From Bacteroides sp. (GTDB lineage Bacteria > Bacteroidota > Bacteroidia > Bacteroidales > Bacteroidaceae), in the NCBI GenBank assembly GCA_021201335.1, contig JAJQFD010000042.1, positions 186,001 through 250,000 on the forward strand: a stretch of DNA of 64,000 nucleotides, read 5' to 3'. This document shows, one piece after another, positions 1-64,000 of the stretch. Numbering within the stretch: the stretch's first letter is position 1; each line of letters starts with the position of its first letter. A program made the position numbers and the translations under genes. The notes under the pieces are model-generated. The model was not told where the DNA came from and ran no database searches. It was given only the letters and a program-made list of their open reading frames with translations.

Positions 1-1562
1 TAGGTACATTTCATACCGTGGACTTCAGTTCCGTGAATCTGGAAGGAAACTTTAAACTAAAAGCAGGCAACTTGGAGACACCTTCATTCCGTATCGGAAA
101 TAACATCTGGGATAACTCCCTCTGGCGGGTATTAAATTATATCTTCTGTCAGCGATGTGGCCATCCGGTTCCAGGAATTCATGGTACCTGTCATACAGAT
201 CTCTGTGCCGTACACAACGGACAGAAAATCTCTTATGCCGGGGGATGGCACGATGCGGGTGATCTTTCTCAACAGACTTTGCAAACCGGAGATGTCACTT
301 ATGCCTTGCTAGAAGCTTATAATAAGCTGAAAGATAAAAACGAAATGCTAGCTGCCCGTTTGCTTGAAGAAGCAGAGTGGGGATTAGAATTTATGCTCCG
401 TACCCGCTTTGGTGATGGATACCGGGCAAGCAGTGTCGGCCTGTTGATCTGGCTGGATGGCATTTTCAATACATACGACGACATCAACTCTGTACGGGTA
501 CAGAATCTGGCTTTCGATAATTTCCTCCATGCCGGATATGAAGCGTATGCCGCGATGACAATCGACCGGGACCCCCGTTTGCAGGAACATCTGACCCGCA
601 TAGCCAAAGAAGATTTTGAGTTTGCCCTGCAACGACACGAGAAAGTGGGTTACGGAGAATTCCTTCATTTCTATGAGCACAGCTACAATACTTCTGAGAG
701 CCAATATATGGCGACTGTCTCCTGGGCTGCAAGTATGCTATTTAAACTTACAAAAGAACAAAAGTATGCTGACCTGGCTGCTGAGTACATTCAACTCACA
801 CTGGATTGTCAGCGCCAAGAGCCTCTCAAAGATAAAGACAAAACGCGCGGTTTCTTTTACCGTGACCGTTCCCGTCAATCCATTGTTCATTACATACATC
901 AATCACGTGAACAAGTTTATATGCAGGCTATGACGCTGCTTTGCGAAACACAGCCCAATCATCCGGACTATTCGAAATGGGAAAACTCCATCCGCTTATA
1001 CGGGGATTATCTGAAAGGACTCATCAAATATACCGCTCCTTACGGCATGTTGCCCAGTGGTGTTTATCACGTTGACGAACACCGGGATTCTACCAGTTTT
1101 TACCGCTTACATCTTTTTCCACCTGAAAATGCAGATGAATTATACCAGGAGCAAGTGAAGAAAGGAGTTAAACTGGATAAAGAACACTACCTGAAACGGT
1201 TCCCCGTTTGGTTCAGTATTTTCAATGGAAACAGCGCCATTCATCTTTCCACAGGTAAAGCTGCTGCCTTATGTGGCAAATTCCTGAAGGATGAGGAATT
1301 ACTTCAAATAGGTCGCGAACAACTTTACTGGACAGTTGGTAAAAACCCATTCGGACAATCACTCATTTATGGAGAGGGTTACAATTATCCACAAATGGAC
1401 AGTTTTTCTTCGGGCGAAATAACCGGTGAAATGCCGGTAGGAATTCGGAGTCTGAGAAACGAAGATATACCTTACTGGCCGCAAACTAATACAGCTTGTT
1501 ACAAAGAAGTATGGGTAACAACCGCCGGAAAGTGGTTGTTACTGGCAACCGAATATCAATGA
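1..1562 (+). CDS. Glycoside hydrolase family 9 (cellulase-like), 5' end outside the window
   Basis: The reading frame is open to the left edge (frame from base 3), so the GTG at 18 is not a real start and the gene is cut off. The visible part is the end of a CelD-type N-terminal Ig-like domain followed by a complete GH9 (alpha/alpha)6 catalytic domain. Family motifs seen: YAGGWHDAGD (about 231-260), which carries the two catalytic aspartates; VGKNPFGQS (about 1336-1362); and the C-terminal ACYKEVWV, whose Glu fits the proton donor. GH9 enzymes cleave beta-1,4 glucans or related beta-glycans by inversion. Export is likely, but the signal peptide is not visible. The next gene encodes a DUF5009-type membrane acyltransferase, a pairing consistent with glycan processing. 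Exact substrate unknown. Confidence 0.9.
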   Translation, partial: GTFHTVDFSSVNLEGNFKLKAGNLETPSFRIGNNIWDNSLWRVLNYIFCQRCGHPVPGIHGTCHTDLCAVHNGQKISYAGGWHDAGDLSQQTLQTGDVTYALLEAYNKLKDKNEMLAARLLEEAEWGLEFMLRTRFGDGYRASSVGLLIWLDGIFNTYDDINSVRVQNLAFDNFLHAGYEAYAAMTIDRDPRLQEHLTRIAKEDFEFALQRHEKVGYGEFLHFYEHSYNTSESQYMATVSWAASMLFKLTKEQKYADLAAEYIQLTLDCQRQEPLKDKDKTRGFFYRDRSRQSIVHYIHQSREQVYMQAMTLLCETQPNHPDYSKWENSIRLYGDYLKGLIKYTAPYGMLPSGVYHVDEHRDSTSFYRLHLFPPENADELYQEQVKKGVKLDKEHYLKRFPVWFSIFNGNSAIHLSTGKAAALCGKFLKDEELLQIGREQLYWTVGKNPFGQSLIYGEGYNYPQMDSFSSGEITGEMPVGIRSLRNEDIPYWPQTNTACYKEVWVTTAGKWLLLATEYQ

Positions 1563-1621
1563 TCTTTATCACAGACAACCTATATTAGATTGAATTGAAC
1601 AACCTTTTAAACGCTAAACTT

Positions 1622-2845
1622 ATGGATCAACCAGCTACCGATTTTACTCAACGCAATCAGGCGATTGATATCCTGCGCGCACTCACTATGTTACTTATGA
1701 TCTTTGTCAACGACCTCGTATCAATTTCCGGATATCCCGAATGGCTTGGACATGCGAAGGTCCATCAGGATATGCTGGGATTGGCAGATATTGTCTTTCC
1801 CTGCTTTCTTTTTGCAGTAGGTATGTCCATTCCTTTCGCCATTGAAAGTCGTTTTGCCAAAGGTTACTCAGGTGTCAGCACGGTTGCCCATATATTAATC
1901 CGTACACTTGCATTATTGCTAATGGGGGTATTTATTGCCAACTCAGAATCCGGTGTATCTGCTGAAAGCGGATTATCAGTAGCTAGTTACCGCATCTTGA
2001 TGGTGATTGCTTTCCTGTTGGTTTGGAATGTATATCCACGTACAATCAACCTCCGCAACCAACGGATTTTTCAGGGATTAAAATACTTAGGATTGGCTTT
2101 GCTACTCTATTTAGCGATTGTATACCGCGATCCTGAAGGAGGTGTGTTTCAGGCACGCTGGTGGGGTATATTGGGGTTAATAGGTTGGTCGTACTTCTTC
2201 TGTGCCATGACATACGTTTTTGCACGCAATCGCTTCCGTTATCTGGTACCCATCTGGCTGGGTTTATTAATACTTTGCATACTGGAAAGCAATTTAAGGA
2301 CGGGCAGTTCCATACTTAATCTTCCTCGCGGTAACTTCTTCGATCAGTTACTGGGTTTAATCCATCTGGGTAATGGTTCACTTGCTGCTTTCACTATGGG
2401 AGGGATTCTCGTTTCATTAGCCAGTTTGCGATACAAAGAAGTTCCTGCACAAAAAAAAGGGTTGTTTGCCGCTTGTAGTGTAGCGATATTGTCTGTTGCA
2501 GGTCTTGTTAGCCACCGTTTCTGGATTATTTCCAAAATACAGGCTACCCCACCCTGGGTATTCTATTGTACTGCCATAGCCATCGGTGTTTATGCCCTTA
2601 TCTATTGGCTGGTAGAAAAAAGGAAAGCCCACTGGTTCAACCTCATTAAAACCGCAGGTACCGCCACTCTTACCTGCTATCTGGTACCTTACGTGGCATA
2701 TAGCCTCTCCTTTCTTCTGGGAATTCATCTACCCGAATGGCTCACCACAGGATTTGTCGGCATACTTAACTGTATCGTGTTCTCCTTCCTGGTTATTGGA
2801 GTTACTTATTTATTGGGAAGAATTCATATTAAACTTAAAATATAA
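1622..2845 (+). CDS. DUF5009 / heparan-alpha-glucosaminide N-acetyltransferase-like membrane protein
   Basis: A 407-residue polytopic inner-membrane protein. The N-terminus has the family hallmark: RNQAIDILRALTMLLMIFVN, then ADIVFPCFLFAVGMSIPFAI; about ten hydrophobic segments follow. Members of this clan (HGSNAT/YeiB-like) move acyl groups across membranes to sugar acceptors; in Bacteroidetes they often sit beside glycoside hydrolases, as here next to GH9 (59 bp gap). The frame can be extended upstream to a TTG at 1595, but the ATG at 1622 gives the usual short cytoplasmic N-terminus and is preferred. Substrate not determinable. Confidence 0.8.
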   Translation: MDQPATDFTQRNQAIDILRALTMLLMIFVNDLVSISGYPEWLGHAKVHQDMLGLADIVFPCFLFAVGMSIPFAIESRFAKGYSGVSTVAHILIRTLALLLMGVFIANSESGVSAESGLSVASYRILMVIAFLLVWNVYPRTINLRNQRIFQGLKYLGLALLLYLAIVYRDPEGGVFQARWWGILGLIGWSYFFCAMTYVFARNRFRYLVPIWLGLLILCILESNLRTGSSILNLPRGNFFDQLLGLIHLGNGSLAAFTMGGILVSLASLRYKEVPAQKKGLFAACSVAILSVAGLVSHRFWIISKIQATPPWVFYCTAIAIGVYALIYWLVEKRKAHWFNLIKTAGTATLTCYLVPYVAYSLSFLLGIHLPEWLTTGFVGILNCIVFSFLVIGVTYLLGRIHIKLKI

Positions 2846-2851
2846 ACCCGC

Positions 2852-2959
2852 ATGAAAAAATTCAAAGAGAACTATCAATTAGGATACTTTATATCCAGCA
2901 TGATTATGGCAGTCATCATCTTTATTTTCTTTTTCATCGCCTATTACTTTTGGGGATAG
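2852..2959 (+). CDS. Small single-pass membrane peptide (35 aa)
   Basis: An ATG six bases after the DUF5009 stop opens a 35-codon frame. It has a short basic N-terminus (MKKFKENYQLGYF) and one strongly hydrophobic segment of about 20 residues rich in Ile and Phe, ending in Tyr-Tyr-Phe-Trp-Gly. The composition and tight spacing after the membrane acyltransferase suggest a real co-transcribed membrane microprotein. No family is recognised. Too short for coding statistics, so confidence is moderate. Confidence 0.5.
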   Translation: MKKFKENYQLGYFISSMIMAVIIFIFFFIAYYFWG

Positions 2960-2977
2960 AAAGCAAAAGGAATGGAT

Positions 2978-3493
2978 TTATTCTTTCTTTTTTGAGTAGA
3001 TCCATTCGTCCAGGTATTCTCCATCTTTATAAATGGCTTTTTTGAGTTTGGCTTCCAGTTCGAATCCGGCCTTTTCCAGCACTCTTTGCGAACCACGATT
3101 GGTGGAGAAAGGTCGCGCGAAGATTCGGGTAATATCGAATGTTTTAAAGCCATATTCTACCATCTCTTGTATGGCACGGGGCATAATGCCAAGCCCCCAA
3201 TATTTCTCAGACAACCAATAACCCATCTCAGCATTCTTCTCATGAATGTCCGATTGAGGAAAAATGCCTATGGAACCCACCGCTTCACCATTTACTTCGA
3301 TGGCAAAAACCTGTGTAGGTGAATGTCCTGAAATTGCTTTGATGTAATTCTTTCCATCTTCTCGTGTATAGGGATGTGGAAATGCGTTGGTAAGCCAACA
3401 GGCAATATTTCTATTGTTGGCATGTTGCACCAGGCTCTCTACATCGGTTTCTTTCCAAGGACGTAGCGTAAATTCAGTGATTTGCTTTTCCAT
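2978..3493 (-). CDS. GNAT family N-acetyltransferase (RimJ/RimL type)
   Basis: A 171-residue protein of normal length for the RimJ/RimL (Acetyltransf_3) branch of GNAT. Seen: N-terminal LRPWKETDVESLVQHANN, the central MGYWLSEKYWGLGIM that includes the acetyl-CoA pyrophosphate loop, and the C-terminal NRGSQRVLEKAGFELE. It likely acetylates an amine of a small molecule or a protein N-terminus; acceptor unknown. Convergent with the gene upstream on the plus strand and divergent from the 3586 gene. A -7-type box lies just upstream (3519-3526). Confidence 0.85.
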   Translation of the reverse strand: MEKQITEFTLRPWKETDVESLVQHANNRNIACWLTNAFPHPYTREDGKNYIKAISGHSPTQVFAIEVNGEAVGSIGIFPQSDIHEKNAEMGYWLSEKYWGLGIMPRAIQEMVEYGFKTFDITRIFARPFSTNRGSQRVLEKAGFELEAKLKKAIYKDGEYLDEWIYSKKKE

Positions 3494-3518
3494 CTATGTA
3501 TCTAATTTATTGTTCTTA

Positions 3519-3526
3519 CAAAAATA
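3519..3526 (-). promoter_or_regulatory. Candidate -7 promoter box for the GNAT gene
   Basis: The minus strand reads TATTTTTG, a perfect TAnnTTTG box, ending about 25 nt before the GNAT start codon. No clear -33 TTG at the expected spacing. Confidence 0.45.
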
Positions 3527-3585
3527 CGATTAAATTGATGTATCTTGTACACCCAAATTAAATTTTTAAAATCGGATAATATTTT

Positions 3586-4833
3586 ATGGCGAAGAAAAAG
3601 AAAGCAGGAATTGATCCTAAAATACTCAGAGCACAATATAGAAATCAATACCTCCGGGAGTTAAAACGATTATACAATCAAATTCATCCTGATCTTTTCT
3701 CTCGCATCAGTAACCGTCATCTCGAAAAAATATTTCTGAGCAGAGGAAGAACAGCCAAACTCGTTATTGAAGGGTGGATTCTTCCTGAATGGTTCACTAA
3801 ATACTGCCAGGATAACATCAGGGAACACATGGTGAATAACCAGATAGAAATTGTTCCGGGAGGTCTTACAGTCAATTTACACCAGTTTAGTAATTATATC
3901 ATCCCTCTTATGGCATGGGCAAAAGAACTAGCACCCTTATTTGCCAATGACCCTTGGTTTGAAGAAATTATTCTCAACAATTTTGAAAAATTCATGAATC
4001 AGTATGAACACTTAATGAATGTGATTTCTCTGGTTTTAATGTATATGTTAACCCAGCCACCGTATCAGTTCTGTAACCTGGAATATATTATTGAAAACGG
4101 TTACAGCCCAGATGGCTCTCCACGTATTGAACAGAAATACAAATTAAGACTCGCTCGTTCAGCGAAAGCCCGAATTATATATAATAACGGGGAAAAACGT
4201 ACTGCTTATGAAGTACTACAAAATTTCCACAAAGCATATAATCCTCATAAAATAGCCCCCTTTACTCCTCTGACTTTTTTACCTTCACACTTCGGTGTAA
4301 AAACGGAGGAACCGGAAGAGAAACCTTATCCCGTATTTATCCTTCAGCATGCACTCGACAGGCTGGATGAGCGACTGGACTGTCCGGTTTTTGGATATAC
4401 AACTTCCCTGATTGTTGATTCACTCCAGAGTGGGAAAGTCTACAAACTCTCTGCTCATAAGTTATTAGTCGAATATCATATTGAGGAAGCAAAAGCCGGC
4501 TATCTTCAAGTAGACGTACGGGAAGATGTTATATTAATCCGTACTTTCCTGTTTCTGACCAATGAGACCACTCCCGAAGGTCAGAAGCTCCGCACCCATC
4601 TTGGTTTGCATACCGAAGATATAAAGTTTCTCAATATTGATAAATTGACCCCTTTCCTTGAAACAGATATCTTAAAGGATGAGAAAATATGTACTTTGTT
4701 ACGGGATTCCGGCTGTGAATCACTTATCCACTTATGCGAAACGGTGAAAAACAGCAGTTTCTGGCAGCTACCCGAAGAGACAAAAGAAATGGCTGAAAAG
4801 CTGAAAAGATATATGATGGAAGGGGAAAAATAA
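3586..4833 (+). CDS. Conserved-looking hypothetical protein (415 aa)
   Basis: I do not recognise a family. It begins with a basic stretch (MAKKKKAGIDPKILRAQYRN), has no signal peptide or membrane segment, and looks cytosolic. The middle (about residues 85-160) is helical and hydrophobic. The C-terminal half contains FILQHALDRLDERLD and HLGLHTEDIKFLNIDK. The frame is long and ungapped with normal codon use, so it is real. It stands alone between a divergent GNAT gene and a long AT-rich gap. No function inferred. Confidence 0.75.
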   Translation: MAKKKKAGIDPKILRAQYRNQYLRELKRLYNQIHPDLFSRISNRHLEKIFLSRGRTAKLVIEGWILPEWFTKYCQDNIREHMVNNQIEIVPGGLTVNLHQFSNYIIPLMAWAKELAPLFANDPWFEEIILNNFEKFMNQYEHLMNVISLVLMYMLTQPPYQFCNLEYIIENGYSPDGSPRIEQKYKLRLARSAKARIIYNNGEKRTAYEVLQNFHKAYNPHKIAPFTPLTFLPSHFGVKTEEPEEKPYPVFILQHALDRLDERLDCPVFGYTTSLIVDSLQSGKVYKLSAHKLLVEYHIEEAKAGYLQVDVREDVILIRTFLFLTNETTPEGQKLRTHLGLHTEDIKFLNIDKLTPFLETDILKDEKICTLLRDSGCESLIHLCETVKNSSFWQLPEETKEMAEKLKRYMMEGEK

Positions 4834-5568
4834 GTATTCAGTGACAAAGAACATTGTTTTCAAAAAAGCCACTTATAAAGAAATATGATAAAATATTCAC
4901 AGTTTGATTATCTTTTTGTTTTCCTCTAAAGATCTCAGCATTTGCTCTTTTTTGAAGTGAGTCTGCTTATACGGCTTCTGAGCAGGGTAATTTCCTCTTG
5001 GAAAAGTGTTTTTTGCTTCAAAAAATGAAAAGACACGAGAACTTTGTTTAGAAACGTAGGCTAAAAACAGTTTTGCTGTCGAATTATACATTCTTATGTT
5101 GGTTAACAAAAATATTTCTTTGTGTAACAAATGGAGTACGGTTGTCACACAAGTAGAGTACATTTATTAACCAGAAAGAGTAAGCTTATTAACCAAACAG
5201 GACGGTGTTGTTTAATAAACTATTTTTGTGATCGTCTATCCACATATAAAAGAGATTAAGCTACACAGAAGAAACAATTTCTTAGCATAAGATTATTCAT
5301 ATTGAGATTATTTGATTGATCAATCTTAGTATTTTAGTTATATCATTTTAATTTGATATAACTGATTCACGGAATATTTTGCCATCAATATTAATTTAAA
5401 AAAACATATTTACATCAATTTATCGATTCATTCTTCTTTTTGAATTTTTCCAATGATACTGAAATGCAGATAATTATTTTGAAATGGTTCATACTATATA
5501 TATGCGAAGATTCGGAGATTAAGAATAGGGTGATAAAATGATATTTTTCCAATCATAAATATCTGGTA
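4834..5568. other. AT-rich intergenic region without a convincing gene
   Basis: About 735 bp, very AT-rich, with no open frame having coding character. Two copies of ttattaacca lie at about 5164 and 5188, and there are several A/T runs. A possible 88-codon minus-strand frame (4897-5163) lacks a recognisable product or a promoter and was not called. It may hold a degraded gene or long regulatory leaders. Confidence 0.5.
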
Positions 5569-5576
5569 TAATTTTG
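5569..5576 (+). promoter_or_regulatory. -7 promoter box for the 90-aa small protein
   Basis: TAATTTTG matches TAnnTTTG and lies 54 nt before the ATG at 5631. The expected -33 position has only a T-rich stretch. Confidence 0.5.
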
Positions 5577-5630
5577 TACATTTAAACGTTTCAAATAACT
5601 TCATATTTAATATGTAAGCCTAAGATTAAG

Positions 5631-5903
5631 ATGGAAAAAGGAATTGTAACAAATAAAGAGTTTAAACAAGAATATGAACCGGGAAGTGGTTCGTTATTCG
5701 TACCCGTTTTGGGAAATCTTTTTCCGAAACTTTTTGGACAAAGTATGCGATCAGTGGATAGATGGTTCGTTATTGCAGAAGTGAAAGATAAATTATATAG
5801 GTATGAAATTGATAAAAAAATATATGATCGAATTGATATAGGGGATAAGATTGAAATCAGAATAGATCAATACGGAATGCCTGAAGTTGGACTAATGAAG
5901 TAA
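5631..5903 (+). CDS. Small hypothetical protein (90 aa)
   Basis: A short soluble protein without signal peptide or membrane segment. The order is a Gly/Pro-rich middle (YEPGSGSLFVPVLGNLFPKL), then alternating strands (RWFVIAEVKDKLYRYEID) and a basic-acidic C-terminus (IDIGDKIEIRIDQYGMPEVG). The pattern suggests a small beta-barrel or beta-sandwich, perhaps a binding or regulatory domain. A promoter box lies 54 nt upstream, and it converges with the tRNA operon. Family not recognised. Confidence 0.65.
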   Translation: MEKGIVTNKEFKQEYEPGSGSLFVPVLGNLFPKLFGQSMRSVDRWFVIAEVKDKLYRYEIDKKIYDRIDIGDKIEIRIDQYGMPEVGLMK

Positions 5904-5947
5904 GTTGTTTTATTTGATCGTACAAAATTAGGAAAGGAAGGCATAAA

Positions 5948-5983
5948 GAAAAAAAGCCTCATAAGTCATAGACTTATAAGGCT
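5948..5983 (-). terminator. Rho-independent terminator of the tRNA-Gly/tRNA-Leu operon
   Basis: A 13-bp stem (5955-5967 with 5971-5983, one mismatch, 3-nt loop) is followed on the minus strand by a run of seven T (complement of 5949-5955). It lies 14 nt past the 3' end of tRNA-Leu. Confidence 0.85.
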
Positions 5984-5997
5984 AAATTCAAACTATG

Positions 5998-6081
5998 TAC
6001 TCGAAGGGGGACTTGAACCCCCACAGCCGCTATGGCCAAAGGATTTTAAGTCCTTCGTGTCTACCATTCCACCATTCGAGC
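5998..6081 (-). tRNA. tRNA-Leu (anticodon TAA)
   Basis: An 84-nt class II tRNA. The acceptor stem pairs GCTCGAA with TTCGAGT, with discriminator A. The anticodon stem AAGGA/TCCTT encloses loop CTTAAAA, so the anticodon is TAA (reads UUA). The TTCAAGT T-loop is present. CCA is not encoded. It is 16 nt downstream of tRNA-Gly in the same transcript. Confidence 0.95.
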
Positions 6082-6097
6082 ATCCTGTTAAAGATCG

Positions 6098-6170
6098 AGC
6101 GAAAGACGGGATTCGAACCCGCGACCCTAACCTTGGCAAGGTTATGCTCTACCAACTGAGCTACTTTCGC
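6098..6170 (-). tRNA. tRNA-Gly (anticodon GCC)
   Basis: A 73-nt tRNA. The acceptor stem is GCGAAAG/CTTTCGC with discriminator T, the anticodon stem TAACC/GGTTA encloses loop TTGCCAA (anticodon GCC), and the T-loop is TTCGAAT. First gene of the two-tRNA operon; CCA is not encoded. Confidence 0.95.
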
Positions 6171-6184
6171 GTTTTTGACGGGTG

Positions 6185-6217
6185 CAAAGATATAATGATT
6201 TGATGTAAAAGCCAAAC
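6185..6217 (-). promoter_or_regulatory. Promoter of the tRNA operon
   Basis: Minus strand: TTTG at -33 (complement of 6213-6216), 20-nt spacer, TATCTTTG at -7 (complement of 6185-6192). This is a textbook Bacteroidetes housekeeping promoter, placing transcription start just before the tRNA-Gly 5' end. Confidence 0.85.
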
Positions 6218-6262
6218 TTTTTCTATTGAAAATTTAAAATAAACTGGGAAGTGTTGAAACGC

Positions 6263-6325
6263 ACAGGAGTTAAGAATATCCGACACATTCTTTTAATTTG
6301 AATATCGGGTTCTTAGCTCCTTGTT
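6263..6325 (-). terminator. Imperfect hairpin downstream of the aldo/keto reductase gene
   Basis: Arms acaggagttaagaatatccg and cgggttcttagctccttgt pair imperfectly around an AT-rich loop, just past the stop codon. There is no good T-run, so it may be a weak terminator or an mRNA 3' stabiliser. Confidence 0.4.
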
Positions 6326-6343
6326 TATTTCATATTCAGTCAC

Positions 6344-7336
6344 TTATTTGAGAATATTTTCTATCTCGTCCAGTTCTTCTTGGGTAAAGCTCATCTGATT
6401 CAGCGTCTCGAGATTGTCAGCTAACTGCCGTACTGAACTTGCACCGATAATTACCGAAGTTACACGTTCATCTCTCAATACCCATGCCAACGCCATTTGC
6501 GCTAAAGATTGGTTTCTTTTTTTTGCTAACTCATTGAGTAAACGTATAAGGGCAACTTTTTCCGCTGTGACTTGCTCCCGTTTTAAGAAACCAGTGGAAC
6601 GGGCAGCACGGGAATCTTCCGGAATGCCATGCAAATATTTATTGGTCAATAATCCCTGAGCAAGCGGAGAAAAAGCAATAAATCCGCAACCAGCTTCCTG
6701 AGCTAATTGCAAGGTGCCTTCCTCAACTTCACGAGTAAACATGCTGTATCTATCCTGATTGATTAAACAAGGGACACCGGCTTCCTTTAATAAATGATAA
6801 GACAAACGCGCTTTTTCTACCGGATATTTGGAGATACCGACATATAAAGCTTTCCCTTGACGCACAATATCAATCAGTGCCTGCATGGTTTCTTCTACCG
6901 GGGTAACCCCATCGTATCTGTGGCTGTAAAAGATATCAAAATAATCTAACCCGGTACGCTTCAAACTTTGGTCGATACTTGCCATCAGATTCTTACGGGA
7001 ACTTCCGTCTCCATAAGGACCGGCCCACATTTCGTGCCCTGCTTTGGAAGAGATAATCATCTCATCCCGGTAACCCAGGAAATTCCGTTTCAGTATCTTT
7101 CCGAAATTGCTTTCTGCCGATCCGGGTGACGGACCATAATTATTAGCGAGATCAAAGTGAGTAATACCTTGATCAAATGCATGTTTAATCATATCGGTAG
7201 CAACTTCAAAGTCATCTACATCACCAAAGTTATGCCAAAGGCCCAAAGAGATGCGAGGTAATAACAACCCGCTATTGCCACAATATTTATATTCCATTTT
7301 ACCGGAATAACGGGTTTCGGAAGGAGTATAGTCCAT
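6344..7336 (-). CDS. Aldo/keto reductase, YghZ / L-glyceraldehyde-3-phosphate reductase type
   Basis: A 330-residue (beta/alpha)8 NADPH-dependent reductase with the complete catalytic tetrad: Asp62 and Tyr67 (HFDLANNYG), Lys98 (SSKAG) and His139 (YSHR). The YghZ subgroup is indicated by YCGNSGLLLPRISLGLW, ANNYGPSPGSAE and the NADPH-binding VIIGASSVRQLADN near the C-terminus. Family members reduce aldehydes such as glyceraldehyde-3-phosphate or methylglyoxal; the physiological substrate here is uncertain. It lies 58 nt after argH and could be the last gene of that transcript. Confidence 0.9.
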   Translation of the reverse strand: MDYTPSETRYSGKMEYKYCGNSGLLLPRISLGLWHNFGDVDDFEVATDMIKHAFDQGITHFDLANNYGPSPGSAESNFGKILKRNFLGYRDEMIISSKAGHEMWAGPYGDGSSRKNLMASIDQSLKRTGLDYFDIFYSHRYDGVTPVEETMQALIDIVRQGKALYVGISKYPVEKARLSYHLLKEAGVPCLINQDRYSMFTREVEEGTLQLAQEAGCGFIAFSPLAQGLLTNKYLHGIPEDSRAARSTGFLKREQVTAEKVALIRLLNELAKKRNQSLAQMALAWVLRDERVTSVIIGASSVRQLADNLETLNQMSFTQEELDEIENILK

Positions 7337-7394
7337 AGGAATTGTATATTAATTCGTTTTGAAAGGGAAAAGAATATCTCAGAAGAGAAAGAAA

Positions 7395-8744
7395 CTAAGA
7401 AAATTTCTTATTAAGCAAGGCTTTTTCTGCTGCCTCCATGCGCTCAAAATCAAAGCCTTCAATCACACTTTGCATTAGCATGGTAATCGCTTCATTGCTT
7501 AAATTACCAATACTGCCTTCGTGGGTATGATGCACCTGTTTATCATGAGAAAAATTACCGGCTTCAATATCTAATCCTACTTTCTTATAAGCATCGCGGA
7601 AAGGCATTCCTTCACGAGCCAGTCGATTGACTTCCTCAACACTAAAAATGAGGAGGTATTTATCATCATCAAGGATGTGTTCGTTCACCTTTATCTCCTT
7701 CATGATATAAGTAGTCATTTCCAGGCAATCCTTCAATTCCTGAAAAGCAGGAATAAAGATTTCCTTAATAATCTGCAAATCGCGGAAGTATCCAGAAGGC
7801 AGGTTATTGGCTATCATCATGATTTGTTGGGGTAGAGCCTGCAATTTATTGCATTTAGCACGGGTTAGTTCAAATACATCCGGATTCTTTTTATGAGGCA
7901 TGATACTGGAACCAGTTGTACAATCGTCCGGCAATTTCACAAAGCCAAAGTTCTGGCTATTGTATAAGCAAGCGTCATAAGCTAACTTTGAGATCGTTCC
8001 GGCAATACTGGCTAACGCAAAAGCTACATTACGCTCCATCTTTCCACGTCCCATCTGGGCATACACCACATTGTAATTCATGGTATCAAAACCCAATAAC
8101 TCAGTCGTCATGGAGCGATTCAATGGAAAAGAGGATCCGTAACCAGCAGCTGAACCCAACGGATTACGGTTACACATCTTATAAGCTGCCTGCAGGAATA
8201 ACAAATCATCTACCAGACTTTCCGCATAAGCTCCGAACCACAGCCCAAAAGATGAAGGCATGGCTATTTGCAGGTGCGTATAACCCGGCATCAGAACATC
8301 TCTGTACCTCTCGCTTTGATTAATCAAGACTCTGAAAAGAGTTTCAACCTGATCGGCAATTTCTTTGATTTGTGCACGGGTGAATAGTTTCAGGTCGAGT
8401 AATACCTGGTCATTGCGGGAGCGTCCGCTATGTATCTTTTTACCAACATCGCCTAAAGAACGTGTCAGCATCAGCTCTACCTGAGAGTGGACATCTTCAA
8501 CTCCCTCTTCAATTTCAAAGTTCCCCTGTTCAGCCTGATGATATATCTTCTTCAGTTCGGTAAGCAATAATTGCAATTCTTCCGAGCTAAGCAGTCCAAT
8601 ACTCTCTAGCATGGTTATATGGGCCATGGAGCCCATTACATCATGTTTGGCGAGAAACAAATCCATTTCGCGGTCACGTCCAACAGTAAAACGTTCAATG
8701 TCTTTATTAACCTGAACATTCTTCTCCCAAAGTTTTTGAGCCAT
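7395..8744 (-). CDS. argH: Argininosuccinate lyase
   Basis: Catalyses the last step of arginine synthesis, argininosuccinate to arginine plus fumarate. The 449 residues are of normal length. Seen: the fumarase-superfamily signature GSSIMPHKKNP (278-288) with the mobile-loop catalytic Ser, the GYTHLQIAMP segment with His157, and KIHSGRSRNDQV (about 103-114). It starts 7 nt after the SRPBCC gene, which overlaps pyrE, so pyrE, the SRPBCC gene and argH form an operon. Other arginine genes of this route (argF') are at 33.9 kb. Confidence 0.97.
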   Translation of the reverse strand: MAQKLWEKNVQVNKDIERFTVGRDREMDLFLAKHDVMGSMAHITMLESIGLLSSEELQLLLTELKKIYHQAEQGNFEIEEGVEDVHSQVELMLTRSLGDVGKKIHSGRSRNDQVLLDLKLFTRAQIKEIADQVETLFRVLINQSERYRDVLMPGYTHLQIAMPSSFGLWFGAYAESLVDDLLFLQAAYKMCNRNPLGSAAGYGSSFPLNRSMTTELLGFDTMNYNVVYAQMGRGKMERNVAFALASIAGTISKLAYDACLYNSQNFGFVKLPDDCTTGSSIMPHKKNPDVFELTRAKCNKLQALPQQIMMIANNLPSGYFRDLQIIKEIFIPAFQELKDCLEMTTYIMKEIKVNEHILDDDKYLLIFSVEEVNRLAREGMPFRDAYKKVGLDIEAGNFSHDKQVHHTHEGSIGNLSNEAITMLMQSVIEGFDFERMEAAEKALLNKKFS

Positions 8745-8751
8745 TAGGATT

Positions 8752-9168
8752 TTAATTAGAATAGTTAATCATAGAAAGCACAGTTGCCATCTTCTCAAGT
8801 CCCTCCTCGAGAGGTTTCTGAATCATTCCTTTCATAAACGGATTGACATCCAGGCCAACTGTAAGTTTCATCTTACATTCTGTTTCAGTTACAGGTACTA
8901 GTTGTACCCATAAATTAAACGGCATGGGAGAAGTAACCGTCGCAAACTTGATACATTTGGAGGGTTCGCGTTCTACCACATTGAGGGTTATATTTCCTAC
9001 AGGAGATACACTAAAACTGAGTGTGTCTGAATCGAAACTAAGATCCTGCACTTTATCGGCAGGGATTTTATCTTTCATAGCTTCCAGATTATTTAAATCC
9101 GAAAGCGTATTATAAACCTGTTCCTGATTATAGGGTATTGTTTTAATACCGCTTTCTATTTTAGTCAT
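8752..9168 (-). CDS. SRPBCC (START/Bet v1-like) small protein
   Basis: A 138-residue soluble protein with the SRPBCC layout: an N-terminal strand, helix pair with YNTLSDLNNLEAMKDKIP, a run of beta strands, and a long C-terminal helix (KGMIQKPLEEGLEKMATVLSMI). This fold binds hydrophobic ligands. The start codon overlaps the pyrE stop by 4 nt (ATGA-type coupling), and argH follows 7 nt later, a context pointing to nucleotide or amino-acid synthesis. Ligand unknown. Confidence 0.8.
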   Translation of the reverse strand: MTKIESGIKTIPYNQEQVYNTLSDLNNLEAMKDKIPADKVQDLSFDSDTLSFSVSPVGNITLNVVEREPSKCIKFATVTSPMPFNLWVQLVPVTETECKMKLTVGLDVNPFMKGMIQKPLEEGLEKMATVLSMINYSN

Positions 9169-9806
9169 AGTTTACTGGGTTCCCAGTTAGCCGGGTCTTT
9201 ACGCCATTCTGCCAATGTTTGAATATCACTCTCGTCAATATACTCTGTACGTAATGCTACGTCAAGTACTGCTTCGTAATTGGTAAGAGTAATCAAAGGC
9301 ACTTTGGCTTCTTTAAAGCGTTTCACGGCTACATCGAATCCGTAAGTGAAGGCAGCAATCATACCGATAACTTCGCATCCGTCACGACGAATCGCTTCAA
9401 CAGCCTTCAGACTGCTTCCTCCGGTTGATACCAGGTCTTCAACAACTACAACTTTCATCCCCGGACGTAACTCACCTTCAATAAGGTTTTCCAATCCATG
9501 ATCTTTGGGAGTGGCCCGTACATAAACAAAAGGAAGATTTAATGCATCTGCAACTAATGCTCCCTGAGGAATTGCTCCGGTGGCAACGCCGGCAATGGCA
9601 TCAACCTGTCCGAAACGTTCTGATATAAGTCGTGTAATTTCTATCTTAACAAAGTTGCGAAGGGAGGGGTATGATAATGTTTTGCGATTATCACAGTAAA
9701 AGGGTGACTTCCAACCGGATGCCCAGGTAAACGGGTTAGCAGGCTGAAGTTTAATGGCTTTTATTTTTAGCAACTTTTCGGCAAATAATCTCTCTAAAGT
9801 CTTCAT
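9165..9806 (-). CDS. pyrE: Orotate phosphoribosyltransferase
   Basis: Converts orotate and PRPP to OMP in de novo pyrimidine synthesis. The PRPP loop VVVVEDLVSTGGSS is intact, as are WKSPFYCDNRKTLSYP and the IAGVATGAIPQGAL segment. Start chosen at MKTLERLFAEK (9806, 213 aa). A longer frame reaches 9839, but that ATG lies inside the -7 promoter box, so it cannot be the translated start from this promoter. Confidence 0.96.
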   Translation of the reverse strand: MKTLERLFAEKLLKIKAIKLQPANPFTWASGWKSPFYCDNRKTLSYPSLRNFVKIEITRLISERFGQVDAIAGVATGAIPQGALVADALNLPFVYVRATPKDHGLENLIEGELRPGMKVVVVEDLVSTGGSSLKAVEAIRRDGCEVIGMIAAFTYGFDVAVKRFKEAKVPLITLTNYEAVLDVALRTEYIDESDIQTLAEWRKDPANWEPSKL

Positions 9807-9836
9807 AATTAATCGAACTATGGGTAATAAGTGATG

Positions 9837-9844
9837 CAAAAATA
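9837..9844 (-). promoter_or_regulatory. -7 promoter box of the pyrE operon
   Basis: The minus strand reads TATTTTTG (TAnnTTTG), about 30 nt before the preferred pyrE start at 9806. No clear -33 element. Confidence 0.55.
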
Positions 9845-9949
9845 GAGAAACTCAATGAATAAGGAAAGTAAAAAGGGTATCTTTTTTCTAAAAGATTTCA
9901 ATAGGATGGGTTTATAGTGAAAGAAAGTAAGGAAAAACAGACAAAAAGG

Positions 9950-10399
9950 CTAAAAAGAGATACAATTCTCTATATCATCCATTTCAAATCCTCTTGACAG
10001 GGCAAAGCGAACCAGTTTAGCTTTAAATTCGTAGTCATTCTTTGCACGAATACTCTTCCGCTTAGAATCCAGTATTTTTTTTAAGATGGACAGATACTCT
10101 TCCTTATCTATTTCATTTAACTTTTCCTGAATAATAGTGTTAGGTATTTTCTTAAACAAAAGCATTTGATAAATCTTCCTTTTACCCCATTTGGCAAAAA
10201 GGTATTTGTCTGTAATATAACTGGCTGCATAGCGTTCTTCATCAATAAATTTTTCTTTCCGGAGAAAAGCCAGAATCCGTTCGATCTCCTCCTCTCCGAT
10301 CTCCCATTTCTTCAGTTTATCAACAACTTCTGAAGCACAATGCTCAGCTGTTGCACAATAAGAGGTAATGCGATTTAATGCTTCTGTATCTGTCATCAT
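9950..10399 (-). CDS. recX: Regulatory protein RecX
   Basis: A 149-residue all-helical protein with the RecX three-helix repeats: ALNRITSYCATAEHCASEVV, then KWEIGEEEIERILAFLRKEKFIDEERYAASYI, WGKRKIYQMLLFKKIP, and a C-terminal repeat ending in LSRGFEMDDI. RecX binds RecA filaments and limits or remodels recombination and SOS activity. It follows prmC by 4 nt, so the two are co-transcribed. The start is MM; either Met is possible. Confidence 0.9.
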   Translation of the reverse strand: MMTDTEALNRITSYCATAEHCASEVVDKLKKWEIGEEEIERILAFLRKEKFIDEERYAASYITDKYLFAKWGKRKIYQMLLFKKIPNTIIQEKLNEIDKEEYLSILKKILDSKRKSIRAKNDYEFKAKLVRFALSRGFEMDDIENCISF

Positions 10400-10403
10400 C
10401 TAT

Positions 10404-11237
10404 TTATTTTATGGCAACTGCTATCCGATCGTTGCCGTATAAATCTTTCCATATCTTCACTTCATGATAACCTGTCATTTGTAATAAAGTCATCACTTCA
10501 TTTCCATAAGCACGGTTTATCTCAAAATAAAGTTTTCCTTCCGGATTAAGCAATTCTTGGCCAAGTAAAGCTATTCTTTTATAAAAGCGAAGTGGGTCAT
10601 CGTTGGGCACAAACAAGGCTAAGCCTGGTTCCCAGTTTAGTACATTGGCTTCCATGTCTTCTTTTTCTTTTTCCGTAACATAAGGAGGATTACTTACAAT
10701 CAGATGAAACTTACGTTCTACCGGAAAAGATTCCATAATATCTTTTTTTACAAAATGCACGTTTGCATGTAATTGCCTACCATTCGACATTGCTATCTTC
10801 AAAGCTTCATCGGAGATATCCCAGGCTTCCACATATGCATCCGACAAATGGCGGGAAATAGAAACAGCTATACACCCACTTCCGGTACCGATATCCAGGA
10901 CACTTATTTTCCCTGTATTTTCTTTCAATATCCGTTCTACAAGTTCTTCCGTCTCCGGGCGCGGAATCAAGACTCCCGGTGCCACCTGAAAAGACAGTCC
11001 ATAAAAATCCGCACTGCCCCGGATATATTGTATGGGTTCCTTATTCTGCAAACGTTCGATAACACCAGTCAAAAGAATCTGTTGTTTCTCTGATAATTTT
11101 ATATCTTTGCTTAAATAAATATCCAATGGATTGATGTCTAGCATATCCCTACAGATAATCATAGAGAGGCTTTTGGTCTCTCCAGGGTCATAGATATGTT
11201 TTAAAGAATCCTGTATATAGGCAGTGATATGCTTCAT
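10404..11237 (-). CDS. prmC: Peptide chain release factor N5-glutamine methyltransferase
   Basis: Methylates the GGQ glutamine of release factors using SAM. The 277 residues contain the N-terminal helical domain, IQYIRGSADFYGL, VLIPRPETEELVE, the SAM-binding VLDIGTGSGCIAVSI and the catalytic VSNPPYV. Divergent from ribD with only 36 nt between start codons. Confidence 0.96.
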   Translation of the reverse strand: MKHITAYIQDSLKHIYDPGETKSLSMIICRDMLDINPLDIYLSKDIKLSEKQQILLTGVIERLQNKEPIQYIRGSADFYGLSFQVAPGVLIPRPETEELVERILKENTGKISVLDIGTGSGCIAVSISRHLSDAYVEAWDISDEALKIAMSNGRQLHANVHFVKKDIMESFPVERKFHLIVSNPPYVTEKEKEDMEANVLNWEPGLALFVPNDDPLRFYKRIALLGQELLNPEGKLYFEINRAYGNEVMTLLQMTGYHEVKIWKDLYGNDRIAVAIK

Positions 11238-11257
11238 GTCTCTTTATTTTCAAAACA

Positions 11258-11265
11258 CAAATATA
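11258..11265 (-). promoter_or_regulatory. -7 promoter box of prmC-recX
   Basis: The minus strand reads TATATTTG, 20 nt upstream of the prmC start. Any -33 element would fall inside the first codons of ribD; none is obvious. Confidence 0.5.
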
Positions 11266-11273
11266 TAAAATTC

Positions 11274-12311
11274 ATGAAAGAGGAAGAAATATACATGCGA
11301 CGCTGCATTCAGTTAGCAATGAATGGCAAGAACAATGTAGCACCTAATCCGATGGTAGGAGCCGTGATTGTTTATGATGGGAAAATCATGGGTGAAGGTT
11401 ACCATGTCAGATGTGGGGAAGCTCATGCGGAAGTAAATGCAATTCAAGCTGTAAAGAACCCGTCATTATTAAAACAATCGACCATGTATGTAAGCCTTGA
11501 ACCATGCTCTCATTATGGTAAAACGCCTCCATGTGCCGATCGGATAATTAAAGAAGGAATTCCTCGCGTTGTAATTGGTTGCCCGGACCCTTTCCTGAAA
11601 GTAGCCGGACGGGGTATTCAAAAGTTGAAAGATGCAGGAATTGATGTTACCGTTGGAATATTGGAAAAAGAATGCCGGCAGCTTATCTCCCATTTCGCAA
11701 TTTATAATACCCAACGCCGTCCTTATATCATTCTGAAATGGGCAGAGTCCGGTGATGGCTTCCTGGATATTACCCGCACAGAAGGTTATCCGGTAAAATT
11801 ATCTACCGACGAGACCAGAATGCTGGTACATAAAAAGAGAGCTGAAGCAGATGCCATTATGGTGGGCCCCCAAACGGCTATACTTGATAATCCATCGCTG
11901 ACTGTGCGAGACTGGTATGGTAAAAGTCCTGTCCGGGTAGTAGTGGATAAGCACCTGTCCTTACCGCCCTCTTTACATCTCTTCGATGGAACAATTCCGA
12001 CATGGATTTATACCATTAAAGAACAACCAAATGCGAGTAATCTTACTTACATCACCTTGAATCAAGAAGTTGATTTATTGCCCCAAATCATGGCTGATCT
12101 TTATGAACGGGGCATCCAAACCTTGCTGGTAGAAGGAGGTAGTAAACTATTGCAATCATTCCTTTATGACAGCTTATGGGACGAGATTTTCGTGGAAAAA
12201 TGCTACAAGAGGCTGGTCTCCGGTGTTAAAGCTCCTGAAATAAGCCCTAAAAATAGTTATTCTATTGAAAAACACTTTGGAGTGTATACTTATCACTATA
12301 TTCATGATTAA
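11274..12311 (+). CDS. ribD: Bifunctional riboflavin deaminase/reductase RibD
   Basis: Two-domain enzyme of riboflavin synthesis (pyrimidine deaminase then 5-amino-6-ribosylamino-uracil reductase). The N-terminal deaminase shows the zinc motifs HAEVNAI and EPCSHYGKTPPC. The C-terminal reductase shows GDGFLDITRTEG, ADAIMVGPQTAILDNPSLTVR and LLVEGGSKLLQSF. Start chosen at MKEEEIYM (345 aa); the longer frame from 11229 overlaps prmC and adds an atypical tail. No FMN riboswitch is recognisable in the 36-nt divergent gap. Confidence 0.95.
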   Translation: MKEEEIYMRRCIQLAMNGKNNVAPNPMVGAVIVYDGKIMGEGYHVRCGEAHAEVNAIQAVKNPSLLKQSTMYVSLEPCSHYGKTPPCADRIIKEGIPRVVIGCPDPFLKVAGRGIQKLKDAGIDVTVGILEKECRQLISHFAIYNTQRRPYIILKWAESGDGFLDITRTEGYPVKLSTDETRMLVHKKRAEADAIMVGPQTAILDNPSLTVRDWYGKSPVRVVVDKHLSLPPSLHLFDGTIPTWIYTIKEQPNASNLTYITLNQEVDLLPQIMADLYERGIQTLLVEGGSKLLQSFLYDSLWDEIFVEKCYKRLVSGVKAPEISPKNSYSIEKHFGVYTYHYIHD

Positions 12312-12683
12312 AGTAGTTTGCTTTCGATAAAAACATCAGACATAACATTTTAGCCTTATATTTTTAAAGATTCCCGTGGTTATATTCAATAAACGCACTA
12401 CCCTAAGGACAGAAGAGTGATTTCTTCCCGGAAATAGCCTGCAGCATATTTTAAATAAATAGATTGAAGAGAAATATAGTTACGATTGAAACTGTAAAAT
12501 GCGAATTATATGACATAGAAATCTCCTCAGATTCTCTGCTTAAAAACATAATTAAGCATTAATTTTGGTCGATAAAATTCCCAATATTATCTATAATTTT
12601 ATATAAAACTTGCTGTCAATATTCAATATAGAAAAAAATGTTCCTATTTTTACATCTTGTAAATCATCAGAATTATTATAGCA
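12312..12683. other. Intergenic region upstream of the DUF6242/uppS/bamA operon
   Basis: About 370 bp of AT-rich sequence without coding character. It must hold the promoter for the envelope operon; TTTTTACATCTTG at about 12645 only loosely resembles the -7 consensus. Nothing else identified. Confidence 0.5.
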
Positions 12684-14057
12684 ATGAGAATAAAGCTTTT
12701 ATCTACCCTGGCAGGTCTTTTTTTTGTTACACTTGCAGTCACATCGTGTCTCGACTCCGATAATAACAATGTAGAATATAGCTCGGATGACACAATTAAG
12801 GCTTTCCGGCTGGATACTATTTATGGCGTAAAATACAATTTTACTATTGACCAGATAAACAGGCGGATATTTAATGTAGACTCAGTACCCTTCAGCTCTG
12901 ATACCATTATTAACAAGATTCTGATTGACTCTTTATCCGTGAACGGATGGGTAACGATAGAGAAAAACGGACAGGATACTATCTTCACTTATACAACTGA
13001 TTCACTAGACTTTTCAAATACCATGCCTGATTTAGGAGGAACTCCGGTAAAATTGAAAGTGCATGCATATGATGGTGTAAACTCTCGTGAATATTCCATC
13101 GAAGTTCGTCGCCATCAACAGGAACCCGATTCGTTAGTATGGAGCACTCCGAGTCTCTCTTTCTCTCAGGGAAATGCCGATGGATTGCAAAAAACAATTA
13201 TTCTCAAGAATCAGTTAATTACTTATGTATCTAACCAAGTGGCTTATACAAGCAACTTGCCTTTCGGAAGCAGCTGGACCGTGCAATCTTTAAGCGGACT
13301 TTCCGAGGAAAATATAAAAATGACTTCTTTCCTTCTTTATAAGGACAAAATATATTGTGTGGCTGAAAGCGGTAAGGTATTTCAATCTCCCGACGGCCTC
13401 TCATGGCAGGAGGCGCCCATCAGCGGAAATGTAGTTGCGCTTATAGGAGCATTCCCTGATTACATCTCAGGACTTGTTATGGAAGAGGGAAAAACAAAAT
13501 TTGCTACAACAAATAGCAGCTTTAACGGATGGGACGCTGATAAGGAAATTCCGGCCACCTTTCCTACCGAAAACATTTCGATGGCTTCTTTCAAAACAAA
13601 TACAAACGAAGAAGTCTACAAGTATATTTTAATGGGTAAATCAACCGATAAAACACCAGGCAAAACGATACCTTGGTTTAGTTTTGACGGAAAACAATGG
13701 GCATCTCTGGCGACCGATATTTATTATTGTCCGGAAATGGAAATACCCACTATCATATATTATAATGAAACATTGTACGCTTTCGGAGGTGATTTCACGA
13801 AATTCTACACATCACAGGACCAGGGCCGTATCTGGAAGGGAATAGACAAAATGGTAATGTTTCCGGATAAATTCAGAGGCAGAAAAACCTACTCGACTGT
13901 AATTGATCCGGATAATTATATTTGGATTATCTGGAGTAAGGGTTTGGCAGAATACACTGAAACAGATGATGATGACGATGAAATAACGATAACTACGCCT
14001 TATGACGATGAAGTATGGAAAGGGCGTATCAACAGACTTGGTTTTCTGATAAAATAA
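12684..14057 (+). CDS. DUF6242-type lipoprotein heading the uppS-bamA operon
   Basis: A 457-residue exported lipoprotein: signal peptide 1-21 with lipobox VTSC (Cys22), then an N-terminal Ig-like domain (about 37-142, ending in the YSIEVRRHQ strand) and a C-terminal region with beta-propeller/sialidase-like blades (SWTVQSLSG, VFQSPDGLSWQEAP, FYTSQDQGRIWKGID). A run of acidic residues (TETDDDDDEI) lies near the C-terminus. The architecture matches DUF6242 lipoproteins of Bacteroidales. The stop codon is 3 nt before the uppS start, so it is translationally close to essential envelope genes. Function unknown. Confidence 0.85.
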   Translation: MRIKLLSTLAGLFFVTLAVTSCLDSDNNNVEYSSDDTIKAFRLDTIYGVKYNFTIDQINRRIFNVDSVPFSSDTIINKILIDSLSVNGWVTIEKNGQDTIFTYTTDSLDFSNTMPDLGGTPVKLKVHAYDGVNSREYSIEVRRHQQEPDSLVWSTPSLSFSQGNADGLQKTIILKNQLITYVSNQVAYTSNLPFGSSWTVQSLSGLSEENIKMTSFLLYKDKIYCVAESGKVFQSPDGLSWQEAPISGNVVALIGAFPDYISGLVMEEGKTKFATTNSSFNGWDADKEIPATFPTENISMASFKTNTNEEVYKYILMGKSTDKTPGKTIPWFSFDGKQWASLATDIYYCPEMEIPTIIYYNETLYAFGGDFTKFYTSQDQGRIWKGIDKMVMFPDKFRGRKTYSTVIDPDNYIWIIWSKGLAEYTETDDDDDEITITTPYDDEVWKGRINRLGFLIK

Positions 14058-14060
14058 AAT

Positions 14061-14795
14061 ATGCCTGATATCGAACAATTAGATTATAACAGGATTCCCA
14101 CACATGTAGCTATCATTATGGATGGCAATGGGCGTTGGGCAAAACAGCATGGGAAAGGGCGCAGTTACGGCCACCAAGTGGGCGTAGAAGCAGTACGTGT
14201 TATTGCCGAAGAAGCTGCCCGACTGGGTGTAAAATATTTAACCCTCTATACCTTTTCCACCGAAAACTGGAACAGACCTGCGGAAGAAATCACCGCTTTA
14301 ATGAATTTACTCCTGGATTCTATTGAAGAAGAAATATTCCTGAAAAATAATATAAGTTTTCAGATCATCGGAGAGATTGAGAAGCTACCCCGACAGGTTC
14401 AGGATAGACTTTATCAATGTATAGAAAGAACATCTCACAATACGGGCATGTGCCTGGTATTAGCATTAAGTTACTCTTCCCGTTGGGAAATAACAGAAGC
14501 AGCCAAAAGGATGGCCAAACAAGTAGTTAATGGAGAATTATCACCGAATGATATTACCTCTGATTTATTAGCCTCCCAGTTAACAACTAACTTTATGCCC
14601 GATCCGGATTTATTGATCCGTACCGGAGGAGAAATCAGACTGAGCAATTATTTACTATGGCAGTGTGCTTATTCTGAACTGTATTTTTGTGACACTTACT
14701 GGCCGGATTTCAGGAAAGAAGAGTTTTTCAAAGCCATCCTTAACTACCAAAAGCGGGAACGGAGGTATGGAAAAACTAGCGAACAAGTTAAATAA
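14061..14795 (+). CDS. uppS: Isoprenyl transferase (undecaprenyl diphosphate synthase)
   Basis: Makes the C55 lipid carrier for peptidoglycan and polysaccharides from FPP and IPP. The 244 residues carry the family signatures [15 protein letters not shown] (catalytic Asp21), [13 protein letters not shown], and the C-terminal [19 protein letters not shown] and [13 protein letters not shown]. Second gene of the operon, followed 34 nt later by bamA. Confidence 0.97.
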
Positions 14796-14829
14796 CACAT
14801 TTAAATTCATCATTCAAGACTAAAAATAA

Positions 14830-17454
14830 ATGCACTATCGTATCTCTTCCATATTCATTGCGTTCATCTGCTTACTTGGCTATGTCGTCCCGGCTATTGC
14901 CCAAGAAGTAGAAACAACTGCTACTGACGATGCATCTAAACCGATTATCCTTTATTCCGGAATACCCAAAAAATACGAAATTGGTGGAATCTCTGTGGAA
15001 GGAGTCAGTAATTATGAAGACTATGTGCTAATCGGACTTTCCGGGCTCTCGGTTGGTCAGATTATTACTGTGCCGGGTGAAGAGATCACACAAGCGATCA
15101 AACGTTATTGGCGACATGGTCTGTTCTCCAATGTGCAGATCACTGCCGAAAAGATTGAAGATAATAAGATTTACCTGAAAATTACGTTAGCCCAGCGCCC
15201 ACGTGTTTCGGATATACGATATCACGGGGTAAAGAAATCGGAAAGGGAAGATCTCGAACTACGCCTAGACCTGGTAAAAGGCAGCCAGATTACGCCTAAT
15301 ATGATCGACCGTGCCAAATTATTAATTAAACGCTACTTCGACGATAAAGGATTTAAGAATGCTGAAATCACAATTGTCCAAAGAGATGATCCAGACAACA
15401 AAGGTCAGGTATTAGTGGATGTAGATATTGATAAGAAGGAGAAAGTAAAAGTAAACCAAATCACCATTGTGGGTAATGAGGCCCTCAAGACTTCAAAGCT
15501 CAAACGAGTGATGAAAAAGACCAATGAAAAAGGTAAGCTTAAAAACTTTTTCCGCACCAAGAAATTTGTTCCTGAAAATTATGAAGCCGATAAGGAACGC
15601 ATTATTGAAAGATATAACGAACTTGGATATAGAGATGCACGTATCGTTAGAGATAGTGTCACCAATTATGATGACCGCACAGTAGATGTATTTCTGGAAG
15701 TTGAAGAAGGAGATAAATATTATATCCGTAACATTACTTGGGTAGGTAATACCTTGTATCCATCCGATTATCTGAATGAATTACTGCGGATGGAAAAAGG
15801 AGATGTTTACAACCAGACGTTGCTAGAAAAACGTACGACGCTGGATGAAGACGCTATTGGTAATCTATATTACAATAACGGCTATCTCTTCTATCACCTG
15901 GATCCGGTGGAAATTAACATAGTCAACGATTCTGTCGATCTGGAAATGAGAATTGTGGAAGGTCGCCAGGCTACCATTAACCGGGTTAAAATCAATGGTA
16001 ACGACCGCCTATATGAAGATGCAGTACGTCGTGAACTTCGTACACGCCCCGGAGAATTATTCAGTAAAGACGACTTGATGCGTTCCATGCGTGAAATCCA
16101 GCAGATGGGCCACTTCGACCCGGAAAACATACAACCAGATATTCAACCTGACCCGGTTAACGGAACAGTGGATCTGGCTTATAATCTGTCTTCCAAAGCG
16201 AATGACCAGATTGAGTTCTCCGCAGGATGGGGACAAACAGGGGTAATCGGTAAACTGAGTTTGAAGTTTACCAACTTCTCATTTGCCAACTTATTCCGGA
16301 AGAACGATAATTACCGAGGCTTCCTGCCTCAGGGAGATGGTCAGACATTAACCATTAGCGGACAGACAAATGCAGACTATTACCAACAATATAGTATCTC
16401 ATTCTTCGATCCGTGGTTTGGTGGTAAACGTCCGAATTCATTCTCTGTATCTGCTTATTTCTCTTTGCAAACAGATATCAGTAGCCGTTACTATAACGAT
16501 GCCTATATGTCCAACTATTACAATAGCATGTATGGGTATGGATATAATTACTATGGGTATAATAACTATGAGAACTATTATGACCCGGATAAATCAGTTA
16601 AGATGTTTGGTTTGTCAGTAATGTGGGGTAAACGTTTAAAATGGCCGGATGACTTCTTTACTTTCTCAGCTGAACTTTCTTATCAAAAGTATATTCTGAA
16701 AGAATGGTATTACTTCCCGGTAACGAACGGTAACAGTAACAACATCAGTTTGAACCTGACTCTTGCCAGAAGCTCTATAGACAACCCAATCTTCCCCCGT
16801 GGTGGTTCAGAATTCTCATTGTCTGCTCAGTTAACTCCTCCTTACTCTTTGTTCGACGGCAAAGATTACAGCAAGTACGATTTAACTAATCAGGATGATG
16901 TGAATAAAATGCACAAATGGGTAGAATATCATAAGTGGAAATTAAAACTAAAGACTTACACTGCCCTGACTGCACTTAGTAAGACTCCGGTTATTATGAC
17001 TCGTGTTGAATATGGTTTCGTAGGATATTATGATAAGTACAAGAAATCTCCGTTCGAAACATTTGATGTGGGAGGTGATGGTATGACAGGATATTCAAGT
17101 TATGCAACGGAAAGTATTGCTTTACGTGGGTATGATAATAGTTCTTTAACACCTACCCGCAGTAATTTGGGATACGCTTATTCGCGTTTAGGGTTGGAAC
17201 TAAGATACCCGTTGATGCTGGAACCAACTACCAGTATTTATATGTCCGCTTTCCTTGAAGCAGGTAATGCATGGTCGGATATAGGTAAATTTAATCCGTT
17301 CGACCTGAAACGTTCTGCCGGTGTCGGTGTTCGTATCTTCCTGCCAATGATTGGTATGATGGGTATTGACTGGGCATACGGTTTCGACAAAGTATTTGGA
17401 TCTAAACAATACAGTGGTTCACAATTCCACTTTGTGTTAGGTCAGGAATTCTAA
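14830..17454 (+). CDS. bamA: Outer membrane protein assembly factor BamA
   Basis: Central component of the BAM complex, inserting beta-barrel proteins into the outer membrane. The 874 residues comprise a signal peptide (1-25, cleaved after AIAQ or nearby), POTRA domains (about 45-430; KKYEIGGISVEGVSNYEDYV marks the first) and a C-terminal 16-strand barrel starting near DQIEFSAGWGQTGV and ending in F as expected. An unusual feature is a Tyr/Asn/Gly-rich segment at about residues 553-588 (16486-16593), predicted as a surface loop. Co-transcribed with uppS and two Skp-like genes. Confidence 0.96.
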   Translation: MHYRISSIFIAFICLLGYVVPAIAQEVETTATDDASKPIILYSGIPKKYEIGGISVEGVSNYEDYVLIGLSGLSVGQIITVPGEEITQAIKRYWRHGLFSNVQITAEKIEDNKIYLKITLAQRPRVSDIRYHGVKKSEREDLELRLDLVKGSQITPNMIDRAKLLIKRYFDDKGFKNAEITIVQRDDPDNKGQVLVDVDIDKKEKVKVNQITIVGNEALKTSKLKRVMKKTNEKGKLKNFFRTKKFVPENYEADKERIIERYNELGYRDARIVRDSVTNYDDRTVDVFLEVEEGDKYYIRNITWVGNTLYPSDYLNELLRMEKGDVYNQTLLEKRTTLDEDAIGNLYYNNGYLFYHLDPVEINIVNDSVDLEMRIVEGRQATINRVKINGNDRLYEDAVRRELRTRPGELFSKDDLMRSMREIQQMGHFDPENIQPDIQPDPVNGTVDLAYNLSSKANDQIEFSAGWGQTGVIGKLSLKFTNFSFANLFRKNDNYRGFLPQGDGQTLTISGQTNADYYQQYSISFFDPWFGGKRPNSFSVSAYFSLQTDISSRYYNDAYMSNYYNSMYGYGYNYYGYNNYENYYDPDKSVKMFGLSVMWGKRLKWPDDFFTFSAELSYQKYILKEWYYFPVTNGNSNNISLNLTLARSSIDNPIFPRGGSEFSLSAQLTPPYSLFDGKDYSKYDLTNQDDVNKMHKWVEYHKWKLKLKTYTALTALSKTPVIMTRVEYGFVGYYDKYKKSPFETFDVGGDGMTGYSSYATESIALRGYDNSSLTPTRSNLGYAYSRLGLELRYPLMLEPTTSIYMSAFLEAGNAWSDIGKFNPFDLKRSAGVGVRIFLPMIGMMGIDWAYGFDKVFGSKQYSGSQFHFVLGQEF

Positions 17455-17479
17455 TTGTTTCATTTAAAAAACCAGAAAG

Positions 17480-17998
17480 ATGATGAAAAGATCAATTCTA
17501 CTCTTGATGTTGGTGTTTGTTGTGGGGATTACAGCAAGCGCACAGAAGTTCGCCTTCATAGATATGGAGTACATATATGATGCTATACCAGCCTATGAGC
17601 AGATCAATGAACAGCTCGACCAGGCTACTGAAAAATACCAGAAGGAAGTGCAAGCTAAAATGGAAGAGATAAAAAAGCTTTATGATGATTATCAGGCAAA
17701 GGCTAATACACTGAAAGAGAATCAAAAAACTGAAAGAGAAAACGCCATCATAGCGAAAGAAAAAGAAGTAAGTGACTTACGGCGTACCTATTTCGGTCCC
17801 GAGGGAGAACTCTTTAAGATGAGGGAAAACCTAATGAGACCCATTGATGATGCAATCTACAATGCTGTTAAAGAGATTGCCCAACAAAGAGATTATTCGG
17901 CTATAATTGACAGAGGGTCAGCAGTAAGTGTTATATTTGCCTCTCCAGACATTGATGTAAGCAATCAAGTATTGGCAAAATTAGGATATTCAAATTAA
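17480..17998 (+). CDS. OmpH/Skp family periplasmic chaperone (copy 1)
   Basis: A 172-residue exported protein: signal peptide ending SASAQ, a short beta strand (KFAFIDMEYIYDAIP), a long coiled coil (about 40-115, Lys/Glu/Gln-rich) and a C-terminal strand region (RDYSAIIDRGSAVSVIFASPDIDVS). Skp trimers hold unfolded outer membrane proteins for BamA. It lies 25 nt after bamA. Confidence 0.92.
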   Translation: MMKRSILLLMLVFVVGITASAQKFAFIDMEYIYDAIPAYEQINEQLDQATEKYQKEVQAKMEEIKKLYDDYQAKANTLKENQKTERENAIIAKEKEVSDLRRTYFGPEGELFKMRENLMRPIDDAIYNAVKEIAQQRDYSAIIDRGSAVSVIFASPDIDVSNQVLAKLGYSN

Positions 17999-18058
17999 TT
18001 TCATACATTTGCAACAGGAAAAGAATAACGATTAAATTTCAAACTAAGTAATAGGACT

Positions 18059-18574
18059 ATGCTAAAAAAGATCACACTCGCAATTTTACTCATCTTACCG
18101 ATGGGTGTATTTGCACAAACCCTTAAATTTGGCCATGTAGCTTCGCAAGAGATATTTGTTTTGATGCCGGAATATACCAAAGCTATGGAGGATTTGCAAG
18201 CGCTGGATAAACAATTAACAGAAGACTTACAACGCACCAACCAGGAATTCCAAAAGAAATTCGAAGAATACCAGAAAGCAATGGCTGAAGAGTCTTTGCC
18301 ACAGGCCATAGCAGAAAGAAGACAAAAAGAGATTCAAGATATGGCTCAAAGACAAGAGCAGTTCCAACAGGAAGCTTACCAGACAATGGAAGCAAAACAA
18401 AGAGAACTGATGGGTCCCATCTACCAAAAACTGGATACTGCAATTAAAAGCGTAGGTCAGTCGGAAGGTATGATTTACATCTTCGACCTTTCCAGAACAT
18501 CTATACCTTACATTAACGAAAGCATGAGTACAGATGTTACCGCGAAGGTAAAAACCCAGTTAGGTTTGAAGTAA
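18059..18574 (+). CDS. OmpH/Skp family periplasmic chaperone (copy 2)
   Basis: A 171-residue paralogue of the preceding gene: signal peptide ending VFAQT, LKFGHVASQEIFVLMPEYTKAM, a glutamine-rich coiled coil (about 45-125) and the C-terminal strand YIFDLSRTSIPYINESMSTDV. Tandem skp genes after bamA are usual in Bacteroidales. A strong terminator follows, marking the end of the operon. Confidence 0.92.
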   Translation: MLKKITLAILLILPMGVFAQTLKFGHVASQEIFVLMPEYTKAMEDLQALDKQLTEDLQRTNQEFQKKFEEYQKAMAEESLPQAIAERRQKEIQDMAQRQEQFQQEAYQTMEAKQRELMGPIYQKLDTAIKSVGQSEGMIYIFDLSRTSIPYINESMSTDVTAKVKTQLGLK

Positions 18575-18597
18575 TTTACTATACACCATACGCGGAT

Positions 18598-18640
18598 AAC
18601 GCGAAAAGAGCAGTTAATTCGCTCTTTTCGCGTTTTTGTT
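18598..18640 (+). terminator. Rho-independent terminator after the bamA-skp operon
   Basis: A perfect 14-bp stem (aacgcgaaaagagc at 18598-18611 with its complement at 18621-18634), 9-nt loop, then TTTTTGTTTT. It ends the long envelope operon 24 nt after the second skp gene. Confidence 0.95.
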
Positions 18641-18659
18641 TTGAACCAAATCATAGAAA

Positions 18660-19502
18660 ATGAAAGAAGGATTATCTCAAATGCCTGGCCCTATCGGAAT
18701 CTTCGATTCAGGGTACGGAGGATTAACGATTCTGAAAGAGATCAAGAAAATACTCCCTGAATATAATTACATCTATCTGGGTGATAATGCCCGTGCCCCT
18801 TATGGTACCCGCTCTTTTGAAGTTGTTTATGAGTTTACGCGGGAAGCCGTAAACAAACTCTTTGAGATGGGTTGTCACCTGGTAATCCTGGCTTGTAATA
18901 CCGCATCTGCCAAAGCACTCCGAACCATACAGATAAATGATTTACCCCAGATTGATTCGGAAAGAAGAGTACTGGGTGTTATCCGCCCTACGGTGGAATG
19001 TATCGGAAAGATAACCGAAAGCCGGCATGTGGGAGTTTTGGGTACCACAGGAACGATAAAATCCCAATCTTATCCGTTGGAGATCAATAAACTTTTTCCT
19101 GATATTACGGTGAGTGGTGAAGCCTGTCCCATGTGGGTACCATTGGTTGAGTACAATGAGGCCAATAGTATCGGTGCTGATTATTTTATTGAGAAGCACT
19201 TGGATAACCTGAGGTACAAAGATCACTTGATCGATACAATTATTTTGGGTTGCACACACTACCCTTTGTTACTACCTAAAATAAACAGGTATCTTCCGGA
19301 TGGAGTAAAAGTTATATCACAAGGCGAATATGTAGCTGAGAGTCTGAAAAATTACCTTCTCAGACATCCTGAAATGGACGCCAAATGCACGAAAGAAGGT
19401 AAACAATTATTTTACACCACGGAAGCTGAAGAGAAGTTTTCCGAATCCGCCAGCCTCTTCCTGAACCAACCTATTTCGGTACAAAGAATATCACTGGAAT
19501 AA
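18660..19502 (+). CDS. murI: Glutamate racemase
   Basis: Supplies D-glutamate for peptidoglycan. The 280 residues have the two catalytic cysteines in their motifs, ACNTASA (Cys79) and GCTHYPLL (Cys198), plus the N-terminal GIFDSGYGGLTIL. The ATG at 18660 is used; a second Met eight codons on (MPGPIGIF) is also possible. It follows the terminator by 20 nt, so its promoter must overlap the terminator or it depends on readthrough. Confidence 0.96.
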   Translation: MKEGLSQMPGPIGIFDSGYGGLTILKEIKKILPEYNYIYLGDNARAPYGTRSFEVVYEFTREAVNKLFEMGCHLVILACNTASAKALRTIQINDLPQIDSERRVLGVIRPTVECIGKITESRHVGVLGTTGTIKSQSYPLEINKLFPDITVSGEACPMWVPLVEYNEANSIGADYFIEKHLDNLRYKDHLIDTIILGCTHYPLLLPKINRYLPDGVKVISQGEYVAESLKNYLLRHPEMDAKCTKEGKQLFYTTEAEEKFSESASLFLNQPISVQRISLE

Positions 19503-19538
19503 TTATTGCAGAAGCAACTTTATCCGTTCTTTTTTTGT

Positions 19539-19546
19539 TATATTTG
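19539..19546 (+). promoter_or_regulatory. -7 promoter box for the DUF2007 gene
   Basis: TATATTTG, 34 nt before the ATG at 19581 and 36 nt after murI. The -33 region is T-rich but lacks a clean TTTG. Confidence 0.5.
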
Positions 19547-19580
19547 TATTACTCTCAACGACATAAAACATATATAGCGT

Positions 19581-19811
19581 ATGAAGAACGATGATACAGC
19601 ATTAGTAGACGTGTTTTCCGGTTCTCTATGGGAGGCCGAGTTAACCAAAGGGTTGCTAGAAAGCAATGGTATATCTGCCAGTCTGAAAGATGGCATCTTA
19701 GGCACAGTGGCACCATACATAAGTTCGGAAGTGACTGTATTCGTTAATGAAAATGACTATAGGGTTGCTACAGAGATAATCCGGAACAGAGAAGATAACA
19801 AAGAAAATTAA
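19581..19811 (+). CDS. DUF2007 domain protein (putative signal-transducing protein)
   Basis: A 76-residue soluble protein with the DUF2007 ferredoxin-like pattern: LVDVFSGSLWEAELTKGLLE, SNGISASLKDG, then VTVFVNENDYRVATEIIR. Members are small PII-like or regulatory domains of unknown ligand. It has its own promoter box after murI. Confidence 0.85.
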   Translation: MKNDDTALVDVFSGSLWEAELTKGLLESNGISASLKDGILGTVAPYISSEVTVFVNENDYRVATEIIRNREDNKEN

Positions 19812-19840
19812 TCACATATTCATTTTACTGTTTTTATCGT

Positions 19841-19899
19841 TTACCATTTGCTGGTTGATCACTTACAAAAATCATTCGGTAAATGGTAAATTTGTTAAT
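19841..19899 (+). repeat. Hairpin element with conserved ggtaaatttgttaa flank (copy A)
   Basis: Arms tttaccattt (19841-19850) and aaatggtaaa (19882-19891) are perfect complements, and the right arm runs into aatttgttaa. A second element with the same layout and right flank lies at 46148-46207, also just past a gene. Possibly a terminator-like or small dispersed element. Confidence 0.5.
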
Positions 19900-19994
19900 A
19901 TTCCACCTTTATCTGCCTTGATAGCCGAGTCTTTTTATCTTTTCCATTGTAAATTTGAAGAGTAATAACTTCCCGATTTTAATCCGTTAGATGA

Positions 19995-20178
19995 CACTGC
20001 ATAAGTTCCCGGACTTAGGCAGCGCAAGTACAAAGATTGGGGCTGCGTAAGTCTGCGGATTGGGGCTGCGTAAGTCTGCGGACTTGGGCTGCGCAAAAAG
20101 AAAGACTTAAGCAGCGCAAATCCGGGAACTTAGGCTGCGCAAGAATGAAGATTGGGGCTACGCAAGTTCTTACGACCC
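19995..20178. repeat. 23-bp tandem repeat array (about 8 units)
   Basis: Cores of 11 nt (consensus ggctgcgcaag) recur exactly every 23 nt at 20018, 20041, 20064, 20087, 20110, 20133 and 20156, with a degenerate first copy at about 19995. Each core is followed by a variable hexamer (tacaaa, tctgcg twice, aagaaa, tccggg, aatgaa, ttctta) and then a semi-conserved gattgg or gactta. It is much more GC-rich than its flanks. It sits between the convergent ends of the DUF2007 gene and the SARP-like regulator. Confidence 0.9.
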
Positions 20179-20196
20179 AAATATGCTAATCATGAT

Positions 20197-21708
20197 TTAC
20201 GATTTATTACTCTTCATCATCTCAGAGAACGATACAACATACGGAGTTCCATACATACTCTCATAATCCTTTACGAACCGATTATAGCTTATATTAGCCA
20301 TCGAACGTTTACCCATATTCGTCAAAGCAATGCATTTTATAGCCAATGCATTTTCATTCAGCGAATCCAAATTAAATATAGTATCCGCAATCTGCACCAG
20401 CAGTTTATTATCGCCCATAATATTCGGAAGTTTTGCCAAATTAAGAAGGTTGTCAATCAACTTATCCGATACTTCTGCTTTAAACGGATCGAGCCACTCG
20501 TAATTACTTTCGGGCAGGAAAGCACCCCGCCGAACTATGGCCACCAGCTCCAGAATTTGTTCCTTATTCAGACTCTCATGACTGAGCAGGGATATTATCC
20601 TGATATAATCACAATAAATATCATCTTTAAATTCAATCCTTATATTATGAGGATTGGAGATAATCTCATATCCTCCTACCGTATCCAGAATTCCTTTTAG
20701 TTTTCCGATATTCACTGCCCTATTATTGTTGGCACTTTGCTGTTCTTTATCAAACCACAGGATATCTTTGAGTAATCCAGTACTAATACCTTTACTGTTT
20801 TTCTGAGAATATAGCAATAATAGAAGGAATAACTCTTTCAGCAACGGAGTGAAACGGAAAGAGATATCCTTTCCCTCTTTATCCAACACCTCAAACTGTT
20901 TAAACAAAAAAATAGCACTTCTGTCCCTCTTAATAATTTCGTCGAGATCAATTTCCGGATAAAATATAATATCTTCATCCCCGGGTTCCTTCTCATTATC
21001 CATCTCTTCAGCTTGCCGTAATTTTTTCTGTTTCCTTTTTTGTATAATGATATAAGCAAAAATAAAAATATCCAGAACAACAATGATAATAATCCAGAGT
21101 AAGATAGAATTCTCTCCTTGTTCGGTCTTTTTTTGTTCCAATAGATCGGGATCTGAAGAGATATTTGACAATTTCAGGGAAGAGGTGATACTCTGATTGC
21201 CTCTATTACTATTCTTGAGCGTTCCTAATGTTATTTTGTAATCGGTATGGGGTTTTAGCCCTAAACGGTTCTCGATTAAAACAGTGTCTCTAACTCCAAT
21301 GGTTAGCTGATCTGATTTCAAATCTATAAGGAAGTTAAATGGTATAAATGTTTTCTGTAATTCATCCTTCGTAATACCAACAGTACGCCGCGAAAGTTTA
21401 TCTTTAGATATGATTAGTAATTCGCTGGGTGTATCATCTTGGATGCTTAATATAACATTCACCTCTTGTTTATTGATATCAACTATACGAACCAGGTATT
21501 CGAGATATTCCTCATACCCTTTTTGTATGGAAACATCGAATGACAACTTAATATCGTTATTGAATCTGAAGAAATGGTTTTTATTTAATCCAACGCCAGA
21601 TAAATAGGGAGGAGACGTCGGGGTAACTTCATCCTGTGCAAGAATGCTTAAGCTAACCGACGATATAATTGAAAAAAATAAAAGGCGAAGTATGTATCTA
21701 TCAAACAT
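20197..21708 (-). CDS. Membrane-spanning SARP-like transcriptional regulator
   Basis: A 503-residue one-component regulator. Layout: signal peptide (1-24), periplasmic beta-rich sensor domain (about 35-185, lectin-like pattern FSFDVSI-type strands), one transmembrane helix (201-222), basic juxtamembrane linker, an OmpR/SARP-like winged helix (about 265-372; FRFTPLLKELFLLLLLYSQ and NNNRAVNIGKLKGILDTVGG) and a C-terminal BTAD/TPR-like helical domain (about 375-485). It reads as a protein that senses a ligand outside and binds DNA inside. It is divergent from the LRR/iadA cluster, the obvious target. The domain assignments are by pattern; the sensor ligand is unknown. Confidence 0.8.
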   Translation of the reverse strand: MFDRYILRLLFFSIISSVSLSILAQDEVTPTSPPYLSGVGLNKNHFFRFNNDIKLSFDVSIQKGYEEYLEYLVRIVDINKQEVNVILSIQDDTPSELLIISKDKLSRRTVGITKDELQKTFIPFNFLIDLKSDQLTIGVRDTVLIENRLGLKPHTDYKITLGTLKNSNRGNQSITSSLKLSNISSDPDLLEQKKTEQGENSILLWIIIIVVLDIFIFAYIIIQKRKQKKLRQAEEMDNEKEPGDEDIIFYPEIDLDEIIKRDRSAIFLFKQFEVLDKEGKDISFRFTPLLKELFLLLLLYSQKNSKGISTGLLKDILWFDKEQQSANNNRAVNIGKLKGILDTVGGYEIISNPHNIRIEFKDDIYCDYIRIISLLSHESLNKEQILELVAIVRRGAFLPESNYEWLDPFKAEVSDKLIDNLLNLAKLPNIMGDNKLLVQIADTIFNLDSLNENALAIKCIALTNMGKRSMANISYNRFVKDYESMYGTPYVVSFSEMMKSNKS

Positions 21709-21859
21709 AATAATGGGGACTATGCATTACATAACAATATTAGCACAAAAAAATGGTTTTAACACAATCTTTTTATAATTATACCGATAATATCTCTTAA
21801 AAAACCTCCGTTAATATCCTTGTTCACGATTTATTAAGGACTCTGTTTATGGCGGGATT

Positions 21860-21867
21860 TATATTTG
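21860..21867 (+). promoter_or_regulatory. -7 promoter box of the LRR-iadA-porin cluster
   Basis: TATATTTG, with no TTG at the usual -33 spacing, as expected for an activator-dependent promoter. The start site would fall near 21873, leaving a leader of about 20 nt to the ATG at 21894 and excluding the more upstream ATG at 21849. Confidence 0.5.
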
Positions 21868-21893
21868 TGACTAAAATTAAAACAAATAATACC

Positions 21894-23729
21894 ATGAAAA
21901 AGAATCTTACCTATCACTTACTATTAATGGCTTTGGTCGGTCTGTTTATCACTGCATGTTCGACCAACGATGTGGACTTACCCGACCCTAGCGGAGTCGA
22001 TGACAATTATGCAATAACCGATGAGGCATTTGGGGAATACTTATATTACTTAGGAGCTGCCGGAGTAAAGAAAATGAGAGAGAGTATCGACGGCACTGAG
22101 GTTAACAAATATTATATTGATACGGACTTAGCATTAAAACAGACAGAACCATTAAATCTGAGTAAATCGGCAAACGCTATAAAAACATTGGAAACTGCCG
22201 GAGTAGAGACTGCAACTATTAAGATTAAAAATGTAGATGGTTTGCAGCATTTTATCAATGTTACGGGTATTACTCTTACCTCCAACGAAGTAGAAAGTAT
22301 TGACCTGACAAAGCTGACTAAACTGGAAACACTCAATCTTAATAATAATTTTATAGGTTCCCTGGATCTGACTAATAATATAGCACTTACTACCCTAAGC
22401 TATACAGCAAGTAGTAAAGCAACAGAAAGTCAAAAACTGACAACAATTGATTTGTCGAAAAATACTAAGCTGACATCTGTCGATCTTTCCAATCATACCG
22501 GAGCGCCCTTTCCTATTCCTTCTGCGATCTTTAATCAACTCACAACCGCCAAAGGCGTGAAAGCAGAAGATACAACAGGCGATTACAAAATAGCTGATGA
22601 AGCATTGGGAGAATATCTTCTTTATTTAAAGGTGGCAGGGGTTAAAGAAACTGTGGATAATAGTTCTGGAACTGCCGTTTACTCCTATTATATTGATACA
22701 GAAGCGGCTAAAGCGCAAACAGGGGAACTAAACCTGAGTAAATCTGCCAATTCCATTAAAACATTAACAAGCGCAGGGTTGAGAACCGCTGAAGACAAAA
22801 TAAAGAGTATAGACGGTCTTCAATACCTTATTAATATTACAGGTCTGGTATTAACCTCCAACGAAGTACAAAGCATTGACCTGAGTGAATTAACCAAATT
22901 GGAAACACTTAACCTGAACAATAACTTCATTGGTTCCCTGGATCTGACTAAAAACACAGAACTGACTACCTTATCGTACACAGCAAGTTCTAAAGCCACT
23001 GAAAGCCAAAAGCTGACAACTATTGATTTGTCCAGAAACACCAAACTGACATCTGTAGATCTCTCCAACCATACCGGAGCACCCTTTACTATTCCTACTG
23101 CCATTTTTAATCAACTGACAACTGCAAAGGGAGTAAAAGCCGAAGATGAAAACGAAAGCAAAGATTACGCAATAGCTGATGAAGCTTTCGGTGAATATCT
23201 CTATTACCTGAAAGTAGCCGGAGTAAAAGAAGTAGTAGACAATAGTTCGGGAACAGCCGTATACAAATATTATATAGATACGGAGGCAGCCAAGACTCAA
23301 ACCGGTGAACTGAACCTGAGTAAATCGGCCAATTCAATCAAAACATTAACGAGTGCAGGCGTCAGAACTGCTGACACCAAAATAAAAAGTGTTGATGGTC
23401 TTCAGTACCTGATTAATATTACAGGTCTGGTACTAACCTCCAACGAAGTAGAAAGCATTGACCTGACCGGATTAAGCAAACTGGAAACGCTTAACCTAAA
23501 TAATAACTTCATCGGCTCGTTAGACCTGACTAAAAACACGGAGCTTAAAACGCTTTCATATACAGCGAGTTCAAAAGCTACAGATAGCCAGAAACTGACA
23601 GCCATCGACCTGTCGAAGAATACGAAACTCACTTCGGTAGATCTTTCCAATCATACCGGAGCACCATTTTCCATTCCGGCAGCCATCTTTAATAATCTTA
23701 CTACAGCGAAGGGCGTAGTTTCAGCATAA
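21894..23729 (+). CDS. Lipoprotein with three tandem 193-194-residue LRR-containing repeats
   Basis: A 611-residue lipoprotein: signal peptide with lipobox FITAC, a short linker, then three tandem copies starting at about 22002, 22581 and 23163. Each copy begins AIADEAFGEYLYYLKVAGVK-like, continues through YYIDT and LNLSKSAN, and contains a short leucine-rich stretch (LTSNEVESIDL, LETLNLNNNFIGSLDL, LTTIDLSKNTKLTSVDLSNH) ending IFNQLTTAKGV. Copies are close at the protein level but differ at many synonymous sites. Start chosen at MKKNLTYH, which gives a proper signal peptide and lies downstream of the -7 box; an upstream ATG at 21849 does not. Likely surface binding protein; ligand unknown. 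Confidence 0.85.
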   Translation: MKKNLTYHLLLMALVGLFITACSTNDVDLPDPSGVDDNYAITDEAFGEYLYYLGAAGVKKMRESIDGTEVNKYYIDTDLALKQTEPLNLSKSANAIKTLETAGVETATIKIKNVDGLQHFINVTGITLTSNEVESIDLTKLTKLETLNLNNNFIGSLDLTNNIALTTLSYTASSKATESQKLTTIDLSKNTKLTSVDLSNHTGAPFPIPSAIFNQLTTAKGVKAEDTTGDYKIADEALGEYLLYLKVAGVKETVDNSSGTAVYSYYIDTEAAKAQTGELNLSKSANSIKTLTSAGLRTAEDKIKSIDGLQYLINITGLVLTSNEVQSIDLSELTKLETLNLNNNFIGSLDLTKNTELTTLSYTASSKATESQKLTTIDLSRNTKLTSVDLSNHTGAPFTIPTAIFNQLTTAKGVKAEDENESKDYAIADEAFGEYLYYLKVAGVKEVVDNSSGTAVYKYYIDTEAAKTQTGELNLSKSANSIKTLTSAGVRTADTKIKSVDGLQYLINITGLVLTSNEVESIDLTGLSKLETLNLNNNFIGSLDLTKNTELKTLSYTASSKATDSQKLTAIDLSKNTKLTSVDLSNHTGAPFSIPAAIFNNLTTAKGVVSA

Positions 23730-23744
23730 CCTAAACTTATAATT

Positions 23745-25115
23745 ATGACAATAGTAGGAATAATAATATCCTTGCAATTTATAATCATTGCAGCCTATCT
23801 TTTATTTAAGAAGTACCATCCACAGGCTGTGTTAATGATTTGCGGACTAATGATGGTGGGCATTGGTATGTTGATGAACTTCTCTATACCCGAACTTAAT
23901 GAAAGTACAGGTTCTTCCTTCTTCGACCTTTTCCGCCGGATTCAGGAATCGATGATCGGACGTCTGTCGGGTGTAGGGCTCATGATCATGGCAATCGGCG
24001 GATTCGTTTCTTATATGAAACACATAGGAGCCAGCGAAGCCCTGGTGTATATTTCGATGCAACCCTTATCCGTCATGAAGAAATATCCATACCTGGCATC
24101 TATTCTTGTAATTCCTATCGGGCAGCTTCTTTTCATCTGTACGCCGTCGGCAACAGGATTGGGATTGCTGTTAGTGGCGTCAATTTATCCTGTATTGGTC
24201 GGATTGGGTGTAAGCCGGTTAACAGCCGTCTCGGTTATTTCGGCCTGTACGGTATTCGATATGGGACCTGCGTCCGCTAATACTGCCCGGGCAGCAGAGC
24301 TTATTGGAAAAAGCAATGTTGCTTACTTCATAGAAGATCAATTGCCTGTAACGATTCCGGCTACTATCGTGCTGATGATAATTTATTATTTTACGAACAG
24401 ATATTTCGACAAAAAGGAGAAACAAGAAAAAGAAATAGTAAAGAAGGAAGATTTTAAACTGACTGCTCCTCTTATCTATGCAATCTTACCCATATTACCG
24501 TTGATACTATTAATTATCTTCTCCCGGTTCATCGAATTATTCCCCAATAATCCGATCATTCTGGATACTACAACGGCTATATTCATTTCCGTAACAGTTG
24601 CTTTTGTCTTCGAAATAATACGCAAGCGTAAGATGAAAGAGGTATTTGCTTCCCTCAAGGTTTTCTGGGAAGGAATGGGTAAAGTTTTCGCAACGGTAAT
24701 AACATTGATTGTTGCAGCAGAAATATTCTCTACCGGATTAATCAGTCTAGGCTTTATCGACGGATTGGTAGATATATCTACTCATCTTGGATTAGGCGCT
24801 GTGGGTATAGGAATTCTGATAGCAGTAATTATCTTTCTTGCCTCTATGCTTATGGGTAGCGGAAATGCGTCGTTCTTCTCTTTTGGTCCGTTAGTTCCTG
24901 ATATTGCCACCAGGCTTGGAGTAAAAGCCGCGGATATGATATTGCCGATGCAATTGGCATCAAGCATGGGACGGGCTACCTCTCCTATTGCCGGTATTAT
25001 AGTGGCTATCTCAGAAATAGCCGGAGTATCTGCCTTCGACCTGGCCAAACGAAATCTAATACCATTAGTCGTAGGACTAATCTTTATACTTGTGTACCAC
25101 TTCATATTTATTTAA
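23745..25115 (+). CDS. DcuC-family C4-dicarboxylate / amino acid carrier
   Basis: A 456-residue inner-membrane carrier with about 12 hydrophobic segments and the DcuC/YfcC-type elements CTPSATGLGLLLVASIYPVL, ACTVFDMGPASANTARAAEL and the C-terminal LMGSGNASFFSFGPLVPDIA. Relatives move C4-dicarboxylates, aspartate or peptides. It is 15 nt after the lipoprotein gene and precedes iadA, so the transported solute is probably aspartate or an isoaspartyl peptide or, alternatively, exported succinate or fumarate formed from aspartate. Confidence 0.85.
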   Translation: MTIVGIIISLQFIIIAAYLLFKKYHPQAVLMICGLMMVGIGMLMNFSIPELNESTGSSFFDLFRRIQESMIGRLSGVGLMIMAIGGFVSYMKHIGASEALVYISMQPLSVMKKYPYLASILVIPIGQLLFICTPSATGLGLLLVASIYPVLVGLGVSRLTAVSVISACTVFDMGPASANTARAAELIGKSNVAYFIEDQLPVTIPATIVLMIIYYFTNRYFDKKEKQEKEIVKKEDFKLTAPLIYAILPILPLILLIIFSRFIELFPNNPIILDTTTAIFISVTVAFVFEIIRKRKMKEVFASLKVFWEGMGKVFATVITLIVAAEIFSTGLISLGFIDGLVDISTHLGLGAVGIGILIAVIIFLASMLMGSGNASFFSFGPLVPDIATRLGVKAADMILPMQLASSMGRATSPIAGIIVAISEIAGVSAFDLAKRNLIPLVVGLIFILVYHFIFI

Positions 25116-25128
25116 AACACAAAAGAAG

Positions 25129-26274
25129 ATGATGAAAATAATAAGAAACGCCGATATATATGCACCCAGTTACGTGGGTCACAAGGACATACTGATAGGT
25201 GCCGGTAAGATCTTAATGATCGATGATAAGATCGACATGAATGCCTCCCACATTAAGAGTATTGATGCGGAGGGAAAAATGGTATTCCCCGGATTTATCG
25301 ACCAGCATATACACGTCACTGGTGCAGGAGGCCAAACCGGATACGCTTCTATGACACCTCCTATCGAACTGAGTGAACTTATTGCCTGCGGTACAACTAC
25401 GGTAATGGGACTGCTAGGTACTGATGGTACAACCAAAAGCCTACAGAACCTTTATGCTAAAATACAGGGATTGGAGCAGGAAGGCATATCTACCTACATG
25501 CTAACCAATTACTTTGCATACCCTCCCATCACAATCACCGGAGATGTACGGCAGGATATTATGTTTATTGATAAAGTGATAGGATGCAAAATCGCTATCA
25601 GCGACGAACGTTCTTCGGCACCGGATGCTAAAGAACTCTTACGCTTGTTAGGAGACATACAAGTTGCAGGATTATTATCCCAAAAGAAAGCCATACTGCA
25701 TGTACATTTAGGAGGACAGAAATCGGGAATGGCTTTATTACTGGAATTAGTTGAAAAATACCAGGCTCCCGTCCGCCGAATATCCCCTACTCATGTAGGA
25801 CGTACCCGCGCCTTATTTGAGGAAGCCATTCGCTTTGCCAAATTAGGAGGAATGATCGATATTTCCACCGGAGGCACCAAATTCGACGAACCGTACAAAC
25901 AAGTACTATTAGCCTTAGAGCAGGGTGTTTCCATAGATAATATGACATTAAGCAGTGATGGAAACGCCGGAGTAATGATAAAAGATGAGGAAGGCACTAT
26001 TGTAGGCTACCGAAAGGCCCCTATCGATCTTAATTTCAAGCAAGTCGTAAAATTAGTAACCAATGGCGGAGTAGATGCGGCTGAAGCATTCAAACTTATA
26101 ACCAGTAGTCCGGCCCGTAATTTATCATTGCCTCATAAAGGTACAATTGCCGTAGGTAATGATGCTGATTTTTGTTTCCTGGACAAAGATTATACACTCT
26201 ATGATGTTATGGCAAAAGGAGAACTGATGATGAAAGATAAAGTGATCCTGAAGAAAGGTACGTATGAAAAATAA
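25129..26274 (+). CDS. iadA: Isoaspartyl dipeptidase
   Basis: Zinc amidohydrolase that cleaves beta-linked (isoaspartyl) dipeptides, releasing aspartate. The 382 residues show the metal ligands in order: DQHIHVTGAGGQ, the ILHVHLGGQKSGMALLLELVE segment, ISPTHVGRTRALFEEAI, and LSSDGNAG with the catalytic Asp. Start at MMKIIRNAD (25129 or the next Met 25132); the longer frame from 25090 overlaps the carrier gene and is unlikely. No signal peptide, so it is cytosolic and the substrate must be imported. Confidence 0.94.
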   Translation: MMKIIRNADIYAPSYVGHKDILIGAGKILMIDDKIDMNASHIKSIDAEGKMVFPGFIDQHIHVTGAGGQTGYASMTPPIELSELIACGTTTVMGLLGTDGTTKSLQNLYAKIQGLEQEGISTYMLTNYFAYPPITITGDVRQDIMFIDKVIGCKIAISDERSSAPDAKELLRLLGDIQVAGLLSQKKAILHVHLGGQKSGMALLLELVEKYQAPVRRISPTHVGRTRALFEEAIRFAKLGGMIDISTGGTKFDEPYKQVLLALEQGVSIDNMTLSSDGNAGVMIKDEEGTIVGYRKAPIDLNFKQVVKLVTNGGVDAAEAFKLITSSPARNLSLPHKGTIAVGNDADFCFLDKDYTLYDVMAKGELMMKDKVILKKGTYEK

Positions 26275-26289
26275 TAAATCTAATAGATT

Positions 26290-27591
26290 ATGAAACATGT
26301 AACAACAACATTATTCCTGTTACTATTGCTTCTTCCTGCTAGTTCATTCGCTCAAAGTGGAGTCACCTTCAATAAATACACAATGGGCGAAGGTATTACT
26401 ATGAAGTCCAATAATGACAGTTATAGTATAAATCTGCGTGGGTTTTTACAAACACAAACCGACACGCGCATTTATGAAGGAGGAGAAGATGATTATCACA
26501 ATCGCTTCCGCATCCGGAGAGCCCGTCTTCGCCTATCAGGTGATGCGTTCAGTAAAAAGATTAGCTATGTTCTGGCCGCCGATTTCTCCGAATCATTGGC
26601 TGGAGAAGATGAAGCTAACAGCATTCTGAAAGATGCCTATATAAGATATAGCCCGACATCCAACTGGAATATTACCCTGGGACAAAGATCTCTGGGAACA
26701 GATAGCCGCGAGATGACTATTGGCTCAAACTCTCTCGCTTTTGTAGACAGAAGTAAACTTTCATCTGCATTTAGCACTATCCGTGAAGTGGGATTGTTTG
26801 TGGAAGGAACCGTAAGAGTGGGAAATAGTTCATTACTACGTCCTTCTCTGATTATTACTGACGGAGATGGTAGCTTTTCCAAAGGCAAACGCACAGGTGG
26901 TCTTAAGTATGGCGGACGTATTAATTATCTTCCTTTCGGACGTTTCCGTGAATTTGGAGAGTTCCGTGGAGCTGATCTGGTCAGGGAGTTAACCCCCAAA
27001 CTATCCATAGGAGCCGCATTCAGTTATAACAATGCTACCAGCGACCGCCGTGGTGGACGAACTACTGGTTCAATCATGTACCTGGATGAAAACGAAGAAC
27101 CGGCTTTGCCATCTTACAGCAAATTTGTAGCCGACTTTATTTTCAAATACAGAGGACTTTCTGTTCTGGGAGAGTTTGCGAAAACATGGTCAAGCGTTCC
27201 GGATGATATCATGTATCGGGTACGCAACGATGGTACATTGGCGACAACATTCGAAGGAGGAATCGATGAGTATGTGAAAGGACGTATGATGCTCGGTTCC
27301 GGATATAACATCGAAGCATCCTATCTTTTTCCTTCACTGTATCTGGTAGGAGTAAGATATACACATCTCAAACCCGATAAAGTTTCGCATATGCATAATA
27401 CACTCTATAATAATCGTCGCAACTTTTACGAAATATCCGCAGCTAAGTATCTGACCCGTTCGCATTCTGTAAAGATACAAGCATCTTTTATCTATGCCGA
27501 TGCGCGTGAAGGAAGCCGTAATCTATTGGGGAATGATATGGAAAACAAAAATGAGATGATATTTCAGACTCTTTTGCAAGTTTCATTTTAA
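26290..27591 (+). CDS. Phosphate-selective porin O/P family outer membrane protein (1)
   Basis: A 433-residue porin: signal peptide ending SSFAQ, then the OprO/OprP layout NLRGFLQTQTDTRIYEG, NRFRIRRARLRLSGDAFSKK, VLAADFSE, and RSLGTDSREMTIGSNSLAFVDR. It ends in ...VSF with a terminal Phe as expected for BAM substrates. These are 16-strand trimeric anion channels; in Bacteroidetes they are not necessarily phosphate-specific. Here, between iadA and an M14 peptidase, an anionic peptide is a plausible solute. Confidence 0.88.
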   Translation: MKHVTTTLFLLLLLLPASSFAQSGVTFNKYTMGEGITMKSNNDSYSINLRGFLQTQTDTRIYEGGEDDYHNRFRIRRARLRLSGDAFSKKISYVLAADFSESLAGEDEANSILKDAYIRYSPTSNWNITLGQRSLGTDSREMTIGSNSLAFVDRSKLSSAFSTIREVGLFVEGTVRVGNSSLLRPSLIITDGDGSFSKGKRTGGLKYGGRINYLPFGRFREFGEFRGADLVRELTPKLSIGAAFSYNNATSDRRGGRTTGSIMYLDENEEPALPSYSKFVADFIFKYRGLSVLGEFAKTWSSVPDDIMYRVRNDGTLATTFEGGIDEYVKGRMMLGSGYNIEASYLFPSLYLVGVRYTHLKPDKVSHMHNTLYNNRRNFYEISAAKYLTRSHSVKIQASFIYADAREGSRNLLGNDMENKNEMIFQTLLQVSF

Positions 27592-27603
27592 CAACGTAAT
27601 ACT

Positions 27604-29120
27604 ATGATGAGACTAAAAATACTTTGTACACTGTTTTGCCTGACATCAGTAGTTATGGCTCAGCAACCCAGCAAAATGATTGAAAAGTTCTTCCCATCAC
27701 CTATGGTGGAGATAAATACACCTTCTTTCCAAAAAAGAGGTTACGTGAAATATGAGGAACTTATAAAATATGTGGAGAATACCATTGCAGGGAAAGATTA
27801 CATAGCCTTGCAGTACATTGGTAAAACCCAGAAAGGCAAAGATATTCCCGCAGTTATCTTCAGGAAATCGAAGAATGCAAAATCAAAGGTTATGTTCACT
27901 GGACGCGTTCACGGAGATGAGCCCGGAAGTACAGAAGCATTACTGTATCTGATTGACAGACTGATTAATGACCCTAACCTCTCCTACCTGGTAGATAACT
28001 TGGAAATTGCCATTCTGCCCATGGTAAATATAGATGGTGGGGATAAACTCAGAAGACAATCGGCTAATGGCCTCGATCTGAACAGGGACATGAGCAAACT
28101 GGCAACCCCCGAGAACCAAGCGTTACGCAAGTTCTTCAATGAGTTTGCACCGGATGTAGAATTAGATCTTCACGAATACAACCCCCTACGTGCTGACTAC
28201 ATGAAATTTGGAAAGTTTGGTGTCTCAGGTTACGCAGATGTGATGTTCTTGTATTGCGAAAACCCGAACTATCAAAAGCCCTTGCGTGAGTTTGTTAGTG
28301 GAACTTATCTGCCCTTGTTGGAAAATGCCTTGGATAAAGACAAACTTACTTATTGGAAATACTTCACATCCAGTAATCAAAATGGCGAAGTGCATTTGAA
28401 TATGGGTGGGGGTAGTCCACGCTCCTCTGCAACAGCCTTCGGATTAGCCAATACCGTTTCTTTACTGATAGAAGTAAGAGGTACTAATATTGGTAAAGCC
28501 AACTTTAAACGGAGAGTCTATACCGGCTATCAGATAGCCCTCACTACATTGAAGATGGCAGATGAAAAAACATCGGAAATTAAAGCAGCTATACGTCAGT
28601 CCACTGAATCAAATGCAGACATCGTAGTTACACAACGCCGGATTGAAGAACTTAGAACTATACCTTTTATTGATATCCATAAGAATGAACTAATAGATGT
28701 GGAAATCCCTGTACGGGATGCCGGACAACGAAAAAAGGTATCGTACGAAAAAGACCTTTTGCGTATGCCCTGTTGCCAAACCAGACGTTGTTAGCGGATA
28801 AGCTACGGGATTTAGGTATATCCGTAGAAGTACTGGATACGGACCGGAATCTGGATGTAGAATCTTATACCATAAGCGATTACAGAGAAAGTGAAGAAAA
28901 GTTTGAAGGATTTTACGAGCAGATAGTCAAGACTAAAGTCTCTTCTAAAAAAATGGTTTTACCTAGAGGTTCTTTCATCGTAAAGATGAATCAGCGAAAT
29001 AGCAACCTGGCGGCTATGGTCTTAGAACCCGAGGCCGAAAACGGATTCGTCCGCTATCAGGTTCTACCTGTCCAACAGGATGAAGAACTACCTATCTATC
29101 GGATAACTAATACCTATTAA
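27604..29120 (+). CDS. M14 zinc carboxypeptidase, reading frame interrupted by a -1 shift
   Basis: The first frame (27604-28794) has a signal peptide (ends VVMAQ) and an intact M14 catalytic domain: zinc ligands His103/Glu106 (GRVHGDEPG) and His190 (ELDLHEYN), substrate Arg161 (LDLNRDM) and catalytic Glu290 (LLIEVRGTN). It terminates in junk after about residue 380. Homologous sequence resumes in the -1 frame (KRPFAYALLPNQTLLADKL...), continuing to 29120. The switch region contains A AAA AAG in the zero frame at 28731-28737 followed by a hairpin at 28744-28765, so the product could be made by programmed frameshifting. Alternatives are a one-base deletion in either poly-A run or a sequencing error. 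The catalytic part is intact either way. Confidence 0.85.
28731..28765 (+). promoter_or_regulatory. Candidate -1 ribosomal frameshift site
   Basis: Slippery heptamer A AAA AAG in the zero frame (28731-28737), a 6-nt spacer, then a stem 28744-28752 with 28757-28765 (4 bp, an A-G mismatch, 4 bp; loop gacc; extendable downward by c28742-g28767 and a g-t pair). A -1 slip here leads exactly into the downstream frame of the carboxypeptidase. Confidence 0.45.
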
Positions 29121-29146
29121 ATCGAAAAACATAAAACAATATAATT

Positions 29147-30367
29147 ATGAAAAGAATATATATACTATGTATTTCCATCCTGATGGCAGGAGGAATTTTC
29201 GCCCAGGGAAAATCTCATGGTAAAGCAGATTTCAGATTGGGAAATGGCCTTGATATACAACTAAATGATGGCGACTACTCCTTCAATCTGGGAGGATTTA
29301 TACAAGCCGGAGCACAATATCGGAAAGACGAAGGCTCTAAAGCAGAAAACCGTTTTGATATCAAATATGGTTATCTCTCATTGGGAGGAAATGCAAAGAA
29401 AGAAAAAGTAAGCTTCTTACTACAACTTGATTTCGCAGATAGCAAACCCTTATTGGATGCCTGGATAGCGTATAAACCCATAAAGTTCCTAACCATAAGT
29501 GCAGGACAAAAGCAAACCTTTACCAACAACCGGGAAATGACATTCATGGAAAACAGACTGTCTATGGTTGATCGAAGTGTGATGAGCCGTAACTTATCTG
29601 CCACTGGGCGTGAACTGGGATTGTTCCTGGAAAGTGAATTCTTACTAGGAAATGTGGGGATCTTACCTCAGGTTGCCGTAACTACCGGAGACGGACGTAA
29701 TTCATTCGGTGCAGGTTCTACGGATGTTGATAAAGGAGGATTGAAATACGGAGCCCGTTTGGATATATGTCCACTAGGAATGTTCACAGAAGGAAACGAT
29801 AAAATAGGTGCAGACCTTGCCCATGAAACAACTCCGAAAATCAAAGTCGGAATAGCTGGAAGTTATAATTCGGGAGTAAGTAATGCTATGGGAGAAGGTC
29901 ATGGAGATTTTGCTATGTATGATGCAGAAGGAAAAGAAAAACTTCCTGATTACCGGAAACTATATGCTGATATTATGTTCAAATACCGGGGATTTTCTTT
30001 GTTAGGTGAATATGGTAATACATCGGCTACTCGCTTAAAAGGAATATACACGGCGGCCAATGGAACGGGAGAACTTCTGCCCGGTGATATTAGTTCTTAT
30101 CTGTATCTGGGCGACAGTTACAACATTCAAATGGGCTATGCGCTTCACAATGGTTTTGCGTTAGATCTTCGCTTTACTAAGATCAAACCTGAATTCGAAG
30201 ACAAGGTTTCTGCTTTAAAAGATATGAATGCTTATGATGTAACCCTTACCAAATATTTTGTGGATAACCGGTTAAAGATACAAGGCGGTTTCTCTTACCT
30301 GGATTATAAAGCAAGCAACATAAGAAATCATATACAGGCAGAGGTTTTACTACAGGTAGTATTTTAA
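29147..30367 (+). CDS. Phosphate-selective porin O/P family outer membrane protein (2)
   Basis: A 406-residue paralogue of the porin at 26290: signal peptide ending GGIFAQ, then FNLGGFIQAGAQYRKDEGS, FDIKYGYLSLGGNAKKEK, QKQTFTNNREMTFMENRLSMVDRS and a C-terminal strand ending in VVF. Same operon, 26 nt after the M14 gene. The two paralogues differ enough to suggest separate solutes or a stepwise uptake role. Confidence 0.88.
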   Translation: MKRIYILCISILMAGGIFAQGKSHGKADFRLGNGLDIQLNDGDYSFNLGGFIQAGAQYRKDEGSKAENRFDIKYGYLSLGGNAKKEKVSFLLQLDFADSKPLLDAWIAYKPIKFLTISAGQKQTFTNNREMTFMENRLSMVDRSVMSRNLSATGRELGLFLESEFLLGNVGILPQVAVTTGDGRNSFGAGSTDVDKGGLKYGARLDICPLGMFTEGNDKIGADLAHETTPKIKVGIAGSYNSGVSNAMGEGHGDFAMYDAEGKEKLPDYRKLYADIMFKYRGFSLLGEYGNTSATRLKGIYTAANGTGELLPGDISSYLYLGDSYNIQMGYALHNGFALDLRFTKIKPEFEDKVSALKDMNAYDVTLTKYFVDNRLKIQGGFSYLDYKASNIRNHIQAEVLLQVVF

Positions 30368-30395
30368 ATTAAGAACTCAATCAATTCGATAAAAA

Positions 30396-31286
30396 ATGAA
30401 ATATATGTTTCATGCTATGTTGTGCTCCCTCGTGCTATTATTCTCCTGTAGCAGTGATGGTGATGATATAAACCCCGAGGGAGCAATAACAAATGGCAAT
30501 GGCAAATTTGAATACAGTTTATATGCTCCTCTGAAAGATAAGCCCGTAAACATCTATTATTCAATTAGCGAGGGAGATATGTCTGCCATGCCGATCCTAT
30601 TTGTTCTTCCCGGCACTAACAGGGATGCGGACAATTACATTCGCCCGTGGAGTAGTATCACGAAAGAACACAAGTGCATGGTATTTGCTATTGAATTCCC
30701 GGAAGAATATTATTCTGATAACGAATACATAACGGGTAATGTAATTGATAGATCGGGAAAGTTCGTGGATAAGGACAAATGGACTTTCTCTATCATAGAA
30801 GCTTTATTTGGATATATAAAATCAGAAACGGGAAACAAGAGCACATTGTACAATCTATTTGGTCATTCGGCCGGATCTCAGTTCGTGCATCGGTATGTGT
30901 TGTTCAATCCGAATGCGAAAATTGATAAGGCAGTAACTGCAAATGCCGGATGGTACACAATGCCATTGTTTAATGTGGAATTTCCGTATGGATTAAAGAA
31001 TACGCAACTTTCGAGAACAGATGTAGCTGCTGCCTGTAAAGTCAACTTAACTGTTCATCTCGGAGAGGCAGATAATGATCCGAATGATTCATCGCTCCGC
31101 AAGACACCGGAAGCCATGGTACAGGGTGCTCACCGCTATGCCAGAGGACAGTATTTCTATAACAACAGTATGTCAATGGCCGAAACCAGTGATTTCCAAT
31201 TCAACTGGACAATGCGGAAAGTCCCCAATGTAGGTCACGACCAGGTTGCCATGGCAAAGGATGCGGCTAAGATATTCTTTGAATAG
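30396..31286 (+). CDS. Alpha/beta-hydrolase fold lipoprotein
   Basis: A 296-residue lipoprotein (lipobox FSCS, Cys18) with an alpha/beta-hydrolase domain: MPILFVLPGTNRDADNY near the oxyanion region, nucleophile elbow FGHSAGS, a candidate acidic residue in the LGEADNDPN segment, and the catalytic His in NVGHDQVA near the C-terminus. It could be an esterase or peptidase facing the periplasm or the cell surface. Last gene of the cluster (28 nt after porin 2), followed by a large hairpin. Confidence 0.82.
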   Translation: MKYMFHAMLCSLVLLFSCSSDGDDINPEGAITNGNGKFEYSLYAPLKDKPVNIYYSISEGDMSAMPILFVLPGTNRDADNYIRPWSSITKEHKCMVFAIEFPEEYYSDNEYITGNVIDRSGKFVDKDKWTFSIIEALFGYIKSETGNKSTLYNLFGHSAGSQFVHRYVLFNPNAKIDKAVTANAGWYTMPLFNVEFPYGLKNTQLSRTDVAAACKVNLTVHLGEADNDPNDSSLRKTPEAMVQGAHRYARGQYFYNNSMSMAETSDFQFNWTMRKVPNVGHDQVAMAKDAAKIFFE

Positions 31287-31333
31287 TATACCTGATTCTT
31301 AGTCACATAAAATACACTATCTTAATACACGCT

Positions 31334-31395
31334 AAGCTCCCATTCTATATCTTATTGACAAGTTTAACACTTCTCTAAGATATAAATGGGAGCTT
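31334..31395 (+). terminator. Large hairpin after the iadA/porin cluster
   Basis: Arms 31334-31354 and 31376-31395 pair over 20 bp with one bulged base, and the loop is 21 nt. Only TTT follows, so it may be a terminator or a 3'-end stabilising structure. It lies 48 nt past the last gene of the cluster. Confidence 0.55.
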
Positions 31396-31456
31396 TGCAT
31401 TCTGATATATAGGAAAGTAATTTCCCGCATCCGTGTGAATATTAGATATTATCTTG

Positions 31457-31464
31457 TAAATTTG
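31457..31464 (+). promoter_or_regulatory. -7 promoter box of proB-proA-argF'
   Basis: TAAATTTG, 21 nt before the proB ATG; the -33 position carries TGTG instead of TTTG (spacing 19). Confidence 0.55.
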
Positions 31465-31484
31465 CATTCCAAAACGTTACCAAA

Positions 31485-32567
31485 ATGGAGCAACAGTTTA
31501 CACGAATTGCCGTAAAGATAGGAAGCAATGTACTAACACGGAAGGATGGCACCCTTGACATTACCCGCATGTCAGCCATCACCGACCAGGTTGCTGAACT
31601 CCATAAAGCCGGAGTGGAAGTCATCCTGATCTCTTCAGGTGCGGTTGCCTCCGGACGTAGTGAAATCAAAACGTCCCGAAAACTGGATAACGTTCTTCAA
31701 CGTCAGTTATTCTCTGCCGTCGGACAAGCTAAACTCATCTATAAATATTACGAATTATTCCGTGAACATGGTATCAGTGTGGGCCAAGTTCTAACGACCA
31801 AAGAGAACTTTGGAAGCCGACGCCACTACCTGAATCAGCGTAACTGCATGACCGTTATGTTAGAGAATGGTGTTATTCCTATTGTAAACGAGAATGATAC
31901 TATTTCCGTAACCGAATTAATGTTTACCGATAATGATGAATTATCGGGATTGATTGCCGCCATGATGGATGCTCAGGCATTGATTATCCTCAGCAACATA
32001 GACGGTATCTATGACGGTCCTCCCTCCGATCCTTCTTCCTCAGTTATCCGAGAAATTGAGCAGGGCAAAGATATCTCCGCTTATATCCAAACTTCCCGTT
32101 CCAGCCTGGGACGAGGAGGAATGACAACCAAAAGCAACATTGCCCGGAAAGTAGCCGATGAAGGAATAACGGTTATCATTGCCAACGGGAAAAAAGATAA
32201 TATCCTGATTGACATACTGCAACATCCTGATAGTACGGTTTACACCCGTTTTATCCCGGCCCAGGAAGCAACTTCCAGCGTAAAGAAATGGATTGCCCAC
32301 AGCGAAGGATTTGCCAAAGGAGAAATTCATATCAATGCTTGTGCCACGGAAGTATTCAGCTCGGACAAAGCAGCCAGCATCCTTCCCGTAGGCGTAACCG
32401 CCATTATCGGAGAATTTGAGAAAGATGACATTGTCCGGATTATGAACGATAAAGGTAAGCAAATAGGCGTGGGACGCACCAGCTATAGTTCAGAGCAAGC
32501 CCGTGCATTGATTGGGAAACATGGAAAGAAAGCAATTGTACACTATAATTATCTCTGTTTAGACTAG
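31485..32567 (+). CDS. proB: Glutamate 5-kinase
   Basis: First step of proline synthesis: glutamate plus ATP to glutamyl-5-phosphate. The 360 residues comprise the amino-acid kinase domain ([52 protein letters not shown]) and a C-terminal PUA domain (about 275-360). Followed 6 nt later by proA. Confidence 0.96.
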
Positions 32568-32572
32568 TAGAT

Positions 32573-33823
32573 ATGGACAACTTGAAAACAACATTTAAGG
32601 CCGCCCGTGCCGCTTCGAGGGAACTAAACCTGATGAGCGATGCACAAATCAACTTGATTCTGATTGCTCTGGCTGATGCCACTGTACAAAACACCTCTTT
32701 CATTCTAGCTGAAAACCAAAAGGATTTGGATAGGATGGATAAAGCAGACCCTAAGTACGACCGTCTTTTATTAACGGAAAAACGTCTACAGGATATTGCT
32801 GGTGATATTAAAAATGTAGCAACCCTTCCCTCTCCGTTAGGAAGAATATTAAAGCAAGATGTCCGTCCCAACGGGATGAAGCTGAAAAAGATCAGCGTTC
32901 CCTTTGGTGTAATCGGTATAATCTATGAGGCACGTCCGAATGTTAGTTTTGATGTCTTCTCCCTTTGCTTTAAGAGCGGCAGCGCCTGTATCTTAAAGGG
33001 AAGTACAGATGCTTATGATTCAAACAAAGCCATCGTCAGTATTCTACAAGAGGTTTTAAGATCTTTCGACGCCAATCCGAATATAGTAACCTTATTGCCT
33101 CCCGACCGGGAAGCAACCAATCAGCTACTACATGCAGAGGGTGATGTTGATTTAATTATCCCCCGGGGTAGCAGTAATCTGATTAACTTTGTTCGCCAGA
33201 ATGCGACTATTCCTGTTATCGAAACCGGAGCAGGTATTTGCCATACGTATTTCGATGAATTCGGAGATTTAGCGAACGGTGCGGAGATTATCTTCAACGC
33301 CAAAACCCGGCGGGTGAGTGTATGTAATTCGCTGGATTGCGCCATCGTACATCAAAGCCGGTTATCCGATCTGCCTGCCTTATGCGAGAAGTTACAGAAA
33401 AGCCAGGTATTAATCTACGCTGACCAGGATGCCTATAAAGCTCTGGATGGATATTACCCAGCCGATTTACTCAAACCTGCTACAGAAGAAAGTTTTGGTA
33501 CGGAGTTTCTCTCTTATACCATGGCTATTAAGACCGTATCATCCCTACAGGCAGCCATCGATCATATTACGCAATACAGTTCCATGCACAGCGAGTGTAT
33601 TGTCACAGAGAACAATAACCATGCAGAACTGTTTACTAAAGCAGTGGATGCCGCCTGCGTATATGTCAATGTCTCCACGGCTTTTACGGATGGTGCTCAG
33701 TTTGGATTAGGAGCTGAAATAGGCATCAGTACCCAAAAATTACACGCCCGTGGCCCGATGGGACTCGAAGAAATTACCTCTTACAAATGGGTGATTGAAG
33801 GAGACGGACAGGTGAGATGGTAA
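32573..33823 (+). CDS. proA: Gamma-glutamyl phosphate reductase
   Basis: Second step of proline synthesis: NADPH-dependent reduction of glutamyl-5-phosphate to the semialdehyde. The 416 residues belong to the aldehyde dehydrogenase superfamily; seen: [46 protein letters not shown], the catalytic Cys in [13 protein letters not shown], and [21 protein letters not shown] (shown in part). Co-transcribed with proB. Confidence 0.96.
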
Positions 33824-33865
33824 AAGAGTACAATCAGAACGTATAATAATTAAATAGATAAAAGT

Positions 33866-34825
33866 ATGAGAAACTTTACCTGTGTGCAAGATCTGGGAAA
33901 CTTGCAAACTGCACTGGCAGAAGCTTTTGAGATCAAAAAAGAGCGCTTCAAATACGTTGAATTGGGAAGAAACAAAACCTTGATGATGATTTTCTTCAAT
34001 TCAAGCCTGCGTACCCGTTTAAGTACGCAAAAAGCAGCTACCAACCTGGGAATGAATGTCATTGTACTCGACATAAACCAGGGAGCCTGGCAACTGGAAA
34101 CCGAAAGAGGCGTTATTATGGATGGCGACAAACCGGAGCATATTCTGGAAGCAATTCCCGTAATGGGATGCTACTGCGACATTATCGGTGTACGCTCTTT
34201 CGCCCGCTTCGAAGATCGTGACTTTGACTATCAGGAAACGATCATCAATCAGTTTATTCAATACTCCGGTCGTCCGGTATTCTCTATGGAAGCAGCTACC
34301 CGCCACCCGTTGCAAAGCTTTGCGGATCTGATTACCATCGAGGAATATAAAAAGACGGATCGCCCCAAAGTTGTCATGACCTGGGCCCCCCATCCGAAAG
34401 CACTCCCTCAGGCTGTTCCCAATTCTTTTGCTGAATGGATGAATGCTACAGACTATGAGTTTGTAATCACCCACCCCGAAGGATATGAACTTGATCCTGA
34501 CTTCGTAGGCAAAGCTAAAATAGAGTACAACCAGATGAAGGCTTTCGAAGGTGCTGACTTTATTTATGCTAAGAACTGGGCTGCATGCAGCGGAGATAAT
34601 TACGGAAAGATATTGAGTAAAGACCGAAGCTGGACAGTAAGCGACCGCCAAATGGCCGTTACCAACCAGGCATACTTTATGCATTGTCTCCCGGTTCGTA
34701 GAAACATGATTGTGACGGACGATGTGATTGAAAGCCCGCAATCCATTGTAATTCCCGAAGCCGGGAACCGCGAGATTTCCGCAACCGTAGTCTTGAAAAG
34801 AATCTTAGAAGGACTAGATCAATAA
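33866..34825 (+). CDS. argF': N-succinylornithine carbamoyltransferase
   Basis: Transfers carbamoyl phosphate to N-succinyl-L-ornithine, the Bacteroidetes variant of arginine synthesis. The 319 residues have the carbamoyl-phosphate loop FNSSLRTRLS, the signature HCLPVRRN and MDGDKPEH with Pro at position 90. Pro90 is the known determinant for succinyl- versus acetylornithine (the acetyl enzyme has Glu there). Linked to proB-proA, joining proline and arginine synthesis from glutamate. A 23-nt repeat overlaps its stop codon. Confidence 0.95.
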   Translation: MRNFTCVQDLGNLQTALAEAFEIKKERFKYVELGRNKTLMMIFFNSSLRTRLSTQKAATNLGMNVIVLDINQGAWQLETERGVIMDGDKPEHILEAIPVMGCYCDIIGVRSFARFEDRDFDYQETIINQFIQYSGRPVFSMEAATRHPLQSFADLITIEEYKKTDRPKVVMTWAPHPKALPQAVPNSFAEWMNATDYEFVITHPEGYELDPDFVGKAKIEYNQMKAFEGADFIYAKNWAACSGDNYGKILSKDRSWTVSDRQMAVTNQAYFMHCLPVRRNMIVTDDVIESPQSIVIPEAGNREISATVVLKRILEGLDQ

Positions 34826-34911
34826 CACCCCCATGTAATAGTACATAACACCCCCATGTAATAGCATATAACACCCCCATGTTGTTATAGATAACATGGG
34901 GGTGTTGTTTA
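34824..34911 (+). terminator. Terminator hairpin with triplicated left arm (23-nt repeats)
   Basis: aacacccccatgt occurs at 34824, 34847 and 34870, exactly 23 nt apart. The third copy (34870-34883) pairs perfectly over 14 bp with 34893-34906 (loop 9 nt), followed by TTGTTT. The first two copies could pair with the same right arm, giving three mutually exclusive hairpins. The first copy includes the end of the argF' stop codon. Confidence 0.8.
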
Positions 34912-34929
34912 TCCATAATAGCACTATCC

Positions 34930-35889
34930 ATGTCAGATCCTAAGCTTCCCATTTATTTTGCTCCGTTACAAGGATACACCGATTATCTTTATCGAAACGT
35001 CCACCACGAGGTTTTCGGAGGAATCAACACTTATTATACCCCCTTTGTCAGAATTGAAAGAGGAGAGTTTCGCAAAAGAGAGTTGCGCGACATTGCTCCC
35101 GAAAATGATAAAACGGGATGCCTTATTCCACAATTAATTGCCGCTGTTCCCGATGAAATGAGGCGAATTGTCAATCTCTTTGCTGAACTGGGTCACAAGG
35201 AAATGGATATTAATCTGGGTTGCCCTTTCCCTCTGATCGCTCGAAAGCACAAAGGTTCGGGAATTCTTCCTTATCCCGACGAAGTAAAAACACTATTAAA
35301 TACGATTACTGAGTATCCGCATCTTACATTCTCTGTTAAGATGAGATTGGGTTGGGATCATCCATTGGAATGCCTGGAACTGGTTCCTTTGCTGAATGAT
35401 CTTCCTCTGAAACATATAACCATGCATCCACGTATGGGCAAACAACAGTACAGAGGAACCGTTGATATGGACAGTTTTACCCGTTTCCATCGAATATGTC
35501 AACACCCGCTTCTATACAATGGTGATATAAACACAACAGAAGAGATAACCCGGATAGCCACCGATTTTCCCGATCTCGCAGGTATTATGATAGGCAGAGG
35601 TTTACTGGCCAATCCGGCGCTGGCGTATGAATATAACAAAGGTACTTCTTTGCCAAAGGATGAAAAGATAAAACGTATCAAGGTTTTTCATGACCACATG
35701 TTTACCGCTTACTCGGAATTATTACAGCAGGGAGGTCAGCAACAAATCCTTTCGAAGATGAAATTATTCTGGGAATATCTTTATCCCGAGATGAACAAGA
35801 GGGACAAGAAGAAAATCCTGAAAAGCAATAATATCCAATTGTATCGCGAGATGGTACAAGCCTGGATAAACAACGAAAGAAACGAGTAA
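34930..35889 (+). CDS. tRNA-dihydrouridine synthase family protein
   Basis: An FMN-dependent enzyme reducing specific uridines in tRNA. The 319 residues show the Dus features: PIYFAPLQGYTDYLYRN, the catalytic Cys in INLGCPFP, FSVKMRLGWDHP, HITMHPRMGKQQYRG, YNGDINT and GIMIGRGLLANPAL. It does not match the DusA/B/C length pattern closely enough to name a subtype. Separated from argF' by a terminator. Confidence 0.92.
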   Translation: MSDPKLPIYFAPLQGYTDYLYRNVHHEVFGGINTYYTPFVRIERGEFRKRELRDIAPENDKTGCLIPQLIAAVPDEMRRIVNLFAELGHKEMDINLGCPFPLIARKHKGSGILPYPDEVKTLLNTITEYPHLTFSVKMRLGWDHPLECLELVPLLNDLPLKHITMHPRMGKQQYRGTVDMDSFTRFHRICQHPLLYNGDINTTEEITRIATDFPDLAGIMIGRGLLANPALAYEYNKGTSLPKDEKIKRIKVFHDHMFTAYSELLQQGGQQQILSKMKLFWEYLYPEMNKRDKKKILKSNNIQLYREMVQAWINNERNE

Positions 35890-35948
35890 GATTCCTGCTC
35901 TGCTGGTGGTTACAATTATTCTAATCTTATAAAAAGAGTAAAAAAATA

Positions 35949-35978
35949 TTGCCTTCCACCTGCAAATATTTATATTTG
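35949..35978 (+). promoter_or_regulatory. Promoter of the TPR regulator, almost on its start codon
   Basis: TTG at 35949-35951, a 19-nt spacer and TATATTTG at 35971-35978. The ATG (35987) is only 8 nt past the box, so the mRNA leader should be extremely short. Confidence 0.75.
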
Positions 35979-35986
35979 TCTCTGTC

Positions 35987-37570
35987 ATGAAAACAAAGAC
36001 TATATATATCTACTATTCTATTATTTTCTTTGCTCTGCTAACTTCTTGCCAAACAGGAGATATAGAGAACAAATTACTTTTGCAGGCTGATTCCTTACTG
36101 GAAGTCCGCCCGGATAGTGCGTTAGTATTCTTAAACAAGATTCCAGTATCTGAGCTACCCACTGAAAAAGAACGGGCGGAGTATGCTTTACTACTTACAC
36201 AAGCCAAAGACGATAATCATATAGTACAAACACATGACTCTTTAATTAAAAGCGCTGTTCAATATTTCCAAAAAAACCGGAATAAGAAGAGAAAACGACA
36301 AGCCTATTACTATTTAGGTATTGTGCATCGGGATATGGAACAAACCACGAGTGCAATCATCTCTTTTCAGGAGGCCCTCAAGATTACTGATAAAGAAGAC
36401 AGGTTAACGGCCCTTATCTACAATAATCTATCTTCCCTGTATCAGGAACAAAGTTTTTATGACAAAGCCATTCAAGCAGCACATAAAGCTTATATCATAA
36501 GCCAGAAACTGGATAATAAACACGACATGGCTTATTTTCTACGAACTCTCGGATTGGCTTCCCGATTCGCCAACCAGCCCGATAGCGCACTCCACTATTA
36601 TAAAGATGCTTTAAAGTGGATACAAACAACCCTAGACAGAAAGTTGGAATCGTTTATCTTGTCAGACATAGCCCACGTTTACGAACAGAAGGGGGAATTG
36701 GATTCGGCTTATCACTATATCAACAAATCCATGCAGATAGCTCCGGAGAAAGAGATTTTAGCGTCCATCTTCTTTGTCACCGGGAAAGTTTTTCACCGGT
36801 TGGGACAGATTGATTCTGCCCGCAATTACCTCAGTTTATCCCTCGACGACGCCAACATACATACCCGTGCCGCCAGTCGGTTGGAGTTGAGTGCCCTTGA
36901 AGAAAAGTCAGGCAACATCGGAAAGGCATTTAAATACAGCCAGGAATATCTTTCATTAAAAGATTCGATTGATTCGAATATGAAAAGGAGGGAAACCGCT
37001 ATCTTAATCAATGAGCATGAGATAAGAACGGAAGCTCAGAGAATTGCCGTCTTTACCATGAAGCAAACGGCCATGATTATAGCAGGAATTGGCATATTGT
37101 TAATATTAGCCATACACTTTATCCGAAAATATAGAAAGGAACGACTATTTATCAAATATTCCTCCTCTGCCGATCCGGTGCAGGCCTTACCTACTGTTTT
37201 AGATACCAAAGATAAAAAGCTTCAGTCTTCTTTGGCTGCTTTACACAATAGTCCCTCCTATGCTATCTTAGAGAAAGTACGTAAAAACGAGAAGAGAGAC
37301 ATCCATCTTCCGGCAGAAGAAAGAGAAGAGTTGAAAGAAACTGTGTTAAATTCCTTTTCAGATATTATCGCTCAGCTAAAACGTCATTACCCGAAACTTA
37401 CCCCGGATGAAGTCTATTGCTGCGTATTATATATCATAGGCTGCAACTCTAACCAGATAAGAATCATCATGTGTATTGAAAGCGGTGCGTTGAGAGTAAA
37501 GCGCGCCCGTATCCGAAAGAAAATTGATCCGGCTATTTACGATCTTATATTCTCCGATAAACAACTGTAA
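35987..37570 (+). CDS. TPR-repeat lipoprotein with transmembrane helix and C-terminal HTH-like domain
   Basis: A 527-residue membrane regulator common in Bacteroidales. Layout: signal peptide with lipobox LLTSC (Cys21), about seven TPR repeats (about 40-320; e.g. AYYYLGIVHRDMEQTTSAI), a transmembrane helix (about 362-380), coiled linker, and a C-terminal helical domain with a LuxR-like pattern (YPKLTPDEVYCCVLYIIGCN, IRIIMCIESGALRVKRARIR). It probably links a periplasmic protein-interaction domain to DNA binding. Whether the Cys is lipidated or the N-terminal helix acts as an anchor is not clear. Targets unknown. Confidence 0.8.
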   Translation: MKTKTIYIYYSIIFFALLTSCQTGDIENKLLLQADSLLEVRPDSALVFLNKIPVSELPTEKERAEYALLLTQAKDDNHIVQTHDSLIKSAVQYFQKNRNKKRKRQAYYYLGIVHRDMEQTTSAIISFQEALKITDKEDRLTALIYNNLSSLYQEQSFYDKAIQAAHKAYIISQKLDNKHDMAYFLRTLGLASRFANQPDSALHYYKDALKWIQTTLDRKLESFILSDIAHVYEQKGELDSAYHYINKSMQIAPEKEILASIFFVTGKVFHRLGQIDSARNYLSLSLDDANIHTRAASRLELSALEEKSGNIGKAFKYSQEYLSLKDSIDSNMKRRETAILINEHEIRTEAQRIAVFTMKQTAMIIAGIGILLILAIHFIRKYRKERLFIKYSSSADPVQALPTVLDTKDKKLQSSLAALHNSPSYAILEKVRKNEKRDIHLPAEEREELKETVLNSFSDIIAQLKRHYPKLTPDEVYCCVLYIIGCNSNQIRIIMCIESGALRVKRARIRKKIDPAIYDLIFSDKQL

Positions 37571-37894
37571 ACCAACTCATTTACTATCCCTGTAACGCTC
37601 CCGTAACGCTTCCGGAAGAAAGTGTAACACGCACTGAAACGCTCTTTTTTTGGCGAAAAGAGTAGTAATCCTCATCTTTGTTTCACACACATAAAATCAC
37701 ATAAAGTGGTTTAACCCGGATTAAGATTAGAGTACATCAACTAATGCTAGTACTTGTTTATCTGTTCCACATGATCCTAAATACCGATGTTGCAAATTAT
37801 CCAATTTTTGATCCTTAAAAACTCTAATTCTTAATCCGTGGTTATTCCGTATTTCTTCTCAGATTAAACAATCCAAACAGCTTTCCGGTCTTTG
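37571..37894. other. Non-coding stretch after the TPR regulator
   Basis: No coding frame. It contains a short direct repeat (gtaacgctcc/gtaacgcttcc, about 37591-37612) and a weak ctctttt/aaaagag hairpin at about 37640-37660 that may terminate the upstream gene. Confidence 0.5.
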
Positions 37895-37945
37895 TTTCAA
37901 ATACAACCGGTATATAGATTGAGTACAACTGGAATTAAACTCAAG
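37895..37945. repeat. 22-bp tandem repeat (two units), same family as 58121-58205
   Basis: acaacc at 37903 and acaact at 37925 are exactly 22 nt apart, each inside a caaatacaaccggtat / gagtacaactggaatt unit. The same unit and the same 22-nt period occur four times at 58121-58205. Confidence 0.8.
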
Positions 37946-37987
37946 AGGGTGCGTCAAAAGTCCAATCTTTCTTTGGCTTAGTTAAAG

Positions 37988-38404
37988 ATTGTAAGCCAGA
38001 ACCCCGGATGGTGTTAAATGTGAACCAAAGGTCGACGAATTCAAACCCAGTCATGTTCGGAGGATAAAATTCTTTAGCCAGTAAGCCTAAAATCTAAGGT
38101 TGTTAAGAAATCCCGGAGGGATTTGATGTGCATAACCACGGGATTACATCCCGTGGAAACAGATAACCCGATTCCATTCCCACACCCCCGAGAGGGGGTG
38201 AAGAATATAATTAACCCATTTCGTGGCTCACGTGGATTATTCTATATCCTATCCCGTGGGATATTCATCCCACGGTTATGCACATGTAATCCCTACGGGA
38301 TTTCTTAACAAAATTAACGCCTTTAGATCTTCCGAACATGACTGGGTTTGAATTCGTCGACCGTTAGTTCACATTCAAGTCCTCCGGGCGTGCCGACTTA
38401 CAAT
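37988..38404. repeat. Large inverted-repeat element (MITE-like)
   Basis: Two arms of roughly 170-180 nt face each other. The best segment is a perfect 32-bp inverted repeat, 38030-38061 against 38331-38362 (starting ggtcgacgaattcaaaccca). Similarity extends outward to attgtaag at 37988 and its complement near 38404, and inward through aaatcccggagggattt and tgcataacc. The centre holds extra palindromes: ccacgggat/atcccgtgg, caccccc/gggggtg and cccgtggg/cccacgg. No transposase frame inside. It looks like a non-autonomous mobile element or a structured RNA gene. Confidence 0.85.
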
Positions 38405-38473
38405 TGACTCACGTCGATATACGATTTCGTATCTTCATCTCATTTGAAATTTACTTTTGTCATACTCTCGTTT

Positions 38474-39997
38474 TTATTCCTGATACATTTCCTGTAGCTT
38501 CAACAATGCTTTGTAAACATCTTCTTTGATGCCTTCATGGTCTCTTCTTCCCCAGAAGGAATAAACCCAGACTATCCGGCAATAGTCATCTTCTGGTTTA
38601 TTAAAAACAGTAAGACTTTCTTCGGAGATATAGTCTTTTATCATTCCATAATATTTTTCGTAAAGTTCTCCATACCAACAATCCGGGCAAATATCTTCCT
38701 CTTCACTACTATACATGATCCAATAAATCGCACCAAAACTTTCCGGTTGCGTAGACAAATCGTTATAGGCAACGATTAATTGCTCCACCATCTTATCATA
38801 TCCCCGATCCTTATAAGTTTGAGCGGATATATACTCCTTAATAATATGGCTATAAGAACTAAGAAGCGCTTCAAAAACAATACTCTTTTTATTTTTCCAA
38901 AGCAATCTTACAATACCATCGTAGGCCTTTCCTCCATAACCATTCTTATAGACACGAAAAGGTTGTCGATAAGACAATATATGGTAGGCCAAGTCCGGGA
39001 AAGTGCTATCAAAATGAATATCATCCCTCAGAAAGACGATGGCTGAAGCAATACTATCCGTATCCCCTTTCTCCCGATCTTCGGTGTCATACACCCCAAT
39101 AATCCCATCTCCGATAAAAGAAGGATTGTATGCGTCTTCTCTATCTGGGCTATCCTGATAGGATTCTTCCTCATAATCGTCGACTTCTATTGGCTCTTGC
39201 TCTTGAACTACATATATATCATCTTCCTGGATTCTTTCATCCATGTAGCTTTTTACATGACCTTTATTTCCTATTTCCCTATCATAGACTCGTATCATGT
39301 GTTGATCAAATGTAACCACAGTAAAAAAGAAAAGCCCCGAAAAAGCAATCAATCCAACCAGAGAGGCAATCAACCGGGTATGTTTCCAGATCCACAGAAT
39401 AAGAAATACGGCAATTGATGCTATAATAAAGATGAAGCCCAACAGATTGAATGTTTCCTCCATTCTCACAAAGGCTCCTTTCATTGTATGATTAATATTA
39501 TTCAATACAGGAAAAGACAAGTTAACCGAGAAGAAAAGAATTAAGGAAGCAACCCATGTTCCGTACATCAGGCTTCGACAAATCAAAGATAAAAAGGAGG
39601 TTTTCCCATCTATATTACGTTGTTTTTCAACAGTATCATGCAAGGCCAGCAAAAGCAAGGCTGCTAAAGCCATACCAAGACCATATATGATTATTTCTTT
39701 TGAAGTAGAGTAATATTGATACTGTAATTTATAGGCCAGAAAGGTACCGACCTGTGAAAGGAGCAGTAAAACTACAGCATTGACGATGCCTATTACATCA
39801 TGTCTGAAACAACGGAATCCATTGCTAATCAGCAAGGACAATAAACATCCGGCAACCGGAAAGCTTACAGCTATCATAACAGTTGACATGGCGTCGTCTC
39901 CTTCTAATCTCCAGCCATTCCAATAAGCATACACATACCCGACTATATATAAGAGGGTAATCAATAATAAATAAATGTAGGTGTGTTTTGATTTCAT
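38474..39997 (-). CDS. Polytopic membrane protein with C-terminal paralogous domain (507 aa)
   Basis: Unrecognised family. The N-terminal half has eight predicted transmembrane helices (about 6-245), then an acidic linker (PIEVDDYEEESYQD), then a soluble domain of about 210 residues starting DREDAYNPSFIGDGI. This C-terminal domain (VLSYRQPFRVYKNGYGGKAYDGIVRL-like region, FWGRRDHEGI near the end) is shared with the next gene upstream on the same strand. The two form a tandem paralogous pair with different membrane anchors. No enzymatic motif seen. Confidence 0.75.
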   Translation of the reverse strand: MKSKHTYIYLLLITLLYIVGYVYAYWNGWRLEGDDAMSTVMIAVSFPVAGCLLSLLISNGFRCFRHDVIGIVNAVVLLLLSQVGTFLAYKLQYQYYSTSKEIIIYGLGMALAALLLLALHDTVEKQRNIDGKTSFLSLICRSLMYGTWVASLILFFSVNLSFPVLNNINHTMKGAFVRMEETFNLLGFIFIIASIAVFLILWIWKHTRLIASLVGLIAFSGLFFFTVVTFDQHMIRVYDREIGNKGHVKSYMDERIQEDDIYVVQEQEPIEVDDYEEESYQDSPDREDAYNPSFIGDGIIGVYDTEDREKGDTDSIASAIVFLRDDIHFDSTFPDLAYHILSYRQPFRVYKNGYGGKAYDGIVRLLWKNKKSIVFEALLSSYSHIIKEYISAQTYKDRGYDKMVEQLIVAYNDLSTQPESFGAIYWIMYSSEEEDICPDCWYGELYEKYYGMIKDYISEESLTVFNKPEDDYCRIVWVYSFWGRRDHEGIKEDVYKALLKLQEMYQE

Positions 39998-40024
39998 TTT
40001 CTTAGCTTATGTTTTATCAATTTC

Positions 40025-40942
40025 TTATTCTTCCTCATACATTTCCTGTAGCCTCAACAGTCCCCGGTAAACGTTTTCTTGTATACCTTCTTTTTGTCTT
40101 CTTGCCCAGAAAGAGTATACCCACACTATCCGGGTAAAATCCTCTTCTGGATCATCAAAGGAAGTAAAGCTTTCTTCAGAGATATATTCTTTCATCAGGC
40201 TGTTATAATATCGATAGATATCATATCCTTCGTATTCATCGGTGTCGGCAAGCATGATGCGATAAATGGCATCAAACTTTTCCGGCTGCGAAGAGAGATC
40301 GTCATAGGCTACGATTAATTGCTTTACTATCCTATCATATCCTCTGGAAGTATATATTTCACCCGATATGTATTCCTTCAGAAGAGGACTATAAAGACTC
40401 AATAGTTTATCAAAAAGAATATCTTTTCTGGATTCCCATAATAATCGCACAATACCATCAAAGGCTCTACCACCATAGCCATCTTCATACCTGGATAATG
40501 GCAATCTATAAGACAAGATAGGATATGTATAATGAGGAAAATCACTCTCAAGCACAATTCTATCCCGGAAATAAACCAGAGCTGATGCAATACTATCAGT
40601 ATCACCTTGTTCCTGGTCTTCGGAGTCTGATGTACCCATGTAATAATCTAATCCGATAAAGTGGGGATTGTAGCCATCTGTTCTATCAGAGTAATCTTCC
40701 TCTTCCTGCTCAAGTGGCTCCTCCTTTAGTTTGGGTTCATGTAATTCCGACAGGAAAATATACTCATCTTCCGGAATATCTGCCGGCTTCGGCTTCACAT
40801 TATTGGTAGAATAACCAGGGCTTTTCTTTGGTTCGTTCGGTTCACCCTGGCGTATCCAGTTTTGCTTATAAGCAAATATAAATCCGCCAATAATTAATAG
40901 GATGACTAAAAGTAAATAGATCTTTGTGTTTTTCAATTTCAT
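40025..40942 (-). CDS. Single-anchor paralogue of the adjacent membrane protein (305 aa)
   Basis: One N-terminal transmembrane helix (about 6-24), a Pro/Glu-rich acidic linker (about 35-85), then the same soluble domain as its neighbour (DRTDGYNPHFIGLDY, DTDSIASALVYFRD, YEDGYGGRAFDGIVRLLW, IVWVYSFWARRQKEGIQ). It is located 27 nt upstream of the 507-residue protein in the same direction, so likely co-transcribed. Function unknown; a duplication in which one copy carries a multi-helix membrane domain and the other a single helix. Confidence 0.75.
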   Translation of the reverse strand: MKLKNTKIYLLLVILLIIGGFIFAYKQNWIRQGEPNEPKKSPGYSTNNVKPKPADIPEDEYIFLSELHEPKLKEEPLEQEEEDYSDRTDGYNPHFIGLDYYMGTSDSEDQEQGDTDSIASALVYFRDRIVLESDFPHYTYPILSYRLPLSRYEDGYGGRAFDGIVRLLWESRKDILFDKLLSLYSPLLKEYISGEIYTSRGYDRIVKQLIVAYDDLSSQPEKFDAIYRIMLADTDEYEGYDIYRYYNSLMKEYISEESFTSFDDPEEDFTRIVWVYSFWARRQKEGIQENVYRGLLRLQEMYEEE

Positions 40943-41094
40943 ACATATAGGACTTTAGTTACAGAAAAAGCATTTTCATTCTGCCGGATAATCGTTTAGC
41001 AGGTTTTCTTCAACTTTGTGTTTATCCAATAATTCCATTGTTCCGTTCCGAAGCAAAGGGTTATACTTCTGGTAAAACGTACCAATTATAAAAA

Positions 41095-41126
41095 AGAAGT
41101 AAAACCCTGTCATTAAGTAACAGGGT
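41095..41126 (-). terminator. Terminator of the PASTA-rluD-ddl-acyltransferase operon
   Basis: Stem accctgt/acagggt (41104-41110 with 41120-41126, loop 9 nt) followed on the minus strand by a T-rich run (complement of gaagtaaaa and preceding A run). It is 35 nt past the acyltransferase stop. Confidence 0.75.
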
Positions 41127-41160
41127 GACTAAAAGTAAGCAGTTTTTTAGCTACAGTATA

Positions 41161-42306
41161 TTATTTGGCTGCCAAATGATTCTTTAAAGGGTTGGCATAC
41201 ATTACTAAAAGCTTTTCATATAAGAAAGGAACATCCTTATTTGGAAGCTCAATTTTATCCAGTTGCCCCTGGATATAGGCTTCAAATCGTTCTTTCTCTT
41301 CTCTGCTGTAATGGGAGGAAAACTTCTGCGTGTTCTCCAATAAATCAGCTGCCACATAATCGCCGGGATAAATCCGGTAGTTGCGATGAATATCGAGATC
41401 AATCAGAGTAGATATTTGCTTAAAAAGTTCCGTTTTGGGGAGAGAACGATCCAATTGTTTTAATTCCTCATTCAGTAATCGGGATACCTGGAAGTGTACT
41501 CTTCCTTTATAGCCGAACAAGCCCGTTTCCATGCTTTTCAAATCATCGGCAGTCGTCTTTTTATAGTTGGGATCATCTCTCCTTAACTGAAACTCCTGTG
41601 CTTTCAGGAAATCACACGGGTCATACTCATAAGAAATCGACAAAGGAACAAGATTCATTTCGAGCAACCGATCAATTAAGTCACCTTCACCACCCATGGC
41701 CAACATTTTAAGTACACTCTCTTGTGTACGGTCGTTGGAATCTTTGGCGCGCCCCTCCCGTTGTGCAATCCAGATAGATTGTTCCTTTTCCTGAATTGTG
41801 TAGTGCATATAGCGTGACATCAAGGCCGATGCTTCCAGCATTTGTCTCATGCTAAGTCCGCGCTGTACAATAAAGCTTTTATTAACCCTGACTAGTTTCT
41901 TTATCCAGGGATAGATTAACAGGTTATCACCGATGGCTATTTCTACGGTATCCATTCCTTGATCTACCAATAGGATAGAAAGAAAACCAGAATCCAGTAT
42001 AATATCCCTGTGATTGGAAATATACGTATAGGCTTTCGTCTTATCTTGTAAGGCTGAATGATCCAGCGTTAAACCATCGGTGAAATGGCTAGCCAATTTC
42101 CACATCAGTGGATACATAAACTTCTTCTGAAACTCCAGCTTGGTTTTGGATGATTGTATCCCAGCCTTCATCTGATCCCAATTTATTTCCGGAATAGCTG
42201 CTGTAGCGGCGTGCTGAAAGCCTTGATCAGCAATCAGCTCACTAAATATATCCGAAAGCTCTTCATCGTGATAAGGTCGAATCTCATCAAATTCAGTTGT
42301 TTTCAT
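41161..42306 (-). CDS. Glycerophosphate/lysophosphatidate acyltransferase-like protein
   Basis: A 381-residue PlsC/PlsB-superfamily protein with ISNHRDIILDSGF as motif I and WIAQREGRAKDSND as the phosphate-binding motif III. The aspartate of motif I is one residue further from the His than in the usual HxxxxD. It probably acylates a glycerol-phosphate or other membrane precursor. Start chosen at MKTTEFDEI (42306), which leaves 7 nt after ddl; the longer frame from 42330 overlaps the ddl end. Last gene of the operon. Confidence 0.78.
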   Translation of the reverse strand: MKTTEFDEIRPYHDEELSDIFSELIADQGFQHAATAAIPEINWDQMKAGIQSSKTKLEFQKKFMYPLMWKLASHFTDGLTLDHSALQDKTKAYTYISNHRDIILDSGFLSILLVDQGMDTVEIAIGDNLLIYPWIKKLVRVNKSFIVQRGLSMRQMLEASALMSRYMHYTIQEKEQSIWIAQREGRAKDSNDRTQESVLKMLAMGGEGDLIDRLLEMNLVPLSISYEYDPCDFLKAQEFQLRRDDPNYKKTTADDLKSMETGLFGYKGRVHFQVSRLLNEELKQLDRSLPKTELFKQISTLIDLDIHRNYRIYPGDYVAADLLENTQKFSSHYSREEKERFEAYIQGQLDKIELPNKDVPFLYEKLLVMYANPLKNHLAAK

Positions 42307-42313
42307 AAGCAAA

Positions 42314-43288
42314 TCAGAATTTATCTTCAATGATATCTGTCATAACATCTTTAATATCCAGGCCGGCAGCCTCTACCTGCTGGGGTATAAAACTGGTGAT
42401 GGTCATCCCTGGGGTAGTATTTACTTCCAACAGGTTAATCTTCGTACCTTCCGTGATAATATAATCAATACGTACAATTCCCGAACAACCCAGGATATCA
42501 TAAATAGCGGAAGTAAGTAACTGTACCCTTTCCGTTAATTCATCCGAAATACGGGCCGGGGTGATTTCTTCTGACTGGCCATTGTATTTGGCGTCATAAT
42601 CAAAAAAATCATTGTTAGTAACTACTTCTGTGATAGGAAACACGACTTCATTCTTCTTTGTTTTGTAGCAACCACAGGTAACTTCCGTGCCTTCCATCAA
42701 TGCTTCTATCATGACTTCATCCGCTTCGGAGAAAGCTTTTTCAATGGCAGGCTGTATTTGCTCCCTTGTTTTTACTTTCGATACCCCAAAACTGGAGCCG
42801 CCCAGATTAGGTTTAACAAAACAAGGAAGTCCCACTTTACTGACTACTTCTTCATCAAGTACGTCAAATCCTTTTCGAATCATCATAGATTCGGCTACAC
42901 GAATACCAAACCCCTTCAAGTATTGATTGCAGGTGAATTTATTAAAAGTAAGTGCTGCAGGTAATACACCACAACACGAATAAGGCAACCGAATTAAATC
43001 GAAATATCCCTGCAACAATCCATTTTCACCGGGAGTACCGTGTATGGTAATATAAGCGAAATCAAAGATAACTTTCTGATCTCCTTCCATAAAACTAAAA
43101 TCATTCCGGTCTATCGGAGCCATCTTTCCTTCAGGTAAGCAAACTTCCCATCGAAGACCTTCTATTTCTACAATGTATAGATCATATTTTTCTTTATCTA
43201 TAAAAGAATAGACTCCCTGGGCACTGCGAAGAGAGACCACCAATTCGGACGAATCTCCCCCTGCCACTATAGCAATAGTACGTTTCAT
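42314..43288 (-). CDS. ddl: D-alanine--D-alanine ligase
   Basis: Makes the D-Ala-D-Ala dipeptide for peptidoglycan. The 324 residues follow the ATP-grasp layout: IAIVAGGDSSELVVSLRSAQ, IHGTPGENGLLQGYF, LPCFVKPNLGGSSFGVSKV, ILGCSGIVRIDYIIT and the C-terminal LLEVNTTPGMT. The start overlaps the rluD stop by 4 nt (translational coupling). MurF, its partner enzyme, is encoded at 62952. Confidence 0.96.
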   Translation of the reverse strand: MKRTIAIVAGGDSSELVVSLRSAQGVYSFIDKEKYDLYIVEIEGLRWEVCLPEGKMAPIDRNDFSFMEGDQKVIFDFAYITIHGTPGENGLLQGYFDLIRLPYSCCGVLPAALTFNKFTCNQYLKGFGIRVAESMMIRKGFDVLDEEVVSKVGLPCFVKPNLGGSSFGVSKVKTREQIQPAIEKAFSEADEVMIEALMEGTEVTCGCYKTKKNEVVFPITEVVTNNDFFDYDAKYNGQSEEITPARISDELTERVQLLTSAIYDILGCSGIVRIDYIITEGTKINLLEVNTTPGMTITSFIPQQVEAAGLDIKDVMTDIIEDKF

Positions 43289-44355
43289 TCTAAATCGCGA
43301 TTACATATATAACCTCTCCATTTGTCGACAAGTTGTGTCATATCTTCGGGCATTTCGGATGTAAAGTACATTTCTTCTCCCGTGACGGGATGAGTAAAGC
43401 CCAAAGTCATAGCATGCAGGGCTTGTCTCGGACAAATATTGAAGCAATTGTTGACAAATTGTTTGTATTTACTAAAATGGGTTCCCTTGAGTATTTCATG
43501 ACCGCCATATCGCTCGTCATTGAATAGTACATGGCCGATATGCTTCATGTGAACCCTGATTTGATGAGTACGTCCCGTTTCCAGTATACATTCCACCAAC
43601 GTAACATAACCGATCCTTTCCAGTACACGGTAATGGGTAACTGCATGTTTCCCTATTTCTGGATCTGAGAATACAGCCATCTGCATCCGGTCTTTAGGAT
43701 TGCGGGCAATATTACCGACGATGGTTCCTTCATCGTTTTCCATGATACCCCACACTAATGCACGGTATTTCCGTTTGGTTGTTTTATTGTAAAACTGTAA
43801 GCCTAAACCAGTTTTGGCATCTGGAGTCTTGGCTATTACTAACAGCCCGGATGTATCTTTATCAATGCGATGCACCAGCCCAACCTGCGGATCATTGGCA
43901 TCATAATCCGGATTATCCTTCATATGCCAGGCAATGGCATTGACCAGTGTACCGTTATAATTTCCGTGGCCGGGATGTACGACCAATCCGGCAGGCTTAT
44001 TGATAACCATCAAATAGTCATCTTCATATACTATGTTAAGGGGAATATCTTCGGGAATGATTTCATTTTCATACCTGGGCCGATCCATGACAACGGTAAT
44101 GACATCCAATGGTTTCACCTTATAGTTACTCTTAACTGGTTTTCCATTTGCCATAACACATCCGGCTTCAGCCGCTTTCTGGATGCGGTTGCGCGAAGCA
44201 TTGACTATGCGCTCAAAGAGATACTTGTCTATTCTTACCTGCGATTGGCCTTTGTCAACTACCACCCGAAAGTGTTCATACAACCGGGCCTCATCACCTA
44301 TCGGTTCTACATCGTCAATGTCATTCTCAAGATCGTCGGTATATTCTTCAATCAT
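43285..44355 (-). CDS. rluD: RluD-family 23S rRNA pseudouridine synthase
   Basis: A 356-residue RluA/RluD-family enzyme: an N-terminal S4 domain (RIDKYLFERIVNASRNRIQ), catalytic VHRIDKDTSGLLVIAKT with the active Asp, and LETGRTHQIRVHMKHIGH. RluD acts on helix 69 of 23S rRNA; the exact target is assumed from the family. The N-terminal acidic extension (about 20 residues) is typical for the group. Between a PASTA protein and ddl. Confidence 0.9.
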   Translation of the reverse strand: MIEEYTDDLENDIDDVEPIGDEARLYEHFRVVVDKGQSQVRIDKYLFERIVNASRNRIQKAAEAGCVMANGKPVKSNYKVKPLDVITVVMDRPRYENEIIPEDIPLNIVYEDDYLMVINKPAGLVVHPGHGNYNGTLVNAIAWHMKDNPDYDANDPQVGLVHRIDKDTSGLLVIAKTPDAKTGLGLQFYNKTTKRKYRALVWGIMENDEGTIVGNIARNPKDRMQMAVFSDPEIGKHAVTHYRVLERIGYVTLVECILETGRTHQIRVHMKHIGHVLFNDERYGGHEILKGTHFSKYKQFVNNCFNICPRQALHAMTLGFTHPVTGEEMYFTSEMPEDMTQLVDKWRGYICNRDLE

Positions 44356-44379
44356 CTGCTATGTTAAGAAGTAGGAAGT

Positions 44380-45021
44380 TTAAAACCAAATACGGTCTAC
44401 CTGCACTTCGGGTTCCTGAACCGGAGGAACATAATCTTCTAATGTATCACCTTCCACCTGACTACTAGCGGTTCCATCACCGATAACAAGGGTTAATGTA
44501 GCTTCCAATGGAACTTTTTCTCCCACATGAAGCATCTGTCCTCTATATTTCACACCATATACCCAGTCTGTTTCACCTGTTATCTTTTCAGGAGCCGTTA
44601 ACTTAAAGCCTGCGGCAAGCATACGTGCTTCTGCCTGACGATATGAACTGTTATCAGCCACATCAGGTACTTCTATCATAGGAACGCTACGGGTATTAAC
44701 AGTTAGATAAATGATTCGTCCTTCTTTTACTTTATTGCCACTGGGAGGTATCTGATCCAGTATGGCACCGGGCTTTTTATCTTTCACATACGTAGAATCA
44801 GTTACCATACCCTGCAAGCCATGTTCAGCAAACAAGGAATTCGCAGACTTCACATCCATACCCTGCACGTCTGGCACTGTAATAGCCTGTCCGTGGCGGG
44901 TATATGAATCCATCCATTTAAATACTATAAATATGATTATTGCCACTGTAGCTATCATAGCTACAATGTTTATCCAGAATACTTTATTAGTTAGAAAAGA
45001 AAAAAAACTTTTAAAGGCCAT
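44380..45021 (-). CDS. Single-pass PASTA-domain protein
   Basis: A 213-residue protein with one transmembrane helix (about 10-33) followed by periplasmic PASTA repeats: VPDVQGMDVKSANSLFAEHG, VPDVADNSSYRQAEARMLAA and a third partial one with YRGQMLHVGEKVPLEATLTL. It has no kinase domain, unlike Gram-positive PASTA proteins; kinase-less forms are normal in Bacteroidetes. Start MAFKSFFSF is preferred over the ATG at 45051, which adds ten polar residues. First gene of an operon with rluD and ddl, pointing to cell-wall sensing. Confidence 0.88.
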   Translation of the reverse strand: MAFKSFFSFLTNKVFWINIVAMIATVAIIIFIVFKWMDSYTRHGQAITVPDVQGMDVKSANSLFAEHGLQGMVTDSTYVKDKKPGAILDQIPPSGNKVKEGRIIYLTVNTRSVPMIEVPDVADNSSYRQAEARMLAAGFKLTAPEKITGETDWVYGVKYRGQMLHVGEKVPLEATLTLVIGDGTASSQVEGDTLEDYVPPVQEPEVQVDRIWF

Positions 45022-45061
45022 ATAACCGTCATTATAATGATTACGGTTCAAAGATATACAT

Positions 45062-45109
45062 AAAAAAACAAAAGAAGTGAAGGTTCAATCAAAAAACCTC
45101 CACTTCCTT
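45062..45109 (-). terminator. Terminator of rpmH
   Basis: A 15-bp stem with two mismatches (45071-45085 with 45095-45109, 9-nt loop), followed on the minus strand by a T-rich tail (complement of aaaaaaacaaaa). It is 39 nt past the rpmH stop. Confidence 0.75.
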
Positions 45110-45147
45110 GTATTTTGCTTCAGACAATTTGTCTGGATTCAAAAAAA

Positions 45148-45303
45148 TTATCTTCCGTTGTATTCGTCAGAAACAGTTAATTTTTTTCTGCCTTTAGCAC
45201 GACGGGCAGCCAATACTCTGCGACCATTGGCACTCGACATTCTTTCACGGAAACCGTGCTTGTTCTTTCTCTTTCTGTTAGAGGGTTGAAATGTTCTTTT
45301 CAT
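45148..45303 (-). CDS. rpmH: 50S ribosomal protein L34
   Basis: A 51-residue, strongly basic protein matching L34 from end to end: [20 protein letters not shown], then the conserved [20 protein letters not shown] and a short Bacteroidetes tail ([10 protein letters not shown]). It is shorter than common ORF cut-offs and easily missed. Own promoter and terminator; divergent from efp. Confidence 0.97.
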
Positions 45304-45349
45304 TACAGTATATTGTTTACGTTATTATTATCGGTACGGAATTGGGTTG

Positions 45350-45380
45350 CAAAAATAGATACTTTTTTTAAATTAACCAA
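45350..45380 (-). promoter_or_regulatory. Promoter of rpmH
   Basis: Minus strand: TTG (complement of 45378-45380), 20-nt spacer, TATTTTTG (complement of 45350-45357). About 46 nt upstream of the L34 start. Confidence 0.8.
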
Positions 45381-45408
45381 GAATTCGGTCTTTTTTAGTC
45401 TAAACATA

Positions 45409-45438
45409 TTGTGATTTTAGCGATTTACATTAATTTTG
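45409..45438 (+). promoter_or_regulatory. Promoter of efp
   Basis: TTG at 45409-45411, 19-nt spacer, TAATTTTG at 45431-45438. The leader to efp is about 110 nt and contains short direct repeats (acttataaa.tcaaa, at about 45519-45550). Confidence 0.8.
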
Positions 45439-45553
45439 CACGGATTTAAGTTCTTGAGTTCGTGCGTTTTTAAGTTTTAAAGCTGTGCATAACCTCAAAC
45501 TCTTAGCTTAAACTTTCATACTTATAAACTCAAAAACTTATAAATTCAAATCT

Positions 45554-46120
45554 ATGGCTACGACCTCTGATATTAAGAACGGAATGTGCATCGACCTGGA
45601 TGGTCACTATTATTTTATTGTAGAGTTTTTACATGTTAAACCCGGCAAAGGTGCTGCTTTCGTTCGTACAAAACTGAAAAGTGTAACCACTGGACGCACC
45701 ATCGATAAAACGTTCAATGCTGGCGTAAAGATCGAAGAAGTTCGCATTGAACGTCGTCCTTATCAATATCTATATGCTGATGATATGGGCTACAACTTCA
45801 TGAACCAGGAAACTTTCGAGCAAATTTCTATCCAGAAAGACCTGATCAACGGTGTGGACTTCCTGAAAGAAGGGGATGTGGTTGATGTGATAACTCATGC
45901 AGAATCTGAAACAGTATTGTATGCAGAAGTTCCTGTAAAAGTAACTTTGAAAGTAACGTATACTGAGCCAGGGCTAAAAGGTGACACTGCAACCAACGCA
46001 ACCAAACCAGCTACTGTGGAAACAGGTGCTACCGTGCGTGTACCTTTATTTATTAATGAAGGTGAGATAATTGAAGTAGACACAAGAGATGGCTCTTACC
46101 AGGGAAGAGTAAAACAATAA
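45554..46120 (+). CDS. efp: Elongation factor P
   Basis: Relieves ribosome stalling at polyproline. The 188 residues have the three-domain EF-P layout: [20 protein letters not shown], the loop [15 protein letters not shown], where Lys of PGKG is the site corresponding to modification, and the C-terminal OB domain with [20 protein letters not shown]. Normal length. Divergent from rpmH, with a separate promoter. Confidence 0.97.
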
Positions 46121-46147
46121 GTTCTTATCTTTTAAGGATATACAATC

Positions 46148-46207
46148 TACCACTTGCTATCTGGAATTATTCAAAAAAATAAAGGATTGCAAGTGGTAAA
46201 TTTGTTA
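46148..46207 (+). repeat. Hairpin element with conserved ggtaaatttgttaa flank (copy B)
   Basis: Arms taccacttgc (46148-46157) and gcaagtggta (46189-46198) are perfect complements, and the right arm runs into aatttgttaa as in the 19841-19899 copy. It lies between efp and a glycosyltransferase gene. Confidence 0.5.
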
Positions 46208-46245
46208 AAAGACCACATGGTAAGTATATAAACGGTAAATCTGTA

Positions 46246-47238
46246 ATGCCCAAGTATTCTGCAATAATTCCTGTTTACAATCGTCCGGATGAGGTCGATG
46301 AGCTTTTATCGAGTCTTACCGAACAAACCTTCACCGATTTTGAAGTGATTGTGGTAGAAGATGGTTCGACCATTCCCTGTAAAGATGTTGTAGACAAATA
46401 TACCGATAGGCTCAGTATCCAGTATTTTACCAAGTCCAATTCAGGCCCGGCACAAACCCGCAATTACGGGGCTGAAAGAGCAAAGGGAAGTTATCTGGTG
46501 ATCTTTGACTCCGACTGTATTCTTCCCGAAGGATACTTCGATGCGGTTGAGAAAGAACTTCGCAGTTCTTATGCAGATGCCTACGGCGGTCCTGATAAAG
46601 CACACGAATCATTTACCAAAGTCCAGAAAGCTATCAATTACTCCATGACTTCTTTCTTCACTACCGGCGGAATACGTGGTGGAAAGAAAAAGATGGATAA
46701 GTTCTATCCCCGAAGCTTCAATATGGGGATTGAGAAAGAAGTATTTAAAGCATTAGGAGGATTCCCTAAAATGCATCTGGGTGAAGATATAGACCTGAGT
46801 ATTCGAATATTTAAATCCGGATATTCCTGTCGGCTATTTCCGGATGCGTGGGTATACCACAAACGACGCACTAACTTCAAGAAGTTCTTCAAGCAGGTGC
46901 ATAACTTCGGCATTGCCCGGATCATGCTTTATAAAAAATATCCTGAGTCTTTAAAGCTGGTGCATACACTCCCGGCTGTCTTCACAGTGGGTATGGCTGT
47001 GTTGCTTATCGGGTGTATTTTCTTTCCCTGGTTATTGTCCCTTATCTTACTATATATATTAATGGTATTAATTGATGCCACCATCAAGAACAAGAGCTTG
47101 ATTATCGGATGCTATTCGGTGATAGCCGCTTTCATTCAACTGTTAGGCTACGGAACGGGCTTTTTACGGGCATGGTGGTTACTTTGCGTGCGTAAACAGA
47201 GTGAAGCGGAACTCTTTAACAAAAACCGATATAAATAA
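46246..47238 (+). CDS. Glycosyltransferase family 2 membrane protein
   Basis: A 330-residue GT-A enzyme: N-terminal SAIIPVYNRPDEVDELLSSL, VVEDGSTIPC, QTRNYGAERAKG, the metal-binding IFDSDCILP, LGEDIDLSIRIFKSGY and two or three C-terminal transmembrane segments (about 240-305). It likely adds a sugar to a lipid-linked or surface glycan; donor unknown. It lies alone, 25 nt before radC. Confidence 0.88.
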   Translation: MPKYSAIIPVYNRPDEVDELLSSLTEQTFTDFEVIVVEDGSTIPCKDVVDKYTDRLSIQYFTKSNSGPAQTRNYGAERAKGSYLVIFDSDCILPEGYFDAVEKELRSSYADAYGGPDKAHESFTKVQKAINYSMTSFFTTGGIRGGKKKMDKFYPRSFNMGIEKEVFKALGGFPKMHLGEDIDLSIRIFKSGYSCRLFPDAWVYHKRRTNFKKFFKQVHNFGIARIMLYKKYPESLKLVHTLPAVFTVGMAVLLIGCIFFPWLLSLILLYILMVLIDATIKNKSLIIGCYSVIAAFIQLLGYGTGFLRAWWLLCVRKQSEAELFNKNRYK

Positions 47239-47263
47239 CTTGTCTACTATAGTCTGAGCTTAC

Positions 47264-47956
47264 ATGACAAAAACAAAACTGGCTATCCACGAATGGGCTG
47301 AAGAAGACCGTCCGCGTGAGAAAATGATGTCTAAAGGTATCGACGCATTGAGCGATGCCGAATTATTAGGTATCCTGATCGGATCAGGTAATACGGAAGA
47401 AAGTGCTGTAGAATTAATGCGTAGAGTATTGGCTTCCTGTGATAACAACCTGAATGAATTGGGCAAATGGAGTTATCGCAATTATTCCTCTTTTAAAGGA
47501 CTGGGACCGGCCAAAGCCACTACCATCATGGCTGCACTTGAGCTGGGCAAACGAAGAAATACACAAGAGGTAATTGAACGGAAACAAATAACCTGTTCCA
47601 TGGATGTATATAAAATCTTCCATCCTATTATGTGCGATCTTCCCCAAGAAGAATTCTGGATATTACTATTGAACCAAGGCAATAAAGTAATTGATAAAAT
47701 ACGGATCAGTACCGGAGGCATTGATGGTACGTATGCAGATGTACGAACCATTTTACGGGAAGCCCTCATTCAACGGGCAACCGGTATCATCCTTTGTCAT
47801 AATCATCCTTCGGGTAATCCTACTCCAAGCCAGTCAGACAAAAGACTGACTACTGCTATCCAGCAGGGAGCGGCTACCATGAATATTCGATTATCAGATC
47901 ACATCGTTATATGTGACGGCAAGTATTACAGCTTTGCAGACGAAGGCGAATGTTGA
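47264..47956 (+). CDS. radC: RadC family protein (JAB/MPN metalloprotease fold)
   Basis: 230 residues: N-terminal HhH-like part (PREKMMSKGIDALSDAELLG, FKGLGPAKATTIMAALELGK) and a C-terminal JAB domain with the zinc motif HNHPSGNPTPSQSD. Despite the name, the role in DNA repair is unproven. It follows the glycosyltransferase by 25 nt, perhaps in one transcript. Confidence 0.93.
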   Translation: MTKTKLAIHEWAEEDRPREKMMSKGIDALSDAELLGILIGSGNTEESAVELMRRVLASCDNNLNELGKWSYRNYSSFKGLGPAKATTIMAALELGKRRNTQEVIERKQITCSMDVYKIFHPIMCDLPQEEFWILLLNQGNKVIDKIRISTGGIDGTYADVRTILREALIQRATGIILCHNHPSGNPTPSQSDKRLTTAIQQGAATMNIRLSDHIVICDGKYYSFADEGEC

Positions 47957-48065
47957 TTACCTTCATAGTTAAGCATCAAGCATGAACCTTCTCTACCTTC
48001 TTCCTGTTACAAAAGGTATAGAGTGTTTTACAACCTGATAAACAAAAAGAATAAAGCAGATTTGC

Positions 48066-48073
48066 TATATTTG
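48066..48073 (+). promoter_or_regulatory. -7 promoter box of the DUF59-lpxH pair
   Basis: TATATTTG, 19 nt before the ATG at 48093; the -33 element is not clear. Confidence 0.5.
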
Positions 48074-48092
48074 CATAAAACAACCAATCATC

Positions 48093-48404
48093 ATGACTAA
48101 ATTTGAAATGGAAGAAAAAATAGTTGATGTACTGAAAACAGTATATGACCCCGAAATACCCGTTAATGTTTACGATTTAGGTTTAATATATAAGATTGAT
48201 GTAGCCGATGACGGCAAAGTAGATATTGATATGACACTCACAGCTCCTAATTGTCCGGCGGCAGATTTCATTATGGAAGATGTACGCATGAAAGTGGATT
48301 CAGTGGAAGGAGTAACCTCGACAACCCTCAATCTGGTATTTGAGCCGGAATGGAACAAGGATATGCTCAGTGAAGAAGCAAAATTGGAATTAGGCTTTTT
48401 GTAA
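48093..48404 (+). CDS. DUF59 / MIP18-family iron-sulfur cluster assembly factor
   Basis: 103 residues with the MIP18/SufT/PaaD core: VLKTVYDPEIPVNVYDLGLI, VDIDMTLTAPNCPAADFIME and LVFEPEWNKDMLSEEAKLEL. The conserved Cys in APNCP is present. It functions in Fe-S cluster maturation. The stop is 2 nt before the lpxH ATG, so they are co-translated. Confidence 0.92.
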   Translation: MTKFEMEEKIVDVLKTVYDPEIPVNVYDLGLIYKIDVADDGKVDIDMTLTAPNCPAADFIMEDVRMKVDSVEGVTSTTLNLVFEPEWNKDMLSEEAKLELGFL

Positions 48405-48406
48405 GC

Positions 48407-49171
48407 ATGAAAAACATATACTTTCTTTCGGATGCTCACTTGGGATCAAGAGCCATTACGTCAAGTCGGACACACGAAAGACGACTGGTCAATTTCCTGG
48501 ATAGTATCAAACATAAAGCTTCCGCCATTTATCTGTTAGGCGACGTTTTTGACTTCTGGTATGAATTCAAAACAGTGGTTCCTCGTGGATACACCCGCTT
48601 CTTAGGCAAAATATCTGAATTAACGGATATGGGGGTGGAAGTTCATTTCTTTATTGGCAATCATGACATCTGGTGCAAAGGGTATCTTACCGAAGAGTGT
48701 GGAGTTATCATGCATTATGAACCCCTTACAGTGGAAATTCATGGAAAAGAGTTTTACCTAGCTCATGGTGACGGACTAGGAGATCCCAGTAAAACATTTA
48801 AATTCCTTCGGAAGATGTTTCACAGCCCTACCATGCAATGGTTATTTTCCGGTATTCACCCCCGTTGGAGTATGGAACTCGGATTAACCTGGGCGAAACA
48901 CAGCCGGGAAAAGCATGCTGAATCTGGAGAGCCTGTATATATGGGAGAAGAAAAAGAATTCCTGGTAAAGTACAGCAAAGAATATCTGCAAAGCCATCCC
49001 AATATCAACTACTTTATTTATGGCCATCGCCATATTTTACTGGATCTGATGCTGAGTCGCACCGCCCGTATTCTGATCATTGGTGATTGGATCTCTCAAT
49101 TCTCCTATGCAGTGTTTGATGGAGAGAACTTATTCCTTGAAGAGTTTATCGAAGGAGAAACGGTTATGTAA
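48407..49171 (+). CDS. lpxH: UDP-2,3-diacylglucosamine diphosphatase
   Basis: Hydrolyses UDP-2,3-diacylglucosamine to lipid X in lipid A synthesis. The 254 residues carry the metallophosphoesterase motifs in order: FLSDAHLG, LLGDVFDFW, GNHDIW, LAHGDGLG and YGHRH. Length and motifs fit LpxH rather than a general phosphatase. Confidence 0.93.
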   Translation: MKNIYFLSDAHLGSRAITSSRTHERRLVNFLDSIKHKASAIYLLGDVFDFWYEFKTVVPRGYTRFLGKISELTDMGVEVHFFIGNHDIWCKGYLTEECGVIMHYEPLTVEIHGKEFYLAHGDGLGDPSKTFKFLRKMFHSPTMQWLFSGIHPRWSMELGLTWAKHSREKHAESGEPVYMGEEKEFLVKYSKEYLQSHPNINYFIYGHRHILLDLMLSRTARILIIGDWISQFSYAVFDGENLFLEEFIEGETVM

Positions 49172-49183
49172 TAAGTGGAAAGA

Positions 49184-49232
49184 TGAGAATTGAAAAGGAT
49201 GAAAGCTTCACCTGTTCTAATTTCAATTCTCA
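49184..49232. terminator. Bidirectional inverted repeat between lpxH and alkaline phosphatase
   Basis: tgagaattgaaa (49184-49195) and its complement (49221-49232) form a perfect 12-bp stem with a 25-nt loop, in the gap between two convergent genes and followed by T-rich sequence. Confidence 0.6.
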
Positions 49233-49248
49233 ACTTTTAATTTTCAAT

Positions 49249-50661
49249 TTACTTATATCTTGCTGCTTTGGCTATTCTTTTCGGAATATCAATGTTATCC
49301 ATCTTTCCATTAAACAGTTCTGATCCCGCTCCGATGGCATATATTGGAACATATCCTGCGGAATGACTACCTGTAGTCCATCCCACACAAGCGATTTCGT
49401 TCATTGCTTCTTTTGCTTTGGCAGCCAACGGTTCGCTTTCGGAGTACAACCTCTTTTCCATTTCCAGGTTAGCTTTCTTTGAAAAAGATAACTCATAGCA
49501 ATCTCTTAGCATTTTTTCATGTTCCCAATTGATCGGTAACTCTTTCCAGAATCCCATGGTTTCACTTAATAAAGTTTTTATTTCCTCCCAGGTTACCTTC
49601 TGATCTTTGGCTTTTCTCAACTCCTTGATACGGTCTGAAAGCACTTCTAAGGATTGTTTTTGATATTGCAAGGCCTTCAGGTTCATATCATAGCCCCCTT
49701 TCCTACCTAAAGACATTCCACCAGTTTCATGATCGGCAGTGATTACAATTAATGTTTCTTTCGGGTGTTTCTTATAAAAATCATAGGCAACATTTACAGC
49801 TTCATTCAGATCAATTACTTCATTGAATGTGGTAGCTGCATCATTGTCGTGACAAGACCAGTCAATCTTACCTCCTTCAACCATCAGGAAAAAGCCTTTA
49901 TTGTTGCCTTTGGTCAAGAATGATATGGCTGATTCGGTAATTTGAGTTAAGGTGAGATCTCCTTCTTCCCGATCAATTGCATAGGGCAATGCTCTCGGAT
50001 TAGCATCTTCTTTCTGTATCAAAACCATCTTATCCGCTGAAGATGCTTTTGATTTAAAATCATCATGACCACGAGCTATTGTATAACCGGCCGCTTCAAT
50101 GATAGGATATACACTGAGAGCTTCTTGTTTCTCATATGTTGTGGTAGGTTTCAGGAAACCTGCACCCGCATAAAAGTCAAAATTAGCTTTCGGTAGATCA
50201 AGAGCTATTTCATAATACATGCTACGATTGTTTTGATGTGCATAAAATGCAGCAGGTGTAGCATGGTCAACACTCACGCTGGTAGTTACTCCCACCTTTA
50301 CCCCGGATCTCTTCGCCATTTCAGCTACAGAAGTTAATCGTTGCTTTTCATCTCCTACTCCGATTGCGCTGTTATAGGTCTTCTCTCCTGTGGCAAGTGC
50401 AGTACCCGCAGCTGCAGAATCTGTTATAGAATTTGTTACTGAAAAAGTAGAAGCCATATTAATTACAGGGAATTGAGTAAATGTTAAAGGCTTAACTCCT
50501 ATCCGGCTATCCTGATATTCTGCCAGATACATTTCCGTACCATTTACTTGATTTACACCCATGCCATCACCAATAAAGTAAAAGACATATTTTGCTTTGC
50601 CTTGTGCAGAAACAGTTGCCGCAACAAGTACTAAGAGTAATAGATGAAAGATCTTTTTCAT
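49249..50661 (-). CDS. phoA: Alkaline phosphatase (PhoA type)
   Basis: A 470-residue exported phosphomonoesterase: signal peptide ending TVSAQG, the nucleophile motif ITDSAAAGTALATGEKT, metal-binding FYFIGDGMG, VEGGKIDWSCHDND, and VITADHETGG. Releases phosphate from organic phosphate esters in the periplasm. Monocistronic, with a -7 box 39 nt upstream; no Pho-box can be recognised. Confidence 0.95.
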   Translation of the reverse strand: MKKIFHLLLLVLVAATVSAQGKAKYVFYFIGDGMGVNQVNGTEMYLAEYQDSRIGVKPLTFTQFPVINMASTFSVTNSITDSAAAGTALATGEKTYNSAIGVGDEKQRLTSVAEMAKRSGVKVGVTTSVSVDHATPAAFYAHQNNRSMYYEIALDLPKANFDFYAGAGFLKPTTTYEKQEALSVYPIIEAAGYTIARGHDDFKSKASSADKMVLIQKEDANPRALPYAIDREEGDLTLTQITESAISFLTKGNNKGFFLMVEGGKIDWSCHDNDAATTFNEVIDLNEAVNVAYDFYKKHPKETLIVITADHETGGMSLGRKGGYDMNLKALQYQKQSLEVLSDRIKELRKAKDQKVTWEEIKTLLSETMGFWKELPINWEHEKMLRDCYELSFSKKANLEMEKRLYSESEPLAAKAKEAMNEIACVGWTTGSHSAGYVPIYAIGAGSELFNGKMDNIDIPKRIAKAARYK

Positions 50662-50699
50662 ATACGTTGGTTAATTTAATAAGTTTAGATTATTTCAAA

Positions 50700-50707
50700 C
50701 AAAGTTA
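50700..50707 (-). promoter_or_regulatory. -7 promoter box of the alkaline phosphatase gene
   Basis: Minus strand TAACTTTG (TAnnTTTG), 39 nt before the start codon; no clear -33. Confidence 0.5.
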
Positions 50708-50843
50708 CACTTTAAAAATGAAGGCAGATACACTGGAAGAAATAATTATTTCTAAAGAGTAACTGGAAGATCGTATTCAGGAAGGTATTACCCGAAGAAA
50801 CTTTTAATTGTTAATTTAACCATCTGGTGGATTAGCTCATTAT

Positions 50844-51638
50844 TTACCAACCGGTGATCAATAAACCCCGAGCAGCTTTAACACTACATTTCTGGTACTT
50901 CGAATAGGCTAAAGCAGCTCTTGTTCGGATCTCCTCATTACTTTCACTATTTATATAGCCTACTATAGCATCATGAACAGTGTAAGCTTCCGGACACATT
51001 AATCCGGTAGTCCAAACCAAAAGATTAACATTGGCTTGTTTTAAATGAGGAGCAAAGAAATGTTTACTGTAACAAGCTAATATAATTAGATCACGCTGGG
51101 TATTATCCTTATTTTCAAAGGTATCAGCAAGTGTAAAATCCATGAGTCCATCATGACCAATATAAGCTAGTAAATTTGCATGCCCGGCAATTCCAATTAC
51201 TTTATCATCTACATGAATAGTATCCTTTTGGACGCCACAGCTGCTATTCAGGAAATCCTTGGTACATTGCTTAATAAACTTTCCGTCATAAGCATCTGCA
51301 ACCAGATAATAGTTTTCGGTGATATGCTTAAAAACTAATCTCTCCATGAGAACAGAGCCCGATTTCCGTGTTTTAAGAAGTTTCCAATCCTTACTCCTCC
51401 TGAAATAGGTCCGGATACCATACCCACATCCCCAATATAAATTATTGTCCGGATCTTGTCCATTACCAATTTTGGCGGGCACTGGTACTATTCCCTGGTA
51501 TTTATTATCGCATAATGAAACAAAAATATGAATGGTACGACTATTAGCAATTGTAGTCTCTCCAAGGTTCTGGCTAAAACAGATTCCTGACAAGAAGCAA
51601 GCATGAATGAATAGTAGAAGAATGTGTTTTCTCATCAT
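50844..51638 (-). CDS. Secreted protein with CHAT/caspase-like His-Cys pattern
   Basis: 264 residues with a cleavable signal peptide (ends CFSQN). The central region has the sequence order of clan CD cysteine peptidases: a hydrophobic strand then His in AYIGHDGLMDF (His162), then a strand ending in a Cys (DLIILACYSKHFF, Cys189), followed by LLVWTTGLMCPEAYTV. This matches the H-G and A-C motifs of CHAT/caspase domains. The resemblance is by eye. It lies 14 nt after a membrane protein gene in the same direction. Cleavage activity and substrate are not established. Confidence 0.55.
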   Translation of the reverse strand: MMRKHILLLFIHACFLSGICFSQNLGETTIANSRTIHIFVSLCDNKYQGIVPVPAKIGNGQDPDNNLYWGCGYGIRTYFRRSKDWKLLKTRKSGSVLMERLVFKHITENYYLVADAYDGKFIKQCTKDFLNSSCGVQKDTIHVDDKVIGIAGHANLLAYIGHDGLMDFTLADTFENKDNTQRDLIILACYSKHFFAPHLKQANVNLLVWTTGLMCPEAYTVHDAIVGYINSESNEEIRTRAALAYSKYQKCSVKAARGLLITGW

Positions 51639-51652
51639 AAATACATAAATAA

Positions 51653-52342
51653 TTAACTTGTTATTCCCATCATCCAGCTTCTTTGTTCCCGCATACCAAT
51701 TGGGATTAATTCAAACCTCTGTGCAATATACAATAATTCATCAATCATCTGTGCAATGTTTCCGGAATTTTCCTGAAGAGTGAAATCTATTTCTGCGATT
51801 ATCATATACTGATTCATCATGATATAATTTCCAATGGTTTTACTCTTCACATACGTTTTTATCCGATCCTTTAATTCATCTATTTCCGCATCAGTCTCAT
51901 AGAGGTAACTAAAGCCAAAACGAATTTTCTTTTTTTGTTTTCTTTTCTCCTGCTGCTTAAAAAACGAAACATAAATTTCCTGTCCTTTATACGTAAAAAG
52001 AAATATTCCGGGTTCTTCCTGTTTTATACTCCCTGTGTCCGAAAGGGGCAGAAATAACCGATTAATATATTTCTCCATTCGTTTCGGTGCAAGACGCCAC
52101 ACTTTATAACAATGATACATAATTCCCAGTGTAATTGGAATACTGAAAAATATCACATTTTCCATTAAGATATTCCATCCCATATCTGAGAAAAAATAAA
52201 TAATTATAAAGATACTGACAGGGAATAAACTAACTAAGAGCCCCAGCACAAATGAATCCAACAGGAAATGATAGAAAGGTAGCAAATGATATTGCCTGTT
52301 AGCATTCGGATCTCTTAAATAAGAAACGATAGACTTGAACAT
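51653..52342 (-). CDS. Membrane protein of unknown function (229 aa)
   Basis: Two transmembrane segments (about 26-52 and 58-78) after a short cytoplasmic N-terminus, then a basic stretch (QQEKRKQKKKIRFGF) and a soluble C-terminal domain (about 120-229, strand-rich; YIMMNQYMIIAEIDFTLQEN). The secreted caspase-like protein is encoded 14 nt downstream, so they probably act together. A -7 box (52374-52381) precedes it. No family recognised. Confidence 0.7.
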   Translation of the reverse strand: MFKSIVSYLRDPNANRQYHLLPFYHFLLDSFVLGLLVSLFPVSIFIIIYFFSDMGWNILMENVIFFSIPITLGIMYHCYKVWRLAPKRMEKYINRLFLPLSDTGSIKQEEPGIFLFTYKGQEIYVSFFKQQEKRKQKKKIRFGFSYLYETDAEIDELKDRIKTYVKSKTIGNYIMMNQYMIIAEIDFTLQENSGNIAQMIDELLYIAQRFELIPIGMREQRSWMMGITS

Positions 52343-52373
52343 ATATTTTCCACTTAATAGGTAATAGGTATAA

Positions 52374-52381
52374 CAAAGGTA
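52374..52381 (-). promoter_or_regulatory. -7 promoter box of the 229-aa membrane protein operon
   Basis: Minus strand TACCTTTG, 31 nt before the start codon. A T-rich GTTT at about 20 nt upstream might serve as -33. Confidence 0.5.
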
Positions 52382-52422
52382 AACAAAAGAACAGAAGATT
52401 AAAACTAAGGAGCTAAAAAGAA

Positions 52423-52465
52423 TAAAAAAGAGGCTGCCCCGGAAGATTAATTCCGAAACAGCCCC
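52423..52465 (-). terminator. Terminator of pta-ackA
   Basis: A 15-bp stem with several G-T pairs (52430-52444 with 52451-52465), followed on the minus strand by TTTTTTTA. It lies 24 nt past the ackA stop. Confidence 0.85.
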
Positions 52466-52488
52466 CTAAAAGTATCAAAAAGATTAAG

Positions 52489-53694
52489 TTAGTCGTTTTG
52501 AAGAATGGTCATTGTATCTGATGCAATCATAAATTCTTCATCAGTAGGAATAACCACCACTTTAACTCTGGATTCCGGTTTACTGATCACAGCCTCGGTA
52601 CCCCGAATAGTCTTGTTCAATTCGGTGTCAAGTTCCACACCCATATACTCAAGTCCTTTGCAAACACTTGCGCGACAAGTACATTGATTTTCACCAACGC
52701 CACCCGTAAATACAATGATATCTACACCTCCTAAAGCAGCTGCATAGCTACCAACATATTTTTTAATGCGATAATTATACATTGCGTCAGCCAGAATAGC
52801 GCGTTTATCTTTGCCAGCTGCTACCGCACTTTCCAGTTCACGCATATCGGATGATACACCAAAGATTCCTAACACGCCACTTTTTTTGTTCAATAAGTCC
52901 GACAGAGCACTGGCGTCCATTTTTTCTTTTTCCATGAGGAAAATAAGCATACCCGGATCAACATCTCCCGAACGCGTACCCATCATCAAACCTTCAACCG
53001 GGGTTAATCCCATGGAAGTATCCACAGACTTACCGTCTTTTACAGCCGTGATGGAACCGCCATTTCCGATGTGGCAGGTAATAATGCGCTGGCCTTCCTG
53101 TTCAACACCCAGGAACTCACATACCCTTTTGGAAACATACCGGTGACTAGTACCGTGGAAACCATACCGACGAATGCTGTATTTTTTATACATTTCATAA
53201 GGAACAGCATACATATAGGCGAAATCAGGCATTGTCTGGTGGAAGGCAGTATCAAATACACCTACTTGAGGTACTTTAGGCAAAAGTTTAGTGATGGTGT
53301 AAATACCTTTTAAGTTGGCCGGATTATGAAGCGGAGCCAGATCGGAACATTCAACCATCTGATCGATCACCTCCTGTGTAATCAATACGGAAGAATTGAA
53401 CTTCTCTCCACCATGTACTACCCGATGGCCTACTGCCGTAATTTCTTCCAATGAAGATATACAACCGTATTTTTCTCCGGTCAGCGTTTCAAGAATAAAC
53501 TCTATACCTACAGTATGTTCGGGTATATCACGCTCCAGAATCACTTTTTCATCGTTGGAAAGGGTAAATTTCAAGAAAGCACCCGGTAAACCGATTCTTT
53601 CCACACCACCTTGTGCCATTACTTCTTTCCTGTCCATATCGAACAGTTTGTATTTAATTGATGAACTTCCACAGTTCAATACCAATATCTTCAT
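52489..53694 (-). CDS. ackA: Acetate kinase
   Basis: Converts acetyl phosphate and ADP to acetate and ATP, the ATP-yielding step of acetate fermentation. 401 residues with LVLNCGSSSIKYKLF, VGHRVVHGGEKF, FDTAFHQTMP, YGFHGTSHRYV, HIGNGGSITAVKDGKSVDTS and FTGGVGENQ. It follows pta by 15 nt. Confidence 0.97.
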   Translation of the reverse strand: MKILVLNCGSSSIKYKLFDMDRKEVMAQGGVERIGLPGAFLKFTLSNDEKVILERDIPEHTVGIEFILETLTGEKYGCISSLEEITAVGHRVVHGGEKFNSSVLITQEVIDQMVECSDLAPLHNPANLKGIYTITKLLPKVPQVGVFDTAFHQTMPDFAYMYAVPYEMYKKYSIRRYGFHGTSHRYVSKRVCEFLGVEQEGQRIITCHIGNGGSITAVKDGKSVDTSMGLTPVEGLMMGTRSGDVDPGMLIFLMEKEKMDASALSDLLNKKSGVLGIFGVSSDMRELESAVAAGKDKRAILADAMYNYRIKKYVGSYAAALGGVDIIVFTGGVGENQCTCRASVCKGLEYMGVELDTELNKTIRGTEAVISKPESRVKVVVIPTDEEFMIASDTMTILQND

Positions 53695-53709
53695 GTTTGT
53701 TTGTTGGTT

Positions 53710-54726
53710 TTAATTATGTTTTTTACGAGCCGAGGCCTGATTGGATGTAATAGCGACCATTTTATAAATGTCATCAATTGAGCAACCACGTGACAAATCA
53801 TTCACAGGTTGTGCCATTCCCTGAAGGATAGGACCTACCGCAGAAACATCACCCAAACGTTCTGCTAGCTTATAACCAATATTACCGACTTCCAGACTTG
53901 GAACGATTAACACATCAGCATGGCCAGCAACGGTAGAGCCCGGAGCTTTGCGTTGACCCACTGATGGAATCAAAGCAGCATCGGTTTGCATTTCTCCATC
54001 CACATCCAGTTCGGGAGCCATTTCTTTAGCCAGACGGGTAGCCTCGATTACTTTGTCAACCACTTCGTGCTTGGCAGAACCTTTTGTAGAGAAACTTAAC
54101 ATAGCCACTTTAGGTTTTTCAACACCTACCACTGCGGTTGTAGTATGCGCGGTACAGATAGCAATCTGGGCCAATTGTTCGGCAGTAGGAACCGGAGTTA
54201 CTGCAACATCACTCATAACCAATACACCATTCTTTCCATATTCCGGATGTTTTGTAATCAGTAACATGGCACCCGAAACAGTGGTAATTCCTGGAAGCGT
54301 TTTAATGATTTGCAATGCAGGGCGCAAAACATCCCCTGTTGTGTTTTCAGCACCGGCTAGTTGTCCATCGGCATCTCCATTCTTTACCATCAGGCAGCCT
54401 AAGTACAATGGATTTATAACCAGCTTACGGGCCTCTTCAATGGTCATGCCTTTCTTCTTGCGAAGTTCACAAAGTAATTGTGCGTACTCTTCTTTCTTGG
54501 GATGGTTTTCCGGATCTATAATAGTAGCCTTTTTAATATTATTCAGTCTCCACTGATCGGCTAGGTTATTGATCTCCTCAGGATTACCGAGGATGATTAG
54601 ATGAGCTATAGCTTCCGCTAATACCTGGTCGGCAGCTCTTAAGGTGCGTTCTTCAGTTCCTTCAGGAAGAACAATGCGCTGAGGGTTTGCTTTTGCGCGA
54701 GCAACAATTTCGCTAATTAAATCCAT
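53710..54726 (-). CDS. pta: Phosphate acetyltransferase
   Basis: Converts acetyl-CoA and phosphate to acetyl phosphate. The 338 residues are the short single-domain form: RIVLPEGTEERTLRAADQV, LVKNGDADGQLAGAENTT, KVAMLSFSTKGSAKHEVVDK, MQTDAALIPSVGQRKAPGS and DVLIVPSLEVGNIGYKLAER. Operon with ackA; divergent from lrgA, with two ATTGCAAT palindromes in its promoter region. Confidence 0.97.
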   Translation of the reverse strand: MDLISEIVARAKANPQRIVLPEGTEERTLRAADQVLAEAIAHLIILGNPEEINNLADQWRLNNIKKATIIDPENHPKKEEYAQLLCELRKKKGMTIEEARKLVINPLYLGCLMVKNGDADGQLAGAENTTGDVLRPALQIIKTLPGITTVSGAMLLITKHPEYGKNGVLVMSDVAVTPVPTAEQLAQIAICTAHTTTAVVGVEKPKVAMLSFSTKGSAKHEVVDKVIEATRLAKEMAPELDVDGEMQTDAALIPSVGQRKAPGSTVAGHADVLIVPSLEVGNIGYKLAERLGDVSAVGPILQGMAQPVNDLSRGCSIDDIYKMVAITSNQASARKKHN

Positions 54727-54786
54727 GAATTAAAATAGTATAATAGTATATGTGAAAAATATCAAGTGGATGTGTTAATCACGACG

Positions 54787-54794
54787 CAAAAGTA
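54787..54794 (-). promoter_or_regulatory. -7 promoter box of pta-ackA
   Basis: Minus strand TACTTTTG, about 60 nt before the pta start. Confidence 0.65.
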
Positions 54795-54800
54795 CATAAA

Positions 54801-54822
54801 ATTGCAATATACACATTGCAAT
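54801..54822. promoter_or_regulatory. Candidate operator: two ATTGCAAT palindromes
   Basis: The self-complementary octamer ATTGCAAT occurs at 54801-54808 and 54815-54822, separated by 6 nt, placing it just upstream of the pta -7 box where the -33 element would sit. Spacing (14 nt centre to centre) and palindromic form suggest a dimeric regulator. Confidence 0.55.
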
Positions 54823-54976
54823 TTGAGGTATTTTTATTCACTGAAGTACAATTATTATATTATTTAGCGTTTAAGGGAAAGAGGGGATATAAAATAAGAA
54901 TTAGTTGAAAATCACGAAACCGTTTAAATTCTTACTTCTTAACTTCTCACCCATTCCTTCGTACTTATTTATTCAC

Positions 54977-54984
54977 TACCTTTG
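54977..54984 (+). promoter_or_regulatory. -7 promoter box of lrgA
   Basis: TACCTTTG, 23 nt before the lrgA ATG; no TTG at -33. Confidence 0.5.
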
Positions 54985-55007
54985 CTTCGTTTTTAAAAAT
55001 AGGTATT

Positions 55008-55355
55008 ATGATACGTCAATGCGCCATTTTGTTTGGCTGTCTGGCATTGGGTGAATTAATTGTTTATCTTACCGGAATCAAACTGCCTTCCAGCATTATA
55101 GGGATGTTAGCGCTTACCCTTTTTCTTCAGTTAGGCTGGATTAAATTACAATGGGTACAAGGTCTGTCGGACTTTCTGGTTGCCAATCTCGGTTTCTTTT
55201 TTATTCCGCCCGGTATTGCATTGATGCTTTATTTTGATTTAATCAAAGCAGAATTGCTTCCCATCGCAGTATCGATTATAGTCAGTACGATACTTGTATT
55301 AATCGTTACGGGATGGATTCATCAGATTACCCGGAAAAAACTGAAAAAGAAATGA
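55008..55355 (+). CDS. lrgA: LrgA/CidA-family membrane protein
   Basis: A 115-residue protein with four transmembrane helices and the family pattern LGELIVYLTGIKLPSSIIGMLAL, FLVANLGFFFIPPGIALMLY. LrgAB-type systems act as holin-like proteins or, in the PftAB case, as pyruvate transporters; the adjacent pta-ackA would suit the latter. The stop overlaps the ATG of lrgB (ATGA). Confidence 0.9.
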   Translation: MIRQCAILFGCLALGELIVYLTGIKLPSSIIGMLALTLFLQLGWIKLQWVQGLSDFLVANLGFFFIPPGIALMLYFDLIKAELLPIAVSIIVSTILVLIVTGWIHQITRKKLKKK

Positions 55356-56048
55356 GTTACCTGGAAAATAAATTCTTCCTTATATTTATCACCTTTGGTG
55401 TTTTTTATGTGGCAAAAGTAGCTTATAAAAAAAACCGGATATGTATTGCTCAACCCGATCCTGGTAACGATTGCCGTACTGATTCTCTTTCTTCAATTAA
55501 CAGGCATCAGTTATGAGACTTACAGTGAAGGGGGAAAGTTGATTGAATTCTGGCTGAAGCCAGCCGTTGTGGCTTTAGGAGTGCCCTTATATCTTCAGTT
55601 AAAACAGATCAAGAAACAGCTTCTTCCTATCTTGCTTTCGCAGCTGGCCGGATGTATTGTAGGTATTGTATCCGTAGTTCTTATTGCTCATTTTCTCGGA
55701 GCGAGCCGGGAAACAGTCTTATCCCTGGCACCGAAATCAGTCACTACACCGATTGCGATGGAAGTATCGAAAGCAATAGATGGCATTCCGGCACTCACTG
55801 CAGCGGTAGTAGTTTGTGTGGGAATATTCGGCGGAGTGGCAGGATTCAAAGTGATGCAATTAATGAAAGTTGATCACCCGATTTCGCAAGGCCTCTCCAT
55901 TGGTACGGCAGCACATGCATTGGGAGCCTCCACAGCTATGGGCATCAGCAGTCAGCACGGAGCTTATGCCAGTTTAGGACTTATCCTGAACGGTATATTA
56001 ACGGCTCTTTTAACTCCTACACTTCTAAAATTATTAGGCTTTTTATAA
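55352..56048 (+). pseudogene. lrgB: LrgB-family membrane protein, interrupted by a frameshift in an A8 run
   Basis: Translation from ATG 55352 gives MSYLENKFFLIFITFGVFYV, then enters a run of eight A (55427-55434) and leaves the family frame, ending at 55516. The family sequence resumes in another frame as KTGYVLLNPILVTIAVLILF and continues to 56048 with LSQLAGCIVG, LAPKSVTTPIAMEVSKAIDG and SIGTAAHALGAST. Removing one A restores one continuous protein of about 230 residues. It may be a true mutation, a slippage switch or a sequencing error in the homopolymer. The overlap with lrgA shows the intact pair is an operon. Confidence 0.85.
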
Positions 56049-56105
56049 CAATATCATTACCTATTTGTTTTGTTTTATATATAACGCATTCATTAACTAC
56101 ACTTT

Positions 56106-56999
56106 ATGATAACATTCAAAGATATTACACTTGAAGATAGAGAAAGGATCACGCAATATACTTTAAATAGTACCCGCAGAAATTGTGACTTGTCTTTTTC
56201 CAATCTTTGCAGCTGGCGTTTTTTATACAATACCCAGTTTGCCGAATTTGAAGGCTTCCTGCTTTTAAAGTTCTGGTCGAACAACCGATTGTCGTATATG
56301 TTGCCGGTTGGAAAAGGAGATTTAAAGAAAGCGATTGAAGCTTTAATCGACGATGCCGAACAGGAAAACGATCATTTACGTATGTTAGGAGTCTGCCCGG
56401 ATATGAGAGAAGACATTGAGGCAGTTATGCCCGGACATTTCTCCTATCGGGCTAACAGGGATTATGCCGATTATCTTTACCTGCGTACAGACCTGGCTAC
56501 ATTGACCGGCAAAAAATACCAATCGAAGCGGAATCATATTAATAAGTTCCGGAAAACCTATCAATATGAATATTTGACCATCACCCCGGAATTAATTCCG
56601 GAATGTATTCGTCTGGAAGCTGAATGGTGCAGGCAAAACAATTGCAATGAAGAAGATGGCACCAGCTATGAAGGCCGCGCCATTTCTTATGCGCTGAAGA
56701 ACTTTGAGGCTTTGGGACTAACGGGTGGAATACTACACGTGGATGGCAAAATCGTAGCTTTCACTTATGGAATGCCCATCAACCAGGATACATTTGTGGT
56801 ACACGTTGAAAAGGCTGATATCAATATTGAAGGTGCATATACAATGATAAATTATGAATTTGTCAACCGGATTCCGGAACAATTTACTTACATTAACCGG
56901 GAAGAAGACCTTGGCATTGAAGGTTTACGAAAAGCGAAGCTATCTTACAAACCTGTTCGATTACTGGAAAAGAGTATGGCTGCTTTCAACAAGGAATAA
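56106..56999 (+). CDS. DUF2156 (phosphatidylglycerol lysyltransferase-like) protein
   Basis: 297 residues matching DUF2156: MITFKDITLEDRERITQY, SNLCSWRFLYNTQFAEFEGF, KKYQSKRNHINKFRKTYQYE, GGILHVDGKIVAFTYGMP and YINREEDLGIEGLRKAKLSY. The fold is a double GNAT as in MprF aminoacyl transferases, but this is a soluble stand-alone protein. Acceptor unknown. The next gene, 11 nt later, is also of the GNAT superfamily, so the two may act in one modification. Confidence 0.88.
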   Translation: MITFKDITLEDRERITQYTLNSTRRNCDLSFSNLCSWRFLYNTQFAEFEGFLLLKFWSNNRLSYMLPVGKGDLKKAIEALIDDAEQENDHLRMLGVCPDMREDIEAVMPGHFSYRANRDYADYLYLRTDLATLTGKKYQSKRNHINKFRKTYQYEYLTITPELIPECIRLEAEWCRQNNCNEEDGTSYEGRAISYALKNFEALGLTGGILHVDGKIVAFTYGMPINQDTFVVHVEKADINIEGAYTMINYEFVNRIPEQFTYINREEDLGIEGLRKAKLSYKPVRLLEKSMAAFNKE

Positions 57000-57010
57000 A
57001 AATATCGGGC

Positions 57011-58042
57011 ATGACAGTGAAAGAGCAAGTCAAAGAATTATGGAGAATCTGTTTCGATGACACGGAAGCGTTTATCGAATTGTATTTTAAACTCCGGTAT
57101 AACGATCGTGTTAATATAGCTGTTCAGATGAATAATGAGATAATTTCTGCCTTGCAGATGATCCCCTATGAGATGACTTTGTTGGGCCAAATTATTCCGA
57201 CTTCTTATATCTCAGGTGCCTGTACCCATCCCCAATATCAGGGAAAAGGAGTGATGAAGGAATTGCTCAGAAAATCTTTTCTCCGGATGATCGATGAAGG
57301 AATATTAATCAGCACATTGATCCCTGCCGAACCGTGGCTTTTCGACTATTATGCCCGCATGGGATATTCGCCTGTCTTTAATTATAGTACCCGCACTTTG
57401 CTTGCTTCCGAATTGAAGCCATCCTCCGCTCCTATATCCATAAAAAAAAGTACGGTTTATTCTGAAGACATTTACCGATATCTCAATCGAAAGATGCATG
57501 AGCGTCCTTGCTGCATACAACATACAGCAGATGACTTTAATGTGGTAGTGGCAGACCTTATTCTTTCGCAAGGACAGACACTTTCTGCCCATCGGCAAGA
57601 AGAAATCACGGGTATTGTATTGGCCGCGCCCAAAGATGAAGTACTGGAAATCAAAGAGTTATTTGCAGAAGACAAAGAGACCACTGACCAATTGCTTTGG
57701 GAGGCTTCCCGCCTTTATCCGGATTGCAGGCAAATCTCCGTTGTGAGCCCTATGACCGGAAATTCAGATGAAACTACAGTTAGACTAGGTATGGCACGTA
57801 TTATCCATACTCCGCTCGTTCTACAACTATATGCTGTTGCTTTCCCGGAAGTTACCATAAACATCGCGCTTACGGATCATCAGCTCCCGATGAATACGGG
57901 GTTTTTCAAGATTGCTAAGGGTGAATGTGAGTTCAGTATAACAAAAGAAGAGACGACTAATTATCAGATGATGACAGTTAATGAATTAACGCGATCGGTT
58001 CTGGAACCTCTTCATCCCTATATGAGTTTAATGTTGAATTGA
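57011..58042 (+). CDS. GNAT family N-acetyltransferase (Eis-like architecture)
   Basis: 343 residues: an N-terminal GNAT domain with the acetyl-CoA loop (YISGACTHPQYQGKGVMKEL), IPAEPWLFDYYARMGYSPVF, then a second GNAT-like half (about 150-250) and a C-terminal sterol-carrier-like part (about 265-340). This is the layout of Eis-type enhanced-survival acetyltransferases. Co-directional with the DUF2156 gene. Substrate unknown. Confidence 0.82.
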   Translation: MTVKEQVKELWRICFDDTEAFIELYFKLRYNDRVNIAVQMNNEIISALQMIPYEMTLLGQIIPTSYISGACTHPQYQGKGVMKELLRKSFLRMIDEGILISTLIPAEPWLFDYYARMGYSPVFNYSTRTLLASELKPSSAPISIKKSTVYSEDIYRYLNRKMHERPCCIQHTADDFNVVVADLILSQGQTLSAHRQEEITGIVLAAPKDEVLEIKELFAEDKETTDQLLWEASRLYPDCRQISVVSPMTGNSDETTVRLGMARIIHTPLVLQLYAVAFPEVTINIALTDHQLPMNTGFFKIAKGECEFSITKEETTNYQMMTVNELTRSVLEPLHPYMSLMLN

Positions 58043-58073
58043 ACTACGTTGACCTACAGACTATATAACAAAA

Positions 58074-58111
58074 AAGTTGAGATGCTATTACAACACCTCA
58101 ACTTATCTTTT
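58074..58111 (+). terminator. Terminator after the GNAT gene
   Basis: Stem aagttgag/ctcaactt (58074-58081 with 58097-58104), loop 15 nt, followed by ATCTTTT. It is 31 nt past the stop codon. Confidence 0.65.
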
Positions 58112-58120
58112 AATCATTCG

Positions 58121-58205
58121 TTTCAAACACAACCGGAATTTCGATCAAATACAACTGGAATCTGGCCCGAATACAACCGGGATTTATCTGAAATATAACT
58201 TGTAT
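58121..58205. repeat. 22-bp tandem repeat array (four units)
   Basis: acaacc (or acaact / ataact) starts at 58129, 58151, 58173 and 58195, exactly 22 nt apart, within units of the form caaatacaaccggaattt. The same unit occurs twice at 37895-37945. It lies in the gap between two convergent genes. Confidence 0.85.
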
Positions 58206-58245
58206 TCCAATTGATGTATGACTATCTTTTCGAGTGCTTGCTCCC

Positions 58246-59574
58246 TTATAATCCGCTGAAATCAACTCCTTCAAATACCAGCGAAGGAATTCGCCACGAA
58301 GAAGTTAAGCGGGCATCGTTTCCTGTCTCCACCAATGAGTTCCACAAAGTGAGCATGTTGCCGGTTATGTTCATTTCGTAGATAGGAGTCGTTAAGCGTC
58401 CGTTCTCAATCAGGAATCCTTCGATACCGTACGAAAAATCTCCGGTAGTACCGTTGCAATTACCACCGTTAAAACCGGTTATCAGAATTCCATTCCTTAC
58501 ACCACCGATCAATCCTTCCAGATTTTTGGAGCCTGGTTGTAATACCAGCAAAGAAGCACCGGAAATGGTAGGTTCAACTCCCATCTTCTTGGCGTAATAG
58601 GTATCAATGAAATATGTTTTCAGCACACCGTTTTCAAAAATAGGAGCTCGTTTGGTAGCTACTCCTTCACCATCAAAGTAACGGGCACCGCGGGCACCAA
58701 TCAGATGAGGCTCATCCAGCAAGGTTAGTTTATTGCTTCCTACTTTCTCATTTAACTTATTCAGCAAGAAAGAGTTTTTCTGCTGTAAAGACGAACCGTT
58801 CAAAGCACCCATCAGGGGAGAAATCAGTCGACTGGAATTCATCGGGTCAACCACCATCGTGTACTTGCCGGACTTTATCTTCTTCTGTCCCAGCTTCTGC
58901 AATACACGTTCCAATGCTTTCTGGCCAATGTTCTCTTTTATCAGCTTGTCGAAATAAATACTCGATTCGTACCAATAAGATGCAGGACGGGCTTCACCCT
59001 CTCCTTTTATACTGACACTGGCCGACATGGAATACCAGGTACTATGGCTTTCTCCTTCGAAACCATTACTGGCAAGGCGGTAATTCGCATATTCACCATC
59101 TCCCCAGGAAGACTCTACAGAAACAATCCGATCGTCTTTTCCCATTACTTCATCGGCCATGCTTTTAGCCAGAACAACTTTATCATCCGGTTGGATGGAC
59201 TCAAACTTCGAATCGGACAGTTGTAAATCAGGCTGTCCTCCTTTGTAATAACGGGAAGGATCGGGCAGTACACGCGCCAGATCTTCCGCCAGATAGCGGG
59301 TAGATTCAATTCCGTTTTTAATAAAGGTTTCCAATTCTTTTTTATCCAGACGGTTGGTGGAATAAGAACCATAACGCCCGTCTACATACAGTGCTAAACT
59401 CAATCCGTTCTCTGATGCTTGTTGCAAGCTATCCATTTTAGCATCCCGCAGATCGAAAGAAGTATTTGATTGGGCATACAGATTTACCCGCGCGGCTTGG
59501 CATCCGTTCTTTAATGCGAAGTCCATGGCCCATTGTGCTAATGCTTTATTGTTATCTGATATCATTGTTTTCAA
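58246..59574 (-). CDS. pmbA: TldE/PmbA family protein
   Basis: The 442-residue partner subunit of the TldD/TldE metalloprotease: LSLALYVDGRYGSYSTNRLD, SGKYTMVVDPMNSSRLISPL, YFIDTYYAKKMGVEPTISGA and NGGNCNGTTGDFSYGIEGFL. It lacks the HExxH zinc motif, as TldE does. No signal peptide. It follows tldD by 16 nt and ends the folP-cdaA-tldD-tldE operon. Confidence 0.9.
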   Translation of the reverse strand: MKTMISDNNKALAQWAMDFALKNGCQAARVNLYAQSNTSFDLRDAKMDSLQQASENGLSLALYVDGRYGSYSTNRLDKKELETFIKNGIESTRYLAEDLARVLPDPSRYYKGGQPDLQLSDSKFESIQPDDKVVLAKSMADEVMGKDDRIVSVESSWGDGEYANYRLASNGFEGESHSTWYSMSASVSIKGEGEARPASYWYESSIYFDKLIKENIGQKALERVLQKLGQKKIKSGKYTMVVDPMNSSRLISPLMGALNGSSLQQKNSFLLNKLNEKVGSNKLTLLDEPHLIGARGARYFDGEGVATKRAPIFENGVLKTYFIDTYYAKKMGVEPTISGASLLVLQPGSKNLEGLIGGVRNGILITGFNGGNCNGTTGDFSYGIEGFLIENGRLTTPIYEMNITGNMLTLWNSLVETGNDARLTSSWRIPSLVFEGVDFSGL

Positions 59575-59590
59575 TCTTTGTGTTCGTTAC

Positions 59591-61123
59591 TTAACTTTCT
59601 CCACCCACTGTTAATTTGCTGACTAAAGCAGAAGGCATTCCAAAAGTCACCGGGCAAGATTGTCCGTTCTTACCGCAGGTGCCGGTATTGTTTTCAATTA
59701 AGTCGTTACTGGCCACCATCGTGATATCTGCCAGAGCCTTCGGTCCGTTTCCGATGATATTGATATCCCGGATGGGTTGCGTCAGTTTACCATCTTCAAT
59801 CATATATCCCGATTTAACGAAGAATGTAAAGTCACCGGCTCCAATCTGAACCTGTCCGTTGGTGAAGTTATCCACATAAACACCTTTCTTTACAGAAGCA
59901 ATAATATCTTCTTCTTTCATGTTGCCTGCCTCCATATAGGTAGAACGCATACGAGGCATCGGCGTATAGCGGAACGATTCGCGTCGTCCGTTTCCGGTGG
60001 AAGCAATTCCGTAATGTTTGGAACTAATACGGTCGTGCAAGTAACTGGCCAATACGCCGTCTTTTACAATGTATGTTTTTTGTCCTTCCACGCCTTCATC
60101 ATCCACATTGATAGAACCCCGATTGAAAGGGATCGTTCCATCATCCACTACTGTTATATGTTCATCGCAGATTTTCTTATTCAGCTGGTCGGAAAAGATA
60201 GATATATTTTTCCGGTTGAAATCGGCTTCAAACGCATGACCAATAGCTTCGTGCAACAGAATACCCGAACCACCGGCACCCATTACTACCGGCATCTCAC
60301 CACCCTTCGGTTTGATGGCTTTAAACATAATTGAAGTGCGATCAACGGTTTCGCGCGCTACGACATTGATCACATCATCCGAAAGAAACTCGAAACCTTT
60401 ACGGTAACCTCGTGATGAAAAACCGCTTTCGTATTTTCCGTTTTCTTCCATCACACAGTTGGCAATCAGGGAAACCATCGGACGGTAATCGTAATACATC
60501 ACTCCTTCCGAGTTACAGAACAGGATATGTGAAGTTGAATCGTTCAAGGAAGCGTTTACTTTCTGCACACGTTTATCGAGAGAAAAGATCTTATCATTTA
60601 GCTTTTGAAGATAAGGCATTTTATCTTTCACGATGACATCTTCCCATGGCGTATTGATGGCATAGTAATTCTTGGTAATCGGCTTTTCGGTCAGATTCAC
60701 CGGAGTCTTTACCTGTCCGTCGGAAGCGATACGTGCGGCTGTGCGTGCTGCTTTAGTCATTTCTTCCAGTGTAATGTTTTCCACATATGCGTATCCACTC
60801 TGATCGCCGGATAAAACACGCACACCCATACCATAGTCGATATTAGAATTGCAACGGTTTACGGCTCCATCCTGTAATCCGATATTATTATGGAAGGAAT
60901 GTTCAAAATAAAGATCGGCATAGTCGCCTCCTTTCTCCAGCGCTGCAGTTAATACTTTCTTTAAGTCTGCTTCCGTCACTCCAAAATGAGCCAGTGCATT
61001 GGCAATGCCTGCCTTTTGATCCGATCCTCCCGAACAACCGATCAATGAACCGGCAAGAGAGGGAGCAGCAAGAGATCCTAGCAACGCCCATCCTCCTGAT
61101 TTTAAAAAATTACGTCTATCCAT
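59591..61123 (-). CDS. tldD: TldD-family metalloprotease with export signal
   Basis: 510 residues with the catalytic GILLHEAIGHAFEADFN (HExxxH, about residue 290), AGSGILLHEA-type context, GNGRRESFRYTPMPRM and NTGTCGKNGQSCPVTFG. The first 30 residues are unusual for TldD: MDRRNFLKSGG is a twin-arginine-like motif, followed by a hydrophobic stretch and a lipobox SLIGC (Cys30), so the protein is predicted to be exported and lipidated. Its partner TldE, encoded 16 nt downstream, has no signal. Confidence 0.9.
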   Translation of the reverse strand: MDRRNFLKSGGWALLGSLAAPSLAGSLIGCSGGSDQKAGIANALAHFGVTEADLKKVLTAALEKGGDYADLYFEHSFHNNIGLQDGAVNRCNSNIDYGMGVRVLSGDQSGYAYVENITLEEMTKAARTAARIASDGQVKTPVNLTEKPITKNYYAINTPWEDVIVKDKMPYLQKLNDKIFSLDKRVQKVNASLNDSTSHILFCNSEGVMYYDYRPMVSLIANCVMEENGKYESGFSSRGYRKGFEFLSDDVINVVARETVDRTSIMFKAIKPKGGEMPVVMGAGGSGILLHEAIGHAFEADFNRKNISIFSDQLNKKICDEHITVVDDGTIPFNRGSINVDDEGVEGQKTYIVKDGVLASYLHDRISSKHYGIASTGNGRRESFRYTPMPRMRSTYMEAGNMKEEDIIASVKKGVYVDNFTNGQVQIGAGDFTFFVKSGYMIEDGKLTQPIRDINIIGNGPKALADITMVASNDLIENNTGTCGKNGQSCPVTFGMPSALVSKLTVGGES

Positions 61124-61143
61124 TCGTTATCGTGTTAAAGTGA

Positions 61144-61911
61144 TTATTCATATTTGGTTAACAAACTTTCCAGTTCTTCGGCATTCAAACGCAAGTAAAA
61201 TTGTCCGCGATAAGCCACGGAAATAGCACCTGTTTCCTCGGATACAATGATAGCATGTGCATCCGATTCCTGTGAAATCCCCATAGCGGCCCGATGCCTT
61301 AGCCCCAGTTCTTTTGGTATAGTTAGATCGTGGGATACTGGCAGAATACATCCAGCAGCTTTTATTCTCTTCTTGCGAATGACCATAGCTCCATCGTGCA
61401 AAGGACTATTTTTGAAAAAGATATTCTCAATCAGCCGCTGACTGACGGTAGCATCCAGCACTTCACCTGTTCGGATTACCTCGTCGAGTGGCATATTGTG
61501 TTCAATTACAATCAGCGCGCCCACTTTTTGTTTTCCCATGCTTATACAAGCCATTACAATAGGCAGGATATCAGGATTCTGTTGTTTCTCTTGTTTGTTT
61601 CGAACAAAGAACCGGATGATGGCATTCACCTGCCGGTGCGTCCCCAGTGTAAAAAGGAAACGACGTATCTCATCCTGGAACAATATGATGATGGCCAGCA
61701 CACCGACACTCACCAATTTATCGAGTATAGAACCCAGCAAGCGCATCTCAAGCACCTGTGAAACAATGACCCAGATCATTATGAAAATCAGAACTCCGGC
61801 AAACACATTGAATGAACCGGAATCTTTCATCAGCTTGTAGGTGTAGTACAATAGCAAAGCTACAAGCAATATATCAATGAAATCTTTTATACCAAAATTA
61901 AAAAACAACAC
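61144..61911 (-). CDS. cdaA: Diadenylate cyclase
   Basis: Makes the second messenger cyclic di-AMP from ATP. 255 residues: three N-terminal transmembrane helices (about 5-80) and a DisA_N domain with both active-site motifs, DGAMVI and LRHRAAMG. Member of the CdaA class. It follows folP by 13 nt, an arrangement common in Bacteroidetes, and tldD follows 20 nt later. Confidence 0.95.
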   Translation of the reverse strand: MLFFNFGIKDFIDILLVALLLYYTYKLMKDSGSFNVFAGVLIFIMIWVIVSQVLEMRLLGSILDKLVSVGVLAIIILFQDEIRRFLFTLGTHRQVNAIIRFFVRNKQEKQQNPDILPIVMACISMGKQKVGALIVIEHNMPLDEVIRTGEVLDATVSQRLIENIFFKNSPLHDGAMVIRKKRIKAAGCILPVSHDLTIPKELGLRHRAAMGISQESDAHAIIVSEETGAISVAYRGQFYLRLNAEELESLLTKYE

Positions 61912-61924
61912 AGGCTATGCTAAT

Positions 61925-62800
61925 TTACGATTGACAATTAAGAATTGTTTCCGAAGCTTTGTTTAATGCTTCAACTATGCGAACTGCTTCTACAGCTTGT
62001 TTTACATCATGTACACGAAGAATATCAGCCCCCTTCAGTAAAGAGATGGTATTAAGTACTGTAGTTCCATTCAAGGCATCTTGTGCAGATACATTCAGCA
62101 GGCGCGTTATCATGGACTTACGGGATACCCCGACTAACACGGGCAGTTTGAATACCGCCAGTTCCTCCAATACGGCCATCAGTTGGTAGTTATGTTTTAC
62201 TGTTTTACCAAAGCCGAAACCCGGATCAAGAATAATGTCCTTCACTCCCCTGTCACGGAGTTGCTGCACCTTTTCAGAAAGATAATAAAATACTTCTTTC
62301 ACCACGTTCTCGTAATGAGGCTCCTGTTGCATGTCCTGGGGAATTCCCTGCATGTGCATCAGGATGTAAGGTACATTTAGACTAGCCACTGTATCGAACA
62401 TATTCGGATCCATTTCTCCGCCGGAAATGTCGTTAATGATAGCTACTCCATATTCTTCCACACACATCCTAGCAACATCCGCCCGAAAAGTATCTACAGA
62501 AACAATGGCATCCGGATGGTTCTTTCTTAGGATATCAAGACCGAAACGCAAACGGGCTTTCTCTTCTTCAGCAGAAATATGAACGGCATTGGGCCGTGAA
62601 GAATAAGCTCCTACATCAATCATCGAAGCTCCTTCTTCCAGAATCCGGGTAGCCCGATCCCTGATGTCGCTTTCGGTTTGCATCCGGCTGTCGGCGAAAA
62701 AAGAATCCGGGGTGATGTTCAATATCCCCATAACCTGGGGTTGTGAAAGGTCCAATAAACAACCATTCACATTTATGTATTTTGGATAGGATGTATTCAT
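61925..62800 (-). CDS. folP: Dihydropteroate synthase
   Basis: Condenses pABA with dihydropterin pyrophosphate in folate synthesis; target of sulfonamides. 291 residues with VMGILNITPDSFF, ASMIDVGAYSSRP, SVDTFRADVARM, INDISGG, ILDPGFGFGKTVKHN and VGVSRKSMI. Start at MNTSYPKY (62800); the longer frame begins at 62839 inside the -7 promoter box and is rejected. First gene of the folP-cdaA-tldD-tldE operon. Confidence 0.95.
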   Translation of the reverse strand: MNTSYPKYINVNGCLLDLSQPQVMGILNITPDSFFADSRMQTESDIRDRATRILEEGASMIDVGAYSSRPNAVHISAEEEKARLRFGLDILRKNHPDAIVSVDTFRADVARMCVEEYGVAIINDISGGEMDPNMFDTVASLNVPYILMHMQGIPQDMQQEPHYENVVKEVFYYLSEKVQQLRDRGVKDIILDPGFGFGKTVKHNYQLMAVLEELAVFKLPVLVGVSRKSMITRLLNVSAQDALNGTTVLNTISLLKGADILRVHDVKQAVEAVRIVEALNKASETILNCQS

Positions 62801-62836
62801 ATCACGAAAATAAGTGTATTTATAAACGAACAGACA

Positions 62837-62844
62837 CAAAATTA
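62837..62844 (-). promoter_or_regulatory. -7 promoter box of the folP operon
   Basis: Minus strand TAATTTTG, with a TTTG 16 nt upstream (short spacer). About 37 nt before the preferred folP start. Confidence 0.55.
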
Positions 62845-62898
62845 TAAATAAAAATCACACCAAAGGAGCATAATATCGTTTTTCTTTCGGTTGGGGAA

Positions 62899-62928
62899 TT
62901 GCAGAACAAATATTATCAACTATATTTG
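62899..62928 (+). promoter_or_regulatory. Promoter of murF
   Basis: TTG at 62899-62901, a 19-nt spacer and TATATTTG at 62921-62928, followed 23 nt later by the murF ATG. Confidence 0.75.
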
Positions 62929-62951
62929 TTTTAGTAATTAATTATTTCAGT

Positions 62952-64000
62952 ATGAATATCGCCAATATACATCAGTTATACTTAACTTGTAATGGTGTGA
63001 CAACCGACACTCGCAATTGTACGAAAGGCTCCATGTTTTTTTCTCTCAAAGGAGAATCATTTAATGGAAACACTTTTGCTGCTCAAGCTTTGGAGAAAGG
63101 TTGTTCGTTTGCTGTTATTGATGAGCCTGAATATGCAGTAAAAGGAGATGACAGGTATATTGTCGTAAAAGATTCATTGAAAACTTTGCAGCTTCTGGCC
63201 AACTACCACCGACGACAGTTTTCGGGAAGAGTTATCGGGATAACAGGTACGAATGGAAAAACAACGACCAAAGAATTAATTGCTGCCATACTTACCCGCA
63301 AATATAAGGTGGTTTATACGGAAGGCAATCTGAATAATCACATCGGTGTACCGTTAACTTTGCTACGGACAAAACCCGAACATCAAATAGCGATTATAGA
63401 AATGGGTGCCAGTCACCCTAAAGAAATCGCACAGCTGGCTAACATAGCCGAACCCGAGTACGGACTGATTACCAATGTGGGCAAAGCCCACCTGGAAGGT
63501 TTTGGTTCTTTCGAAGGGGTTGTAAAAACCAAAGGAGAACTTTATGACTTTATGAGGCAAGGCATTCTCAACACCGTTTTTATCGATTATGATAATCCTT
63601 ACTTAATGAAAATGAGTAAAGGACTTAACATGGTGGCCTACGGGAAAGAAGAATTCCTTTGCATCAACGGATCGATCACCGGAAACTCTCCTTATCTGAG
63701 TTTCAAATGGAGAAACGGAGAGAATTCGACGATATATGGAGTAAAAACTCATTTGATTGGTGAATATAATTTTCAGAATGCCCTGGCTGCCATAACAGTA
63801 GGTTATTTCTTTAAGGTTGAACCTGAGGTTATTAACGAGGCGATCGAATCTTATATTCCACAAAATAACAGATCGCAACTACATGGAACTGCAGATAACA
63901 CGTTGATTATTGATGCCTATAACGCCAATCCCACCAGCATGATGGCCGCCCTGGAAAACTTCAACAGTATGGATGTTGGAAACAAAATGCTTATTCTGGG
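62952..64000 (+). CDS. murF: UDP-N-acetylmuramoyl-tripeptide--D-alanyl-D-alanine ligase (3' end outside window)
   Basis: Adds D-Ala-D-Ala to the UDP-MurNAc-tripeptide. The frame runs off the right edge after about 349 codons. Seen: N-terminal VTTDTRNCTKGSMFFSLKGE, the ATP-binding ITGTNGKTTTKELIAAIL, EGNLNNHIGVPLTLL, IEMGASHPKEI, ITNVGKAHLEGFGS, LIGEYNFQNALAA and IIDAYNANPTSM. The order and content match MurF rather than MurE or Mpl (no DNPR motif). Works with the Ddl encoded at 42.3 kb. Divergent from folP. Confidence 0.95.
   Translation, partial: MNIANIHQLYLTCNGVTTDTRNCTKGSMFFSLKGESFNGNTFAAQALEKGCSFAVIDEPEYAVKGDDRYIVVKDSLKTLQLLANYHRRQFSGRVIGITGTNGKTTTKELIAAILTRKYKVVYTEGNLNNHIGVPLTLLRTKPEHQIAIIEMGASHPKEIAQLANIAEPEYGLITNVGKAHLEGFGSFEGVVKTKGELYDFMRQGILNTVFIDYDNPYLMKMSKGLNMVAYGKEEFLCINGSITGNSPYLSFKWRNGENSTIYGVKTHLIGEYNFQNALAAITVGYFFKVEPEVINEAIESYIPQNNRSQLHGTADNTLIIDAYNANPTSMMAALENFNSMDVGNKMLIL

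What the first reader, a model, noticed from the sequence alone, without database searches (positions are those of the whole stretch)
20197..31286. Possible isoaspartyl/acidic-peptide utilisation locus built on anion porins
A divergent membrane-spanning regulator faces seven tightly spaced genes: triple-repeat LRR lipoprotein, DcuC-type carrier, iadA, porin O/P, M14 carboxypeptidase, second porin O/P, alpha/beta-hydrolase lipoprotein. Gaps are about 12-28 nt. IadA is known to cleave beta-aspartyl dipeptides. Porin O/P proteins are anion channels. The combination suggests surface binding, anion-porin entry, periplasmic trimming by the M14 and hydrolase enzymes, inner-membrane uptake by the DcuC carrier, and cytosolic IadA cleavage. 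Candidate substrates are isoaspartyl peptides from aged proteins or cyanophycin-like polymers. There is no SusC/D pair. The pathway is inference; gene content is seen.
Basis: partly seen in the sequence, partly recalled or inferred. Interest (0 to 1): 0.72.

Follow-up and report, generated by a model that had tools for sequence, protein, structure and literature searches.

The report
Likely polyaspartate-eating gene cluster
A Bacteroidales bacterium carries an eight-gene set, apparently moved between bacterial families, that looks built to digest and import an acidic chain of aspartate-like units; its intracellular 'isoaspartyl dipeptidase' lacks a residue that a studied enzyme of that family needs, so the real food molecule is probably not the textbook one.

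Summary
The gene order is real; one correction is that the M14 gene is frameshifted here (an intact near-identical protein exists). The "alpha/beta-hydrolase lipoprotein" is a homologue of poly(aspartic acid) hydrolase-1 (PahZ1; E 4.6e-65), a beta-amide polyaspartate depolymerase. DcuC-IadA-PorA-M14-PorB plus PahZ1 recurs across Bacteroidia: among 158 same-genus genomes all 20 with IadA also have the PahZ1 homologue (21 have it). In 15 relatives SusC/SusD replaces the porins and surface protein, and PahZ1 and M14 are one fused protein. The cassette sits between murI and proB (295-1538 bp apart in 10 relatives, 11,982 here) and is closest to Dysgonomonas, another family: horizontal transfer. 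All 33 locus IadAs carry Gln/Lys where studied enzymes have the glutamate that binds the substrate's alpha-amino group, and Gly for Ser/Cys289; seven unlinked IadAs keep the usual residues. That Glu-to-Gln change abolished activity in Colwellia IadA. Best reading: utilisation of a beta-linked aspartate-type polyanion, with an IadA subfamily of changed specificity (acylated, D- or non-amino substrate). No activity is shown.

The parts
20197..21708 (-). Divergent membrane-anchored SARP/AfsR-like one-component regulator: periplasmic jelly-roll-like domain, one long membrane helix, winged-helix plus helical repeat
   Evidence: AF2 model pLDDT 82.0, pTM 0.49; Foldseek top hit AfsR 8hvr_I, E 8.6e-6, most other top-50 hits galectin/LamG/PL7-like folds over about 150-190 columns; some homologues called 'DNA-binding SARP family' by sources; no Pfam hit
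21860..21867 (+). Probable -7 promoter element TATATTTG of the operon
   Evidence: TAnnTTTG 34 nt before ATG 21894; same at -35 in L008 and L009; promoter type recalled
21894..23729 (+). Lipoprotein with three about 193-aa LRR units (candidate polymer binder at the surface)
   Evidence: LRR_4 5e-16; repeats; lipobox then CSTNDVD; LTD/Calx-beta proteins in this position in L082, L084, L086
23745..25115 (+). DcuC-family C4-dicarboxylate carrier
   Evidence: PF03606 1.9e-75; NF037994 392.4 bits against cut-off 100
25132..26274 (+). IadA-family metallo-amidohydrolase, diverged subfamily: Gln at Ec77, Phe at Ec137, Gly at Ec289
   Evidence: TIGR01975 365.5 bits against cut-off 331.25; PDB matches; residue tables; tree
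26290..27591 (+). Porin O/P-type outer-membrane protein (PorA)
   Evidence: PF07396 5.5e-12; signal peptide by eye
27604..29120 (+). M14 zinc carboxypeptidase, probably periplasmic, frameshifted: pieces 27604-28794 and 28773-29120; catalytic motifs lie in the first piece
   Evidence: PF00246 5.9e-18; intact relatives L008, L009, P0122; L009 model pLDDT 93.7 matches carboxypeptidase T; motifs
29147..30367 (+). Second porin (PorB), homologous to PorA
   Evidence: 36% to PorA over about 400 aa; no Pfam hit
30396..31286 (+). PahZ1-like alpha/beta-hydrolase lipoprotein, probably surface-exposed (CSSDGDD after the lipobox)
   Evidence: Poly(aspartic acid) hydrolase-1 9o7u 4.6e-65 and 6ve6 9.6e-56; Ser158/Asp226/His281 by alignment; export-signal consensus in PMC5080379 (passages)

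Best explanation
A horizontally acquired utilisation locus for a beta-linked aspartate-type polyanion (poly- or oligo-beta-aspartate or a close analogue). Proposed steps, all inferred from families: the surface LRR lipoprotein binds the chain; the surface PahZ1-like enzyme cuts internal beta-amide bonds; short oligoanions pass the two O/P porins; the M14 enzyme trims them in the periplasm; DcuC takes up the small dicarboxylate products; the IadA-family enzyme finishes them in the cytosol. Its amino-group pocket is rebuilt, so its substrate is probably not a free L-isoaspartyl dipeptide but one with an acylated, D-configured or absent alpha-amino group. The divergent SARP-like regulator senses ligand in the periplasm. 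Shown here: gene content, linkage, module swap, residue changes, cassette insertion. Not shown: any activity or substrate.
For: PahZ1 homology; Ser, Asp and His kept in 34 of 35 aligned domains in register, the 35th (L051) with Asp one column off in a gapped stretch. PahZ1 of Pedobacter cuts beta- but not alpha-Asp bonds, needs a trimer and leaves dimers (PMC4456602, parts 1-2 of 4 read), so a dimer enzyme is the expected next step. IadA genomes are all PahZ1 genomes in the genus set: 20 of 20, PahZ1 in 21 of 158, Fisher 1.9e-24, not corrected for relatedness. DcuC-IadA-PorA-M14-PorB has the same order in 15 of 17 listed porin-type loci, the other two cut by contig ends; two fragmentary loci (L053, L056) were left out. 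In 15 of 15 SusC/D-type loci PahZ1 and M14 are one polypeptide. Localisation fits by eye: most porin-type PahZ1 look like lipoproteins, most fused ones like ordinary secreted proteins. Dicarboxylate carriers of two more families lie beside the module in 7 of 7 neighbours that I picked by size and tested. Residues: Ec77 Q (21) or K (12) and Ec289 G in 33 of 33; E and S/C in 7 of 7 unlinked. Transfer.
Against: No activity is shown. The hydrolase family also contains esterase-type proteins (LpqC 1.1e-37; weak sub-cut-off PHB depolymerase matches for L084), so a polyester is possible. The IadA changes match inactivating mutations and could mean another reaction; they may trace to one ancestral event, since the locus IadAs are one clade and 6 of the 7 unlinked comparators are of the other metal-site type (Glu at Ec162; only Photobacterium has Lys). 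The M14 gene is broken in this assembly. G850 has the DcuC-IadA-porin-M14 core but no PahZ1 hit genome-wide, and G798 has it on another contig. PahZ1-like genes often occur without IadA: 15 of 19 genomes in the phylum sample. No natural beta-polyaspartate is known to me (recalled).
Confidence: 0.55

Rival explanations
1. Scavenging of ordinary L-isoaspartyl dipeptides or peptides from aged proteins; the IadA keeps canonical activity despite the Glu77 change.
For: Scores above the curated IadA cut-off; Lys162, Thr106, Arg169 and Arg233 kept in 33 of 33 and the metal-binding His/Asp by eye; a canonical IadA sits next to a DcuC in Photobacterium (L157); [quoted passage not shown]
Against: Glu77 is Q/K in 33 of 33 and Ser/Cys289 is G in 33 of 33; E80Q was inactive on beta-Asp-Leu in Colwellia IadA; a PahZ1-like polymer hydrolase accompanies the core in nearly all genomes.
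Confidence: 0.15
2. Poly(beta-malate) or another C4-dicarboxylate polyester utilisation: the PahZ1-like enzyme acts as an esterase, the IadA-like enzyme on hydroxy-acid dimers, DcuC/DASS/DctA-like carriers on malate.
For: Gln/Lys suits a hydroxyl in place of an ammonium (inference); LpqC/PHB-depolymerase kinship; C4-dicarboxylate-type carriers; an ORF read by eye as malic enzyme directly follows the cassette in L008 and L009.
Against: MocR (GntR-aminotransferase) regulators, a PLP-dependent amine-sensing type (recalled), stand by the module in 5 of 5 loci picked by size and tested; the one scored by NCBIfam (L149) passes the PdxR cut-off, so it may sense PLP itself. Type C locus L098 pairs PahZ1 with a tripeptidase-like M20 and an oligopeptide-transporter-like protein; a peptidase M14 accompanies the core.
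Confidence: 0.15
3. Cyanophycin or beta-Asp-Arg/Lys utilisation.
For: M14/AstE-like enzymes can be cyanophycin dipeptide hydrolases and IadA can finish cyanophycin breakdown (PMC10206079, passages); the M14 domain of the type B fusions also hits AstE_AspA_cat.
Against: No cyanophycinase in the locus; the M14 model fits carboxypeptidase T best; porins, DcuC and dicarboxylate carriers suit anions rather than Asp-Arg (inference); the canonical IadA pocket is lost.
Confidence: 0.04
4. Degradation of D-isoaspartyl cross-links from other bacteria's peptidoglycan (recalled from lactobacilli and enterococci).
For: Would explain a D-adapted IadA pocket and a gut setting (inference).
Against: No peptidoglycan amidase or glycosidase among the window's locus genes; PahZ1 of Pedobacter needs three linked Asp units.
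Confidence: 0.05

Closest known systems
Poly(aspartic acid) hydrolase-1 (PahZ1; PDB 9o7u, 6ve6)
   Same: Sequence homology over almost the whole protein (E 4.6e-65); Ser/Asp/His positions kept
   Different: Here a lipoprotein in an operon, or fused to M14 in relatives; its activity is untested
Isoaspartyl dipeptidase IadA (E. coli 1onw; Colwellia 5xgw; Leucothrix LmIadA of PMC10206079)
   Same: Fold family, metal-site Lys162, Arg169/Arg233/Thr106
   Different: Glu77 to Gln/Lys, Ser/Cys289 to Gly, Tyr137 to Phe in 6 of 33 including the window; separate clade at 100/99 support, 31 of the 33 in the tree
SusC/SusD-type utilisation loci (PULs) of Bacteroidota
   Same: Membrane regulator, surface lipoprotein, outer-membrane import and degradative enzymes; 15 relatives have true SusC/D
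   Different: The window uses two O/P porins and an LRR lipoprotein; peptidase-type enzymes, no glycosidase
Cyanophycin degradation clusters (cyanophycinase with IadA, IaaA or M14-type hydrolase; PMC10206079, passages)
   Same: IadA and M14-type enzymes cluster
   Different: No cyanophycinase in the locus; PahZ1 instead; anion import

Membership tests
PahZ1 (poly(Asp) hydrolase-1) | Sequence homology to characterised PahZ1 | tested here: met
   9o7u 4.6e-65, 6ve6 9.6e-56
PahZ1 (poly(Asp) hydrolase-1) | Ser-Asp-His residues of the fold (assigned by me from alignment) | tested here: met
   Window yes; 34 of 35 domains in register, one with Asp a column off
PahZ1 (poly(Asp) hydrolase-1) | Endo-cleavage of beta-Asp-Asp bonds | not testable with these tools
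   needs an assay
IadA (canonical isoaspartyl dipeptidase) | Curated family score and metal ligands | tested here: met
   TIGR01975 365.5 against 331.25; Lys162 in 33 of 33; HxH, His201, His230, Asp285 by eye in the alignment
IadA (canonical isoaspartyl dipeptidase) | Glu77 that binds the substrate alpha-amino group | tested here: not met
   Gln in the window; Q or K in 33 of 33 locus members; role from PMC5517026 section 17
IadA (canonical isoaspartyl dipeptidase) | Catalytic Tyr137 | tested here: not met
   Phe in the window and 5 other loci; Tyr in 27 of 33
SusC/SusD utilisation locus | SusC/SusD pair | tested here: not met
   Absent from the window locus; present in 15 relatives with the same core
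Porin O/P | PF07396 match | tested here: met
   PorA 5.5e-12; PorB only by homology to PorA
Porin O/P | Anion selectivity | not testable with these tools
   needs conductance measurements
M14 zinc carboxypeptidase | HxxE...His zinc motif, Asn-Arg, Tyr and catalytic Glu | tested here: met
   All in the first piece; 23 of 23 rows, 5 of them type B out of 15; reading frame broken afterwards
SARP/AfsR-type regulator | SARP-like DNA-binding and helical-repeat fold | tested here: inconclusive
   Foldseek top hit 8hvr_I 8.6e-6 but TM 0.34 (query) and 0.59 (target), rmsd 5.8; no Pfam hit; source names agree
Cyanophycin degradation cluster | Cyanophycinase gene | tested here: not met
   None in the locus; rest of the genome not tested

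The most novel reading that the evidence does not exclude
The locus marks a natural beta-linked (possibly L/D-mixed) aspartate-type polymer in guts and other habitats, and an IadA subfamily that has become a D-isoaspartyl (or acyl-isoaspartyl) hydrolase. With a D-unit the alpha-amino and alpha-carboxylate groups swap places, which would explain Glu77 to Gln/Lys together with Ser289 to Gly. It also fits PahZ1, reported to prefer cutting L|D (PMC4456602), which would leave beta-D-Asp-L-Asp dimers. This geometry is inference, not modelled.
Probability: 0.22. Interest if true: 0.85.

Novelty: new variant of a known kind. Interest (0 to 1): 0.66.

Why it matters
In the one PahZ1 paper read here the enzyme is described as a degrader of a man-made polymer; this gives its family a recurrent natural gene setting with transporters, partner enzymes and regulators, and makes the natural substrate testable. 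It shows one catabolic core served by two different outer-membrane import modules (porins or SusC/D), with the depolymerase apparently at the surface in one and periplasmic in the other, and it flags a whole IadA subfamily that scores as beta-aspartyl-peptidase although a residue needed in a studied member is missing.

Tried and rejected
That the window is a Dysgonomonas genome (my first guess from the 88% IadA match) was rejected: BamA is 74-83% to 12 same-genus genomes but 60% to both Dysgonomonas, ArgF 85-92% to 7 same-genus genomes against 78-79%, and a genome with the same contig stretch as Dysgonomonas sp. 511 (G994; L154 equals L008) is placed in another family of the same order. The genus itself I could not name.

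GC anomaly as a sign of transfer: none (locus 0.400, window 0.403). Promoter/terminator scan: no excess over shuffles. Plasmid records: 32 with IadA, 8 with the hydrolase; I looked at three regions, none carried the locus, and the residues of the other IadA records were not read. The FAD oxidoreductase beside MocR in L149 as a D-aspartate oxidase: not supported, no PDB sequence hit at 1e-8 and no NCBIfam match over cut-off. The M20 of type C as PahZ2: PDB hits are headed by peptidase T/tripeptidase; no entry named PahZ2 appeared. Literature: 'PahZ1' gave one relevant paper (PMC4456602); the listings showed no report of a PahZ1-IadA locus; most subscription papers are not held, so absence from print is not shown.

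Dropped before counts: L154 (the same stretch as L008), the interrupted hydrolase of G270, IadA of G269 (its contig starts inside PorB), fragment loci L053 and L056 in the order count, and L109 and L153 in the tree. L109 (G270) is counted among the 33 locus IadAs although its own contig neighbours were not read; the rest of that locus is on another contig (L056). L149 is counted as a locus IadA though its genome has no PahZ1 hit. Fisher values ignore relatedness. The tree tool warned of long branches among the comparators.
Full report
1. What is there. The listed genes are present: a regulator on the minus strand (20197-21708), then LRR lipoprotein, DcuC, IadA-family enzyme, porin A, M14, porin B and an alpha/beta-hydrolase lipoprotein on the plus strand, with gaps of 15, 16, 15, 12, 26 and 28 nt. 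The M14 reading frame is lost near 28.73 kb, so two ORFs cover it; the zinc and catalytic motifs lie in the first piece. An intact 505-aa protein in the database (P0122) is identical over the first 376 residues and at 114 of the last 115, and intact copies exist in L008 and L009. A TAnnTTTG element lies at -34/-35 before the LRR start codon in the window, L008 and L009.

2. What the hydrolase is. The 'alpha/beta-hydrolase lipoprotein' has no Pfam hit, but its best PDB matches are poly(aspartic acid) hydrolase-1, 9o7u (4.6e-65) and 6ve6 (9.6e-56), ahead of LpqC (1.1e-37). Ser158, Asp226 and His281, which I take as the triad from the alignment, are kept in 34 of 35 homologous domains in register and in the 35th with Asp one column off. 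In PMC4456602 (I read parts 1 and 2 of 4) PahZ1 of Pedobacter cuts beta- but not alpha-linked Asp trimers, prefers L|D, and does not cut beta-Asp-Asp dimers.

3. Linkage. In the 158-genome genus set IadA (E <= 1e-40) is in 20 genomes and the hydrolase (E <= 1e-5) in 21; all 20 are shared (Fisher 1.9e-24, not corrected for relatedness). In 19 of the 20 the two genes lie in one cluster on one contig; in G270 they are on different contigs of a 510-contig assembly. In the family sample 1 of 151 has IadA, the window's own. In the phylum sample (395) IadA is in 9 and the hydrolase (E <= 1e-15) in 19; four genomes have both: the window's and three in which the hydrolase lies within about 10 kb of the core. 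The other five IadAs (35-38% identical) have no hydrolase hit in the genome at E <= 1e-10, and 15 of the 19 hydrolase genomes have no IadA hit. In the class sample (395) IadA is in 11, one of them apparently Dysgonomonas sp. 511; 10 of the 11 have a hydrolase; G850 has none and G798 has it on another contig.

4. Two import modules. Type A (window, L008, L009, L044, L052, L054, L055 and, with other surface lipoproteins or an LRR-Calx-LTD protein, L082, L084, L086, L146-L151, L153) has DcuC-IadA-PorA-M14-PorB in that order in 15 of 17, cut by contig ends in L147 and L153. Type B (15 loci: L043, L045-L051, L057-L062, L152) has SusC-SusD-DcuC-IadA and one fused hydrolase::M14 protein of 778-1014 aa, with SusC and SusD matched by BLAST in 15 of 15 (Pfam on L049 alone); SusC is partial in L061. 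A DUF6377 regulator-like gene is found in 11 of 15; in L057 a FecR gene lies there instead (Pfam), and L043 and L152 have genes of similar size, not tested. In type A most hydrolase N-termini look like lipoproteins with acidic residues after the cysteine, near the export signals of PMC5080379 (passages); in type B most look like ordinary signal peptides (by eye, no signal predictor was run). So digestion at the surface seems to go with porins, and digestion in the periplasm with SusC/D. In the IadA tree type B is nested within the same-genus type A copies. Type C (L093, L097, L098) has the hydrolase and M14 without IadA; in L098 they sit with a TonB receptor, an M20 peptidase, NhaC and an oligopeptide-transporter-like protein, and the hydrolase has a type IX sorting tail.

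5. Neighbours. I picked neighbours by size and scanned them. In type A loci of other families a DASS sodium/anion symporter gene follows the hydrolase in five of five (L086, L148, L150, L151, L153), a SDF-family (DctA/GltP-like, below the NCBIfam cut-offs) gene follows PorB in two of two (L146, L149), and MocR-type regulators stand beside the module in five of five (L084, L086, L148, L149, L151). The L149 regulator passes the NCBIfam PdxR cut-off (331.8 against 320).

6. The IadA problem. The enzyme passes the curated IadA cut-off and keeps Lys162, Thr106, Arg169 and Arg233 (33 of 33) and, by eye, the other metal ligands. But the position of E. coli Glu77 is Gln in 21 and Lys in 12 of 33 locus enzymes, and Ser/Cys289 is Gly in 33 of 33; all 7 unlinked IadAs examined (five Bacteroidota, Acetoanaerobium, Photobacterium) have Glu and Ser/Cys (Fisher 5.4e-8, not corrected for relatedness). 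Caution: six of the seven comparators have Glu at position 162 and so are of the other IadA type; only Photobacterium has Lys like the locus enzymes, and the change may have arisen once. The window, L008, L009, L044, L084 and L109 also have Phe at Tyr137. In Colwellia IadA (PMC5517026, sections 17 and 20 read) the matching Glu80 and a Thr bind the alpha-amino nitrogen (atom N11), Cys297 the oxygen O13 (the alpha-carboxylate, as I read it), and two Arg the atoms O01 and O04; E80Q had no activity on beta-Asp-Leu and Y140F under 10%. The locus enzymes (31 of 33 in the tree) fall on one side of a branch with 100/99 support. So the side of the pocket that reads a free N-terminal beta-aspartyl unit is rebuilt, while the arginines are kept. 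I infer an acylated, D-configured or non-amino unit.

7. Horizontal transfer. The eight proteins are 70-96% identical to Dysgonomonas copies (DcuC 94-96%, IadA 88%) but 30-71% to same-genus type A copies (M14 was compared through the L009 protein). BamA shows the opposite: 74-83% to 12 same-genus genomes, 60% to both Dysgonomonas; ArgF likewise, 85-92% to 7 against 78-79%. The window IadA groups with Dysgonomonas at 100/100. In 10 of 12 same-genus relatives inspected murI and proB matches are 295-1538 bp apart; in two proB was not in the stretch; in the window the gap is 11,982 bp. Direction and date of the transfer are not shown.

8. Regulator. The AF2 model (pLDDT 82.0, pTM 0.49) gives an N-terminal beta-sandwich, one long helix across the predicted membrane segment and a C-terminal part whose top Foldseek hit is the SARP regulator AfsR. 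Many homologues match only about half to two thirds of the query and carry a Kelch/galactose-oxidase-like region instead.

9. Verdict. An unusual, conserved and transferable locus, most likely for a beta-linked aspartate-type polyanion. Substrate and chemistry are inference; the gene linkage, module swap, cassette insertion and residue changes are shown.

Noticed in passing
window 20010-20167: GC-rich 23-nt repeat array (GACTTAGGCTGCGCAAGT-like) between the small ORF after murI and the regulator; the core GGCTGCGCAA is absent from 14 relatives' stretches.
   Followed up: partly
L093, L097, L098: Type C loci: PahZ1-like plus M14 without IadA; in L098 also a TonB receptor, M20 peptidase, NhaC and oligopeptide-transporter-like protein, the hydrolase with a type IX secretion tail.
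   Followed up: partly
L008 16086-18407, L009 16292-18574: An ORF read by eye as malic enzyme directly follows the cassette in both Dysgonomonas genomes.
   Followed up: no
L056 and L109 (G270), L044 15133-16507: Interrupted copies: G270 has split M14, PorB and regulator ORFs and a TGA inside IadA and the hydrolase (a 510-contig, 79% complete assembly); DcuC of L044 is in two pieces.
   Followed up: no
L157 4941-7603 (Photobacterium sp. DA100 plasmid): A canonical IadA (Glu77) followed 11 nt later by a DcuC-family gene, so the IadA-DcuC pair exists without PahZ1 nearby.
   Followed up: no
L147 2954-4081, L149 13935-15062: FAD-dependent oxidoreductase (DAO family in L149) of unclear specificity; in L149 it follows the MocR regulator gene.
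   Followed up: partly
L082 1597-3324 and 16944-17906: G343 has two PahZ1-like genes around one core, one with about 300 extra N-terminal residues.
   Followed up: no
P0266-P0360: Large family of Bacteroidota proteins, many joining Kelch/galactose-oxidase-like domains to the SARP-like part of this regulator.
   Followed up: no
L062 12472-14517: GH97 gene 3 nt after the fused hydrolase::M14 gene; an ORF of similar size follows in L061.
   Followed up: no
L049 protein 10413-13439, residues about 290-500: Middle domain of the type B fusion weakly matches DUF4886 and PDB 4s1p; function unknown.
   Followed up: no
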